From contig JAKPQE010000174.1 of assembly GCA_029572955.1 (NCBI GenBank), positions 1-42,698 on the forward strand: DNA of 42,698 bases, read 5' to 3'. Below are positions 1 through 42,698 of this stretch, one piece after another. The notes under the pieces are model-generated. The model saw only the letters and a program-made list of their open reading frames with translations, did not search any database and was not told the origin of the DNA. Made by a program: the position numbers and the translations under genes. The first letter of the stretch is position 1. Each line of letters opens with the position of its first letter. Source of the stretch: Pseudomonadota bacterium. Its GTDB lineage: Bacteria; Pseudomonadota; Alphaproteobacteria; Rhizobiales; JAKPQE01.

Positions 1-83
1 CGCAACAGGTGATCGCGCGGAACAAGCTGATCGAGCGTCACCATCTCGATCGCCAGTTGTTCAGGTCCAGGTTCCTTCAGCAT
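1..83 (-). CDS. IS1182-like transposase, N-terminal fragment cut by window edge
   Basis: The ATG is at 83-81 on the minus strand and the reading frame is open to the window edge, giving 27 complete codons. The visible residues contain LVPRDHLLR, which matches the conserved N-terminal (DUF772/InsH-like) segment of IS1182 and IS5-related DDE transposases that cut and paste their own element. The catalytic domain is outside the window, so activity cannot be judged. The same 83 bases occur at 42616-42698. Confidence 0.75.
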   Translation of the reverse strand, partial: MLKEPGPEQLAIEMVTLDQLVPRDHLL

Positions 84-139
84 GACCCACTGAATCAAAA
101 ACCCCCGGCCAACACCAGGGGTTTGTCAGCAGTCTGAGG
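1..139 (-). mobile_element. IS1182-type insertion sequence, left copy, 5' end only
   Basis: These 139 bases are an exact reverse complement of 42560-42698. Identity stops abruptly at 139/140, which marks the element end to within a few bases. Reading leftward the element has about 55 bases of leader, including a G-rich stretch of short inverted character, and then a transposase start codon at 83-81. Only the beginning of the element lies in the window. Assignment to the IS1182 family is from the transposase N-terminus alone. Confidence 0.8.
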
Positions 140-156
140 GCTCCTGCGGGAGCCCT
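137..156. terminator. Stem-loop immediately beside left IS end
   Basis: AGGGCTCC (137-144) pairs with GGAGCCCT (149-156) around a TGCG loop. It abuts the point where the two IS copies stop being identical, so it is mostly target DNA and not element. No clear U-tract follows. It may be an old terminator chosen as an insertion site, and it overlaps the likely ribosome-binding region of the NYN gene. Confidence 0.4.
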
Positions 157-1025
157 TGCTATTTCTGGTGCCGGATTTGGATCGCGTTGCCGTATTTGTG
201 GATGCCGGGTACCTGTTCGCCCAGGGCAGCGTGGCGCTGACCGGTGCCAAGAAGCGGCGCGTCGATCTGACGTTGTCGCCTCAGCCGGCAATTGACGCCC
301 TCAAGCAAGTGGCGGGGCAACGGGCGCCAGACTGCAAGCTTTTGCGGATCTACTGGTATGACGGCGCCACGGGCGGCACCCGGCCGACGGTCGATCAGGC
401 TGAGCTCGCCGAACTCGATGACGTCAAGCTGCGGCTCGGTTTTATCAATAGCTCGGGGCAACAGAAGGGTGTCGACTCGCTGATCGTGACCGATCTGATC
501 GAGCTGGCACGATTGAAGTCGATCAGTGAAGCACTGCTGCTTTCAGGTGACGAAGACGTTCGCGTCGGCGTGCAAATCGCCCAAAATTACGGTGTTCGCG
601 TTCACCTGCTGGGAATTCACCCAAGTCGCGGATCGCAGTCCCATCAGTTGTTGCACGAGGCAGATACCACATCCGAATGGGTCGCTGCCGACATAGCTTC
701 CTTTCTGTCCGTCCGTGAGGCGCCTGCCGTGGCAGCTGCGGCGGGCGGAGCTTCGCCATCGTTCGCTCCGGACGCCACGACGCTGTCGCAGGAGGAGGCG
801 ACCGCAACCGTCGAAACGGAGGTCGCGGACTACGTGGCCGGGCTCTCCGATGTCGACAAGGACGGAATCAGGGTCTACTGGCAGAGCGAGCGGGGCGTTC
901 CCGCAGAGCACGACCGGGTTCTTCTCATTCGATGCGGCGCGAAAGCCGGCCGTCAGCTGACACGCGACGAGATCAAGACGATGCGAACAGCTTTTCGCAA
1001 CCTGATCGCAGAGTCAGCCGACTAG
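156..1025 (+). CDS. NYN-domain (PIN-like) nuclease family protein
   Basis: This is a NYN-domain protein of up to 289 residues. The NYN fold is a PIN-like, metal-dependent RNase fold. Visible motifs are RVAVFVDAGYLFAQGS at the start (first acidic residue), GVDSLIVTDLIELA in the middle and LLSGDEDVRVGV (acidic pair), followed by GVRVHLLG and EADTTSEW. The last 90 residues form a separate region I do not recognise. The start is uncertain: TTG 156, GTG 168 and TTG 177 are all in frame, and TTG 177 gives MDRVAVF, where relatives usually begin. The IS lies directly upstream, so the native promoter is probably lost. Base composition is lower in G+C than the neighbours, suggesting transfer. It converges with the LysR gene with a 12-base gap. 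The cellular target is unknown. Confidence 0.75.
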   Translation: MLFLVPDLDRVAVFVDAGYLFAQGSVALTGAKKRRVDLTLSPQPAIDALKQVAGQRAPDCKLLRIYWYDGATGGTRPTVDQAELAELDDVKLRLGFINSSGQQKGVDSLIVTDLIELARLKSISEALLLSGDEDVRVGVQIAQNYGVRVHLLGIHPSRGSQSHQLLHEADTTSEWVAADIASFLSVREAPAVAAAAGGASPSFAPDATTLSQEEATATVETEVADYVAGLSDVDKDGIRVYWQSERGVPAEHDRVLLIRCGAKAGRQLTRDEIKTMRTAFRNLIAESAD

Positions 1026-1037
1026 ACACCAGCTTCG

Positions 1038-1904
1038 TCACCCGAGCCGGCCGCCGATGACGTCGACGATCCAGTCGGCGACGGCGGCGACGCTCGGGGC
1101 GCGGCGGCGCTCGGGGTGGACGAGCAGCCAGACTTCGCGCGCGGCGACGATGTCGGTGCGCTCGCCGGCGGCGATCCGCGGGTCTTCGTCGATCAGGTAG
1201 TCCGGGATCATCGCCTCGGCGCCGAGGGCGATGGCGCTCTCGACGACGATGTCGAGCTGGTTGGAGCGCATGGCGACGGGTGCGTCGGGGCGGGCGGCGG
1301 CCAGCACCTGCATTTCCGGCAGGCGGGCGAGTTCCTCGTCATAGGTGACGATCGGCACCGGCGCGCCGGCGCGGCGCTCGCCGGTCGCGGGCAGGCGCAC
1401 GAGCGTCAGGCGCAGGCCGCCGATGCGCCGGGCGATGGCGATGTCCTCGGCCGGCCGGGCGAGGCGGATGGCGATGTCGGCTTCGCGCCGCTCGAAGCTG
1501 GCACTGCGATTGTCGGCGAGGAGGTCGACGGCGACGCGGGGATGACGCCGGCGCAGCTCGCCGAGGGCCGGGGCGAGCAGGCGCGACAGGATCAACGGCA
1601 GGCTCGTTACCCGCACCCGGCCTTCCAACTCGGCCCGGCCGCGGGCGAGGTGGCTGCGCGTCTCCGCGGCCAGCTCGGCCATCGCCCGCAGGTTGGGCAG
1701 GCTGCGCTCGAGCAGGGGCGTGGCGACGAGGCGGCCGTCGATGCGATCGAACAAGGTGCCGCCGAGGCGCTTCTCGGCGCGGCCGAGCCGGCGCGAGGCG
1801 GTGGTCTGGTCGACGCCGAGGGCGCGGGCCGCGGCCGACAGGGTGCCGGCCGCGGCGATGCGCTCGACGAGTTCGAAATCGGCCCAGTCGAGGTCTGCGC
1901 TCAT
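1038..1904 (-). CDS. LysR-family transcriptional regulator
   Basis: 288 residues, a normal LysR length. The N-terminal winged helix-turn-helix is clear: DFELVERIAAAGTLSAAARALGVDQTTASRRLGRAEKRLGG, roughly residues 10-50, continuing with LFDRIDGRLVATP. The remainder is the periplasmic-binding-protein-like effector domain. It is divergent from the isochorismatase-family hydrolase at 1997, with 92 bases between the start codons. That gap contains a direct repeat AATATCGC at 1920-1927 and 1957-1964, plausible half sites. LysR proteins usually control the divergent gene, so this hydrolase is the likely target (inference). The effector is unknown. Confidence 0.9.
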   Translation of the reverse strand: MSADLDWADFELVERIAAAGTLSAAARALGVDQTTASRRLGRAEKRLGGTLFDRIDGRLVATPLLERSLPNLRAMAELAAETRSHLARGRAELEGRVRVTSLPLILSRLLAPALGELRRRHPRVAVDLLADNRSASFERREADIAIRLARPAEDIAIARRIGGLRLTLVRLPATGERRAGAPVPIVTYDEELARLPEMQVLAAARPDAPVAMRSNQLDIVVESAIALGAEAMIPDYLIDEDPRIAAGERTDIVAAREVWLLVHPERRRAPSVAAVADWIVDVIGGRLG

Positions 1905-1919
1905 GCAGCTTTACCTCCG

Positions 1920-1964
1920 AATATCGCTGCTGTCCCTGCATCGGATCATAGCGTGAAATATCGC
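1920..1964. promoter_or_regulatory. Possible LysR operator region between divergent genes
   Basis: AATATCGC occurs at 1920-1927 and again at 1957-1964 in the 92-base gap between the LysR gene and the cysteine hydrolase. The second copy runs into the palindrome TCGCGA. The spacing and position suit LysR binding, but no measured site is known. Confidence 0.3.
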
Positions 1965-1996
1965 GATCAGCGTCCACAAGAGCGGAACGACACGCC

Positions 1997-2620
1997 ATGA
2001 CCGAGCCCAAGACCCTGTTCCAGCTTGCCGGCTTCGAGCCGCGACCGGCCGGCCTCGACGCCGCCGTGCTGGTGTTCATCGACTACCAGAACGAATATCT
2101 CGAGGGGCCGCTGCGGCTCTCCGGCGTCGACGCGGCGGTCGAAAGCGCCGGTCGGCTGCTCGATGCGGCGCGCGCCGCCGGCACGCGGATCATCCATGTC
2201 GCCCACAAGGGCGGCGCCGGCGGACCGTTCGACCGGTCGGCGCCGCGCGGATCCTTCATCGCGCGCCTCGATCCGATCGTCGGCGAGGCGGTGGTCGAGA
2301 AGCCGCGGCCGAACGCCTTTTCCGAGACCGAGCTCGCGACACTCGTCGGCGGGCGCGGGGCGCGGGTGATCGTCGCCGGCTTCATGACGCATATGTGCCT
2401 CGCCTCGACGGTCAGGGCGGCGCTCGATCTCGGGCTGACGGTGACGGTCGCGGCGGATGCCTGCGCGACCCGCGACCTGCCGGTGCCGGGCGGCGGCATC
2501 GTCGCGGCGGCAGATCTCCATGCGGCGGAACTCGCGGCGCTCGGCGACCGCTTCGCGGCGGTGGCGCCGGTGGCGGCGATCCTCGCAGCCTCGCAGGAGG
2601 CGGCGCCGGTGGCCGGCTGA
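1997..2620 (+). CDS. Isochorismatase-family cysteine hydrolase
   Basis: 207 residues with the cysteine-hydrolase fold of isochorismatase and nicotinamidase relatives. The catalytic triad can be placed at D29 (VFIDYQNEY), K102 (EKPRPNAF) and C134 (GFMTHMCLAST). The segment before C134 includes the non-proline cis-peptide type AGFMTHM motif of the family. These cytoplasmic enzymes cleave C-N or C-O bonds in small amides or enol ethers, and the substrate cannot be read from sequence. It is single and divergent from the LysR regulator, which probably controls it. It converges on flbD. Confidence 0.88.
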   Translation: MTEPKTLFQLAGFEPRPAGLDAAVLVFIDYQNEYLEGPLRLSGVDAAVESAGRLLDAARAAGTRIIHVAHKGGAGGPFDRSAPRGSFIARLDPIVGEAVVEKPRPNAFSETELATLVGGRGARVIVAGFMTHMCLASTVRAALDLGLTVTVAADACATRDLPVPGGGIVAAADLHAAELAALGDRFAAVAPVAAILAASQEAAPVAG

Positions 2621-2699
2621 GGCGCGGCGCGCGACGACGATCGGGACCGGGGAGGTCCGGCGGGAGCCGGGACCGGCCGGCCCGGCGCGTCCGGCAGGG

Positions 2700-4070
<1,371 letters not shown>

Positions 4071-4147
4071 CTGTCTTTTCCTCGAATTCTCCGCCGCGGC
4101 GCGGCGCGGGAGCGACCCTTCGGCGGGCCGCCCGGGCTATCGGTCGA

Positions 4148-4495
4148 TCAGCGTTCGGCCTTGATGATTTCCGTCATGGTCACGCCGAGCTTGTCTTCGA
4201 CGAGCACGACTTCGCCGCGCGCGACGAGCCGGTCGTTCACATAGATGTCGATGGCCTCGCCGACCTTGCGGTCGAGCTCGACCACGGAGCCGGTGCCGAG
4301 CTTCAACAGGTCGCTGACCTGCATGCGGGCGCGGCCGAGAATGGCGGCGATCTTGACCGGAACGTCGAAGACGGCCTCGAGATCGGCGGCCGAATGGGTG
4401 AGGTTCGGGTCCTCGTCGCCGCTCGGATGGCGGGGCGCCGCAGTGTGCTGGTCGAGCGGGATCTCGGCGCCGGGCATGGCGGTTTCGTCGCTCAT
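4148..4495 (-). CDS. fliN: Flagellar motor switch protein FliN
   Basis: 115 residues. The C-terminal 75 form the SpoA/FliN surface-presentation fold (VPVKIAAILGRARMQVSDLLKLGTGSVVELD, then GEAIDIYVNDRLVARGEVVLVEDKLGVTMTEII). The first 40 residues are an acidic, poorly conserved extension. FliN forms the base of the flagellar C-ring and takes part in rotor switching and export docking. The ATG at 4495 is chosen because it overlaps the flbE stop (ATGA, 4492-4495), the usual translational coupling in this operon. A longer in-frame extension upstream is shadow sequence of flbE. Confidence 0.92.
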   Translation of the reverse strand: MSDETAMPGAEIPLDQHTAAPRHPSGDEDPNLTHSAADLEAVFDVPVKIAAILGRARMQVSDLLKLGTGSVVELDRKVGEAIDIYVNDRLVARGEVVLVEDKLGVTMTEIIKAER

Positions 4496-4956
4496 CGATC
4501 GTCTCCTTGACGGCGGGCGGTCCGGCCGTTCGCGGTGGGTGCCTGGGCGGTATCGCTCGGCCGGCCGGCGGCGCGGGCCGCCAGATAGCGCTCGAGCGCC
4601 GCGGAAATGGTCGCCTCGACCTCGGCGGTGTCGCGCACGATGCCGCCGTCGGCCCATTCGATGCGGCAGTCGCCGACGGCGAAGTCGGGCTCGCCGAGGA
4701 TGACGAGGCGGCCCTCGAAACCCTTTTCGTAGGCGAGCCGGTCGACATGGGCGCGCAGCGCCTCGACATGGGCGTCGTTGAGGCGGATGACGAGATGCGG
4801 CGTGTGGCGCAGCGGGCCGAGGCATTCGGCAACGAGCGCCTCGATCTCGGCGAGCGGCTCGTGCGCGACGAGGTCGATCGTCGGCAGTTCTTCGTCCGGC
4901 TCGCTGTCGCGGGCCGCGAAGTCGACGTCGAAGAGATATCGTGCCGGTGCCGCCAT
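4492..4956 (-). CDS. flbE: FlbE/FliH-like flagellar export regulator, unusually short
   Basis: 154 residues. The N-terminus (RYLFDVDFA) and C-terminal domain (EPLAEIEALVAECL, HLVIRLND, FEGRLVILGEPDFAVGDCRIEWADGGIV) match the alphaproteobacterial FlbE/FliH family, which binds the export ATPase FliI and links it to the C-ring. From memory, family members are near 200 residues or more and have a long charged helical segment between these blocks. Here the join is about 20 residues, so most of that coiled-coil region appears absent. The frame is intact and its stop overlaps the fliN start, so this is an in-frame loss or natural short form, not an obvious frameshift. Position in the operon supports the identity. 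Confidence 0.82.
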   Translation of the reverse strand: MAAPARYLFDVDFAARDSEPDEELPTIDLVAHEPLAEIEALVAECLGPLRHTPHLVIRLNDAHVEALRAHVDRLAYEKGFEGRLVILGEPDFAVGDCRIEWADGGIVRDTAEVEATISAALERYLAARAAGRPSDTAQAPTANGRTARRQGDDR

Positions 4957-4996
4957 GTCGTCTTTCCCGATCCCTGTCCGCCGCCCGAGGCGCCGG

Positions 4997-6064
4997 TCAG
5001 TAGATGAGTTCGTCCTCGCCCTTGTTCTTGCTGATCATGATCTCGCCGCGCGCGGCGAGGTCCTTGGCCAGATTGACCATGGCCGACTGCGAATCGTCGA
5101 CGTCGCGCAGGCGGATCGGGCCCATCGCCTCCATGTCCTCGCGCAGGAGCTTGGCCGCGCGCTGCGACATGTTGGAGAAGAAGAAGTCGCGCAGCGGCTC
5201 GGTCGCGCCCTTGAGCGAGATGGCGAGCGCATCCTTCTCGACGTGGCGCAACAGCGTCTGGGCGCTGGCGGCGTCGAGCCGGGCGAGATCCTCGAAGGTG
5301 AACATCAGCGACTTGATGCGGTCGGCCGATTCGCGGTTCTCCTCCTCGAGGGCGGTGAGGAAGCGCGCCTCGGTCTGACGGTCGAAGCTGTTGAAGATGT
5401 CGGCCATCATCTCGTGCGAGTCGCGGCGCTGGGTGTGCGAGAGGTTCGACATGAACTCGACGCGCAGCGTCTGCTCGACCTTTTCGAGGATATCCTTCTG
5501 CACCGCCTCCATGCGCAGCATGCGGTTGATCACCTCGAGCGCGAAGTCGTCCGGCAGGATGCCGAGGACGCGGGCGGCGTGATCGGGCCGGATCTTGGAG
5601 AGCACCAGCGCCACGGTCTGCGGGTATTCGTTCTTCAGGTAGTTGGCGAGAATCTGCTCCTGAACGTTGGACAGCTTCTCCCACATGTTGCGCCCGGCGG
5701 GACCGCGGATCTCCTCCATGATCACCGCCACCCGGTCGGGCGGCAGGAACGACATCAGGAGGCGTTCGGTGGTGTCGAAGCCGCCGGCGACGGGACCGGC
5801 CGCCGACAGCTTGGTGACGAAATCGATGAGCACGTCCTCGGCCATCTGCGGGCTGACCGGGCCGAGCTTGGAGATGGCGATCGAAACCTCGCGCACTTCC
5901 ATCTCGTCGAGGGTCTCCCAGATCGGCGCGCCGTGCTTCTCGCCGAGGGTGAGGAGCAGCAGGGCGACGCGTTCGACCCCGCTCAGCGTGCGGTTGGGGT
6001 CGTGACTGCCCGTGGCCGGCCGGCCGTGGCCGTGAGCGATTGCGAGGGCGTGGGCGCTATCCAT
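4997..6064 (-). CDS. fliG: Flagellar motor switch protein FliG
   Basis: 355 residues with three FliG segments. The N-terminal part ([16 protein letters not shown] onward) sits on FliF. The middle part carries [26 protein letters not shown]. The C-terminal part ([33 protein letters not shown]) has the charged helix that engages the stator and generates torque. The first 25 residues are His/Gly-rich and variable. It follows fliF after 13 bases and precedes flbE by 40 bases, in the standard order. The tail [10 protein letters not shown] is typical of alphaproteobacterial FliG. Nothing appears missing. Confidence 0.95.
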
Positions 6065-6077
6065 GGCTCATCCCTCC

Positions 6078-7706
6078 TCAGGCCGCGTCCTGCATCCAGT
6101 TGCGGATGATGTTGGTGGCCTCGGCCGGGTTGGCGCGGACGAGATCGCCGACCTTCTGGATCGAGGCGGCCTGGGCCTCGCCGAGCAGCTGGGCGCTGTC
6201 GATCATCTGCCCGGTGCGGTCGTCGACCGGGGCCGGCAGCTGGCCGGCGACGCCGTCGGCGGCGATCGCGGGCCTGCCCTCGCCCTCGGCGTCGCCTTCC
6301 TCGGCGCCCTCGACCTTGACCGGGGCGAGGATGCCGCGAACCAGCGGACGGACGACGAAGAAGAGGACGATCAGCGTCAGGAGGGCGATGACCACGAGTT
6401 CGGCGATGTAGAAATAGTCGTCCTTGGTCAGGTCGAGGAAGCCGCCGGCGCCGGCCTCGAGCGGCTCGGTGGCCGGACCCTCGGCGAAGGGCAGGTTGAC
6501 GACTTCGACGAGGTCGCCGCGACCCTGGTCGAAGCCGACGGCGGAGCGCACCAGCGCGGCGATCTGGTCGAGCTGCTCCTGCGGGCGCGGGGCGTAGGCG
6601 AGTTCGCCGTTGGCGTCCCTGGTGTAGACGCCGTCGACGAGCACGGCCACCGACAGGCGCTTGATCGAACCGGCCTCGATCACCTCGGTCTTGGTGGTGC
6701 GCGAGATCTCGTAGTTGATGGTCTCGTCGTCGACCTTGTTGCTTTCCTGGGCAAGGCCCGAGCCGGCATCCGGGGTGGCGCCGGGCAGCTCGTTGCCGAC
6801 GCTGACGCCGCCGTCCGGGCTCGGCAGGCTCGAGGCCGAGGCTTCCGAACGGGTCTGCTGCGAGCGCACGACCTGGCCGTTCGGGTCGTAATTGTCGGAG
6901 GTCTCGGTGATGCGATTGAAGTCGAGTTCGGCGGCGATCTGCACGCGGGCGCGGCCGGGGCCGACGACGCGGTTGACGATGTCCTCGACCTCGTCGCGCA
7001 GGCGCCGCTCGATGCCGACGCGGCGCTCCAGCATGGTGTCGGCGACGATGCCGACCTCGTCGTCCTCACCGGAGGCGAGCAGGCGGCCGGTCTCGTCGAC
7101 GATCGACACGCGGGACGGCTTCAGCCCCTCGACGGCGGAGGCGACGAGATGCTGGATGGCGCGGATCTGGGCCGGCTCGAGCGAGCCGCGGACCTTCAGG
7201 GCGATCGAGGCGCTCGGCTGCTCCTTTTCGCGGCGGAACAGCTCGCGCTCGGGCAGGACGAGATGGACGCGGGCCGAGACGACGCGGTCGATGGTGCGGA
7301 TCGAGCGGGCGAGCTCGCCCTCGAGGGCGCGCAGGTGGTTGAGGTTCTGCACGAAGCTGGTGGTGCCGAGGCTGTCGCCCTTGTCGAACAGCTCGTAGCC
7401 GATGCTGCCGCCGGTCGGCAGGCCGTCCTCGGCCAGGCGCATGCGGATCTTCAGGATCTCGTCGCGCGGCACGAGAATGGTGGCGCCGTCGTTGCGGATG
7501 GTGTGGGTGACGGCCAGCGATTCGAGCTGGCTGATGATCGCCGAGGAATCCTCGAAGGAGAGGTCGGTATAGAGAGGCGCCATCTGCGGCTGGCTGACCC
7601 GCATGATGACGAAGGCGAAAAAGCCGATGAGGATCGCTGCGACCGCGCCCATGGCGGCCAGCCTCGAAGGGCCCAGCTTCTGCAACAGTTCGGTGATGCC
7701 GCTCAC
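6078..7706 (-). CDS. fliF: Flagellar MS-ring protein FliF
   Basis: 542 residues, within the family range. An N-terminal membrane helix (about 18-40) is followed by the YscJ/FliF ring-building domain (SQPQMAPLYTDLSFEDSSAIISQL). A variable, Ser/Asp-rich periplasmic stretch follows, then a second membrane helix (about 430-455, IAELVVIALLTLIVLFFVVRP). The cytoplasmic tail RANPAEATNIIRNWMQDAA is the FliG-binding end. FliF forms the MS ring, the first step of basal-body assembly. The start is GTG at 7706, with a weak ribosome-binding site. It heads the operon, and a CtrA box lies about 90 bases upstream, as expected for an early class II flagellar operon. Confidence 0.95.
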   Translation of the reverse strand: MSGITELLQKLGPSRLAAMGAVAAILIGFFAFVIMRVSQPQMAPLYTDLSFEDSSAIISQLESLAVTHTIRNDGATILVPRDEILKIRMRLAEDGLPTGGSIGYELFDKGDSLGTTSFVQNLNHLRALEGELARSIRTIDRVVSARVHLVLPERELFRREKEQPSASIALKVRGSLEPAQIRAIQHLVASAVEGLKPSRVSIVDETGRLLASGEDDEVGIVADTMLERRVGIERRLRDEVEDIVNRVVGPGRARVQIAAELDFNRITETSDNYDPNGQVVRSQQTRSEASASSLPSPDGGVSVGNELPGATPDAGSGLAQESNKVDDETINYEISRTTKTEVIEAGSIKRLSVAVLVDGVYTRDANGELAYAPRPQEQLDQIAALVRSAVGFDQGRGDLVEVVNLPFAEGPATEPLEAGAGGFLDLTKDDYFYIAELVVIALLTLIVLFFVVRPLVRGILAPVKVEGAEEGDAEGEGRPAIAADGVAGQLPAPVDDRTGQMIDSAQLLGEAQAASIQKVGDLVRANPAEATNIIRNWMQDAA

Positions 7707-7795
7707 TGACCGTACCGTTTCTCACTGTCCGACACGAAACCGAGGGCCGGCACCGCCGGTGCCCTCGACCACTGGGAAAGAATTTCCGGGTCGAG

Positions 7796-7814
7796 GGTAA
7801 ATAGTTTGTTAACC
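7796..7814 (-). promoter_or_regulatory. CtrA box upstream of fliF
   Basis: Read on the minus strand the site is GGTTAACAAACTATTTACC, which fits TTAA-N7-TTAAC with one mismatch (TTTAC in the second half). It lies about 90 bases before the fliF start codon. CtrA activates the early flagellar fliF operon in Caulobacter, so position and direction fit. An imperfect stem-loop (7741-7766) lies between the box and the gene. Confidence 0.6.
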
Positions 7815-7889
7815 GGAGCCCCGTTCGTCGCCCTTACTCGTGCAATCTGCGAGGCGAGGCACGCAATTCCGCCGCTTTCCGGCCCCTTG

Positions 7890-7914
7890 CCACCCGGCAA
7901 ATTTTGCCGGGTGG
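7890..7914. promoter_or_regulatory. Perfect palindrome upstream of fliF, possible FlbD-type site or terminator
   Basis: CCACCCGGCAA pairs with TTGCCGGGTGG around ATT, giving an 11-base perfect stem. It lies about 75 bases upstream of the fliF CtrA box and 170 bases beyond the end of the TRAP operon. No T-run follows on either strand, so a terminator is possible but unproven. The core CCCGGCAA...TTGCCGGG resembles, as I recall them, the FlbD-binding ftr elements of Caulobacter. That link is inference. Confidence 0.4.
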
Positions 7915-8086
7915 TCGTGGTCAAGGAGCGTGCACGGGGCCGGTCCAAAAACCCGTGGTAGGGCGCGGACCGAAAAACACGTGCAAAGAGGGATGTTGGG
8001 CGCCGCGAATCGCCGGCAAGGCGGGGTCGGCGGCGATCTCGTGCGACGGTTTGGAAACCGTTACCGCGGCGGTCGGGCGATCGGCG

Positions 8087-8464
8087 TCACGGGCAGGGGC
8101 TGACGACCAGCGGCGGGGCATCGGGCCCGTCCGGCCCGGCGATCGCGGCAAGGTCGCGGCAGTCGCCGCCGGCGGCGTCGCAGAGGCGCCAGTCGGCGGT
8201 GGCGCCGGAGCGGGCGAGGCGCAGCTCGGGTACCGGCGGCAGCTGCGGCGTCCAGACCCACCAGCCGTCCTCGAGGCGGGCGCCCGCGCCGGGGTCCATG
8301 CCGGCGCCGGAACCCTTCACCCGGGCCTCGAGGAGCCTGAGCGACCCGTCCTCGATGCGCCAGTGTTCGCGCCACTCGGTCTTTTCCACCGAATGGGTCC
8401 AGGCCAGCGTGAAATCGCCGAAGGCAAGGCTCGTGACGAGCGCTCCCGCGGCGAGGCAGAGCAT
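8087..8464 (-). CDS. DUF1850 protein of TAXI-TRAP operon
   Basis: 125 residues, the usual size for DUF1850 proteins encoded beside TAXI-type TRAP permeases. The N-terminus is hydrophobic (MLCLAAGALVTSLAFG), consistent with export or a membrane anchor. It is followed by the family pattern WTHSVEKTEWREHWRIEDGSL and a tryptophan-rich block (DGWWVWTP). Two cysteine-containing segments lie near the end (LCDAAGGDCRD). The ATG at 8464 shares its first base with the last base of the permease stop codon, and a GTG one codon earlier is an alternative. The molecular role of DUF1850 is not established. Synteny suggests an accessory of this transporter. Confidence 0.85.
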   Translation of the reverse strand: MLCLAAGALVTSLAFGDFTLAWTHSVEKTEWREHWRIEDGSLRLLEARVKGSGAGMDPGAGARLEDGWWVWTPQLPPVPELRLARSGATADWRLCDAAGGDCRDLAAIAGPDGPDAPPLVVSPCP

Positions 8465-10557
8465 CACGATCGCGGCTCCGTGCGGGCGCGGCGCGAACGC
8501 AGGAAATGGACGACGGCGAAGAGGATGGCGAGGGCGAAGCCGGTCTCGTCGGTGATCGGCAGGGCGACGACGAGGCTGAAGGCGGCGGCCGTCGCCAGCA
8601 GGCGTTCGGGCCAGGAGAGCGGCGCGGCGAGATAGCCGATGGCGGCGGCACCCCACAGGCCGATGGCCAAGAGCGCCTTGCCGACGATGTAGGCGACGGC
8701 CGGCCAGTAGCCGATCTCGGCGGCGAGCGGTCCGCCATCCTGCAGCATCAGCGCCGGGGTGTAGACCGCCATGAACGGCACGACGAAGCCGGCAAGGGCG
8801 ATCTTGACGGCCTCGACGCCGATCTTGAGGCCGCTTTCGCGGGCGATCGGGGCGGCGGCGAAGGCGGCGAGCGCCACCGGCGGCGTCAGGTCGGCGAGGA
8901 TGCCGAAGTAGAACACGAACATGTGGCTGACGATCAGCGGCACGCCGAGCTGCAGCAGCGCCGGGCCGGCGAGCGAGGAGGTGATGATGTAGTTGGGGAT
9001 GGTCGGGATGCCCATGCCGAGCACGAGGCAGGTGACCATGGTCAGCACCAGCGACAGGAACAGGCTCTTCTCGCCGATCGAGACGACGAAGCCGCCGAAG
9101 GTGGTGGCCGCGCCGGTCAGCGTCATGGCGCCGATGATGATGCCGACGATGGCGCAGGCGACGCCGACCGGCAGGGCGTGGCGGGCGCCGTCGGCGAGGG
9201 CGTCGCGGCACATGACCAGCGTCTCGCGGCCGCCGCGCACGAGGAAATTGAGGAGGACGAGGATCGTCAGGACGATGACGACGACGAGGATGCCGAGCTC
9301 GAAGAAGGCGGCGGCGGCAAGGCCCAGCGCCACCCAGAAGAGGCTGCGCAGGGCCGTGTTCTCGAGGCGGCCGGAAATCGGCCCGCCGAGGATGAGCAGG
9401 GCGGTGAAGGCGAGACCCGCGGTGCCGGCAAAGAGCGGCGTATAGCCCGAGAACAGGAGGAAGACGAGGGCGGCGAGCGGCAGGATCAGGAACCAGCGCG
9501 CCCGGATCGCGGCGATCGGATCGGGGCATTCCTCCTTGGCGAGGCCGAAGAGGCCGCGCTTGCCGGCCTCGAGGTGGACCATCCAGAAGGCCGAGGCGAA
9601 ATAGAGAATTGCCGGTACGAGGGCGGCGTGGACGACCGTCGAATAGGGCACGTCCAGCGTCTCGGCCATGATGAAGGCGACGGCGCCCATCACCGGCGGC
9701 ATGATCTGGCCGCCCATCGAGGAGACTGCCTCGACGCCGCCGGCGAAGGCCGGGCGATAGCCGAAGCGTTTCATCAGCGGGATGGTGAATTGGCCGGTGG
9801 TCACGACATTGGCGACGCCCGAGCCGGAAATGGTGCCCATCAGGCCGGAGGAGATGACGGCGACCTTGGCCGGACCGCCGCGGGCGTGGCCGACGGTGCC
9901 GAGGGCGACGTCGGTGAAGAGGCGGATCATCCCGGCGCGTTCGAGGAAGGCGCCGAACAGGATGAACAGGAAGATGTAGCTCGACGAGACGTAGACCGGG
10001 ATGCCGTAGATGCCTTCGGTGCCGAAGGTCATGTGGTCGATGATCTGGTCGAAATAGTAGCCGCGGTGGTTGAGCGGCGAGGGCAGGTACTGGCCGAACA
10101 GGCAATAGGCGAGGAAGATGCCGGAAATCAGCGGCAGGGCCCAGCCCATCACCCGGCGCGCGGCCTCGAAGACGAGGACGATGAGGACGATGCCGAAGGC
10201 GATGTCCTGCGGTTCCGGGTAGCCGGCGCGCAGCAGGAGGTCGGCGTAGAAATACCACTGGTAGAGCCCGGTCGAGAAGCCGACCACGGCGGCGATCCAG
10301 GCGAAGACCTTGGTCGGGCGCGAGACGTGCTCGTCGGTGGCGAGGATCACGTAGACGAGGGCGAGCAGGAAGCCGACATGGACCGAGCGGACGACCTGGC
10401 TCGGCAGGATCGCCCAGGCCGAGACGAAGAGCTGGAAGACCGAGAAGCAGATGCCGAGCGCATAGACGAGCCGGCGGCGGTGGGCGCGGTCATGGTGGTC
10501 GTGGGTCGGCGACGGTGTCTCGATGTCCGCGGTGGCGGCAGTCGGCTCCTGGCTCAT
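8464..10557 (-). CDS. TRAP transporter fused permease (4TM/12TM)
   Basis: 697 residues with many membrane helices throughout. This is the fused small- and large-subunit permease found in TAXI-type tripartite ATP-independent periplasmic transporters. DctM-like segments are visible: GAFLERAGMIRLFTDVALG, SGLMGTISGSGVANVVTTGQFTIPLMKR and GMGIPTIPNYIITSSL. These secondary transporters use the sodium or proton gradient and receive substrate from a periplasmic binding protein. It lies between the binding protein gene and DUF1850 in one operon. The substrate cannot be told from sequence. TAXI systems are mostly tied to organic acids or glutamate-like compounds. Confidence 0.93.
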   Translation of the reverse strand: MSQEPTAATADIETPSPTHDHHDRAHRRRLVYALGICFSVFQLFVSAWAILPSQVVRSVHVGFLLALVYVILATDEHVSRPTKVFAWIAAVVGFSTGLYQWYFYADLLLRAGYPEPQDIAFGIVLIVLVFEAARRVMGWALPLISGIFLAYCLFGQYLPSPLNHRGYYFDQIIDHMTFGTEGIYGIPVYVSSSYIFLFILFGAFLERAGMIRLFTDVALGTVGHARGGPAKVAVISSGLMGTISGSGVANVVTTGQFTIPLMKRFGYRPAFAGGVEAVSSMGGQIMPPVMGAVAFIMAETLDVPYSTVVHAALVPAILYFASAFWMVHLEAGKRGLFGLAKEECPDPIAAIRARWFLILPLAALVFLLFSGYTPLFAGTAGLAFTALLILGGPISGRLENTALRSLFWVALGLAAAAFFELGILVVVIVLTILVLLNFLVRGGRETLVMCRDALADGARHALPVGVACAIVGIIIGAMTLTGAATTFGGFVVSIGEKSLFLSLVLTMVTCLVLGMGIPTIPNYIITSSLAGPALLQLGVPLIVSHMFVFYFGILADLTPPVALAAFAAAPIARESGLKIGVEAVKIALAGFVVPFMAVYTPALMLQDGGPLAAEIGYWPAVAYIVGKALLAIGLWGAAAIGYLAAPLSWPERLLATAAAFSLVVALPITDETGFALAILFAVVHFLRSRRARTEPRS

Positions 10558-10662
10558 GACCGGCTCCGTTGCGATCTGGGCAGACTATGCGGGGCCGTCC
10601 GGCGCGCTGCCGGTCGACCGGGCCGGTATGGCGCCGCGGCGCGGGGCCGCGGCGCCGGCGGC

Positions 10663-11622
10663 TCACTTGATGAGGCCGACTTCCTTGTAATAGCGCTCGG
10701 CGCCCGGATGCAGCGGCAGCGGCATGCCGTTGAGGGCGTTCTCGGCCTTGATCGCCTTGGCGGCGCCATGGGCGGCGACGAGGCGGTCGAGATTGGCGTA
10801 GAGCTGCTTGGTCATCTGGTAGACCGTCTCCTCGGGCACGTCGGCCTGGGTGACGAGGAAGTTGACGACCGCGGCGGTCGGAACGTCGGCGTCCTGGCCG
10901 CGATAGGTGCCGGCCGGGATGGTCGCGGTGATGTACGGCGCGCCGATCTTCTCGACGAGGTCGGACGGCACCGAGACGACGGTGATGTCGTTGGTGGTGG
11001 CGAGGTCGCGGATCGAGGCGACGCCGAGGCCGGCCGACTGCAGGGTCGCGTCGAGCTGGCGGTTCTTCATCAGTTCGACCGACTCGGCGAAGGGCAGATA
11101 CTCGGTCTTGCCGAGGTCGTCATAGCTCATGCCGGCGGCTCCGAAGATGGTGCGGGCATTGAGCTCGGTGCCGGACTTCGGGGCGCCGACGGAAAGGCTC
11201 TTGCCCTTCAGGTCGGCGAGCGTCGCGATGCCGGAATCCTTGGTGGCGACGAGCTGGATGTAGTTCGGATAGATGGCGGCGAGGCCGCGCAGCTTGTCGA
11301 GCTTGCCCTTGAAGCCGGCCTCGGTGTTGCCTTCCCAGCCGAGCTTGACGGAATCGCCGAGGGCGAAGGCGAGTTCGCCGCGGCCCTGCTGCAGCAGATT
11401 GAGGTTCTCGACGGACGCCTTGGTCGACTGCACCTGGGCGCGGGCGCCCTCGATGTTGTCGTTGTAGATCTGCGACAGGGCGACGCCGAGCGGGTAGTAC
11501 ACGCCCGACGTGCCGCCGGTCAGGATGTTGATGAACTGCTCGGCCTTGGCGACCGGAGCGGCGGCCAGCATGGCGGTCGCAACCGCGCCGAAAAGTACCT
11601 TTCTTGCCAAACCCTTGTGCAT
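10663..11622 (-). CDS. TAXI-family TRAP transporter solute-binding protein
   Basis: 319 residues. The signal peptide is clear (MHKGLARKVLFGAVATAMLAAAPVAKAEQ, cleavage after AKA near residue 27). The mature start has the TAXI hallmark ILTGGTSGVYYPLG, and the family segments follow (LNLLQQGRGELAFALGDS, VGAPKSGTELNARTIFGAAG). It delivers substrate in the periplasm to the fused permease 105 bases downstream. The ATG at 11622 is preceded by AGGAGG at ideal distance, so much longer upstream ORF versions are not used. It is the first gene of the operon and diverges from the SulP gene. Confidence 0.93.
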   Translation of the reverse strand: MHKGLARKVLFGAVATAMLAAAPVAKAEQFINILTGGTSGVYYPLGVALSQIYNDNIEGARAQVQSTKASVENLNLLQQGRGELAFALGDSVKLGWEGNTEAGFKGKLDKLRGLAAIYPNYIQLVATKDSGIATLADLKGKSLSVGAPKSGTELNARTIFGAAGMSYDDLGKTEYLPFAESVELMKNRQLDATLQSAGLGVASIRDLATTNDITVVSVPSDLVEKIGAPYITATIPAGTYRGQDADVPTAAVVNFLVTQADVPEETVYQMTKQLYANLDRLVAAHGAAKAIKAENALNGMPLPLHPGAERYYKEVGLIK

Positions 11623-11839
11623 GAATGCCTCCTGTTTCGCGGCTCCGTTGCTGTTCGGGAGTTCGCGGACGTTGACGCCGTCGCGGCGCCGGGCCCGGTC
11701 CGTGGCGGACGGGGGAATGTCCGGCGGCCGGTTTCTACGACGATGGAATAAGAACCGATCCCGGATGGCTCGGCAAGGCCGGAAGACGGGATTGGACAGC
11801 GGTGCTGTCATTTTTCCGCGACGGCCAAAAAAACCCGGC

Positions 11840-11886
11840 CAAATGCAAGCAGACATCGAGCATATGACTTGTTTTGAATGCATTTG
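11840..11886. promoter_or_regulatory. Inverted repeat in TAXI/SulP divergent promoter region
   Basis: CAAATGCA (11840-11847) and TGCATTTG (11879-11886) are perfect inverted copies. The palindrome CATATG sits at their centre. The region is AT-rich against a GC-rich background and lies in the 404-base divergent gap (11623-12026) between the TAXI operon and the SulP gene. It looks like an operator, but the binding protein is unknown. Confidence 0.4.
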
Positions 11887-12026
11887 AGGCGTAGAAGAGC
11901 GCCCAATTCAAGGACCACCAGAGCATCCAATGCGGTGGACGGGCGGCGCGGGAGGCGCCGAGGCCCGTGCGCCCGCCTTTCAAACCGCCGGCAAGAAGAT
12001 CACAAAGCCGCGCGATCGGAGGAAAG

Positions 12027-13841
12027 ATGTCGCTCGTCTCTGCCGTGTCCAGCCGTATTACGCTGGCGCAGATCTTCCCGTTCATGCAGTGGATGCCGAA
12101 CATGACGCGGCAGTCGCTGTCGGCCGACATCTCGGCCGGTCTGACCGGCGCGGTCGTCGTGCTGCCGCAGGGCGTCGCGTTTGCGACGATCGCCGGCATG
12201 CCGCCGGAATACGGCCTTTATGCCGGCATGATCCCGGCGATCATCGCGGCGCTGTTCGGCTCGTCCTGGCACCTCGTTTCCGGTCCGACGACGGCGGCCT
12301 CGATCGTGCTTTTCTCCTCGCTCAGCGTCCTTGCCGAGCCGGCCTCCGGCCGCTACGTCGAACTCGCCCTGACGCTCGCCTTCATGGTCGGCATCATCGA
12401 GCTGACCCTCGGGCTGTTCCGCCTCGGCGGCATCGTCAACTTCATCTCGCATTCGGTGGTCATCGGGTTTACCGCCGGCGCCGGCGTGCTGATCGCGGCC
12501 AATCAGGTCAAGACCTTCTTCGGCATGCCGATCCCGCGCGGCTCGCACTTCCACGAGGTGATCGAGTATTTCTTCACCCACCTCAACGAGATAACACCGG
12601 CGGTGACGGCGATCGCGGTGATCACCATGATCACCGGCATCCTGGTGCGAAAGTACTTCCGGCGGATCCCCTACATGATCGCGGCGATCCTCCTCGGCAG
12701 TGTCGTCGCCGTGGTGATGCAGTTCGGCTTCGCCCTCGAGATCCCGACGGTCGGCGCGCTGCCGCGCGAGCTGCCGCCGCTCTCGGCGCCGAGCTTCAAC
12801 CTGCAGGACTGGAAGGCGCTCGCGCCGACGGCCCTCGCCGTCACCCTCTTCGCGCTGACCGAGGCGGTGTCGATCTCGCGGGCGCTCGCGGTGCGCTCCG
12901 GCCAGCACATCGACGGCAACCAGGAATTCGTCGGCCAGGGCCTTTCCAACATCGCCGGCGCGTTCTTCTCGGGCTATGTGGCGACCGGCTCGTTCAACCG
13001 GTCCGGCCTCAACTACGACGCCGGCGCCAAGACGCCGCTCGCCGCGATCATCGCCGGCGGCGCGCTGATGATCATCGTGCTGCTGGTGGCGCCCTATGCG
13101 GCCTACATGCCGAATGCGGCGATGGCCGGCGTCCTCTTCCTCGTCGCCTGGGGCCTCATCGACCGTCACCACATCGCCCAGATCATCAAGACCAGCAAGT
13201 CCGAGACGGCGGTGATGACGGTGACGTTCCTGTCGACGCTGTTCCTCGAGCTGGAATTCGCGATCTTCGTCGGCGTGCTCTTGTCGCTGATGCTCTATCT
13301 CAACCGGACGTCCCATCCGAAGGTCGTCGTCCGCGTGCCGGATCCGGCGCAGGCCTCGCGCAAGTTCACCACCGACCCGAACCTGCCGGAATGCCCGCAG
13401 CTGCGCATCGTGCGCATCGACGGTTCGCTGTTCTTCGGCGCGGTCTCCTACGTGCAGGAGATGCTGCGCAAGTTCGAGAACGACTCGCCGGAGCAGAAGC
13501 ACCTGATGATCGACATGTCGGGCGTCAATTTCATCGATATCGGCGGCGCCGAAATGCTCGCGCGTGAATCGATGAAATGCCGCATGCGCGACGGCGGGCT
13601 CTATCTGCTCAATCCCAAGGAGGCGGTGCTGCACCAGCTGGAACGCGGCGGCTATATCGACCAGATCGGCCGGCAGAACATGTTCCAGTCGAAGACGCAG
13701 GCGCTGCGAACGGTCTACGCCAAGCTCAGCCATCGCCGCTGCGACGAATGCGACAAGAACGTCTTCATCGAATGCCGCCGGCGCGGCCGGCCGGAGCCCG
13801 AGGACGACGACGATACGCCCGAGACGGCCAACGCGGCCTGA
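12027..13841 (+). CDS. SulP-family inorganic anion transporter with STAS domain
   Basis: 604 residues. The N-terminal half is a SulP membrane domain with the family signature (ADISAGLTGAVVVLPQGVAFATIAGMPPEYGLYAGM) and many helices. The C-terminal part is a cytoplasmic STAS domain (ECPQLRIVRIDGSLFFGAVSYVQEML, HLMIDMSGVNFIDIGGAEML). The tail has three cysteines (CDECDKNVFIEC), a motif seen in other bacterial SulP proteins. SulP carriers take up sulfate, bicarbonate or dicarboxylates, and the ion here is not determinable. The ATG at 12027 is chosen because GGAGGA lies just upstream. The gene is followed by a strong terminator and diverges from the TAXI operon. Confidence 0.93.
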   Translation: MSLVSAVSSRITLAQIFPFMQWMPNMTRQSLSADISAGLTGAVVVLPQGVAFATIAGMPPEYGLYAGMIPAIIAALFGSSWHLVSGPTTAASIVLFSSLSVLAEPASGRYVELALTLAFMVGIIELTLGLFRLGGIVNFISHSVVIGFTAGAGVLIAANQVKTFFGMPIPRGSHFHEVIEYFFTHLNEITPAVTAIAVITMITGILVRKYFRRIPYMIAAILLGSVVAVVMQFGFALEIPTVGALPRELPPLSAPSFNLQDWKALAPTALAVTLFALTEAVSISRALAVRSGQHIDGNQEFVGQGLSNIAGAFFSGYVATGSFNRSGLNYDAGAKTPLAAIIAGGALMIIVLLVAPYAAYMPNAAMAGVLFLVAWGLIDRHHIAQIIKTSKSETAVMTVTFLSTLFLELEFAIFVGVLLSLMLYLNRTSHPKVVVRVPDPAQASRKFTTDPNLPECPQLRIVRIDGSLFFGAVSYVQEMLRKFENDSPEQKHLMIDMSGVNFIDIGGAEMLARESMKCRMRDGGLYLLNPKEAVLHQLERGGYIDQIGRQNMFQSKTQALRTVYAKLSHRRCDECDKNVFIECRRRGRPEPEDDDDTPETANAA

Positions 13842-13857
13842 GGGGCAAGGAACAAGG

Positions 13858-13888
13858 GCGGCGCAGGAGCGATCCTGCGCCGCTTTTT
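13858..13888 (+). terminator. Rho-independent terminator of SulP gene
   Basis: GCGGCGCAGGA (13858-13868) pairs perfectly with TCCTGCGCCGC (13873-13883) around a GCGA loop and is followed by TTTTT. It starts 17 bases after the SulP stop codon. Confidence 0.9.
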
Positions 13889-13997
13889 CGTCGGCCGCGC
13901 CGATCCTCGCGCCGGGCCGGCCGGCGGCTTTTCGCGGAAACAAGGCGAAACAAAAAAGCCCTACGAAAAGGTGGGCTTTGTGCGGCATAAACGTGCC

Positions 13998-14711
13998 ATG
14001 AGCACGCCGCACATACTCCTCGTCGAGGACGATCCGGAGATCGCGACACTGGTCGCGCGCTACCTGTCGAGCAACGACATGCGGGTCTCGCGTGCCGGCG
14101 ACGGCCGCGAGATGGATCGCGTCATGCGCGACGCCCGCATCGACCTCATCATCCTCGACATCATGCTGCCGGGCGAGGACGGGCTGGCGATCTGCCGCCG
14201 GCTGCGGACGAGTTCGCAGGTGCCGATCATCATGCTGACGGCGCGCAGCGACGAGATCGACCGCATCGTCGGGCTGGAACTCGGCGCCGACGACTATATC
14301 GGCAAGCCGTTCAATCCGCGCGAGCTGCTGGCGCGGGTGCGGGCGGTGCTGCGCCGGCGCGAGCCGGTCCAGACGGCCGAGCGGCGGGCGCGGACCGTCT
14401 TTTCCTTCGCCGGCTGGCGGCTCGACGTGGTGCGGCGCAAGCTGTTCGACCCGTCGGGCACGCGGATCGCCCTGACCGGCGCCGAATTCGACCTGCTTCT
14501 GGTGCTCTGCGAACACCCCGGTCGGGTGCTGTCGCGCGAGCAGATCGTCGACCTCACGCAGGGACGCCAGACCGGGCCGTTCGAGCGCAGCGTCGACGTG
14601 CTGATCAGCCGGCTGCGCCAGAAGATCGAGCGCAATCCGCGCGATCCCGACTTCATCCAGACCGTGCGCTCGAGTGGCTATCTGTTCGCCCCCGAGGTCG
14701 TCACCGAATGA
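13998..14711 (+). CDS. OmpR-family response regulator
   Basis: 237 residues. The receiver domain is complete: acidic residues E10, D11 and D12, phospho-acceptor D54 (LDIMLPGEDG), T81 (LTARS) and K103 (GKPF). The C-terminal winged helix has the OmpR/PhoB pattern (LTGAEFDLLLVLCEHPGRVLSREQI, SVDVLISRLRQKIE, IQTVRSSGYLF). It acts as a transcription factor when phosphorylated by the kinase encoded next. The ATG at 13998 precedes the conserved HILLVEDDPE, and the upstream in-frame codons lack a ribosome-binding site. Its stop overlaps the kinase start (ATGA). The regulon is unknown, and the nearby EF-hand gene is one candidate. Confidence 0.93.
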   Translation: MSTPHILLVEDDPEIATLVARYLSSNDMRVSRAGDGREMDRVMRDARIDLIILDIMLPGEDGLAICRRLRTSSQVPIIMLTARSDEIDRIVGLELGADDYIGKPFNPRELLARVRAVLRRREPVQTAERRARTVFSFAGWRLDVVRRKLFDPSGTRIALTGAEFDLLLVLCEHPGRVLSREQIVDLTQGRQTGPFERSVDVLISRLRQKIERNPRDPDFIQTVRSSGYLFAPEVVTE

Positions 14712-16039
14712 GCGGCTGGCGGCCACGGCTGTTCCCGCGGCGGATCAGCGGACAGATCGCGCTCCTGCTCGTCGTCTCGCTGACGCTGACCCATGCGGTC
14801 TTCTCGATCGCCCTTTTCCGCAGCGAAACCAGCCGCGACGAGGCGAGTTCGCCGCGCGCCCTCATCGGCGCCTTCATCACGGTGGCGCGGATGGTGGCGG
14901 CCGACGCCGATCCGGCGCGGCGCCAGGCGATGATCGCGGCGACCCGGGCGACCTATCCGGCGACCGAAATCACCTATATCGCGGCCGACGATCCGGCGAC
15001 GGCGACGCCGGCGGTCAATGGCGAGCGGCTCGGGCGGCGGCTCGCCTTCATCTCCCGCGAGCTCGGCATCCACGGCGCGCGGCTCGTGCCGGGCGAGGGC
15101 GAGCGGGCGATACGGCTGATCCTCGCCGATGGCGGCGAGGTGCGGGCGATGCTGCCGGAAGACCGGTGGCGCGGCTTCTTCTTCGGGCCGATCGAGATGA
15201 CGCTGCTCTTCGTCGTGATCAGCCTCGTGCTCATCTTCGTGTGGGCGGCGCGCTGGGTCACCGCGCCACTCTCGGCCTTCGCCCGGGCGGCGAGCGAGTT
15301 CAGCCTCGAGAGCGACAGGCAGCCGCTGCCGGAAGTCGGGCCGGAGGAAATCCAGGCGGCGGCCAAGGCGTTCAACCGCATGCGCGAGCGCATCGCCGGT
15401 CTCGTCGGCGACCGGACGCGGATGCTCGCCGCCGTCGGCCACGACCTTCGGACGCCGATCACGCGGCTGCGCCTTCGCGCCGAGTTCATCGAGGACGAGG
15501 CGACGCGGCGCGAGGTGCTGCGCGACCTCGACCGGATGGGCGCGATGGTCGAGGCGGCGCTCGCCCATCTGAAGTCGGAGCAGACCGCCGAAAAGATGGC
15601 GCCGCTCGACCTGCCGACGGTGTTGCAGACGATCTGCGACGGCTTCGTCGACATGGGCGAGGCGGTCGATTACGAGGGGCCGGACCATCTGCTCGTCGAC
15701 GGCCGGGTGGAGGATCTCGTCAGGGGCTTCGAGAACATCGTCAAGAACGCGGTGAAATACGGCACGCGGGCGACGGTGCGGCTGGTGCCGCCGGCCGACG
15801 GTCGGGTCACGATCACCATCGACGACGACGGGCCGGGCATCGCCGAGGCGGAACGGGCGCGCATGGCCGAGCCGTTCGTGCGCGGTGACGCGGCCCGGGC
15901 GATCGGCGACAAGACCGGCTTCGGGCTCGGGCTTTCCATCGCCTCGGGCATCTTTGCCGCCCATGGCGGCGCGATGCGCCTCGAGGATGCGCCGGGCGGC
16001 GGCCTCCGGGTGGCCGTCGAACTGCCCGCGCACGGCTGA
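14708..16039 (+). CDS. EnvZ-like sensor histidine kinase
   Basis: 443 residues. Two membrane helices (about 15-37 and 160-180) enclose a periplasmic domain of roughly 120 residues. A HAMP segment and the H-box follow (AAVGHDLRTPITRLRLRAEF, H245), then the N-box ENIVKNAVKYG, a DDDGPGI box and FGLGLSIASGI. All catalytic boxes are present. It autophosphorylates on H245 and passes phosphate to the response regulator encoded upstream, with which it overlaps by four bases. The sensed signal is unknown. A T-run after a short GGCC stem (about 16046-16069) may end the transcript. Confidence 0.93.
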   Translation: MSGWRPRLFPRRISGQIALLLVVSLTLTHAVFSIALFRSETSRDEASSPRALIGAFITVARMVAADADPARRQAMIAATRATYPATEITYIAADDPATATPAVNGERLGRRLAFISRELGIHGARLVPGEGERAIRLILADGGEVRAMLPEDRWRGFFFGPIEMTLLFVVISLVLIFVWAARWVTAPLSAFARAASEFSLESDRQPLPEVGPEEIQAAAKAFNRMRERIAGLVGDRTRMLAAVGHDLRTPITRLRLRAEFIEDEATRREVLRDLDRMGAMVEAALAHLKSEQTAEKMAPLDLPTVLQTICDGFVDMGEAVDYEGPDHLLVDGRVEDLVRGFENIVKNAVKYGTRATVRLVPPADGRVTITIDDDGPGIAEAERARMAEPFVRGDAARAIGDKTGFGLGLSIASGIFAAHGGAMRLEDAPGGGLRVAVELPAHG

Positions 16040-16159
16040 ATCCGCGGCCGCGAGGGGCCATCTTTTTTGTAACTGGCCGGGGGAAATTTGTTTCCGTCCA
16101 TTGCTCGATTCGGGCCAGAAAACTCGCGAGACAAAGCCGAGACAACCCGAGAAAATTCG

Positions 16160-16175
16160 TAAATGCCTCATTAAC
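16160..16175 (+). promoter_or_regulatory. CtrA-like box upstream of EF-hand gene
   Basis: TAAA-N7-TTAAC differs from the CtrA consensus TTAA-N7-TTAAC at one position. It lies 65 bases before the EF-hand gene start, in a locally AT-richer 200-base gap after the histidine kinase. Position suits activation, but no clear -10 element follows. Confidence 0.35.
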
Positions 16176-16239
16176 GGGCGGTGCCTCGAATGGATCGTGC
16201 GCACCAGAAAGGTGTCGCGAGCGAGAAGGAGGCCCACTG

Positions 16240-16980
16240 ATGATGGGTGGTATTGGTAGCCTTGGCGGGATGATGTCACAGCAGTCCATGCGTGGCAGTT
16301 TCCAGCCTCCGAGCTTTTCCTCGCTGGACGGCGATTCCAGCGGTGGCATCAGTCTCGACGAGTTGAAGGCCAGCGGTCCGGGTGGTTCGCAGAACGCGAA
16401 AGACGCCGCGCGCGCCGAAGAGCTGTTCAGCAAGATGGACTCCGATGGCGACGGTTCCATTTCCGAGTCGGAAAAGGAAACCTTCGACAAGGGGGTGCAG
16501 GATCGGATGAACGCCATGCAGGTCATGGCCCAGCTCGCCGGCGGTGCCGGCGGCGCGGGCGGCCCGCCGAGCGCGGCGGACATGATCGCGAACGCCGACA
16601 CCAACGAGGACGGCGGGATCAGTCTCGACGAGCTCAAGGCGTCGACCTCCGAGGCGACGTCGGTCGATACCGAGGCGCTCGAGGAGCTGTTCGCCTCGAT
16701 CGACGAGGACAGCGACGGCTCGATCTCGGAAGACGAGCTCTCGAGTTTCCTCGACGATCTCAAGGAAGAGGGCGGCCCCGGCGGTCCGGGCGGCGAGCAC
16801 GCCGGTCCGCCTCCGGGCCCGCCGCCGGGTGGCGGCGAGATGGGCGGCACGAGCAGCAGCGACGCCTCGTCGCTCGCGGCGAGCCTGCTCTCCATGGCCC
16901 AGTCGGCCTACAGCTCGAGCTCGAGCCTCTCGTCCGACGATTCGCTGTTGTCGAGCCTCGTCGAGAAGGTCGCCGCCTGA
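16240..16980 (+). CDS. Four-EF-hand calcium-binding protein
   Basis: 246 residues with four canonical 12-residue EF-hand loops: D30-E41 (DGDSSGGISLDE), D67-E78 (DSDGDGSISESE), D120-E131 (DTNEDGGISLDE) and D155-E166 (DEDSDGSISEDE). Loops 1 and 3 are close copies, as are 2 and 4, so the gene looks like a duplicated two-hand unit. A Gly/Pro-rich linker (about 178-200) and a Ser-rich tail follow. No signal peptide is evident, so it is cytoplasmic or exported by a non-Sec route. AAGGAGG precedes the tandem ATG ATG. It lies after the two-component pair. Function beyond calcium binding is unknown. Confidence 0.85.
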   Translation: MMGGIGSLGGMMSQQSMRGSFQPPSFSSLDGDSSGGISLDELKASGPGGSQNAKDAARAEELFSKMDSDGDGSISESEKETFDKGVQDRMNAMQVMAQLAGGAGGAGGPPSAADMIANADTNEDGGISLDELKASTSEATSVDTEALEELFASIDEDSDGSISEDELSSFLDDLKEEGGPGGPGGEHAGPPPGPPPGGGEMGGTSSSDASSLAASLLSMAQSAYSSSSSLSSDDSLLSSLVEKVAA

Positions 16981-17002
16981 CGGCGATCCCCATGCGAAAG
17001 CG

Positions 17003-17035
17003 GGCGGCGGCGCCGAACGGGGCCGCCGCCTTCTT
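17003..17035 (+). terminator. Terminator after EF-hand gene
   Basis: GGCGGCGGC (17003-17011) pairs with GCCGCCGCC (17022-17030) and is followed by TTCTTC. It sits between the EF-hand gene and the convergent rfbC, so it may serve both strands. Confidence 0.7.
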
Positions 17036-17050
17036 CGTCGCCGCGTCGGC

Positions 17051-17620
17051 TCAGTAGCTGCCGGGCGGGAAGACCGGCCCGAGGGCGCCGAGATGCGGCG
17101 CCGTGCGATCTTTCTCGGAGAGGATGACGGCGTGCGGATCGACCGGCCAGTCGATGCCGAGGGCCGGATCGTTCCAGGCGAGCGCCCGTTCGCTGCCCGG
17201 CGCATAGGCCGACGTCACCTTGTAGAGCACCTCGCAGGCCGGGGTGAGGGTGGCAAAGCCATGGGCAAAGCCCGGCGGCACCCACATCTGAACGCCGTTC
17301 TCGGCAGACAGCTCGGCCGCGCAATATTCGCCATAGGTCGGCGAGCCGAGCCTGAGGTCGACGGCGACGTCGAGGATGCGGCCGGCGACGGCGCGCACGA
17401 GCTTGCCCTGGGCATGCGGCGGCAGCTGGTAGTGGAGACCGCGGACGACGCCGCGCTCGGCCGAGAAGGACTGGTTGTCCTGGACGAATTCGAGGTCGAT
17501 GCCGATCGCGGCGAAGCGGGCCCGGCTGTAGACCTCCGAGAGATAGCCGCGGGCATCCTCGTAGCGCTCGGCGCGCACGAGGAGGACATCGGGGATGGAG
17601 AGCCGTTCGACCGTGAGCAT
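17051..17620 (-). CDS. rfbC: dTDP-4-dehydrorhamnose 3,5-epimerase
   Basis: 189 residues, the usual RfbC length. It converts dTDP-4-keto-6-deoxyglucose to dTDP-4-keto-rhamnose for O-antigen or exopolysaccharide rhamnose. Family motifs are present: EDARGYLSEVY, FVQDNQSFS, RGLHYQLPPHAQGKLVRAV (active-site H63 and K73), VPPGFAHGFATLT and WNDPALGIDWP. The ATG at 17620 precedes a conserved start (MLTVERLSIPDVLLVRAERYED). Unusually it stands alone: rfbA, rfbB and rfbD are not nearby, so the rest of the pathway must be elsewhere. Confidence 0.93.
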   Translation of the reverse strand: MLTVERLSIPDVLLVRAERYEDARGYLSEVYSRARFAAIGIDLEFVQDNQSFSAERGVVRGLHYQLPPHAQGKLVRAVAGRILDVAVDLRLGSPTYGEYCAAELSAENGVQMWVPPGFAHGFATLTPACEVLYKVTSAYAPGSERALAWNDPALGIDWPVDPHAVILSEKDRTAPHLGALGPVFPPGSY

Positions 17621-17757
17621 TGCTTCGCCCCGCTATTGCCTGTCTTCGACCCATCCTAGCCGGTCGCCGGGCGGGCTGTCCCGGTCCTCGCGCAATTGAC
17701 AATTCCGCGGACCGTGAAGGCCGCTATAGTCGGCGCCTGCGACAAGGCGGGGAGAGG

Positions 17758-18342
17758 ATGTCGGGAACGCGGCAGAGGGCGCGTGGCGGTGCGCGGGCAA
17801 GGGACGAGGTGGTGCGCCTGAAGCGGGCGCTGGCCGCGGCCGGGCGCCGTATCGCCGCGCTCGAGCGCCTGGTCGGCAGGGACCCGCTCACCGGCGTTCT
17901 CAACCGGCGCGGCTTCGAGGCCGAACTCGACCGGGCGCTCGCCTTCTCGCGGCGCTACGGCACCGGGGCGGCGCTCGCCTTCTTCGACATCGACCGCTTC
18001 AAGGGCATCAACGATCGCTTCGGCCATGCCGCCGGCGATCTCGCCCTCGTTCACGTCGCGACGGCGCTCGCCCGCAACACGCGGCGCTCCGACATCGTCG
18101 CCCGGATCGGCGGCGACGAGTTCATCGTGCTTTTGTGGACGGCGGGGGAGGCGGATGCGGCGGCGAAGGCGGAGCGGGTGCGCGAGATCATCGAGCGGCC
18201 GGAGGCGGGGCGGCCCGACGTCGCCATCTCGGTCGGCGTCACCGTGCTGCGCACCGAGGATACGGCGGAGACGGCGCTGACCCGGGCGGATGCGGCGATG
18301 TATGCCGACAAGACGCGGCGGACGGGTCTGCGCCGGGCGTGA
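17758..18342 (+). CDS. Diguanylate cyclase, GGDEF domain
   Basis: 194 residues, essentially a short coiled N-terminus (about 15-40) and one GGDEF domain. The start of the domain is RDPLTGVLNRRGFEAELD, metal ligand D77 lies in FFDIDRFKGINDRFGH, the active-site loop is GGDEF at 118-122 and an inhibitory RxxD site (R109-D112) lies five residues before it. It should make cyclic di-GMP from two GTP and be product-inhibited. No sensory or membrane segment is present, so control must come through the short helix or a partner. The ATG at 17758 follows GGGGAGAGG. Such enzymes often influence the swim-to-attach switch. Confidence 0.92.
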   Translation: MSGTRQRARGGARARDEVVRLKRALAAAGRRIAALERLVGRDPLTGVLNRRGFEAELDRALAFSRRYGTGAALAFFDIDRFKGINDRFGHAAGDLALVHVATALARNTRRSDIVARIGGDEFIVLLWTAGEADAAAKAERVREIIERPEAGRPDVAISVGVTVLRTEDTAETALTRADAAMYADKTRRTGLRRA

Positions 18343-18381
18343 GTCGCGCGGACTGCCGTCGGGCGGATCACGCAGGGCGGA

Positions 18382-18585
18382 TCAGGCGATGATGTCGGGC
18401 AGCAGACGGTCTTCGAGCTTGGAGATGCTGTCCTTCAGCCGAAGCTTCTGTTTTTTCAGGCGCTGCAACTGCAGATGGTCGGCGCGGCCGGTTTCGACGA
18501 GAGCGCCGATGGCGTCGTCGAGATCGCGGTGCTCCTGGCGCAGGCGCACCAGCTGCTCGCGAAGGATTTCCTCGTCTTCACTCAT
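18382..18585 (-). CDS. YdcH/DUF465 family small protein
   Basis: 67 residues, almost wholly helical and charged. The DUF465 pattern is clear: LRQEHRDLDDAIGALVETGRADHLQLQRLKKQKLRLKDSISKLEDRLLP. It probably forms a short antiparallel coiled coil. Members are widespread and their function is unknown. The ATG at 18585 was chosen because codons further upstream lack family likeness. It converges with the diguanylate cyclase and diverges from a second DUF465 gene at 19018. Confidence 0.85.
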   Translation of the reverse strand: MSEDEEILREQLVRLRQEHRDLDDAIGALVETGRADHLQLQRLKKQKLRLKDSISKLEDRLLPDIIA

Positions 18586-18776
18586 GTGCTCAACGCGACC
18601 GTTCCTGCAGCTGCTCGCCGTGCCTTGCGGGGCGCGCACGGTCAAGGAAACGCCGCGCCCGGTCACCCGCGATCGCGGGCCAGCGCGGCGGCAGCGAGAA
18701 AGACTAGCATGGAAGGCGGCGGCGGGTGAATGGGGCCGGCCGGGCCGGCTGGGGAAAGGCGAGGAAAAGTCTTAGC

Positions 18777-18852
18777 AAGACCTTGCCGGCGCGGTGGACG
18801 CCCGGGTTGCGCCGGACCTCTGCGCGGTTCGTCGCGGATTCGGCAAGGTCTT
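18777..18852. repeat. 12-base perfect inverted repeat with 52-base loop
   Basis: AAGACCTTGCCG (18777-18788) and CGGCAAGGTCTT (18841-18852) are exact inverted copies. Just before the left arm, GTCTT-AGC-AAGAC offers a competing small hairpin that uses part of the same arm. The element lies in the 432-base gap (18586-19017) between the two DUF465 genes. It could be a leader structure, a short mobile remnant or an operator. Confidence 0.55.
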
Positions 18853-18919
18853 CATTTTGAACCGGAACTTTGCCGCCGGAGACTTTTTCTGCGCCGGCTA
18901 ATGAAAGTCAAATTCAGGC

Positions 18920-18949
18920 TTGACGCACCCTTTCGACATTCGACAAGAT
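18920..18949 (+). promoter_or_regulatory. Weak promoter candidate for second DUF465 gene
   Basis: TTGACG at 18920-18925 makes a good -35 element, but the -10 region 17-18 bases later (CAAGAT) matches poorly. It lies about 70 bases before the DUF465 start, which has its own AAGGAGG site. Confidence 0.3.
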
Positions 18950-19017
18950 TTCCCTCGTGTGTCACAGTGATGACATTGAGGCCGATCAGGTGCCGAACAA
19001 ATAAGGAGGCTACTCCA

Positions 19018-19197
19018 ATGTCCATCGAAACGCATCTTGCGGAGCTCGAGCGCCGTCGCGAAGCCCTGAAAAAGGAGATCGAGGAAGAGCTGGCCCACCC
19101 GGGTTACGATGATCTCCACGTCGCCGAACTCAAGCGACGCAAGCTGCAGCTGAAGGACGAAATCGCCCGCCTCAAGGGCGAAGAAGAGCATAGCTGA
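19018..19197 (+). CDS. Second YdcH/DUF465-like small protein
   Basis: 59 residues, highly charged and helical: HLAELERRREALKKEIEEEL, then DDLHVAELKRRKLQLKDEIARLKGEEE. The second half (AELKRRKLQLKDEIARL) parallels the end of the neighbouring DUF465 protein (QRLKKQKLRLKDSISKLE). AAGGAGG at 19002-19009 gives a strong translation start. A robust terminator follows at 19236. Its function is unknown. The strong expression signals suggest an abundant small protein. Confidence 0.85.
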   Translation: MSIETHLAELERRREALKKEIEEELAHPGYDDLHVAELKRRKLQLKDEIARLKGEEEHS

Positions 19198-19209
19198 CCA
19201 GGCTTACGC

Positions 19210-19492
19210 CGAATCGACAATCAGGACGGGAAAAGCGCCGCGCTCCGGTCGACCGGAGGCGCGGCGTTTCGTTTGCCCGGCGGGTGCGGCCGCGGTGGCG
19301 GGCGCGCCCTCTTGCATCCCCGGGGCTTTTGTGGTCCATGGGCGCCGCGTCGCGCGCCGGAGTGCGCCGCTGCGACAGGCCCGACCGCCGCAAAGGCGGG
19401 ATGCCGTTCGCGGGCGACGGGCAGCCGACGGCGCCCATTTCGGGGCGCAGCAGTAAAAGCCATCGAGCGAACCGACAATCAGACCGGAAAGC
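19210..19492 (+). repeat. Imperfect 25-base direct repeat flanking efp upstream region
   Basis: A segment at 19210-19236 (CGAATCGACAATCAG then GACGGGAAAAGC) recurs at 19468-19492 (CGAACCGACAATCAG then ACCGGAAAGC) with a few changes. The second copy ends two bases before the efp start codon, and the first lies just after the DUF465 stop. It could be a small duplication that carried the efp leader. Confidence 0.45.
19236..19269 (+). terminator. Terminator after second DUF465 gene
   Basis: CGCCGCGC (19236-19243) pairs with GCGCGGCG (19259-19266). The loop region TCCGGTCGACCGGA is itself a palindrome. TTTCGTTT follows. Confidence 0.8.
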
Positions 19493-19494
19493 CC

Positions 19495-20058
19495 ATGAAG
19501 ATCAACGGCAACGAAATCCGTCCCGGCAATGTGATCCAGCATCAGGAGTCGCTTTGGGCGGCCGTCAAGGTGAACCACGTCAAGCCGGGCAAGGGCGGCG
19601 CCTATGCGCAGGTCGAGCTGAAGAACCTCTTCGACGGGCGCAAGCTCAACGAGCGCTTCCGGTCCGCCGAGACCGTCGAGCGCGTCCGCCTCGACCAGAA
19701 GGACTACCAGTATCTCTATCCCGAGGGCGACATGCTGGTGTTCATGGACACCGAGACCTACGAGCAGCTGTCGATCGCCAGCGATTTCATCGGCGACCGC
19801 GCGGCGTTCCTGCAGGACGGCATGACGGTGACGGTCGAGAGCTTCGAGGGCCGGCCGATCGGCGTGACGCTGCCGGACCAGGTGGTGCTCGAGATCGTCG
19901 AGGCCGACCCGGTGGTCAAGGGCCAGACGGCGGCGTCGTCCTACAAGCCGGCGGTCTGCGATAACGGCGTGCGCGTCATGGTGCCGCCGTTCATCACGGC
20001 CGGCGAGCGGATCATCGTCGACACCAACGAAATTACCTACGTGCGCCGCGCCGACTGA
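19495..20058 (+). CDS. efp: Elongation factor P
   Basis: 187 residues with the three beta-barrel domains of EF-P, which enters the ribosomal E site to rescue stalling at polyproline. The modification loop [10 protein letters not shown] carries K33, equivalent to the lysine that EpmA modifies in Escherichia coli. Later blocks are also present ([54 protein letters not shown]). The ATG at 19495 gives the conserved start [13 protein letters not shown]. The ribosome-binding site is a weak CGGAAAG. No epmA or epmB gene is in the window. suhB follows after 149 bases. Confidence 0.96.
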
Positions 20059-20207
20059 GGCGTCCGACCGGCGCCCGAGGCGGACCCGCGCGGCGCGGCC
20101 TCTCCCTGCGGGACGAGGGCCGGCGGGCGGTCGGCACGGGGCGCCGACGCTGCGCGGCCCCGATCGGGCCGCCACCTGAAACACGAAGACAGTCGAGAGG
20201 TCCGCCG

Positions 20208-20993
20208 ATGGCCCGCACCGCGCTGATGCATGTGATGGTCCAGGCCGCGATCAAGGCCGGCCGCTCGCTCGCCCGCGATTTCGGCGAGGTCGAGAACCTG
20301 CAGGTGTCGCTGAAGGGGCCGGCCGATTTCGTGTCGGCGGCCGACCGGCGGTCCGAGCAGATCCTGCACCGCGAACTCTCCAAGGCGCGGCCCGGCTGGG
20401 GCTTCCTGATGGAGGAGAACGGCACCATCGAGGGTGACGGCGTCCATCGCTGGATCATCGATCCGCTCGACGGCACCACCAACTTCCTGCACGCGGTGCC
20501 GCTGTTCACGATCTCGCTGGCCCTGGAAAAGGCCGGCCAGCTCGTCGCCGGCCTCATCTACAATCCGGTGCTCGACGAACTCTTCGTCGCCGAGAAGGGC
20601 TCGGGCGCCTTTCTCAACGACCGGCGCATCCGCGTCGGTGCCCGCAAGGACCTTTCCGACTGCGTGATCACCACCGGCATCCCGCATCTCGGCCGCGGCA
20701 ACCACGACCGCTTCCTCACCGAGCTGCGCATGATGATGACCGAGGCGGCCGGCATCCGGCGCACCGGCTCGGCGGCGCTCGATCTCGCCTGGGTCGCGGC
20801 GGGCCGCTTCGACGGCTACTGGGAGCGCGGCCTGAAGCCGTGGGACATGGCGGCCGGCATCGTGCTCGTGCGTGAGGCGGGCGGCTTCGTCGTCGATGGC
20901 GAGGGCCGCGACAAGATGCTTGAGACCGGCGACATCATCGCCGGCAACGAGGCCGTCGAGAAGCGCATCGCCGCGGTCATCTCGGCCCGCTGA
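20208..20993 (+). CDS. suhB: Inositol monophosphatase family protein (SuhB-like)
   Basis: 261 residues. Metal-binding motifs of the lithium-sensitive phosphatase family are all visible: E69/E70 (LMEENG), WIIDPLDGTTNF at 82-93 (D85, D88) and GLKPWDMAAGIVL late in the protein. It hydrolyses inositol monophosphate or related sugar phosphates in the cytoplasm. SuhB proteins in other bacteria also take part in ribosomal RNA transcription complexes, which cannot be judged here. It follows efp in the same direction and ends with a terminator at 21035. Confidence 0.92.
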   Translation: MARTALMHVMVQAAIKAGRSLARDFGEVENLQVSLKGPADFVSAADRRSEQILHRELSKARPGWGFLMEENGTIEGDGVHRWIIDPLDGTTNFLHAVPLFTISLALEKAGQLVAGLIYNPVLDELFVAEKGSGAFLNDRRIRVGARKDLSDCVITTGIPHLGRGNHDRFLTELRMMMTEAAGIRRTGSAALDLAWVAAGRFDGYWERGLKPWDMAAGIVLVREAGGFVVDGEGRDKMLETGDIIAGNEAVEKRIAAVISAR

Positions 20994-21034
20994 CCGCCTC
21001 CCGGCGGCGTCTTTCGGAACGATCGGCAAGGTGA

Positions 21035-21066
21035 AGCCCGGCCCGCGTGACGGCGCGCGGGCTTTT
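21035..21066 (+). terminator. Terminator after suhB
   Basis: AGCCCG (21035-21040) pairs with CGGGCT (21058-21063), extended inside by CGCG/CGCG with a three-base bulge. TTTT follows, then GCCGTTTTC. Confidence 0.7.
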
Positions 21067-21278
21067 GCCGTTTTCATCGGCAGCCGAACCGCGTATTCCT
21101 AACGAAGCGGTGTTCGCGTGTTCGGTATTCGCCGATCCGCAGCGATGCGTCGTGCCGGCCGTTTCGGTCGGGAGGGGGCGGCTTCCCAGGGGCACATACG
21201 AGCGACGCATTCGGCGGCGATAGTGCCATGCGGGCGATGCGCGCGTTTGCGCCACGCCAGGAAGAGGGACCGGTCGAG

Positions 21279-22307
21279 ATGACGAAGGAAATTGATCCCA
21301 TCCGCTTGTCGAGCCCGCAGGTCTTCCTGTGGCGGATGATCATCTTCCTGGTGATAGCCGGCTTCATCGCGCTCATCCTCTACCGCCATCTCGCCGGGGC
21401 CTTCATGAGCAATCCCGGCCTCAACGGCCTCATCGTCGGCGTGCTGTTCGTCGGCATCATCCTGGTCTTCATCCAGGTGGTGCGGCTGTTCCCGGAGGTG
21501 CGCTGGGTCAACGACTACCGCATGGCCGATCCGGGCCTCGCCCTCAACAACCAGCCGGTGCTGCTGGCGCCGATGGCGACGATCCTCGGCGACCGCGTCG
21601 GCCGGGTGATGATCTCGACCCAGACGATGCGCTCGATCCTCGATTCGATCGGCATGCGGCTCGACGAATCGCGCGACATTTCCCGCTACCTGACCGGCCT
21701 GCTCGTCTTCCTCGGCCTGCTCGGCACGTTCTGGGGCCTCACCCAGACGGTCGGCTCGATCGGCGAGACGATCAAGTCGCTGTCGGTCGGCAACGATGTC
21801 GGCGTCGTCTTCGAGGACCTGAAGTCCGGCCTCGCCGCGCCGCTCGCCGGCATGGCGACGGCGTTCTCGTCCTCGCTGTTCGGCCTTGCCGGCTCGCTGG
21901 TGCTCGGCTTCCTCGATTTGCAGGCCGGCCAGGCACAGAACCGCTTCTACACCGACCTCGAGGACTGGCTGTCGACGGTCACCGACCTCACGCCGGACGA
22001 GATCGAGGGTCACATCTCGGCCCGCGACGCGACCGCTGGAGACCTGCGCCACGCCATCGAGCACCTCACCCATTCGCTGCAGACCGGCGGCGGTGGCCGG
22101 CAGTCGACGGGGGCGATGGCCAATCTCGCCGAGGCGATCCAGGGGCTCGTGCAGCACATGCGCTCCGAGCAGCAGATGATCCGCAGCTGGGTCGAGGGCC
22201 AGGCCGAGGAGCAGACGCGCATCCGCGATGCCCTCGAGAAGCTCGGCAGCGCGCCGGCGCCGAAGACGCCGCCGGCCGAGGGGCCGTCCGGACACGAGGG
22301 AGCCTGA
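21279..22307 (+). CDS. MotA/TolQ/ExbB-type proton channel family protein
   Basis: 342 residues. Two membrane helices lie near the N-terminus (about 17-38 and 48-70). The conserved TolQ/ExbB block follows: YLTGLLVFLGLLGTFWGLTQTVGSIGETI and LAAPLAGMATAFSSSLFGLAGSLVLGFLDL. It forms the channel subunit that couples ion flow to work on the envelope. The partner is the OmpA-like protein encoded three bases downstream. The pair lies outside the flagellar operon and matches TolQ better than MotA, so it is probably not the flagellar stator. The ATG at 21279 follows GGAAGAGGGA, and ATG 21237 or 21228 would add an unconvincing N-terminus. Confidence 0.85.
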   Translation: MTKEIDPIRLSSPQVFLWRMIIFLVIAGFIALILYRHLAGAFMSNPGLNGLIVGVLFVGIILVFIQVVRLFPEVRWVNDYRMADPGLALNNQPVLLAPMATILGDRVGRVMISTQTMRSILDSIGMRLDESRDISRYLTGLLVFLGLLGTFWGLTQTVGSIGETIKSLSVGNDVGVVFEDLKSGLAAPLAGMATAFSSSLFGLAGSLVLGFLDLQAGQAQNRFYTDLEDWLSTVTDLTPDEIEGHISARDATAGDLRHAIEHLTHSLQTGGGGRQSTGAMANLAEAIQGLVQHMRSEQQMIRSWVEGQAEEQTRIRDALEKLGSAPAPKTPPAEGPSGHEGA

Positions 22308-22310
22308 GCC

Positions 22311-23339
22311 GTGGCCCTTGCCCGCTCCCGTCGCCGCGCCGCGCAGGTCGATTACTGGCCGGGCTTCGTCGACGCCATGTCGACGCTGCTCCTCGTCATC
22401 ATCTTCCTTCTGTCGATGTTCGTCCTTGCCCAGTACTTCCTCAGCCAGGAAGTGACCAACAAGGACACGGTGCTCAACCGCCTCAACAACCAGATCGCCG
22501 AGCTGACCGAGCTTCTCTCGCTGGCGCGCGCCGACAAGCGCGACCTGCAGTCGTCGATCGCGACGCTGACGGCGAGCCTTGCGGCCGCCGAGGGCGAGCG
22601 CGGCCGGCTGCAGGGCCTGCTCGACGCCAAGGCCGGGGCGGCGGACGCGGCGAGCGGCGAGGTCGTCACGCTGTCCGGCACGCTCGACGAGCAGAAGCGG
22701 ATCAGCGCCCAGGCGCTGGCCCAGGTCGAGCTGCTGAACCAGCAGATCGCCGCGCTGCGCCGGCAGATCGGCGCGCTCGAGGCGGCGCTCGAAGCCTCCG
22801 AGAGCCGCGACCGGGAGAGCCAGACCAAGATCGCCGATCTCGGCCGCCGGCTGAACGTGGCGCTCGCCCAGCGGGTGCAGGAACTGGCGCGCTATCGCTC
22901 CGACTTCTTCGGCCGGCTGCGCGAGATCCTGTCGCAACGCTCGGACATCCGCGTCGTCGGCGACCGTTTCGTGTTCCAGTCCGAGGTGCTGTTCCCGGCG
23001 GGCACGGACGCGATCAATCCGGGCGGCAAGGCCGAACTCGACAAGCTCGCCGATGCGCTCAAGGAACTCGAGGCGCAGATCCCCTCCGAGATCGCCTGGG
23101 TGCTGCGGGTCGACGGCCACACCGACAAGCGGCCGATCAATTCCGATCGCTTCCCCTCGAACTGGGAGCTGTCGAGCGCGCGTGCCACCGCCGTCGTCAA
23201 ATACCTCATCGACCGCGGCGTCTCGCCGAACCGGCTGGTGGCGGCGGGCTTCGGCGAGTTCCAGCCGCTCGAGGACGGCGACAGCGAGGAGATCTACGGC
23301 CGCAACCGGCGCATCGAGCTGAAACTGACGGAGCGCTGA
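22311..23339 (+). CDS. OmpA/MotB-type peptidoglycan-binding protein
   Basis: 342 residues. A single N-terminal membrane helix has the MotB-like ion-binding aspartate at D21 (GFVDAMSTLLLVIIFLLSMFVLA). A long coiled coil follows (about 50-195), then an OmpA C-terminal domain (VLRVDGHTDKRPINS, NWELSSARATAVVKYLIDRG, AAGFGEFQPL, YGRNRRIELKL) that grips peptidoglycan. It should pair with the channel protein encoded just upstream to form an energised envelope complex. The start is GTG at 22311. The coiled coil is much longer than in flagellar MotB. DUF2817 follows after four bases. Confidence 0.87.
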   Translation: MALARSRRRAAQVDYWPGFVDAMSTLLLVIIFLLSMFVLAQYFLSQEVTNKDTVLNRLNNQIAELTELLSLARADKRDLQSSIATLTASLAAAEGERGRLQGLLDAKAGAADAASGEVVTLSGTLDEQKRISAQALAQVELLNQQIAALRRQIGALEAALEASESRDRESQTKIADLGRRLNVALAQRVQELARYRSDFFGRLREILSQRSDIRVVGDRFVFQSEVLFPAGTDAINPGGKAELDKLADALKELEAQIPSEIAWVLRVDGHTDKRPINSDRFPSNWELSSARATAVVKYLIDRGVSPNRLVAAGFGEFQPLEDGDSEEIYGRNRRIELKLTER

Positions 23340-23343
23340 GACG

Positions 23344-24423
23344 ATGAGCGGCGGCGCGGCGCATTTCTCGCAAGGCTATGCCGAGGCGCGGGCCCGCTTC
23401 CGGGCGGCGGCCGAGGCTCTGGGTGCAAGCCTCGAGGCGCACGATCTCGGCCTTTCCGGTCCGAACGACGAGGCGCTGACGATCGACTTTGCCCGGATCG
23501 GGCCGGCCGACGCGGCGCGCGTGATGCTGGTCACCAGCGGGCTGCACGGCGTCGAGGGCTATTTCGGCTCGGCGGTGCAGCTTGCCGAGCTCGATCGTCT
23601 GGCAAAGGGGGCGCGGCTCGCTGCCGATCAGGCGCTCGTCCTCGTCCACGCGCTCAACCCCTATGGCTTCGCCTTCGGCCGGCGGGCCAACGAGGACAAT
23701 CTCGACCTCAACCGTTCGTTCTTCCGGCCCGGCGCGGCCCGGCCCGATCCGAACACGCGGGTCGTCGGGCTCGACGAATTTCTCAATCCGCAGGCACCGG
23801 CCGGACATGGCGGTGCGTTCCTGCCGCGGGCGATCTACCTCATCCTGCGCTACGGCTACGGCCGGGTGAAGAACGCCATCGCCGGCGGCCAGTATTCGAA
23901 CCCGCGCGGGCTCTTCTACGGCGGGCGGCGCGACAGCCGCACCCAGGAGATCGTCGCGGCCAATCTCGCGCGCTGGATCGGCCCGGCGCGGCGCATCGTC
24001 CATGTCGATTTCCACACCGGGCTCGGCAAGAGCGGCACCCACAAGCTGCTCTATGCCGATCATGGCGATCCGGTCCGGCGGAGCCGGCTGGCGGCGGCGT
24101 TCGGCGAGGCCAATCTCGAGGCGATGGATGCCGGCGGCGTCTCCTATGCGGTGACGGGTCACTTCCCCGACTGGTGCGAGGCCGAGCTTGCCGGCATCGA
24201 TTATCTCGGCATTGCCGCCGAGTTCGGCACCTATCCGGGGCTCAAGGTGCTGGCGGCGATGCGCGCCGAGAACCAGGGGCATTTCTGGAGCATGCCGGGC
24301 GACCCGCAGGCCGCGGCGGCGAGCGCCCGGTTCGTCGAGATGTTCTGCCCGGCCGATCCGGTCTGGCGCGACAAGGTGGTCGCCGACGGGCTCGGCATCG
24401 TCGCGGCGGGCCTAAGCGTCTGA
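23344..24423 (+). CDS. DUF2817 family, M14-like carboxypeptidase-fold protein
   Basis: 359 residues. DUF2817 proteins resemble M14 zinc carboxypeptidases and succinylglutamate desuccinylases. Candidate zinc ligands are in SGLHGVEGYFGS (His and Glu) and VDFHTGLG (His), with an acidic residue in IAAEFGTYPG as possible catalyst. The segment RANEDNLDLNRSF is typical of the family. No signal peptide is seen, so it is likely cytoplasmic. The substrate is unknown. It starts four bases after the OmpA-like gene and is probably co-transcribed. A long stem-loop begins at its stop codon. Confidence 0.85.
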   Translation: MSGGAAHFSQGYAEARARFRAAAEALGASLEAHDLGLSGPNDEALTIDFARIGPADAARVMLVTSGLHGVEGYFGSAVQLAELDRLAKGARLAADQALVLVHALNPYGFAFGRRANEDNLDLNRSFFRPGAARPDPNTRVVGLDEFLNPQAPAGHGGAFLPRAIYLILRYGYGRVKNAIAGGQYSNPRGLFYGGRRDSRTQEIVAANLARWIGPARRIVHVDFHTGLGKSGTHKLLYADHGDPVRRSRLAAAFGEANLEAMDAGGVSYAVTGHFPDWCEAELAGIDYLGIAAEFGTYPGLKVLAAMRAENQGHFWSMPGDPQAAAASARFVEMFCPADPVWRDKVVADGLGIVAAGLSV

Positions 24424-24475
24424 GACCTGCAGCCTTTTCACCTTTCGCCGGATTGCGAAAAGGCTCCAGGTCTTT
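24423..24475 (+). terminator. Long stem-loop terminator between convergent genes
   Basis: The left arm AGACCTG-C-AGCCTTTTC starts inside the DUF2817 stop codon at 24423. It pairs with GAAAAGGCT-C-CAGGTCT ending at 24473, with one mismatch. TTTG follows. The ABC transporter gene converges from the right and ends at 24527. Confidence 0.75.
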
Positions 24476-24526
24476 GATTTGGCGCGTTTCCGGACGGCGA
24501 ACCGGTGTCCGTTTCGCCTGGCAACG

Positions 24527-26335
<1,809 letters not shown>

Positions 26336-26537
26336 TGAATCTACTCCCGAGACTTCCGAACACGAGCGGCGGGTCCCGCGACGGGCCCCGGCTCAAGGCG
26401 GGCAGAGAATGCCAATCCACCTTGGCCGACGCAAGCAAACATGCGTCTCCGGAGGCGGAATCGCCGGGACGACGCGGCGAAATCGCCCACGGATACCCGG
26501 CAGCGAAGGTTCTCGCCAAGGAATGCGGCCGGCGATC

Positions 26538-26566
26538 TTGTATCGTCGGCCGCCCTGAGCTATACG
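26538..26566 (+). promoter_or_regulatory. Promoter candidate for rpmE
   Basis: TTGTAT (26538-26543), a 17-base spacer and TATACG (26561-26566) form a good sigma-70-type promoter about 107 bases before the rpmE start. It lies in the 337-base gap (26336-26672), which otherwise shows nothing recognisable. Confidence 0.55.
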
Positions 26567-26672
26567 CTCGGCTCGAATGTGTCCCTGCTGCCCGGTGCGG
26601 TCGGCGGGCGACGAGGATTTTCGCGGCGCCCAATCGTCGGCGCGCCCGGTGAGACGCTGAGGACCGCTTCCG

Positions 26673-26900
26673 ATGAAGACCGATATCCATCCCGACTACC
26701 ACGTCATCAAGGTGGTGATGACCGACGGCACCGAGTACTTCACCCGTTCGACCTACGGCAAGGAAGGCGACGTGCTGAACCTCGACATCGATCCGCGCAC
26801 CCATCCGGCCTGGACCGGCGGCAGCCAGCACCTGATCGACCGCGGCGGCCGTCTGTCGAAGTTCAAGAACAAGTACGCCGGTTTCATCGGCAACCGCTGA
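26673..26900 (+). CDS. rpmE: 50S ribosomal protein L31
   Basis: 75 residues. The start [20 protein letters not shown] and [10 protein letters not shown], then SHP-like [11 protein letters not shown] and [14 protein letters not shown], identify bacterial L31 on the large subunit. It has no cysteines, so it is the zinc-independent form common in alphaproteobacteria. A strong stem-loop terminator follows at 26951. It is transcribed alone from its own promoter. Confidence 0.95.
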
Positions 26901-26950
26901 GGTCGCGCCGGGCGCTCGCGGGCGCCCCGACCATCGGCATCGAGATTTCG

Positions 26951-26987
26951 CGAACGCGCCCGGGGCAGCCCGGGCGCGTTCGGCGTT
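26951..26987 (+). terminator. Terminator of rpmE
   Basis: A 14-base perfect stem (26951-26964 with 26969-26982) has a GCAG loop and is followed by GCGTTTC. It lies between rpmE and the convergent amidase gene and could serve both. Confidence 0.8.
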
Positions 26988-27005
26988 TCAGGGTGCCTCT
27001 TGCAG

Positions 27006-27833
27006 TTATTTCGCAGGCTCGGCCGCGGCGCAGAAGGTCGCGACGGCCGCGGCGATCGCGGCCTGGAAGCGGGCCCGGTAGCCGGCGTCCTCGAGGTCGG
27101 TTTCCTCGGCGCGGTTGAGGATGACGCCGACCTCGACGAGAACGGCCGGGACGGGCGCGTTCTTCAGGACGGCGAGGCCGTCGTGGCGGAAGACGCCGTT
27201 CTCGGCATCGACGATCGGGCGGTTCTCGCCGGGGATCGCCTCGGCGTGGTGGAGGCTGGCGCGAAAGCCGTCCGCCTGCAGGCTGCGGCCGATCGTGCGG
27301 GCGAGGTCGACGCTGCGGCCATAGGCGCCGCCGCGGTTCGAGACGAACAGCGAATAGCCGCGAAAGAGATCGCTGTAGGGGCGCTCCGTGCCGCGATCGG
27401 ACCATCTGGAGAGATATTGCGGCTGGACGGAATCGTGGTGAATCGACAAGAGGATACCCTCGCCGAGGGTGCGGATCTCGGCGGCGCGCTCCTTCAGCGT
27501 GAGGTCGGCGCCGGCGGCATTGAGGATGCGCACCGGGCCGATGCCGCCGGCCTCGAGCACCTTTGCGAGCTCCTGGGCGAAGCGCCGGTTGAACCGGTAT
27601 TCGGCCTTGCCGCGGGCGCTCGTCGCGCCGTGGCGGCCGGGCGAGTGGCCGATGTCGAGGGTGACGGCCGGCCCGCAGCCATTGGCAAGGACCGGCACGT
27701 CCGGGAAGGCGGCGACAAGGGCGGCGAGGGCGCAGGCGGCGAGCGCCCGCGACAGCCGGCCGGCGATGGCGTGCCGCCCGGTGGTGCGCCGCTCAGTCCC
27801 TGAGGGCGCGCAGGTAGGCGATCTGGCTGACAT
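27006..27833 (-). CDS. N-acetylmuramoyl-L-alanine amidase (Amidase_3)
   Basis: 275 residues. It cleaves the amide bond between muramic acid and the peptide in peptidoglycan. Amidase_3 zinc and catalytic residues are visible: LDIGHSPGRHG (His), GKAEYRFN (Glu), LLSIHHDSVQ (His) and VLVEVGVILNRAEE (catalytic Glu). A hydrophobic stretch RALAACALAALVAAFPDVPVLA before the domain suits a signal peptide with a long n-region. The start is uncertain. ATG 27833 overlaps the caspase gene by 41 bases, ATG 27857 and 27863 are earlier, and no ATG, GTG or TTG lies nearer the signal sequence. The overlap implies co-translation with the caspase-like protein. Confidence 0.85.
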   Translation of the reverse strand: MSARSPTCAPSGTERRTTGRHAIAGRLSRALAACALAALVAAFPDVPVLANGCGPAVTLDIGHSPGRHGATSARGKAEYRFNRRFAQELAKVLEAGGIGPVRILNAAGADLTLKERAAEIRTLGEGILLSIHHDSVQPQYLSRWSDRGTERPYSDLFRGYSLFVSNRGGAYGRSVDLARTIGRSLQADGFRASLHHAEAIPGENRPIVDAENGVFRHDGLAVLKNAPVPAVLVEVGVILNRAEETDLEDAGYRARFQAAIAAAVATFCAAAEPAK

Positions 27834-29352
27834 ACTGTTCTTCGAGGCAGCCGACATCGGCACCGCAGGATTCGCGCCGCTTCAGCCAGGCACGCTGGGT
27901 GGTGCGGACGCTGTCGCGGAAGCTCTTGGAACCGCTGGCGCGCTTCTCCTTGTAGACATCGGTGAGTTCGACATCGAGGGCGGCGAGACGGGCCGAGCCG
28001 CAGATCGCGATCTCGTCGGGCTTGAAGGCGCGGGCGCAATCGAAGCTCGGCCTGATGTCGACGGGCGCCGGCGGCGCGGGCGGGGCCGAGAGGGCATCGA
28101 TGCGCAGCCGGGCGAGGGCGGCGAAATCGCCGTTCGGGTATTTGTCGAGATAGCTGCGATAGGCCGCGATGTCGCTGCTCTCGGCGATGGCGTTCCAATA
28201 GGCGATCTCGACGGCCTTTTCCTGCGCGGCCATGCCGCCCATGCCGGTCATGCCGCCGGCAGGCTCGTCGCTGCGCGAGGCGCTCGTCAGCTCGTCGATC
28301 TTGACGCGGGCGAGGGCGGCGAATTCGCCGTCCGGATAGCGCCGGAGGTATTCCTCGAAGCTCGCGGCGCTGCGGCTCGACAGGATCGAGTTCCAGAAGG
28401 TGAGTTCGATCATGCGGTCGTCGGGCGCCGTCATGCCGCCCATCAGGCCCACGGCAGCTGCGCCGGTCCCGGGAGTGCCCGGCACGAGGGCGAAGTCGGT
28501 GGTGATCTCGTCGTAATAGGCGGGCCGCTGGTCGTGGGACACGGTGCGGCCGAGGTCCTGCACGTCGCGGCGCACCCTGCGGGCCATCTCGGAAAGTGAG
28601 ATGCCGGGCTGGGCAATGAGCGGCAAGAGGCTGCGGGTGAAGACCGAGTTGGGGCTGCCGTCGCCTGCGCCGAGGCCGTCGAGGGCGGTCTGTCCGGCGG
28701 CGGCGGAATACATGATGAAGGAGCCTTCCGGGGTCGCCATGCGGGCAAGACCGCGGATGTCGCCGACGGTCCGCGTGCCCTCCTGGGCGAAGGGATTGTC
28801 GCGGCAGGCGTCGAGAATGAGGATGGCGACGCGGGCGCCCTTCGACTGGATCGCCTGCAGGATCTCGTCGGCGGCGATCGCCTCGGAGGTCACCAGCGTT
28901 TCCTGGCCCGGCCGGGCGGCCGGGATGTCGCGCGGCAGGAGATAGTTGCGGTTGGCGATGCGCACGCCGTGGCCGGCATAGAAGAAGAGGGCGGTGTCGC
29001 CGACCTCGATACCGTTGAGGAAGCGCTGGAAGGCCTCGTTGAACTCGCGGCGCGGCAGGTCGATGCCGCGCAGGACCGTGAAGCCGATCCGCTCCAGCGC
29101 ATCGCCCATCGCCGCGGCATCGTTGGCCGCCTTGGCAAGGCGCGGCACGCTCTCATAGGCGTCGATGCCGACGACGAATGCGTCCTTCTTCGCCGCCAGG
29201 GCCGGGGCGGCCATGACGAGGAGGACGGTGACGGCAAGGACCGCGGCGAGGATGCCGCCGTCGGCCCGGCGCGTCTTTACCGGCGCGCAATTCCATTCCC
29301 TCGCCGGTCCGCTACTGCGGTCCGACGTCTTCGCCCACAAAGATAACGACAC
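27793..29352 (-). CDS. Secreted caspase-like (C14) protein with repeats and LprI-like tail
   Basis: 519 residues in four parts. A signal or anchor segment (about 33-54, ILAAVLAVTVLLVMAAPALAA) is followed by a caspase/metacaspase p20-like domain with catalytic H128 (FFYAGHG) and C183 (LDACRDNP). Two 40-residue repeats come next, each with the pattern E-x2-(F/Y)WN-x-I-x2-S-x5-YL-x2-YP-x-G-x-FAALAR-x-(K/R)ID-x-L. The four-cysteine C-terminal domain (FDCA, IAICGS, ESCGADVGCLEEQ) resembles DUF1311/LprI, a lysozyme-inhibitor-like family. It is probably periplasmic. The start is GTG at 29352, with no good ribosome-binding site, so a shorter form is possible. It overlaps the amidase gene. Its substrate is unknown. 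Confidence 0.88.
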   Translation of the reverse strand: MSLSLWAKTSDRSSGPAREWNCAPVKTRRADGGILAAVLAVTVLLVMAAPALAAKKDAFVVGIDAYESVPRLAKAANDAAAMGDALERIGFTVLRGIDLPRREFNEAFQRFLNGIEVGDTALFFYAGHGVRIANRNYLLPRDIPAARPGQETLVTSEAIAADEILQAIQSKGARVAILILDACRDNPFAQEGTRTVGDIRGLARMATPEGSFIMYSAAAGQTALDGLGAGDGSPNSVFTRSLLPLIAQPGISLSEMARRVRRDVQDLGRTVSHDQRPAYYDEITTDFALVPGTPGTGAAAVGLMGGMTAPDDRMIELTFWNSILSSRSAASFEEYLRRYPDGEFAALARVKIDELTSASRSDEPAGGMTGMGGMAAQEKAVEIAYWNAIAESSDIAAYRSYLDKYPNGDFAALARLRIDALSAPPAPPAPVDIRPSFDCARAFKPDEIAICGSARLAALDVELTDVYKEKRASGSKSFRDSVRTTQRAWLKRRESCGADVGCLEEQYVSQIAYLRALRD

Positions 29353-29537
29353 GTGACCACTCCTCCCCGAGGTTTGTCACGGTTGGATCAGCCATCCACG
29401 GCCGGCAGGCGATGCACCAAGATCGCAGCGGCGCGCGGAGACGGGCCCATAGTGCCCTCTCGGCGGGGTGAAAGACAATGCGTGTCGCGAAATCGGCTGC
29501 GGCCGAGTTGCCGCGCCCCGACCAAAGGCCGTTGCCG

Positions 29538-30053
29538 TCAGTCTTCCGACTGGCCGGGGAAGGCGGCGGCGAGGCGGCTCATGTGAGCGGCGACCGGGTT
29601 TTCGGCGGCCGGCTTCTCGCCCGGCTCCTCGTCGTAGATCAGGCCGTCGAGGTGGCGCACCCGCTCCTGCAGGCGCACGGAACGCTCGATGAGGTCGCGG
29701 AAGTCGGTCGGCAGTTCGTCCCAGCCGGGACCCGACATCGCCGAGGACAGACGGTTGAGGCGGACCTTGTTCTTTTCCTGACCGGCCTGCTCGGCGGTCA
29801 TCTCGCCTTCGTTGACGGCGCGCTGGAGCAGCAGCCAGGAGGCGATCTGCATCAGTCGCGTGGTCAGCCGCATGCTTTCGGTGGCGTAGGTCAGCGAGGC
29901 GGGACGCGGCAGGTCGCGGGACTCGTCGCGGCCGCGGCCGTCGAGATAGGAGGCGGTCTCCTCGACGAGCGCCATGCCCTCGCGAAAGAGCGTCCGGAAG
30001 TTCTCCGAACCGGCCAGCTTTTCGCCGAAGCGAACGGTTTCCATACCCGACAT
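29538..30053 (-). CDS. rcdA: RcdA, CtrA-degradation adaptor (DUF1465)
   Basis: 171 residues. DUF1465 proteins include Caulobacter RcdA, a helical-bundle adaptor that helps deliver the cell-cycle regulator CtrA and other substrates to ClpXP. The conserved block is EGMALVEETASYLDGRGRDESRDLPRPASLTYATESMRLTTRLMQIASWLLLQRAVNEGEM. The disordered acidic tail (after about 140) is also typical. ATG 30053 is chosen (ATG 30044 is also possible), and in-frame codons upstream to 30125 lack family likeness. With CtrA boxes elsewhere in the window, the CtrA pathway is clearly present. It is likely cytoplasmic and may be transcribed on its own. Confidence 0.87.
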   Translation of the reverse strand: MSGMETVRFGEKLAGSENFRTLFREGMALVEETASYLDGRGRDESRDLPRPASLTYATESMRLTTRLMQIASWLLLQRAVNEGEMTAEQAGQEKNKVRLNRLSSAMSGPGWDELPTDFRDLIERSVRLQERVRHLDGLIYDEEPGEKPAAENPVAAHMSRLAAAFPGQSED

Positions 30054-30216
30054 ACCCGACCCCGTTTCACTCGTCCGATCGCGGCGGATGCCCCCACAGA
30101 TCGCCCCGGCCCGGAAGGCTCGCATGGTTGACGCCTTGCGTAAAGGGCCGAGGGGTCGTGCGCCAGAGGCAGGAAGGAGAATAGCCCGTAAGGGTTAACA
30201 GGCGGTCAGGAACGAC

Positions 30217-30245
30217 AAAAAAAGAGAGCCGCGCGAAGCGGCTCT
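30217..30245 (-). terminator. Strong leftward rho-independent terminator
   Basis: On the minus strand AGAGCCGC pairs with GCGGCTCT (plus-strand arms 30225-30232 and 30238-30245), with a five-base loop, and is followed after one C by TTTTTTT (30223-30217). It lies 290 bases past the TadG-like gene and 160 bases before the rcdA start. Confidence 0.9.
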
Positions 30246-30313
30246 AAGAAGTCAACAGGGAGGCGTCAAACAGAGTGGACAGGAGCCACTCGAAATCCAG
30301 ATGACTGGACAGC
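30217..30313 (-). ncRNA. Candidate small RNA with anti-Shine-Dalgarno loops, CtrA box at its promoter
   Basis: In the 480-base gap between the rcdA start and the TadG-like gene, the minus strand has, in order, a CtrA box (30349-30335), a TCTATT -10-like element (30325-30320), a stem-loop GAGTGG/CCACTC with loop CTCCTGT (30291-30273), a second pyrimidine stretch GCCTCCCTG near 30264, and a perfect terminator with seven T. CUCCU and CCUCCC are complementary to ribosome-binding sites. The architecture (two anti-SD motifs plus terminator, about 97 nt) recalls the alphaproteobacterial alpha-r14/suhB RNA family, but I cannot confirm homology. It might instead be a long 3' untranslated region of the TadG gene. 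Confidence 0.5.
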
Positions 30314-30334
30314 TTCAGTAATAGAGCGGAAAGC

Positions 30335-30349
30335 TTAACGAATGGTTAA
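30335..30349 (-). promoter_or_regulatory. Perfect CtrA box (TTAA-N7-TTAA)
   Basis: TTAA at 30335-30338 and 30346-30349 are separated by exactly seven bases. The motif is symmetrical in its half sites, and AT-rich sequence surrounds it. On the minus strand it would overlap the -35 region of a promoter with -10 at 30325-30320, the usual place for CtrA activation. Confidence 0.6.
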
Positions 30350-30533
30350 TTTCGCGAAAAACCAAACAAACTGAACGAATTTTTTAGTATACGAGGACGT
30401 CGTCCGGTATAGAACGAAGCAAACGGTGCGCTACTGCTTTGCCGAAAAGACGGCGTCGCGGCGCCCGAATCGCCCCCAGGTTGTCCTATCAAGCCATTGA
30501 TGCGACTTCAGATTTCATGGTGCCGCCGGGGCC

Positions 30534-31877
30534 TCAATTGACCAGGCGCAGGTGCTCTTTCTCGATCTCGTCGAGAATGTCGAGGGCAGCCTTTTCGATT
30601 TCCGCCGGCGAGGCGGCGTTGTAGACGAAATCCGGATTGGAGGCGCAGCTCGTCATGTTGTCGAGGATGTGCGGCTTCAGTTCCTTTTCGATGTAGGTGT
30701 AGCGCGGTTCGTCGGCGTCGGGGCTGATCGAGGGCACCAGATAGTCGACGTTGAGCGTCATGATGTTCTGCTTCTTGGCCTTCAGCTCGCCGCAGGCCGA
30801 CGCGTTGAAGCCCTGGATCGTCTCGAAGCTGTTGTTGATGTCGTAGGGCGCCTTCATCACGAAATTCGGGTCGCAGCGGGCCGCGACATAGGGCGGGCCC
30901 GGCACCGGCGCGGTGTAGTACTGGGTCGAGTTCTCGACGCCGTCGGTGATGAGGACGGTGAAGATGCGACGCTTGCTCGTCGACGTGCCGTCGCCGCTTT
31001 CGATGGCGGTCCGGGCGAATTGCTCGATGGCGTAGCGGGTGTTGGTGCCGCCCTGGTAGAGGTCGCTGCTGATCTCGAGGCTGCCGACGGCGACCTTGGC
31101 GAGCGCGATGTTGGTCGAGGGCGCAAACAGCGTCGCGAGGCTGTTGCTGAAAGTGTAGACCGCGACCTGATACTGCTGGCTGTTGGCGCGCTGGGCCTCG
31201 ATCCGGTCGAGGACCTTGAGGATCGCGTTGCGGGCGACGTCGATCCGCAGCGTCGCGCCGCTCGCCCGGGCGCCCGGATAGGTGAAGGGCGTGCCATAGA
31301 TGTCCTGGTAGTGGCAGGCGATGGTGCAGGTCGTCGCATCCATCAGGGTCTGCTGGTCGGTGGCGGTCGCGCCGATGCCCATCGACTGCGAGATGTCGAC
31401 GAGGAAGTTGATCTGGACATAGCCGGGCAGGGCGTTGCTCGCGGTCGCCGAGCCGGCGATCCCGGCGGCATCGAAGCCGGCGAGGTGCCCGAAATAGGTC
31501 TTCGAGGCCCCCTTGTAGTTCACCGTGACGCTGATCGAGGTGGCGGTCCGGTCCATCGCGAAGGTCGGCGCTTCCGCCGTCACGCCGGCTATATTGGCGA
31601 GATTCGTCTGGAAGAACGTGGTGCCGACCTTCTCGGCCTCGCGCTGCCAGGCGCGATCGCCGGCGGTCGGATTGGTGCTGACATAGTCGCTCGCCGCCTT
31701 GACGGCCGCGAGGGCGGCGGCGTCGGCGGCGTTGGCGACCTTCAGGCGGCTGCTGTAGACGGTGCCGTAGTCGACGGCCATGCCGATGCCGAGGAGGATA
31801 GGTGCCAATGCGACGGCAAAGATGACGGCGGCGGTGCCGGTGCGGTCCTTGCGAAAGCGCTGAAGGGTATTCTTCAT
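30534..31877 (-). CDS. TadG-like protein with von Willebrand A domain
   Basis: 447 residues. The N-terminus has the TadE/TadG-type membrane segment RFRKDRTGTAAVIFAVALAPILLGIGMAVDYGTVYSSRLKVANAADAAALAA, which anchors Flp-pilus-associated pseudopilin-like proteins. A von Willebrand factor A domain follows with a metal-ion-dependent adhesion motif DISQSMG (about residue 155). Several cysteine pairs lie in the second half. TadG proteins are envelope components of tight-adherence systems, but no other tad/cpa gene is in the window. The ATG at 31877 gives a typical start. The ORF extends much further upstream but without family likeness. Confidence 0.85.
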   Translation of the reverse strand: MKNTLQRFRKDRTGTAAVIFAVALAPILLGIGMAVDYGTVYSSRLKVANAADAAALAAVKAASDYVSTNPTAGDRAWQREAEKVGTTFFQTNLANIAGVTAEAPTFAMDRTATSISVTVNYKGASKTYFGHLAGFDAAGIAGSATASNALPGYVQINFLVDISQSMGIGATATDQQTLMDATTCTIACHYQDIYGTPFTYPGARASGATLRIDVARNAILKVLDRIEAQRANSQQYQVAVYTFSNSLATLFAPSTNIALAKVAVGSLEISSDLYQGGTNTRYAIEQFARTAIESGDGTSTSKRRIFTVLITDGVENSTQYYTAPVPGPPYVAARCDPNFVMKAPYDINNSFETIQGFNASACGELKAKKQNIMTLNVDYLVPSISPDADEPRYTYIEKELKPHILDNMTSCASNPDFVYNAASPAEIEKAALDILDEIEKEHLRLVN

Positions 31878-32092
31878 CCGATTGGAGGCCTCGGTATTGC
31901 GAATGCACGGCCGCTCGGTCGTCTGTCGGCCGGAGGGCAGAGTCGGCTGCAACGAGGTGTAACTGGCAAAGACTGAACAATCCCACCCAAGCGGCGGTCC
32001 GGCGCGGACAATTGGCGCCGACTTGCCGGCGATTTCGCGCCGGATGGATAATCCCGGGTAAAGACGGCCGGCCGTGACGGTCAGCGCCGAAG

Positions 32093-32122
32093 AAAAGCCC
32101 CGCCCCCTTGCGGGGACGGGGC
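32093..32122 (-). terminator. Terminator of tkt-gap-pgk operon
   Basis: On the minus strand GCCCCG-T-CCCC pairs with GGGG-G-CGGGGC around GCAA (32122-32097), followed by TTTTCTTC. It lies 40 bases after the pgk stop codon. Confidence 0.8.
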
Positions 32123-32161
32123 GAAAGAGACCGGGACCCGGCGCGGGGCCCCGGCAATGGG

Positions 32162-33352
32162 TCAGCGCAGCGCCTCGACGCCCGGAAGGGCCTTGCCCTC
32201 CATCCACTCGAGGAAGGCACCGCCCGCCGTCGAGACGTAGGAGAACGTCTCGTAGACGCCGGCATGCTTCAGGGCGGCGACGGTGTCGCCACCGCCGGCC
32301 ACCGACATCAGCTTGCCGGCCGTCGAACGGGCCGCCGCATGCTGGGCCGCCGCGACCGTCGCCTTGTCGAAGGGCGCGATCTCGAAGGCACCGAGCGGGC
32401 CGTTCCAGACCAGCGTCGCGGCCCGGTCGATCGCGTCGATGACCTTGGCGATCGAGGCGGGACCGGCATCGAGCACCATGCCGTCGGCCGGGATCTCGCC
32501 GAGACCCAGGACCTCGTTGGCGGCGCCGGCAGCGAATTCCTTCGCAACGACGACGTCGACCGGCAGGATGATCTCGCACTTGGCCTTCTCGGCCGCGGCC
32601 ATGATCCGGCGCGCGGTGTCGGCGAGGTCGTGCTCGCACAGCGACTTGCCGACGTCGACGCCCTGGGCGGCGAGGAAGGTATTGGCCATGCCGCCGCCGA
32701 TCACCAGCATGTCGACCTTGCTGACGAGATTCTCGAGCAGGTCGATCTTGGTCGACACCTTGGCGCCGCCGACGACGGCGAGCACCGGGCGCTTGGGCTG
32801 GCTGAGCGCTGCCTCGAGGGCTTCGAGTTCGGTCTGCATGCAGCGGCCGGCGACCGCCGTCATGAAGTGCGCGAGACCCTCGGTCGACGCATGGGCGCGG
32901 TGGGCGGTGGCGAAGGCGTCGTTCACGTAGATGTCGCCATTGGCGGCGAGCGCCTTGGTGAACTCGGCATCGTTCTTCTCCTCGCCCTTGTGGAAGCGGG
33001 TGTTCTCGAGAAGAAGAATGTCACCGTCCTTCATCGCCGCGACGGCCGAGGCCGCCGCGGCGCCGATGCAGTCGGCGGCGAACGCCACCGGCTTGCCGAG
33101 GAGCTTCGCGGTCGCCTCGGCGAGCGGGGCGAGCGACTGCTCCGGCACGACCGCCCCCTTGGGGCGGCCGAAATGGGCCATCAGGACGACCTTGCCGCCC
33201 GCCTTCGAGATGTCCTCGATGGTCGGCAGGACGGCGCGGATACGGGTGTCGTCCGTAACCTTGCCGTCCTTGAACGGCACGTTGAGGTCGACGCGGACAA
33301 GCACGCGCTTGCCCTTGACGTCGACGTCATCGAGAGTTCGGAAGCTTGCCAT
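32162..33352 (-). CDS. pgk: Phosphoglycerate kinase
   Basis: 396 residues, standard length. It transfers phosphate between 1,3-bisphosphoglycerate and ADP in glycolysis and gluconeogenesis. The N-lobe motif [24 protein letters not shown] and the hinge and nucleotide-binding segments ([43 protein letters not shown]) are intact. The ATG at 33352 is chosen, as upstream in-frame codons are not conserved. It lies 16 bases after gap and ends the operon. Confidence 0.96.
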
Positions 33353-33368
33353 GACTGATCGCCAAGCC

Positions 33369-34376
33369 TCAGAGGAACTTCGCCATGGCAACCGCGGTGT
33401 CGTTCATGCGGTTGGAGAAGCCCCACTCGTTGTCGTACCAGGACAGGATGCGGCAGAGCGTGCCGCCCATGACCTTGGTCTGGTCCATGTGGAAGGTCGA
33501 CGAGTGCGGATCGTGGTTGAAGTCGATCGACACGTTCGGGGCGAAGGTGTAGCCGAGAACGCCCTTCAGCGGGCCGTCGGCAGCCGCCTTGATGATGTCC
33601 TGGATCTCCTGGACCGTGGTCTCGCGCATGGCGATGAACTTCAGGTCGACGACCGAGACGTTCGGGGTCGGGACGCGGATGGCGACGCCGTCGAGCTTGC
33701 CCTTCAGGTCCGGAACGACGAGGCCGATGGCCTTGGCGGCACCGGTCGAGGTCGGGATCATCGACACGGCAGCGGCGCGGGCCCGGTAGAGGTCCTTGTG
33801 CAGCGTGTCGAGGGTCGGCTGGTCACCGGTGTAGGAGTGGATCGTCGTCATGAAGCCCTTCTCGATGCCGATCGCCTTGTGCAGCGGGGCAACGACCGGG
33901 GCGAGGCAGTTCGTAGTGCACGAACCGTTGGAGACGACGAGGTCGTCCTTGGTCAGGGTGTCGTGGTTGACGCCGTAGACGATGGTCTTGTCGGCACCGT
34001 CGGCCGGAGCCGAGACGAGAACGCGCTTGGCGCCCGCCTTGAGGTGCATCGAGGCCTTCTCCTTGGCGGTGAAGATGCCGGTGCACTCCATGCAGATGTC
34101 GATGCCCATCTCACCCCAGGGCAGCTCTTCCGGGTTGCGCACGGCGGTGACCTTGATCGGGCCCTGGCCGACGTCGATGGTGTCGCCGCTGACCGTCACG
34201 GTGCCGGGGAAACGGCCATGGACGGAGTCGTAGCGCACGAGGTGAGCATTGGTCTCGACCGGACCGAGGTCGTTGATGGCGACGACCTGAACGTCGGTAC
34301 GGCCGGACTCGGCGATGGCCCGCAGCACATTGCGGCCGATGCGGCCAAAGCCATTGATAGCAACACGAACTGCCAT
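33369..34376 (-). CDS. gap: Glyceraldehyde-3-phosphate dehydrogenase, type I
   Basis: 335 residues. The Rossmann start [20 protein letters not shown] binds the dinucleotide, with D36 (INDLG) favouring NAD. The catalytic cysteine is C153 in [12 protein letters not shown]. The S-loop and C-terminal blocks ([46 protein letters not shown]) are complete. The ATG at 34376 fits the universal start, and a longer ORF to 34508 is not used. It sits between tkt and pgk, so the three are likely co-transcribed for central carbon flow. Confidence 0.96.
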
Positions 34377-34535
34377 GTTCTTTCTCCCCTTGCTGATCGG
34401 ACGCGTTCGCCGGCGCCCGTCCCTCATTGTCGGCCGCGGCAACAGGCCCCGGTCCTTCCGTCGATCGGTCCGACGCCTCATCGCGGCGGATCCGTCATTC
34501 CGTTCCAACGCCGGCAGGTCGGGGCGAACCCCGCG

Positions 34536-36539
34536 CTATCCTACCCTTGCGTCGTCTTTCGCCGCGAGGCGCGTCAGCGCCGCGTCGGCAATCTTTTCGG
34601 CCGTGATGCCGAAATGCTGGTAGAGCGCCTTGGGCTGGCCACTCCGTCCGTAGCCGGACATGCCGACGAACAGTCCGTCGGCGCCGATCAGGGCGTCCCA
34701 GCCCATGCGCACCGCAGCCTCGACCGCGACGCGCACCGGCGCGCTGCCGACGATGCCGGCGCGATAATCGTCGGACTGCTCGTTGAACAATTCGAAGCAC
34801 GGCACCGAGACGACGCGTGTCGGGCAATCCGCCTGGTCGAGCAGGTTCTTGGCCTCGAGGGCGATCGCCACCTCGGAACCCGAAGAAAAGATCGAGACGA
34901 GGGCATCGCCGCTCGCCGGCGCGATCTCGTAGGCGCCATAGCCGGCCAGGTTGTTCTCTTCGTAGACGGCGCGCACGGTCGGGACGATCTGGCGGGTGAG
35001 CGCGAGCACGCTCGGCGCCTTGGTGGTCAGCGCCAGATGCCAGCACTCGGCGGTCTCGACGGCGTCGGCCGGACGGAACACGTATAGCCCGGGCATGGCG
35101 CGCAGGGCCGCGAGATGCTCGACCGGCTGATGGGTCGAGCCGTCCTCGCCAAGGCCGATCGAATCGTGGGTCATCACGTAGACGACGCGCTGGCGCATCT
35201 GGGCGGCGAGGCGCATGGCCGGCCGGCAGTAGTCGGAAAACGCCAGGAAGGTGCCGCCATAGGGAATGATGCCGCCATGCAGCGCCATGCCGTTCATGAT
35301 GGCGGCCATGGCGTGTTCGCGCACGCCGTAGAAGAGATAGCGGCCGTCGTATTTGCCGGGCGCGATCGGCTTCAGGCCCTCGGTGCGGGTGCCGTTGGAG
35401 GCGCTGAGGTCGGCCGAACCGCCGATCATTTCCGGCACCAGCGCGTTGACCGTTTCGAGGACGATCTCGGAGGCCTTGCGGGTGGCGATGCGCGGTGCCT
35501 CGTTGGACAGGCGCGCCTTGATGCGCAGCATCGTGTCCTCGAAACCGGCCGGCAGGTCGCCGCGCAGGCGGCGGTCGAACTCGCCGCGCTCGACGGTCTC
35601 GACCTCCTTGCGCCGCTTCTCCCAGGCCTTGTGGGCAAGGCCGGAGCGCAGGCCGGCGATGCGCCAGGCGTCGCGCAGCTCGCTCGGGACGTGGAACGCT
35701 TCCTCGCTCTCCCAGCCGAGCCTGGCGCGGGCCGCGGCGACCTCGCGGGCGCCGAGCGGCATGCAGTGAACCTCCTCGCTGCCCTCCTTGGTCGGGGCGC
35801 CGAAGCCGATGCGGGTGCGGCAGGAGATCAGCGAGGGCCGGTCGGAGGAGCGCGCGGTGGCGATCGCGGCGGCGATGGCGTCGGCATCGTGGCCGTCGAT
35901 GCGGGTGGCGTTCCAGCCGGCGGCGTGGAAGCGCTTCATCAGGTCGCCCGAATCGGCGAGTGCCAGCGGGCCGTCGATGGTCGCGCCATTGTCGTCGTGC
36001 AGCACGATCAGCCGGCCGAGCTTCAAATGGCCGGCGAGGGCGGCCGCCTCGTGGCTGACGCCCTCCATCAGGTCGCCGTCGCTGACGAGGACGTAGGTGT
36101 AATGGTCGACGAGGCCGTCGCCGAAGCGGGCGTTGAGAATGCGCTCGGCAAGCGCCATGCCGACGGCATTGCCGAAGCCCTGGCCGAGCGGGCCGGTGGT
36201 CGCCTCGATGCCCTCGCCGAGCTCGGGGTGGCCGGCGGCGAGCGAGCCGAGCTGGCGGAACCGCTTCACCTGCTCGATGGTCATGTCCTCGTAGCCGAGG
36301 AGATAGAGCGCGCCGTAGAGCAGCATCGAGCCGTGGCCGGCCGACAGCACGAAGCGGTCGCGGTCGGGCCAGTGCGGGGCGGCGGGATCGAATTTCAGGA
36401 CGCGGGAAAAGAGCACCGTGGCGATGTCGGCGGCGCCGAGCGGCAAGCCGGGATGGCCGGACTTGGCGGCCTCCACCGCATCCATGGCAAGCACGCGGAG
36501 CGCGTTGGCCATCGCGGTATGCTTGTCGTGGTCGGTCAT
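34536..36539 (-). CDS. tkt: Transketolase
   Basis: 667 residues, normal for bacterial transketolase. It moves two-carbon ketol units in the pentose phosphate pathway using thiamine diphosphate. Motifs include [18 protein letters not shown], the cofactor-binding [21 protein letters not shown] (GDG...N-like), [17 protein letters not shown] and [22 protein letters not shown]. The ATG at 36539 begins [20 protein letters not shown] as in relatives. It heads the tkt-gap-pgk operon, with a promoter at 36647-36674, and is divergent from the DUF4164-zapA pair. Confidence 0.96.
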
Positions 36540-36646
36540 CGCGTCAGTTTGCCCCGCGTCCCCCCGGCGCCGTGCCGAAAACCGGCCCGAACAGCATACA
36601 TCCGCGCGCGGCCGATCGGGATGCCATACGGTCGCGGAGCGGCGAA

Positions 36647-36674
36647 CAAATATCAACTAATGGCTATGTGTCAA
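36647..36674 (-). promoter_or_regulatory. Promoter candidate for tkt operon
   Basis: On the minus strand a perfect -35 TTGACA (36674-36669), a 16-base spacer and TATTTG (36652-36647) lie about 110 bases before the tkt start codon. The spacer is one base short of ideal. Confidence 0.55.
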
Positions 36675-36874
36675 TGTAGGGATGCATGTCGGCGTGGTCG
36701 GCGGGGCGGCCGCGGCCCGGCGGTTTTGCCGGCGCGGTGCCGATGACGGCTTGCGCGGGGGCGGCTTGTCGCACCCCATGCCGGCAAAGGACCGCTTTTC
36801 AACGGACTGTTGCCGATGGCACGCACACGCAAGAAAACTGTCCGCAAATCGCGATTTTCCATCACGAAGATTTG

Positions 36875-36902
36875 TTGACGCTCACTTCGAGCACAAATTA
36901 AT
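36875..36902 (+). promoter_or_regulatory. Promoter candidate for DUF4164-zapA
   Basis: TTGACG (36875-36880), a 16-base spacer and ATTAAT (36897-36902) occur in an AT-rich patch 160 bases before the DUF4164 start. The rest of the 523-base divergent gap (36540-37062) shows no recognisable gene or RNA. Confidence 0.45.
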
Positions 36903-37062
36903 CTGTTGCCGTCAACTCCTTGCCTGATTTTCGATTCCTGCCGTTTTCTTGGGCAGGTTGAAATCCCGCAGTCACGGCGGCCAAGGGAGCGACACAGCCA
37001 GTGGTCGCGTCGACCGCCGTCGCGAACACAGAACAAGCGCATTGCGCCGGGGAGACAAGCGC

Positions 37063-37344
37063 ATGGCGGCAAAGGCGACGATCGATCAGGCCGTGGGGCG
37101 CCTGAGCCGGTCGCTCGACGCATTGGAGGCTGCCGTCAACCGGCGGCTCGATGTGGACGAGAAGACCGCGTCGCTGGCCGACGAGGTGCAGCGGCTTGGC
37201 TCGGATCGCTCGAAGCTCGCCCAGACGCTCGACGATTCCGAGGCGCGGGCGGTGCGGCTCGAGGAGGCCAACAAGGAGGTCTCGCGCCGGCTGGTGGCGG
37301 CGATGGAATCGATCCGCGTCGTGCTCGACGCGAATGGCGGGTGA
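37063..37344 (+). CDS. DUF4164 family coiled-coil protein
   Basis: 93 residues, helical throughout: IDQAVGRLSRSLDALEAAVNRRL, then VQRLGSDRSKLAQTLDDSEARAVRLEEANKEVSRRLVAAMESI. DUF4164 genes lie directly before zapA in many Hyphomicrobiales, which suggests a role near the division ring, though none is proven. GGGGAGA precedes the ATG at 37063. zapA starts 21 bases after the stop. Confidence 0.87.
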   Translation: MAAKATIDQAVGRLSRSLDALEAAVNRRLDVDEKTASLADEVQRLGSDRSKLAQTLDDSEARAVRLEEANKEVSRRLVAAMESIRVVLDANGG

Positions 37345-37365
37345 TGCATCGCGACGGGGGAGGCG

Positions 37366-37737
37366 ATGGCGCAGGTCAACGTGACGATCAACGGCCGGGT
37401 CTATCGGATGGCCTGCAATGACGGCGAGGAGGATCACCTCACCGGCCTTGCCGACAAGTTCAACGGCTATATCGACGAGTTACGCGGTTCGTTCGGCGAG
37501 ATCGGCGACATGCGCCTCACTGTGATGGCCGGCATCACGGTGACCGACGAGCTTTCCGAGCTGCAGCGGCGCATGCGCGGCCTCGAGGCCGAGGTCGCTT
37601 CCCTGCGCGAGAGCCGCGACGCGGTGCTCGAACGCTTCGAGACGACCGAGACGAGCATCGCCGAGACGATCGAGCGGACCGCCGAGCGCATCGAGGAACT
37701 GAGCTCGCGGCTCAACCGCACCGGACGCGACGCCTGA
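37366..37737 (+). CDS. zapA: Cell division protein ZapA
   Basis: 123 residues. The N-terminal half is the ZapA globular head (VNVTINGRVYRMACNDGEEDHLTGLADKFNGYIDEL, then MRLTVMAGITVTDEL) and the second half is a coiled coil. ZapA binds FtsZ and bundles protofilaments at the division site. GGGGGAGG lies just before the ATG. It follows the DUF4164 gene in the same transcript. A GC-rich palindrome with TTTCTC after the stop may terminate it. Confidence 0.93.
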   Translation: MAQVNVTINGRVYRMACNDGEEDHLTGLADKFNGYIDELRGSFGEIGDMRLTVMAGITVTDELSELQRRMRGLEAEVASLRESRDAVLERFETTETSIAETIERTAERIEELSSRLNRTGRDA

Positions 37738-37742
37738 CGGCG

Positions 37743-37767
37743 GGCCGGCGCCGGCCGGCGGGCCTTT
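37743..37767 (+). terminator. Possible terminator after zapA
   Basis: A 14-base GC palindrome (37743-37756) is followed by a further GC block and TTTCTC. The fold is plausible but the T-run is short. Confidence 0.35.
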
Positions 37768-37911
37768 CTCACCAATTCCCGCGAGAGCCCACATGTCGCA
37801 GGCGCCCGGCTTGCCGCGCCCGCGCCACCGGGGGAAACTTCGTGGCGGACGGTGCGGAGCCGATTGTCCGGCCGTCGCCTTTCGATCGAGAGAGGTCCTT
37901 CGCGACCGCGA

Positions 37912-37959
37912 GAGCGATTTCCGAGCGAACCGAATCGTCCGGTTGACGAGAAATCGCTC
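37912..37959 (+). promoter_or_regulatory. Structured leader upstream of secreted-protein operon
   Basis: GAGCGATTTC (37912-37921) and GAAATCGCTC (37950-37959) are perfect inverted arms. Inside them AACCG (37928-37932) and CGGTT (37940-37944) form a second stem with a seven-base loop. The structure ends 37 bases before the start codon at 37997 and would fold in the mRNA leader, or act as an operator. Confidence 0.45.
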
Positions 37960-37996
37960 CAGTCCGCTCCGAAGGACCGGAAGGGAGCGCGTGACG

Positions 37997-39469
37997 ATGC
38001 CTCGCCGAAGCGGCGGCCTCCTCGTCGCCATCCTTCTCGCCGCCGCCGCACCGGCGATCGCGGCCGAGGACATTGCCGTTCCGCAGCCGCCGCGCTTCCA
38101 TGTCGAACGCGACTGGATGGGCATGGCCAACGATTTCCTCGCCGGCCTCACCGGCGGATCGCCCGATCTCCTCGAGGATGCGCTCGACACGCGGGCCAAG
38201 GCGGTGATCGCCGGCTACGTCGCCGAAGGCGATTTCGAGACGGCCGGCGACCTCGTCCTCGACTATATCGGCGACAAGATCGTCTCCTCGGTTCCGGTCG
38301 TCGGCCAATGGGCGTCGATGGCGAGCCTCGGACGCGAACTCGGCCACTGGGCGATCGATCATTTCGGCGAGCAGCGCTTCGACGTCGCCTACGAGTTCCT
38401 GTCGCACAATCTCGGCCCCGAGGACTGGGCCGCGCCCTATGGCGAGGGCTTCTTCGATGCGCATCTGGTGCATCTCGAAAACTCGGCGCTGATGGATTTC
38501 ATCGACGCCGAGACCGGCGGCGGCAAATCGCTCGAAGAACGACGGCGCATCCTCTGGGATCTCCTGAAGGCCAAGCACGATTTCGAATCGATGTGCGACC
38601 GCTTCGGGCTCGAAGGGGACGCGCGCAACACCGAGGCCCTGCATCGCCGGCTGCTCGCCGAAATGGATGCGCAGGCCCGGCTGGCGCGCCAGAAGGACCG
38701 CGAACGGCGCGAGGAAAAGATCGTGAGGCTCGCCGAGGAACGGCGCCGGGCGCTCGACTGGCGCCTCGGACAAGCCGAGTGGCGGGCGAAGAACCACCGC
38801 TACATCTGCGACGTCTGGCTCGGCCGGCTGCCGGCCGACGAGAAGGTGCCGCCACGGCCGGGCGACGAGCTCGTCGCCTATAATTGCCAGGCGCCGGCGG
38901 CGGTTGCCGACTTCGTCGCGACCGGCACCTATGAGTGGGACGACCTCGAGGATCCCCATCTCGACTGCGGCAACGGCCGGGTCGAGCTGACGATCGCGGG
39001 AACCAAAGTCACCGGGATGCTGATCGAGCCGCAGGAGATGAAGGCCGACCTCGCCACCTTCGCCATCCGCAACAAGATGGCGGACGAGAAGCAGGGGCTG
39101 AGCTATCCGACCGCCTATGACTATTCGGCCTGCAACAAGGTGACGGCGGTCAGCGGCGACATCGATCTGGCGCATGGTCTCGTTACGGCCGAGATCAGCC
39201 GGGTGCGCACGGTCGGCAAGCAGCAACTGGTCGACGGCGTGCGCCACTACAGTTGCGGCCCCTCGACCAAGGCCAAGCCCGTTCTCGGCACGCTGAAGGG
39301 CGTCGTCGAGGCGGCGGGCGGCGGCTATCGGCTGAAGGGCACCTTCGCCTTTCCGCCGGCAAAGCTTCCGGAAGGGGTAGTCATCAGTTCGGGTTGGCGC
39401 ACCTGCCCGGTCGAGGGCGTCTGGCAGGCGACGAGCGGGGCGGCGAAAACAGCGGGAGATCGGCCATGA
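37997..39469 (+). CDS. Secreted protein of unknown function
   Basis: 490 residues. The signal peptide is clear (RRSGGLLVAILLAAAAPAIAAED, cleavage near residue 24). The mature protein has an alpha-helical middle with hydrophobic turns (LVLDYIGDKIVSSVPVVGQWASM), then a strongly charged helix (about 225-265, rich in Arg and Glu). A cysteine-containing C-terminal half follows, looking beta-rich (LDCGNGRVELTIAGTKVTG, GTFAFPPAKLPEG). I do not recognise a family. GGAAGGGAG precedes ATG 37997, and GTG 37991 is an alternative. Its stop overlaps the next start (ATGA), so the two proteins are probably made together in the envelope. A leader hairpin lies upstream. Confidence 0.75.
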   Translation: MPRRSGGLLVAILLAAAAPAIAAEDIAVPQPPRFHVERDWMGMANDFLAGLTGGSPDLLEDALDTRAKAVIAGYVAEGDFETAGDLVLDYIGDKIVSSVPVVGQWASMASLGRELGHWAIDHFGEQRFDVAYEFLSHNLGPEDWAAPYGEGFFDAHLVHLENSALMDFIDAETGGGKSLEERRRILWDLLKAKHDFESMCDRFGLEGDARNTEALHRRLLAEMDAQARLARQKDRERREEKIVRLAEERRRALDWRLGQAEWRAKNHRYICDVWLGRLPADEKVPPRPGDELVAYNCQAPAAVADFVATGTYEWDDLEDPHLDCGNGRVELTIAGTKVTGMLIEPQEMKADLATFAIRNKMADEKQGLSYPTAYDYSACNKVTAVSGDIDLAHGLVTAEISRVRTVGKQQLVDGVRHYSCGPSTKAKPVLGTLKGVVEAAGGGYRLKGTFAFPPAKLPEGVVISSGWRTCPVEGVWQATSGAAKTAGDRP

Positions 39470-41310
39470 TCGCGTTTCGGAACATCGCTTTCGTCGTTGC
39501 GGCGGGCTTTTTTGCCGGACCGGCGCTGGCGAGCGATTTCAGTCCGACGGCGCACGACGTCGAGGACGCCTATTGGGAGATGATCCGCGACGCCGGCGCG
39601 GCCTCGGCCTTCGAGGGCTACATCTCGGCCTATCCGCAAGGCCGCCATGTCGAAAGCGCGCGCCTGCTCAAGGCGGTGCTCGGCGCCGGCCCGGCCGGTC
39701 CGCTGCCGGTCGTCGCGCCCTGTGCGATGGCCGCGACCGCGCGCACCGAAGGCGCCGTGGCGGGCGAACTCGCGACGCTCGAGGCGGCCTGCGCGACCTC
39801 GAAGGGCGACCGTGTTGCGGCGGCCTGCCTCGAACAACGGCTCGCGGCCGGCGACGATCTCGATCCGGCCGAGGCCGATGCGCTCGCCCGCGCCTGCGAG
39901 GCGGGCAAGGCGCGCCTTGCCGAGGATCTTGCCGCCCTGCCGCAGCCGAGGTCGGAACCTTCGGCCGCCGCCGCACCCGACGCAGCTACGGCCGGCGTGC
40001 CCGCGCCGGTCGTCGTTGCCGACAATGGTGCCGCCGCACCCGGCGAGGCGGAGGTCGCCTTCTGGAAGGCGGTTGCCGACAGCAACGACGCGAGCCTTTA
40101 CGAGGCCTATCTGCAGCGCTTCCCGAACGGCTTCTTCGCGGTGATCGCCGAGGCACGGCTGAAGGCACTCGCCGCGCCGGCCCCGGCGACCCCGGCGGCT
40201 CCGGCAGATGCCACCCCGACGCCGGCGACACCGGCGGCCGATACGCCCGCGGCGGCCCCGATGCCGGCGCCCCGGCCGGTCGATGCCAAGGCGCTCTACG
40301 ATGCCGGCCAGGCGGCGGAGCTGCGCGGCGATCAGGAGGCGGCGGCGGGCTATTATCAGCAGGCGGCGGAGGCGGGGTCGGCCGACGCCTACCACCAGCT
40401 CGGCTACTTCCACGACCAGGGCATCGTTTTCGCGCGCGACCCGCGCCTCGCCGAGCAGGCCTTCGTCAATGCGGCCCGCCTCGGCAAGGTCTTTGCCTAT
40501 TGGGACCTGCAGTCGTTCTACGAGGTCGGCCGCGAGCCGGAGGTTGCGGTCGACTACGACAAGGCGGCGGACCTCCTGCTCGATCTTGCCGTGCTCGACA
40601 TCGACAACGTCCTCTATTCGCTCGGCCAGCACCCGGCCGAAACGATCGCGGCGGCACAACGCAAACTCGCCGCAGCCGGCTTCTACGGGAGCACGGTCGA
40701 CGGCAAGGTCGGCCCCGGAACACGTCAGGCCCTCACCGACTATGGCGCATCGGGCGCCGGCCCCAAGGCACTTGGCGGGGCGGCGGTGGTCGCTGCTGCG
40801 GCGCCTGCCGCCGACGCGGCGGCGGCCGGTGCGGCGGGCGGGCTCGTCCTTTCCCGCGACGGCATCGGCGGCCTCACGGCGGCGACCGCTTTCGAGCCGG
40901 ACGCCGTCGGCAAGGCATTGCCCGGCTTCACCATCCGCACCCGGCGCGAGAGCGCGGAAGGCATGAGCTGGCTGGTGATCGAACTCCTCGACGGCGGCAA
41001 GGTGGCGATGGTCGTCGACGGTTCGGAGGGCCGGATCAGCTCGGTCGAGGTCGAGAAGGCGGGCATCGCCGTCGAGGGCGGGCTCGTCATCGGCCGCTCG
41101 CGCTTTGCCGATCTTGCTCGTCCGGCCGATCTCGAATGCTATTTCGGCGGCGTCGAGGAGGTGACCGAGGGCATAACCTGCATGTCGCCCGCCAGCCCGA
41201 TCGCCTGGCGCTTCTCGGCGAGGGGCACGTTCGGCCATGGCGATCCGGTGCCGCTCGATGCGGTGCCGGGCGACGCGATGCTCGTCGGCGCCCGCTGGTC
41301 GCCGCAGTAG
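39466..41310 (+). CDS. Secreted Sel1-repeat / peptidoglycan-binding protein
   Basis: 614 residues. A signal peptide (MIAFRNIAFVVAAGFFAGPALA) is followed by two copies of a 40-residue module (about 30-68 and 188-228) of the same pattern as in the caspase-like protein. The second copy is EVAFWKAVADSNDASLYEAY, then LQRFPNGFFA. A Pro/Ala-rich linker (about 230-265) leads to Sel1/TPR-like repeats (ALYDAGQAAELRGDQEAAAGYYQQAAEAG, DAYHQLGYFHDQGI), a PG_binding_1 domain (AAQRKLAAAGFYGSTVDGKVGPGTRQAL) and a C-terminal domain I do not recognise. It should sit in the periplasm, attached to peptidoglycan and acting as a scaffold. It overlaps the upstream secreted gene by four bases. Confidence 0.82.
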   Translation: MIAFRNIAFVVAAGFFAGPALASDFSPTAHDVEDAYWEMIRDAGAASAFEGYISAYPQGRHVESARLLKAVLGAGPAGPLPVVAPCAMAATARTEGAVAGELATLEAACATSKGDRVAAACLEQRLAAGDDLDPAEADALARACEAGKARLAEDLAALPQPRSEPSAAAAPDAATAGVPAPVVVADNGAAAPGEAEVAFWKAVADSNDASLYEAYLQRFPNGFFAVIAEARLKALAAPAPATPAAPADATPTPATPAADTPAAAPMPAPRPVDAKALYDAGQAAELRGDQEAAAGYYQQAAEAGSADAYHQLGYFHDQGIVFARDPRLAEQAFVNAARLGKVFAYWDLQSFYEVGREPEVAVDYDKAADLLLDLAVLDIDNVLYSLGQHPAETIAAAQRKLAAAGFYGSTVDGKVGPGTRQALTDYGASGAGPKALGGAAVVAAAAPAADAAAAGAAGGLVLSRDGIGGLTAATAFEPDAVGKALPGFTIRTRRESAEGMSWLVIELLDGGKVAMVVDGSEGRISSVEVEKAGIAVEGGLVIGRSRFADLARPADLECYFGGVEEVTEGITCMSPASPIAWRFSARGTFGHGDPVPLDAVPGDAMLVGARWSPQ

Positions 41311-41414
41311 AACGCGAAGGCGCGACGGAATTCCATGGCTTTCACCAGATATCAAGGGTTTCGGTGTACTGGAGACATTGCTCGATATTGAGCACGGTAG
41401 CTGGAGTGCGTCAG

Positions 41415-41591
41415 ATGTCCCCGAACACCGACAAGAATGCCAATGGGGAAACCCCGTTCATCTATGCCGAGGAATGCGACCTCGCGCTGCTGCTCGACCG
41501 GCGGACCGGCGAGCAGTTCTGCCTCGAGAAGGAGACGTGGAACGACCTCGTCTCGAGCCTGGGGTCCGGCTGGCGGCCGGGCCAGCGCTGA
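41415..41591 (+). CDS. Small protein of 58 residues, unknown function
   Basis: The ORF has an acidic, soluble composition and ends in RRTGEQFCLEKETWNDLVSSLG. No family is recognised and there is no signal peptide. A GGAG motif lies 9 bases before the ATG, and a 12-base stem-loop follows the stop, both consistent with a real gene. It stands between the secreted-protein operon and trcR. Confidence 0.5.
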   Translation: MSPNTDKNANGETPFIYAEECDLALLLDRRTGEQFCLEKETWNDLVSSLGSGWRPGQR

Positions 41592-41601
41592 TCCAACGAC
41601 A

Positions 41602-41630
41602 AAGGGCGCGAACGTCGAGTTCGCGCCCTT
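41602..41630. terminator. Bidirectional stem-loop between small ORF and trcR
   Basis: AAGGGCGCGAAC (41602-41613) pairs perfectly with GTTCGCGCCCTT (41619-41630) around GTCGA. T-rich sequence is weak on the plus strand and TTTG follows on the minus strand. It separates two convergent genes. Confidence 0.65.
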
Positions 41631-41674
41631 GGTGTCTGTGACGAGGTCGGCCGCCTCTGGCGGCAGGATCGACC

Positions 41675-42409
41675 TCAGAGGCCGTCGTCTTCGTCGTCGC
41701 CGCGCTTCAGCGACTTCAGCTTGGCAAAGACGTGCTCGGGATCGTAGGTCTCCTCGACCTCTTCCGGGGCGCTGCGCTCCGACCAGGACGGCGAAATCTC
41801 GGCTTCCATGCCGGCGAGGGCTTCCTCGCTCGTCGTCTCGGCGGCGGGCAGGAGGGTCGACATCTGGTCCTCGGCGCCGATCGGCGACGACTTCGCCGCC
41901 TTCTGCACCTCGAAATCGAGATCGAGCTGGGAGCACAGGCCAAGGCTCACCGGGTCCATCGGCGTCAGATTGGCCGAATTCCAGTGGGTGCGCTCGCGGA
42001 TCGATTCGATCGTCGGCTTGGTCGTGCCGACGAGGCGCATGATCTGGGCGTCCTTCAGCTCGGGATGATGGCGCAGCAGCCAGAGGATGGCGTTCGGGCG
42101 ATCCTGGCGGCGCGACACCGGCGTGTAGCGCGGGCCGCGGCGGCGGCTCTCGGGCACCTTGACCTTGCGTGCCGCGAGCTTGAGGCGATAGTCCGGCGAC
42201 TTCTCGGCCGTCGTGATTTCCTCGCGGGTCAGCTGACCGGTGGCCACCGGATCGAGGCCCTTGATGCCTTGCGCCGAATCGCCATCGGCGATCGCCTTCA
42301 CCTCGAGCGGGTGCAGCTTGCAGAACGCGGCGATCTGCTCGAACGTCAACGCCGTGTTGTCGACCAGCCAGACGGCGGTGGCCTTCGGCATGAGGGGCAG
42401 GTTGGACAT
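41675..42409 (-). CDS. trcR: TrcR-type cell-cycle transcriptional regulator (DUF1013)
   Basis: 244 residues. The DUF1013 core is intact: LPLMPKATAVWLVDNTALTFEQIAAFCKLHPLEVKAIADGD (helix-turn-helix), RRGPRYTPVSRRQDRPNAILWLLRHHPELKDAQIMRLVGTTKPTI and HWNSANLTPMDPVSLGLC. The acidic C-terminal third is variable. In Caulobacter the DUF1013 protein TrcR travels with RNA polymerase and affects cell-cycle transcription. The ATG at 42409 is preceded by AAGGAATT. A good promoter at 42490-42518 lies between the gene and the IS copy, so expression should survive the insertion. Confidence 0.88.
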   Translation of the reverse strand: MSNLPLMPKATAVWLVDNTALTFEQIAAFCKLHPLEVKAIADGDSAQGIKGLDPVATGQLTREEITTAEKSPDYRLKLAARKVKVPESRRRGPRYTPVSRRQDRPNAILWLLRHHPELKDAQIMRLVGTTKPTIESIRERTHWNSANLTPMDPVSLGLCSQLDLDFEVQKAAKSSPIGAEDQMSTLLPAAETTSEEALAGMEAEISPSWSERSAPEEVEETYDPEHVFAKLKSLKRGDDEDDGL

Positions 42410-42489
42410 CGAGTCAATTCCTTCTTGGCGCTCCGCCCATTTCGTCTGGCGGTGCCGATTCTTCGTCGTTCGTGACTGGGAATGACGGG

Positions 42490-42518
42490 AATATATGCGT
42501 CTCGTGCCCAAGAGGCAA
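42490..42518 (-). promoter_or_regulatory. Promoter of trcR
   Basis: On the minus strand TTGCCT (42518-42513), a 17-base spacer and TATATT (42495-42490) make a near-consensus promoter about 80 bases before the trcR start. Confidence 0.65.
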
Positions 42519-42527
42519 TTCAATAGA

Positions 42528-42563
42528 GAGGCGGCCGCCGGGTTCTTCCCCGGCGGCCGCCTC
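42528..42563. terminator. 15-base perfect stem-loop abutting right IS end
   Basis: Arms 42528-42542 and 42549-42563 are exact inverted copies with a TTCTTC loop. The right arm runs three or four bases into the sequence shared by both IS copies. It was probably a terminator of the gene formerly upstream of trcR, now beside the insertion. Confidence 0.6.
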
Positions 42564-42698
42564 AGACTGCTGACAAACCCCTGGTGTTGGCCGGGGGTTT
42601 TTGATTCAGTGGGTCATGCTGAAGGAACCTGGACCTGAACAACTGGCGATCGAGATGGTGACGCTCGATCAGCTTGTTCCGCGCGATCACCTGTTGCG
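42560..42698 (+). mobile_element. IS1182-type insertion sequence, right copy, 5' end only
   Basis: Exact reverse complement of 1-139. The element enters rightward and runs out of the window. The beginning of its transposase is at 42616. The two copies face outward from the window. Confidence 0.8.
42616..42698 (+). CDS. IS1182-like transposase, N-terminal fragment cut by window edge
   Basis: Twenty-seven complete codons from ATG 42616 to the edge, identical to the fragment at 1-83. LVPRDHLLR marks the IS1182/IS5-related N-terminal domain. The catalytic part lies outside the window. Confidence 0.75.
   Translation, partial: MLKEPGPEQLAIEMVTLDQLVPRDHLL

Follow-up and report, generated by a model that had tools for sequence, protein, structure and literature searches.

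Several described small RNAs (sRNAs) offer points of comparison for the locus examined here; the accounts of them below follow excerpts of the cited papers. CcnA of Caulobacter crescentus is presumably a CtrA-activated noncoding RNA, with a C-rich loop and a proposed action at ribosome-binding sites, and it differs from the present RNA in its location at the origin of replication and in setting CCCC against GGGG (PMC8959179). When likened by description, CcnA appears to be the nearest functional parallel. In Sinorhizobium meliloti, AbcR1/2 and NfeR1 silence mRNAs through anti-Shine-Dalgarno motifs placed in unpaired regions; AbcR1/2 use a pair of these motifs against transport and metabolism mRNAs, and differential expression is said to account largely for their specificity (PMC8844928). 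AbcR1/AbcR2 are distinct in being driven by LsrB and RpoH1, and their motifs are CUCCUCCC and UUCCCCUC (PMC8844928). SorX, which inhibits potA translation, is distinct in being processed from the RSP_0847 3' end (PMC9438474). SorX (RF02784) and suhB/mmgR (RF00519) share with the present RNA a CCUCCCU stretch ahead of a GC-rich terminator. The EcpR1 gene is located by divK-pleD. Compared by description, EcpR1 is a cell-cycle sRNA of Rhizobiales (PMC4414408) that represses dnaA and gcrA (PMC7143759), and it differs in being rpmG-adjacent (PMC12403871) and ppGpp-induced (PMC7143759).

The RNA examined here belongs to BjrC1505 (RF02356), a family whose Rfam entry states no function and which is named in a table of Herbaspirillum RNAs (excerpt of PMC6337395). 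In open-licence PMC papers, we found no link of BjrC1505 to CtrA or rcdA in print; within that literature, the upstream CtrA-like box, the linkage to rcdA and the relatives scoring under the Rfam cut-off are new for the family.

Identity and Layout of the sRNA Locus

In the window, that is, the whole stretch of DNA analysed (42.7 kb), positions 30219-30358(-) matched RF02356 with 101 bits against a gathering cut-off of 50, over the full length of the model (1-140 of 140). At gathering scores, Rfam gave no other match in the window, and the genome carries one BjrC1505 copy. An earlier note on this DNA had proposed a candidate sRNA whose resemblance to suhB was structural only, and had named a covariance search with RF00519 as a check. 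That search gave 24.7 bits (E 0.0036), which is more than a structural likeness, yet below the cut-off of 41, and RF02356 matched instead; the SorX model scored 19.8 bits, below its cut-off of 46.6. The proposal was right in that a CtrA-like box, a -10 element, structured C/U loops and a terminator make up an sRNA gene beside rcdA, but the family is not new. The hairpins, the CCUCCC core and the terminator of RF02356 are all present in the window, as judged from the model alignment and from an alignment of 66 sequences. The start of the 140-nt model precedes that of the predicted transcript, and the CtrA-like box is aligned with the model consensus UUuACggccuAUUaA. On these alignments, the predicted sRNA gene at 30217-30349 is a real one and a member of a known alphaproteobacterial family.

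The TTAA-N7-TTAA box, the TATTAC element, three hairpins, two C/U-rich loops and the terminator succeed one another on the minus strand (Table 1), where both the sequence and the fold place them; the earlier note had given the box, the -10-like element, one stem-loop, a second C/U stretch and the terminator in the same order. Its estimate of a 95-100 nt transcript agrees with our prediction, and the claimed adjacency to rcdA was borne out by the Pfam match of the neighbouring ORF. The second C/U stretch, GACGCCTCCCTGTTGAC, occupies 30267-30251(-) within the core; the terminator stem spans 30245-30225, and TTTTTTT lies at 30223-30217. The region is flanked by a Tad/VWA ORF (stop at 30534), upstream of the sRNA on the same strand, and by the DUF1465 RcdA-family ORF. 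In the ORF at 27793-29352(-), which adjoins rcdA, a match to an LprI domain comes after a caspase-like Peptidase_C14 domain.

Table 1. Features of the BjrC1505 locus in the window (DNA positions; basis of each assignment in the last column).
Feature	Position	Strand	Basis
CtrA-like box TTAACCATTCGTTAA	30335..30349	-	perfect TTAA-N7-TTAA, unique in window; conserved in place
-10-like element TATTAC	30318..30323	-	begins 26 nt past box start; logo and offset counts
Predicted BjrC1505-family sRNA transcript, about 95 nt, inferred 5' end	30217..30311	-	RF02356 101 bits over 30219-30358; R1 model 96.2 bits over 30219-30311
Hairpin 1, GUCCAG-UCAU-CUGGAU	30295..30310	-	fold; covariation helices 1 and 2
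Hairpin 2, GAGTGG-CTCCTGT-CCACTC (DNA letters)	30273..30291	-	fold; covariation helix 3
First putative anti-Shine-Dalgarno motif CUCCUGU, loop of hairpin 2	30279-30285	-	
Conserved core UUUGACGCCUCCCUGUUGAC with second putative anti-Shine-Dalgarno motif	30251..30270	-	Rfam alignment, fold, 66-sequence alignment
Intrinsic terminator, 8-bp stem and U-tract	30217..30245	-	fold; covariation helix 4
rcdA-family gene (DUF1465), start codon uncertain	29538..30125	-	PF07323 203 bits; conserved downstream neighbour

Fold and C/U-Rich Motifs

The computed fold of 30216-30329(-) had an energy of -34.6 kcal/mol (z -3.25), and none of 200 shuffles was as stable. In the 66-sequence alignment, 92.8% of cells were paired and 15 of the 19 pairs showed both-sided changes, which 0/500 shuffles matched; when the partners were slid as a control, pairing fell to 36-56%. 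Both-sided changes occurred in all 6 pairs of helix 3 (hairpin 2), and 95.7% of the cells of helix 4, the terminator stem, were paired. RNAalifold alone proposed 12 pairs, 9 of them with double changes. These data support the predicted three-hairpin fold by covariation. In the same prediction, the CCUCCC of the core lies in the loop of a weak hairpin.

The two anti-Shine-Dalgarno motifs put forward in the earlier note, and their conservation in relatives, fared differently. The exact CUCCUGU loop was found in 22 of 30 order-level loci, in 57/114 named loci among the matches listed and in none of 20 class-level loci, and this motif is therefore not general. The second motif, CCUCCCUGU, is the better conserved of the two: the core GA[CT]GCCTCCCTGT is present in all of the 30 best-scoring order loci. 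The CCUCCC core is thus wider in occurrence than CUCCUGU, yet it also varies in weaker relatives, and its invariance in A1 is partly a matter of ascertainment, as 118 loci were fetched by the core motif and core-less loci were dropped (10/177). Four rhizobial-type loci (L498-L501) have CTCCCTGTTTTACC at the core together with perfect CtrA-like boxes and an adjacent rcdA, and in L498-L500 the core is altered to UUUUUCUCCCUGUUUUACC. In one genome (G018) there are two copies, L508 and L509; each has a perfect box, and their cores differ from one another directly beyond CCTCC. The putative pairing sequence is thus not fixed.

Distribution and Related RNAs

RF02356 matched 51 of 61 genomes (the genome studied, one of its family and the rest of its order, which from the named matches is presumably Rhizobiales), 45 of them over the cut-off. 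In the class sample, 30/289 genomes matched, 14 over the cut-off, while 0/14 control genomes matched, including Caulobacter vibrioides, which does match RcdA. The R1 model, built on 66 sequences that cover the predicted transcript and not the promoter, matched 91 of the 289 class-sample genomes. This figure overstates BjrC1505, since several RNA types are mixed among the R1 matches of less than about 40 bits; part of the 91 come from other RNAs that have CCUCCCU and a terminator in common. In the phylum sample, 52/299 genomes matched, and the single one outside the class was a genome with 8% contamination. A scan of named genomes with the core pattern yielded at least 118 stretches, and among the matches listed were Bradyrhizobium, Rhodopseudomonas, Mesorhizobium, Phyllobacterium, Bosea, Roseibium, Devosia and Sneathiella. 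L498 (40.2 bits) and L501 (34.8 bits) are BjrC1505 relatives under the Rfam cut-off. L056 (17.0 bits), L058 (16.4 bits) and a second G001 copy, L515 (15.6 bits), look like chance matches. L255 is SorX according to Rfam, the sole fetched copy over the SorX cut-off, and has no CtrA box (5/8).

A second recurrent sRNA type was also observed, with a hairpin like ACGUCUCCCAGACGU, next AAGCCUCCCUGU, and then a terminator (L204, L258, L260, L262, L263, L270, L272, L274, L276, L278, L279, L282, L283, L287 and L288). A box of 7/8 was present in one of these 15 loci (L204). The two that were scored at low threshold stayed under the Rfam cut-offs, namely L279 (SorX 41.2 of 46.6, suhB 40.6 of 41) and L258 (SorX 37.1 bits, suhB 32.2 bits).

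CtrA-Like Box and Promoter

The perfect TTAA-N7-TTAA box noticed earlier proved to be the single perfect match in the window, and 0/100 dinucleotide shuffles gave one. In 161 loci, 150 nt or more of sequence preceded the core; the best match to TTAA-N7-TTAA within 95 nt scored at least 7/8 in 158 of them, as compared with 10.9% of shuffles of the same stretches. The earlier note had named a lack of conservation of box and loops in close relatives as a refutation; the box came through this check, while the CUCCUGU loop is confined to part of the loci. The box started at -88 to -75 of the core, a single 14-nt bin, in 148/162 loci; the other bins held 0-3 loci each from -340 to -103, 11 at -102 to -89 and 5 at -74 to -61. 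The box-aligned logo of 154 distinct sequences read TTAAC-N5-GTTAAGC-TTT with a TATTAC-like block at +26, with bases upstream of the box near background and the first half-site being TTTA in 29% of the sequences. An offset of 26 between the box and the -10 element was the commonest for 6/6, 5/6 and 4/6 TATTAC matches alike. We also inspected 44 weaker R1 matches, sorted by eye on their RNA part: 23 of the 25 BjrC1505-like ones reached 7/8 within 95 nt, and among the other 19 (15 of the second hairpin type, 2 SorX-like, 1 mmgR-like and 1 without core) a box of at least 7/8 occurred in L204 only.

With the Tad/VWA ORF preceding it on the same strand, the RNA might be read-through or a 3' product of that gene without a promoter of its own. 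The promoter-like block stands at a near-fixed distance from the RNA in 158/161 loci, which makes such an origin highly improbable.

The published CtrA consensus sequences, TAA-N7-TTAAC (PMC3616915) and TTAA-N7-TTAA (PMC12403871), both taken from excerpts, are matched by the conserved box, and we therefore infer that it is a putative CtrA binding site. CtrA is encoded in this genome (G000:C21:3353-3958, 85% identity to a typed CtrA query). Counted from the inferred start, the box would lie at about -38 to -24 and cover the -35 region, a position from which CtrA could also repress the RNA rather than activate it. No -35 hexamer apart from the box is evident in the logo, which would fit an activator-dependent promoter; we give repression little credence, and consider activation of the BjrC1505 gene by CtrA the better reading of the box.

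Linkage to rcdA

From 177 loci (L001-L177), 167 with core and terminator were kept and 10 dropped, and 140 of the 167 had at least 1200 nt downstream. RcdA was found by tblastn just downstream of the RNA in 126 of these 140 loci and was not found beside it in 14; 144/145 RcdA hits share the strand of the RNA, and rcdA usually lies 200-350 nt past the core. In the class sample, which overlaps loci L031-L059, RNA and PF07323 were searched separately and the best RNA match per genome was taken, own genome included. Among the 91 RNA-matching genomes, 30 had no RcdA match, and the other 61 had both. The two were at most 6 kb apart in 30 of these 61 genomes, all 30 with the RNA upstream on the same strand, whereas rcdA was not found within 6 kb of the RNA in 31/61, being elsewhere or on another contig. 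As 6 kb should be well under 1% of such genomes, the linkage is not a matter of chance. A repeat look at L289-L294, six rcdA loci whose genomes had no R1 match close to that gene, again gave no match. One genome (G269, locus L048) has two tandem RNA copies about 200 nt apart (cores at 79 and 279), upstream of rcdA.

This arrangement raises the question of whether the RNA serves rcdA in cis, as a leader or attenuator, with transcripts from the box either ending at the terminator or reading into the gene. The shared strand, including 30/30 near pairs, and the usual spacing would suit a leader, as would the strong terminator that separates box and gene. In L034-L036, however, rcdA is 42-46 kb off and the box, core and terminator persist, suggesting that the RNA unit can be an independent gene; further genomes with rcdA on another contig likewise keep all three. 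Two RNA copies occur in some genomes (G018, G269). Moreover, within 95 nt past the terminator, 42/160 loci show an additional box scoring 7 or 8, a count made without a shuffle control; this box is perhaps a site of rcdA itself, so that rcdA may often own one. We thus regard a leader function as improbable, and favour a separate RNA gene. Several start sites, together with a possible CtrA site, are reported for the agrobacterial rcdA gene (atu3742; excerpt of PMC10469942), and one of these start sites could belong to an RNA like that of L498-L501.

Search for Target mRNAs

Perfect complements of CCUCCCUGU were found 3-10 nt before ATG at 79 sites in 20 genomes, whereas the reversed pattern gave 9. 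By eye, many of these genes resembled periplasmic binding proteins. As a Shine-Dalgarno-matched control, we used the same GGGAGG with CAA replacing ACA (148 sites). The test set comprised the 77 distinct places of the 79 sites, all fetched, with an ORF of at least 80 aa at 62, and the control set comprised 90 of the 148 sites, chosen by the analyst, with such an ORF at 74. Transport genes were recognised by eye and with a crude hydrophobicity score rather than with Pfam. Hydrophobic N-termini were at least as frequent in the control (45/74 ORFs) as at the core complements (31/62 ORFs), suggesting that they reflect strong ribosome sites of these genomes and not specific targeting. The apparent signal for transporter mRNAs as specific targets was thus removed by the control. 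In these 20 genomes, genes with GGGAGG ribosome sites look rich, by eye, in periplasmic solute-binding proteins with either preceding triplet. The median pairing with the core was -23.8 kcal/mol at test sites and -19.9 kcal/mol at control sites, the former being stronger by construction, and protein clusters among the test sites had 4, 4, 3, 3 and 2 members.

The ctrA mRNA was rejected as a direct target, as its leader in the own genome pairs weakly with the core (-12.3 kcal/mol, accessibility ignored), less strongly than the medians of both site sets. Over 27 ctrA leaders, own included, the median was -16.8 and the best -24.2 kcal/mol, figures that are approximate for relatives as the core of the window was used throughout; GGGGATTGGC-ATG was present in 9/27 and GGGG at most 20 nt from the start in 21/27. 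The own rcdA leader gave -21.7 against the core over a longer, 100-nt stretch, which is not comparable with the ctrA figure. The complement of the first loop, ACAGGAG-N4-10-ATG, had 42 sites in this genome as compared with 8 for the reversed pattern. One of the 42 lies in the window, at 11620-11635(-), before an ATG.

Since target specificity could not be shown, the RNA might mainly titrate Hfq or another protein, with C/U motifs that are not mRNA seeds; the conserved stretch also exceeds the length that an anti-Shine-Dalgarno seed requires. On the other hand, the CCUCCCU stretch and terminator are common to SorX and suhB/mmgR, and the reported effect of SorX on potA is an inhibition of translation (excerpt of PMC9438474). 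We consider titration unlikely as the main role, and anti-Shine-Dalgarno pairing with mRNAs the better account of the C/U motifs.

Discussion

The reading that we consider likely is that BjrC1505 RNA is a CtrA-activated, trans-acting anti-Shine-Dalgarno sRNA resembling AbcR, NfeR1 and SorX. CtrA~P, the alphaproteobacterial cell-cycle regulator, would probably activate the gene from the box, so that high CtrA would give the terminated RNA of about 95 nt. This RNA would present CCUCCC, and in many relatives CUCCUGU as well, in hairpin loops, which most likely would pair with purine-rich ribosome-binding sites of mRNAs and lower their translation. The predicted action is that of AbcR1/2, NfeR1 and SorX, but gated by the cell cycle. 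The adjacency to rcdA, whose product helps degrade CtrA, probably reflects common CtrA control; a feedback through RcdA, as suggested in the earlier note, may also exist.

A broader and more tentative idea is that BjrC1505 may serve the CtrA network of Alphaproteobacteria as an ancestral post-transcriptional arm. CtrA would then co-activate rcdA, its own destruction adaptor, and an RNA that brakes the translation of mRNAs whose purine-rich ribosome sites are strong. If so, uptake and growth genes would be damped in one cell-cycle phase, and BjrC1505 and Caulobacter CcnA would be independent counterparts. An Rfam family without stated function, present in 51 of the 61 order-level genomes sampled, gains a promoter logic and a conserved neighbourhood. 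In the literature consulted here, control of translation by the CtrA circuit is addressed with CcnA in Caulobacter; should CtrA prove to control BjrC1505, a single RNA and a single promoter mutation would allow such translational control to be probed class-wide.
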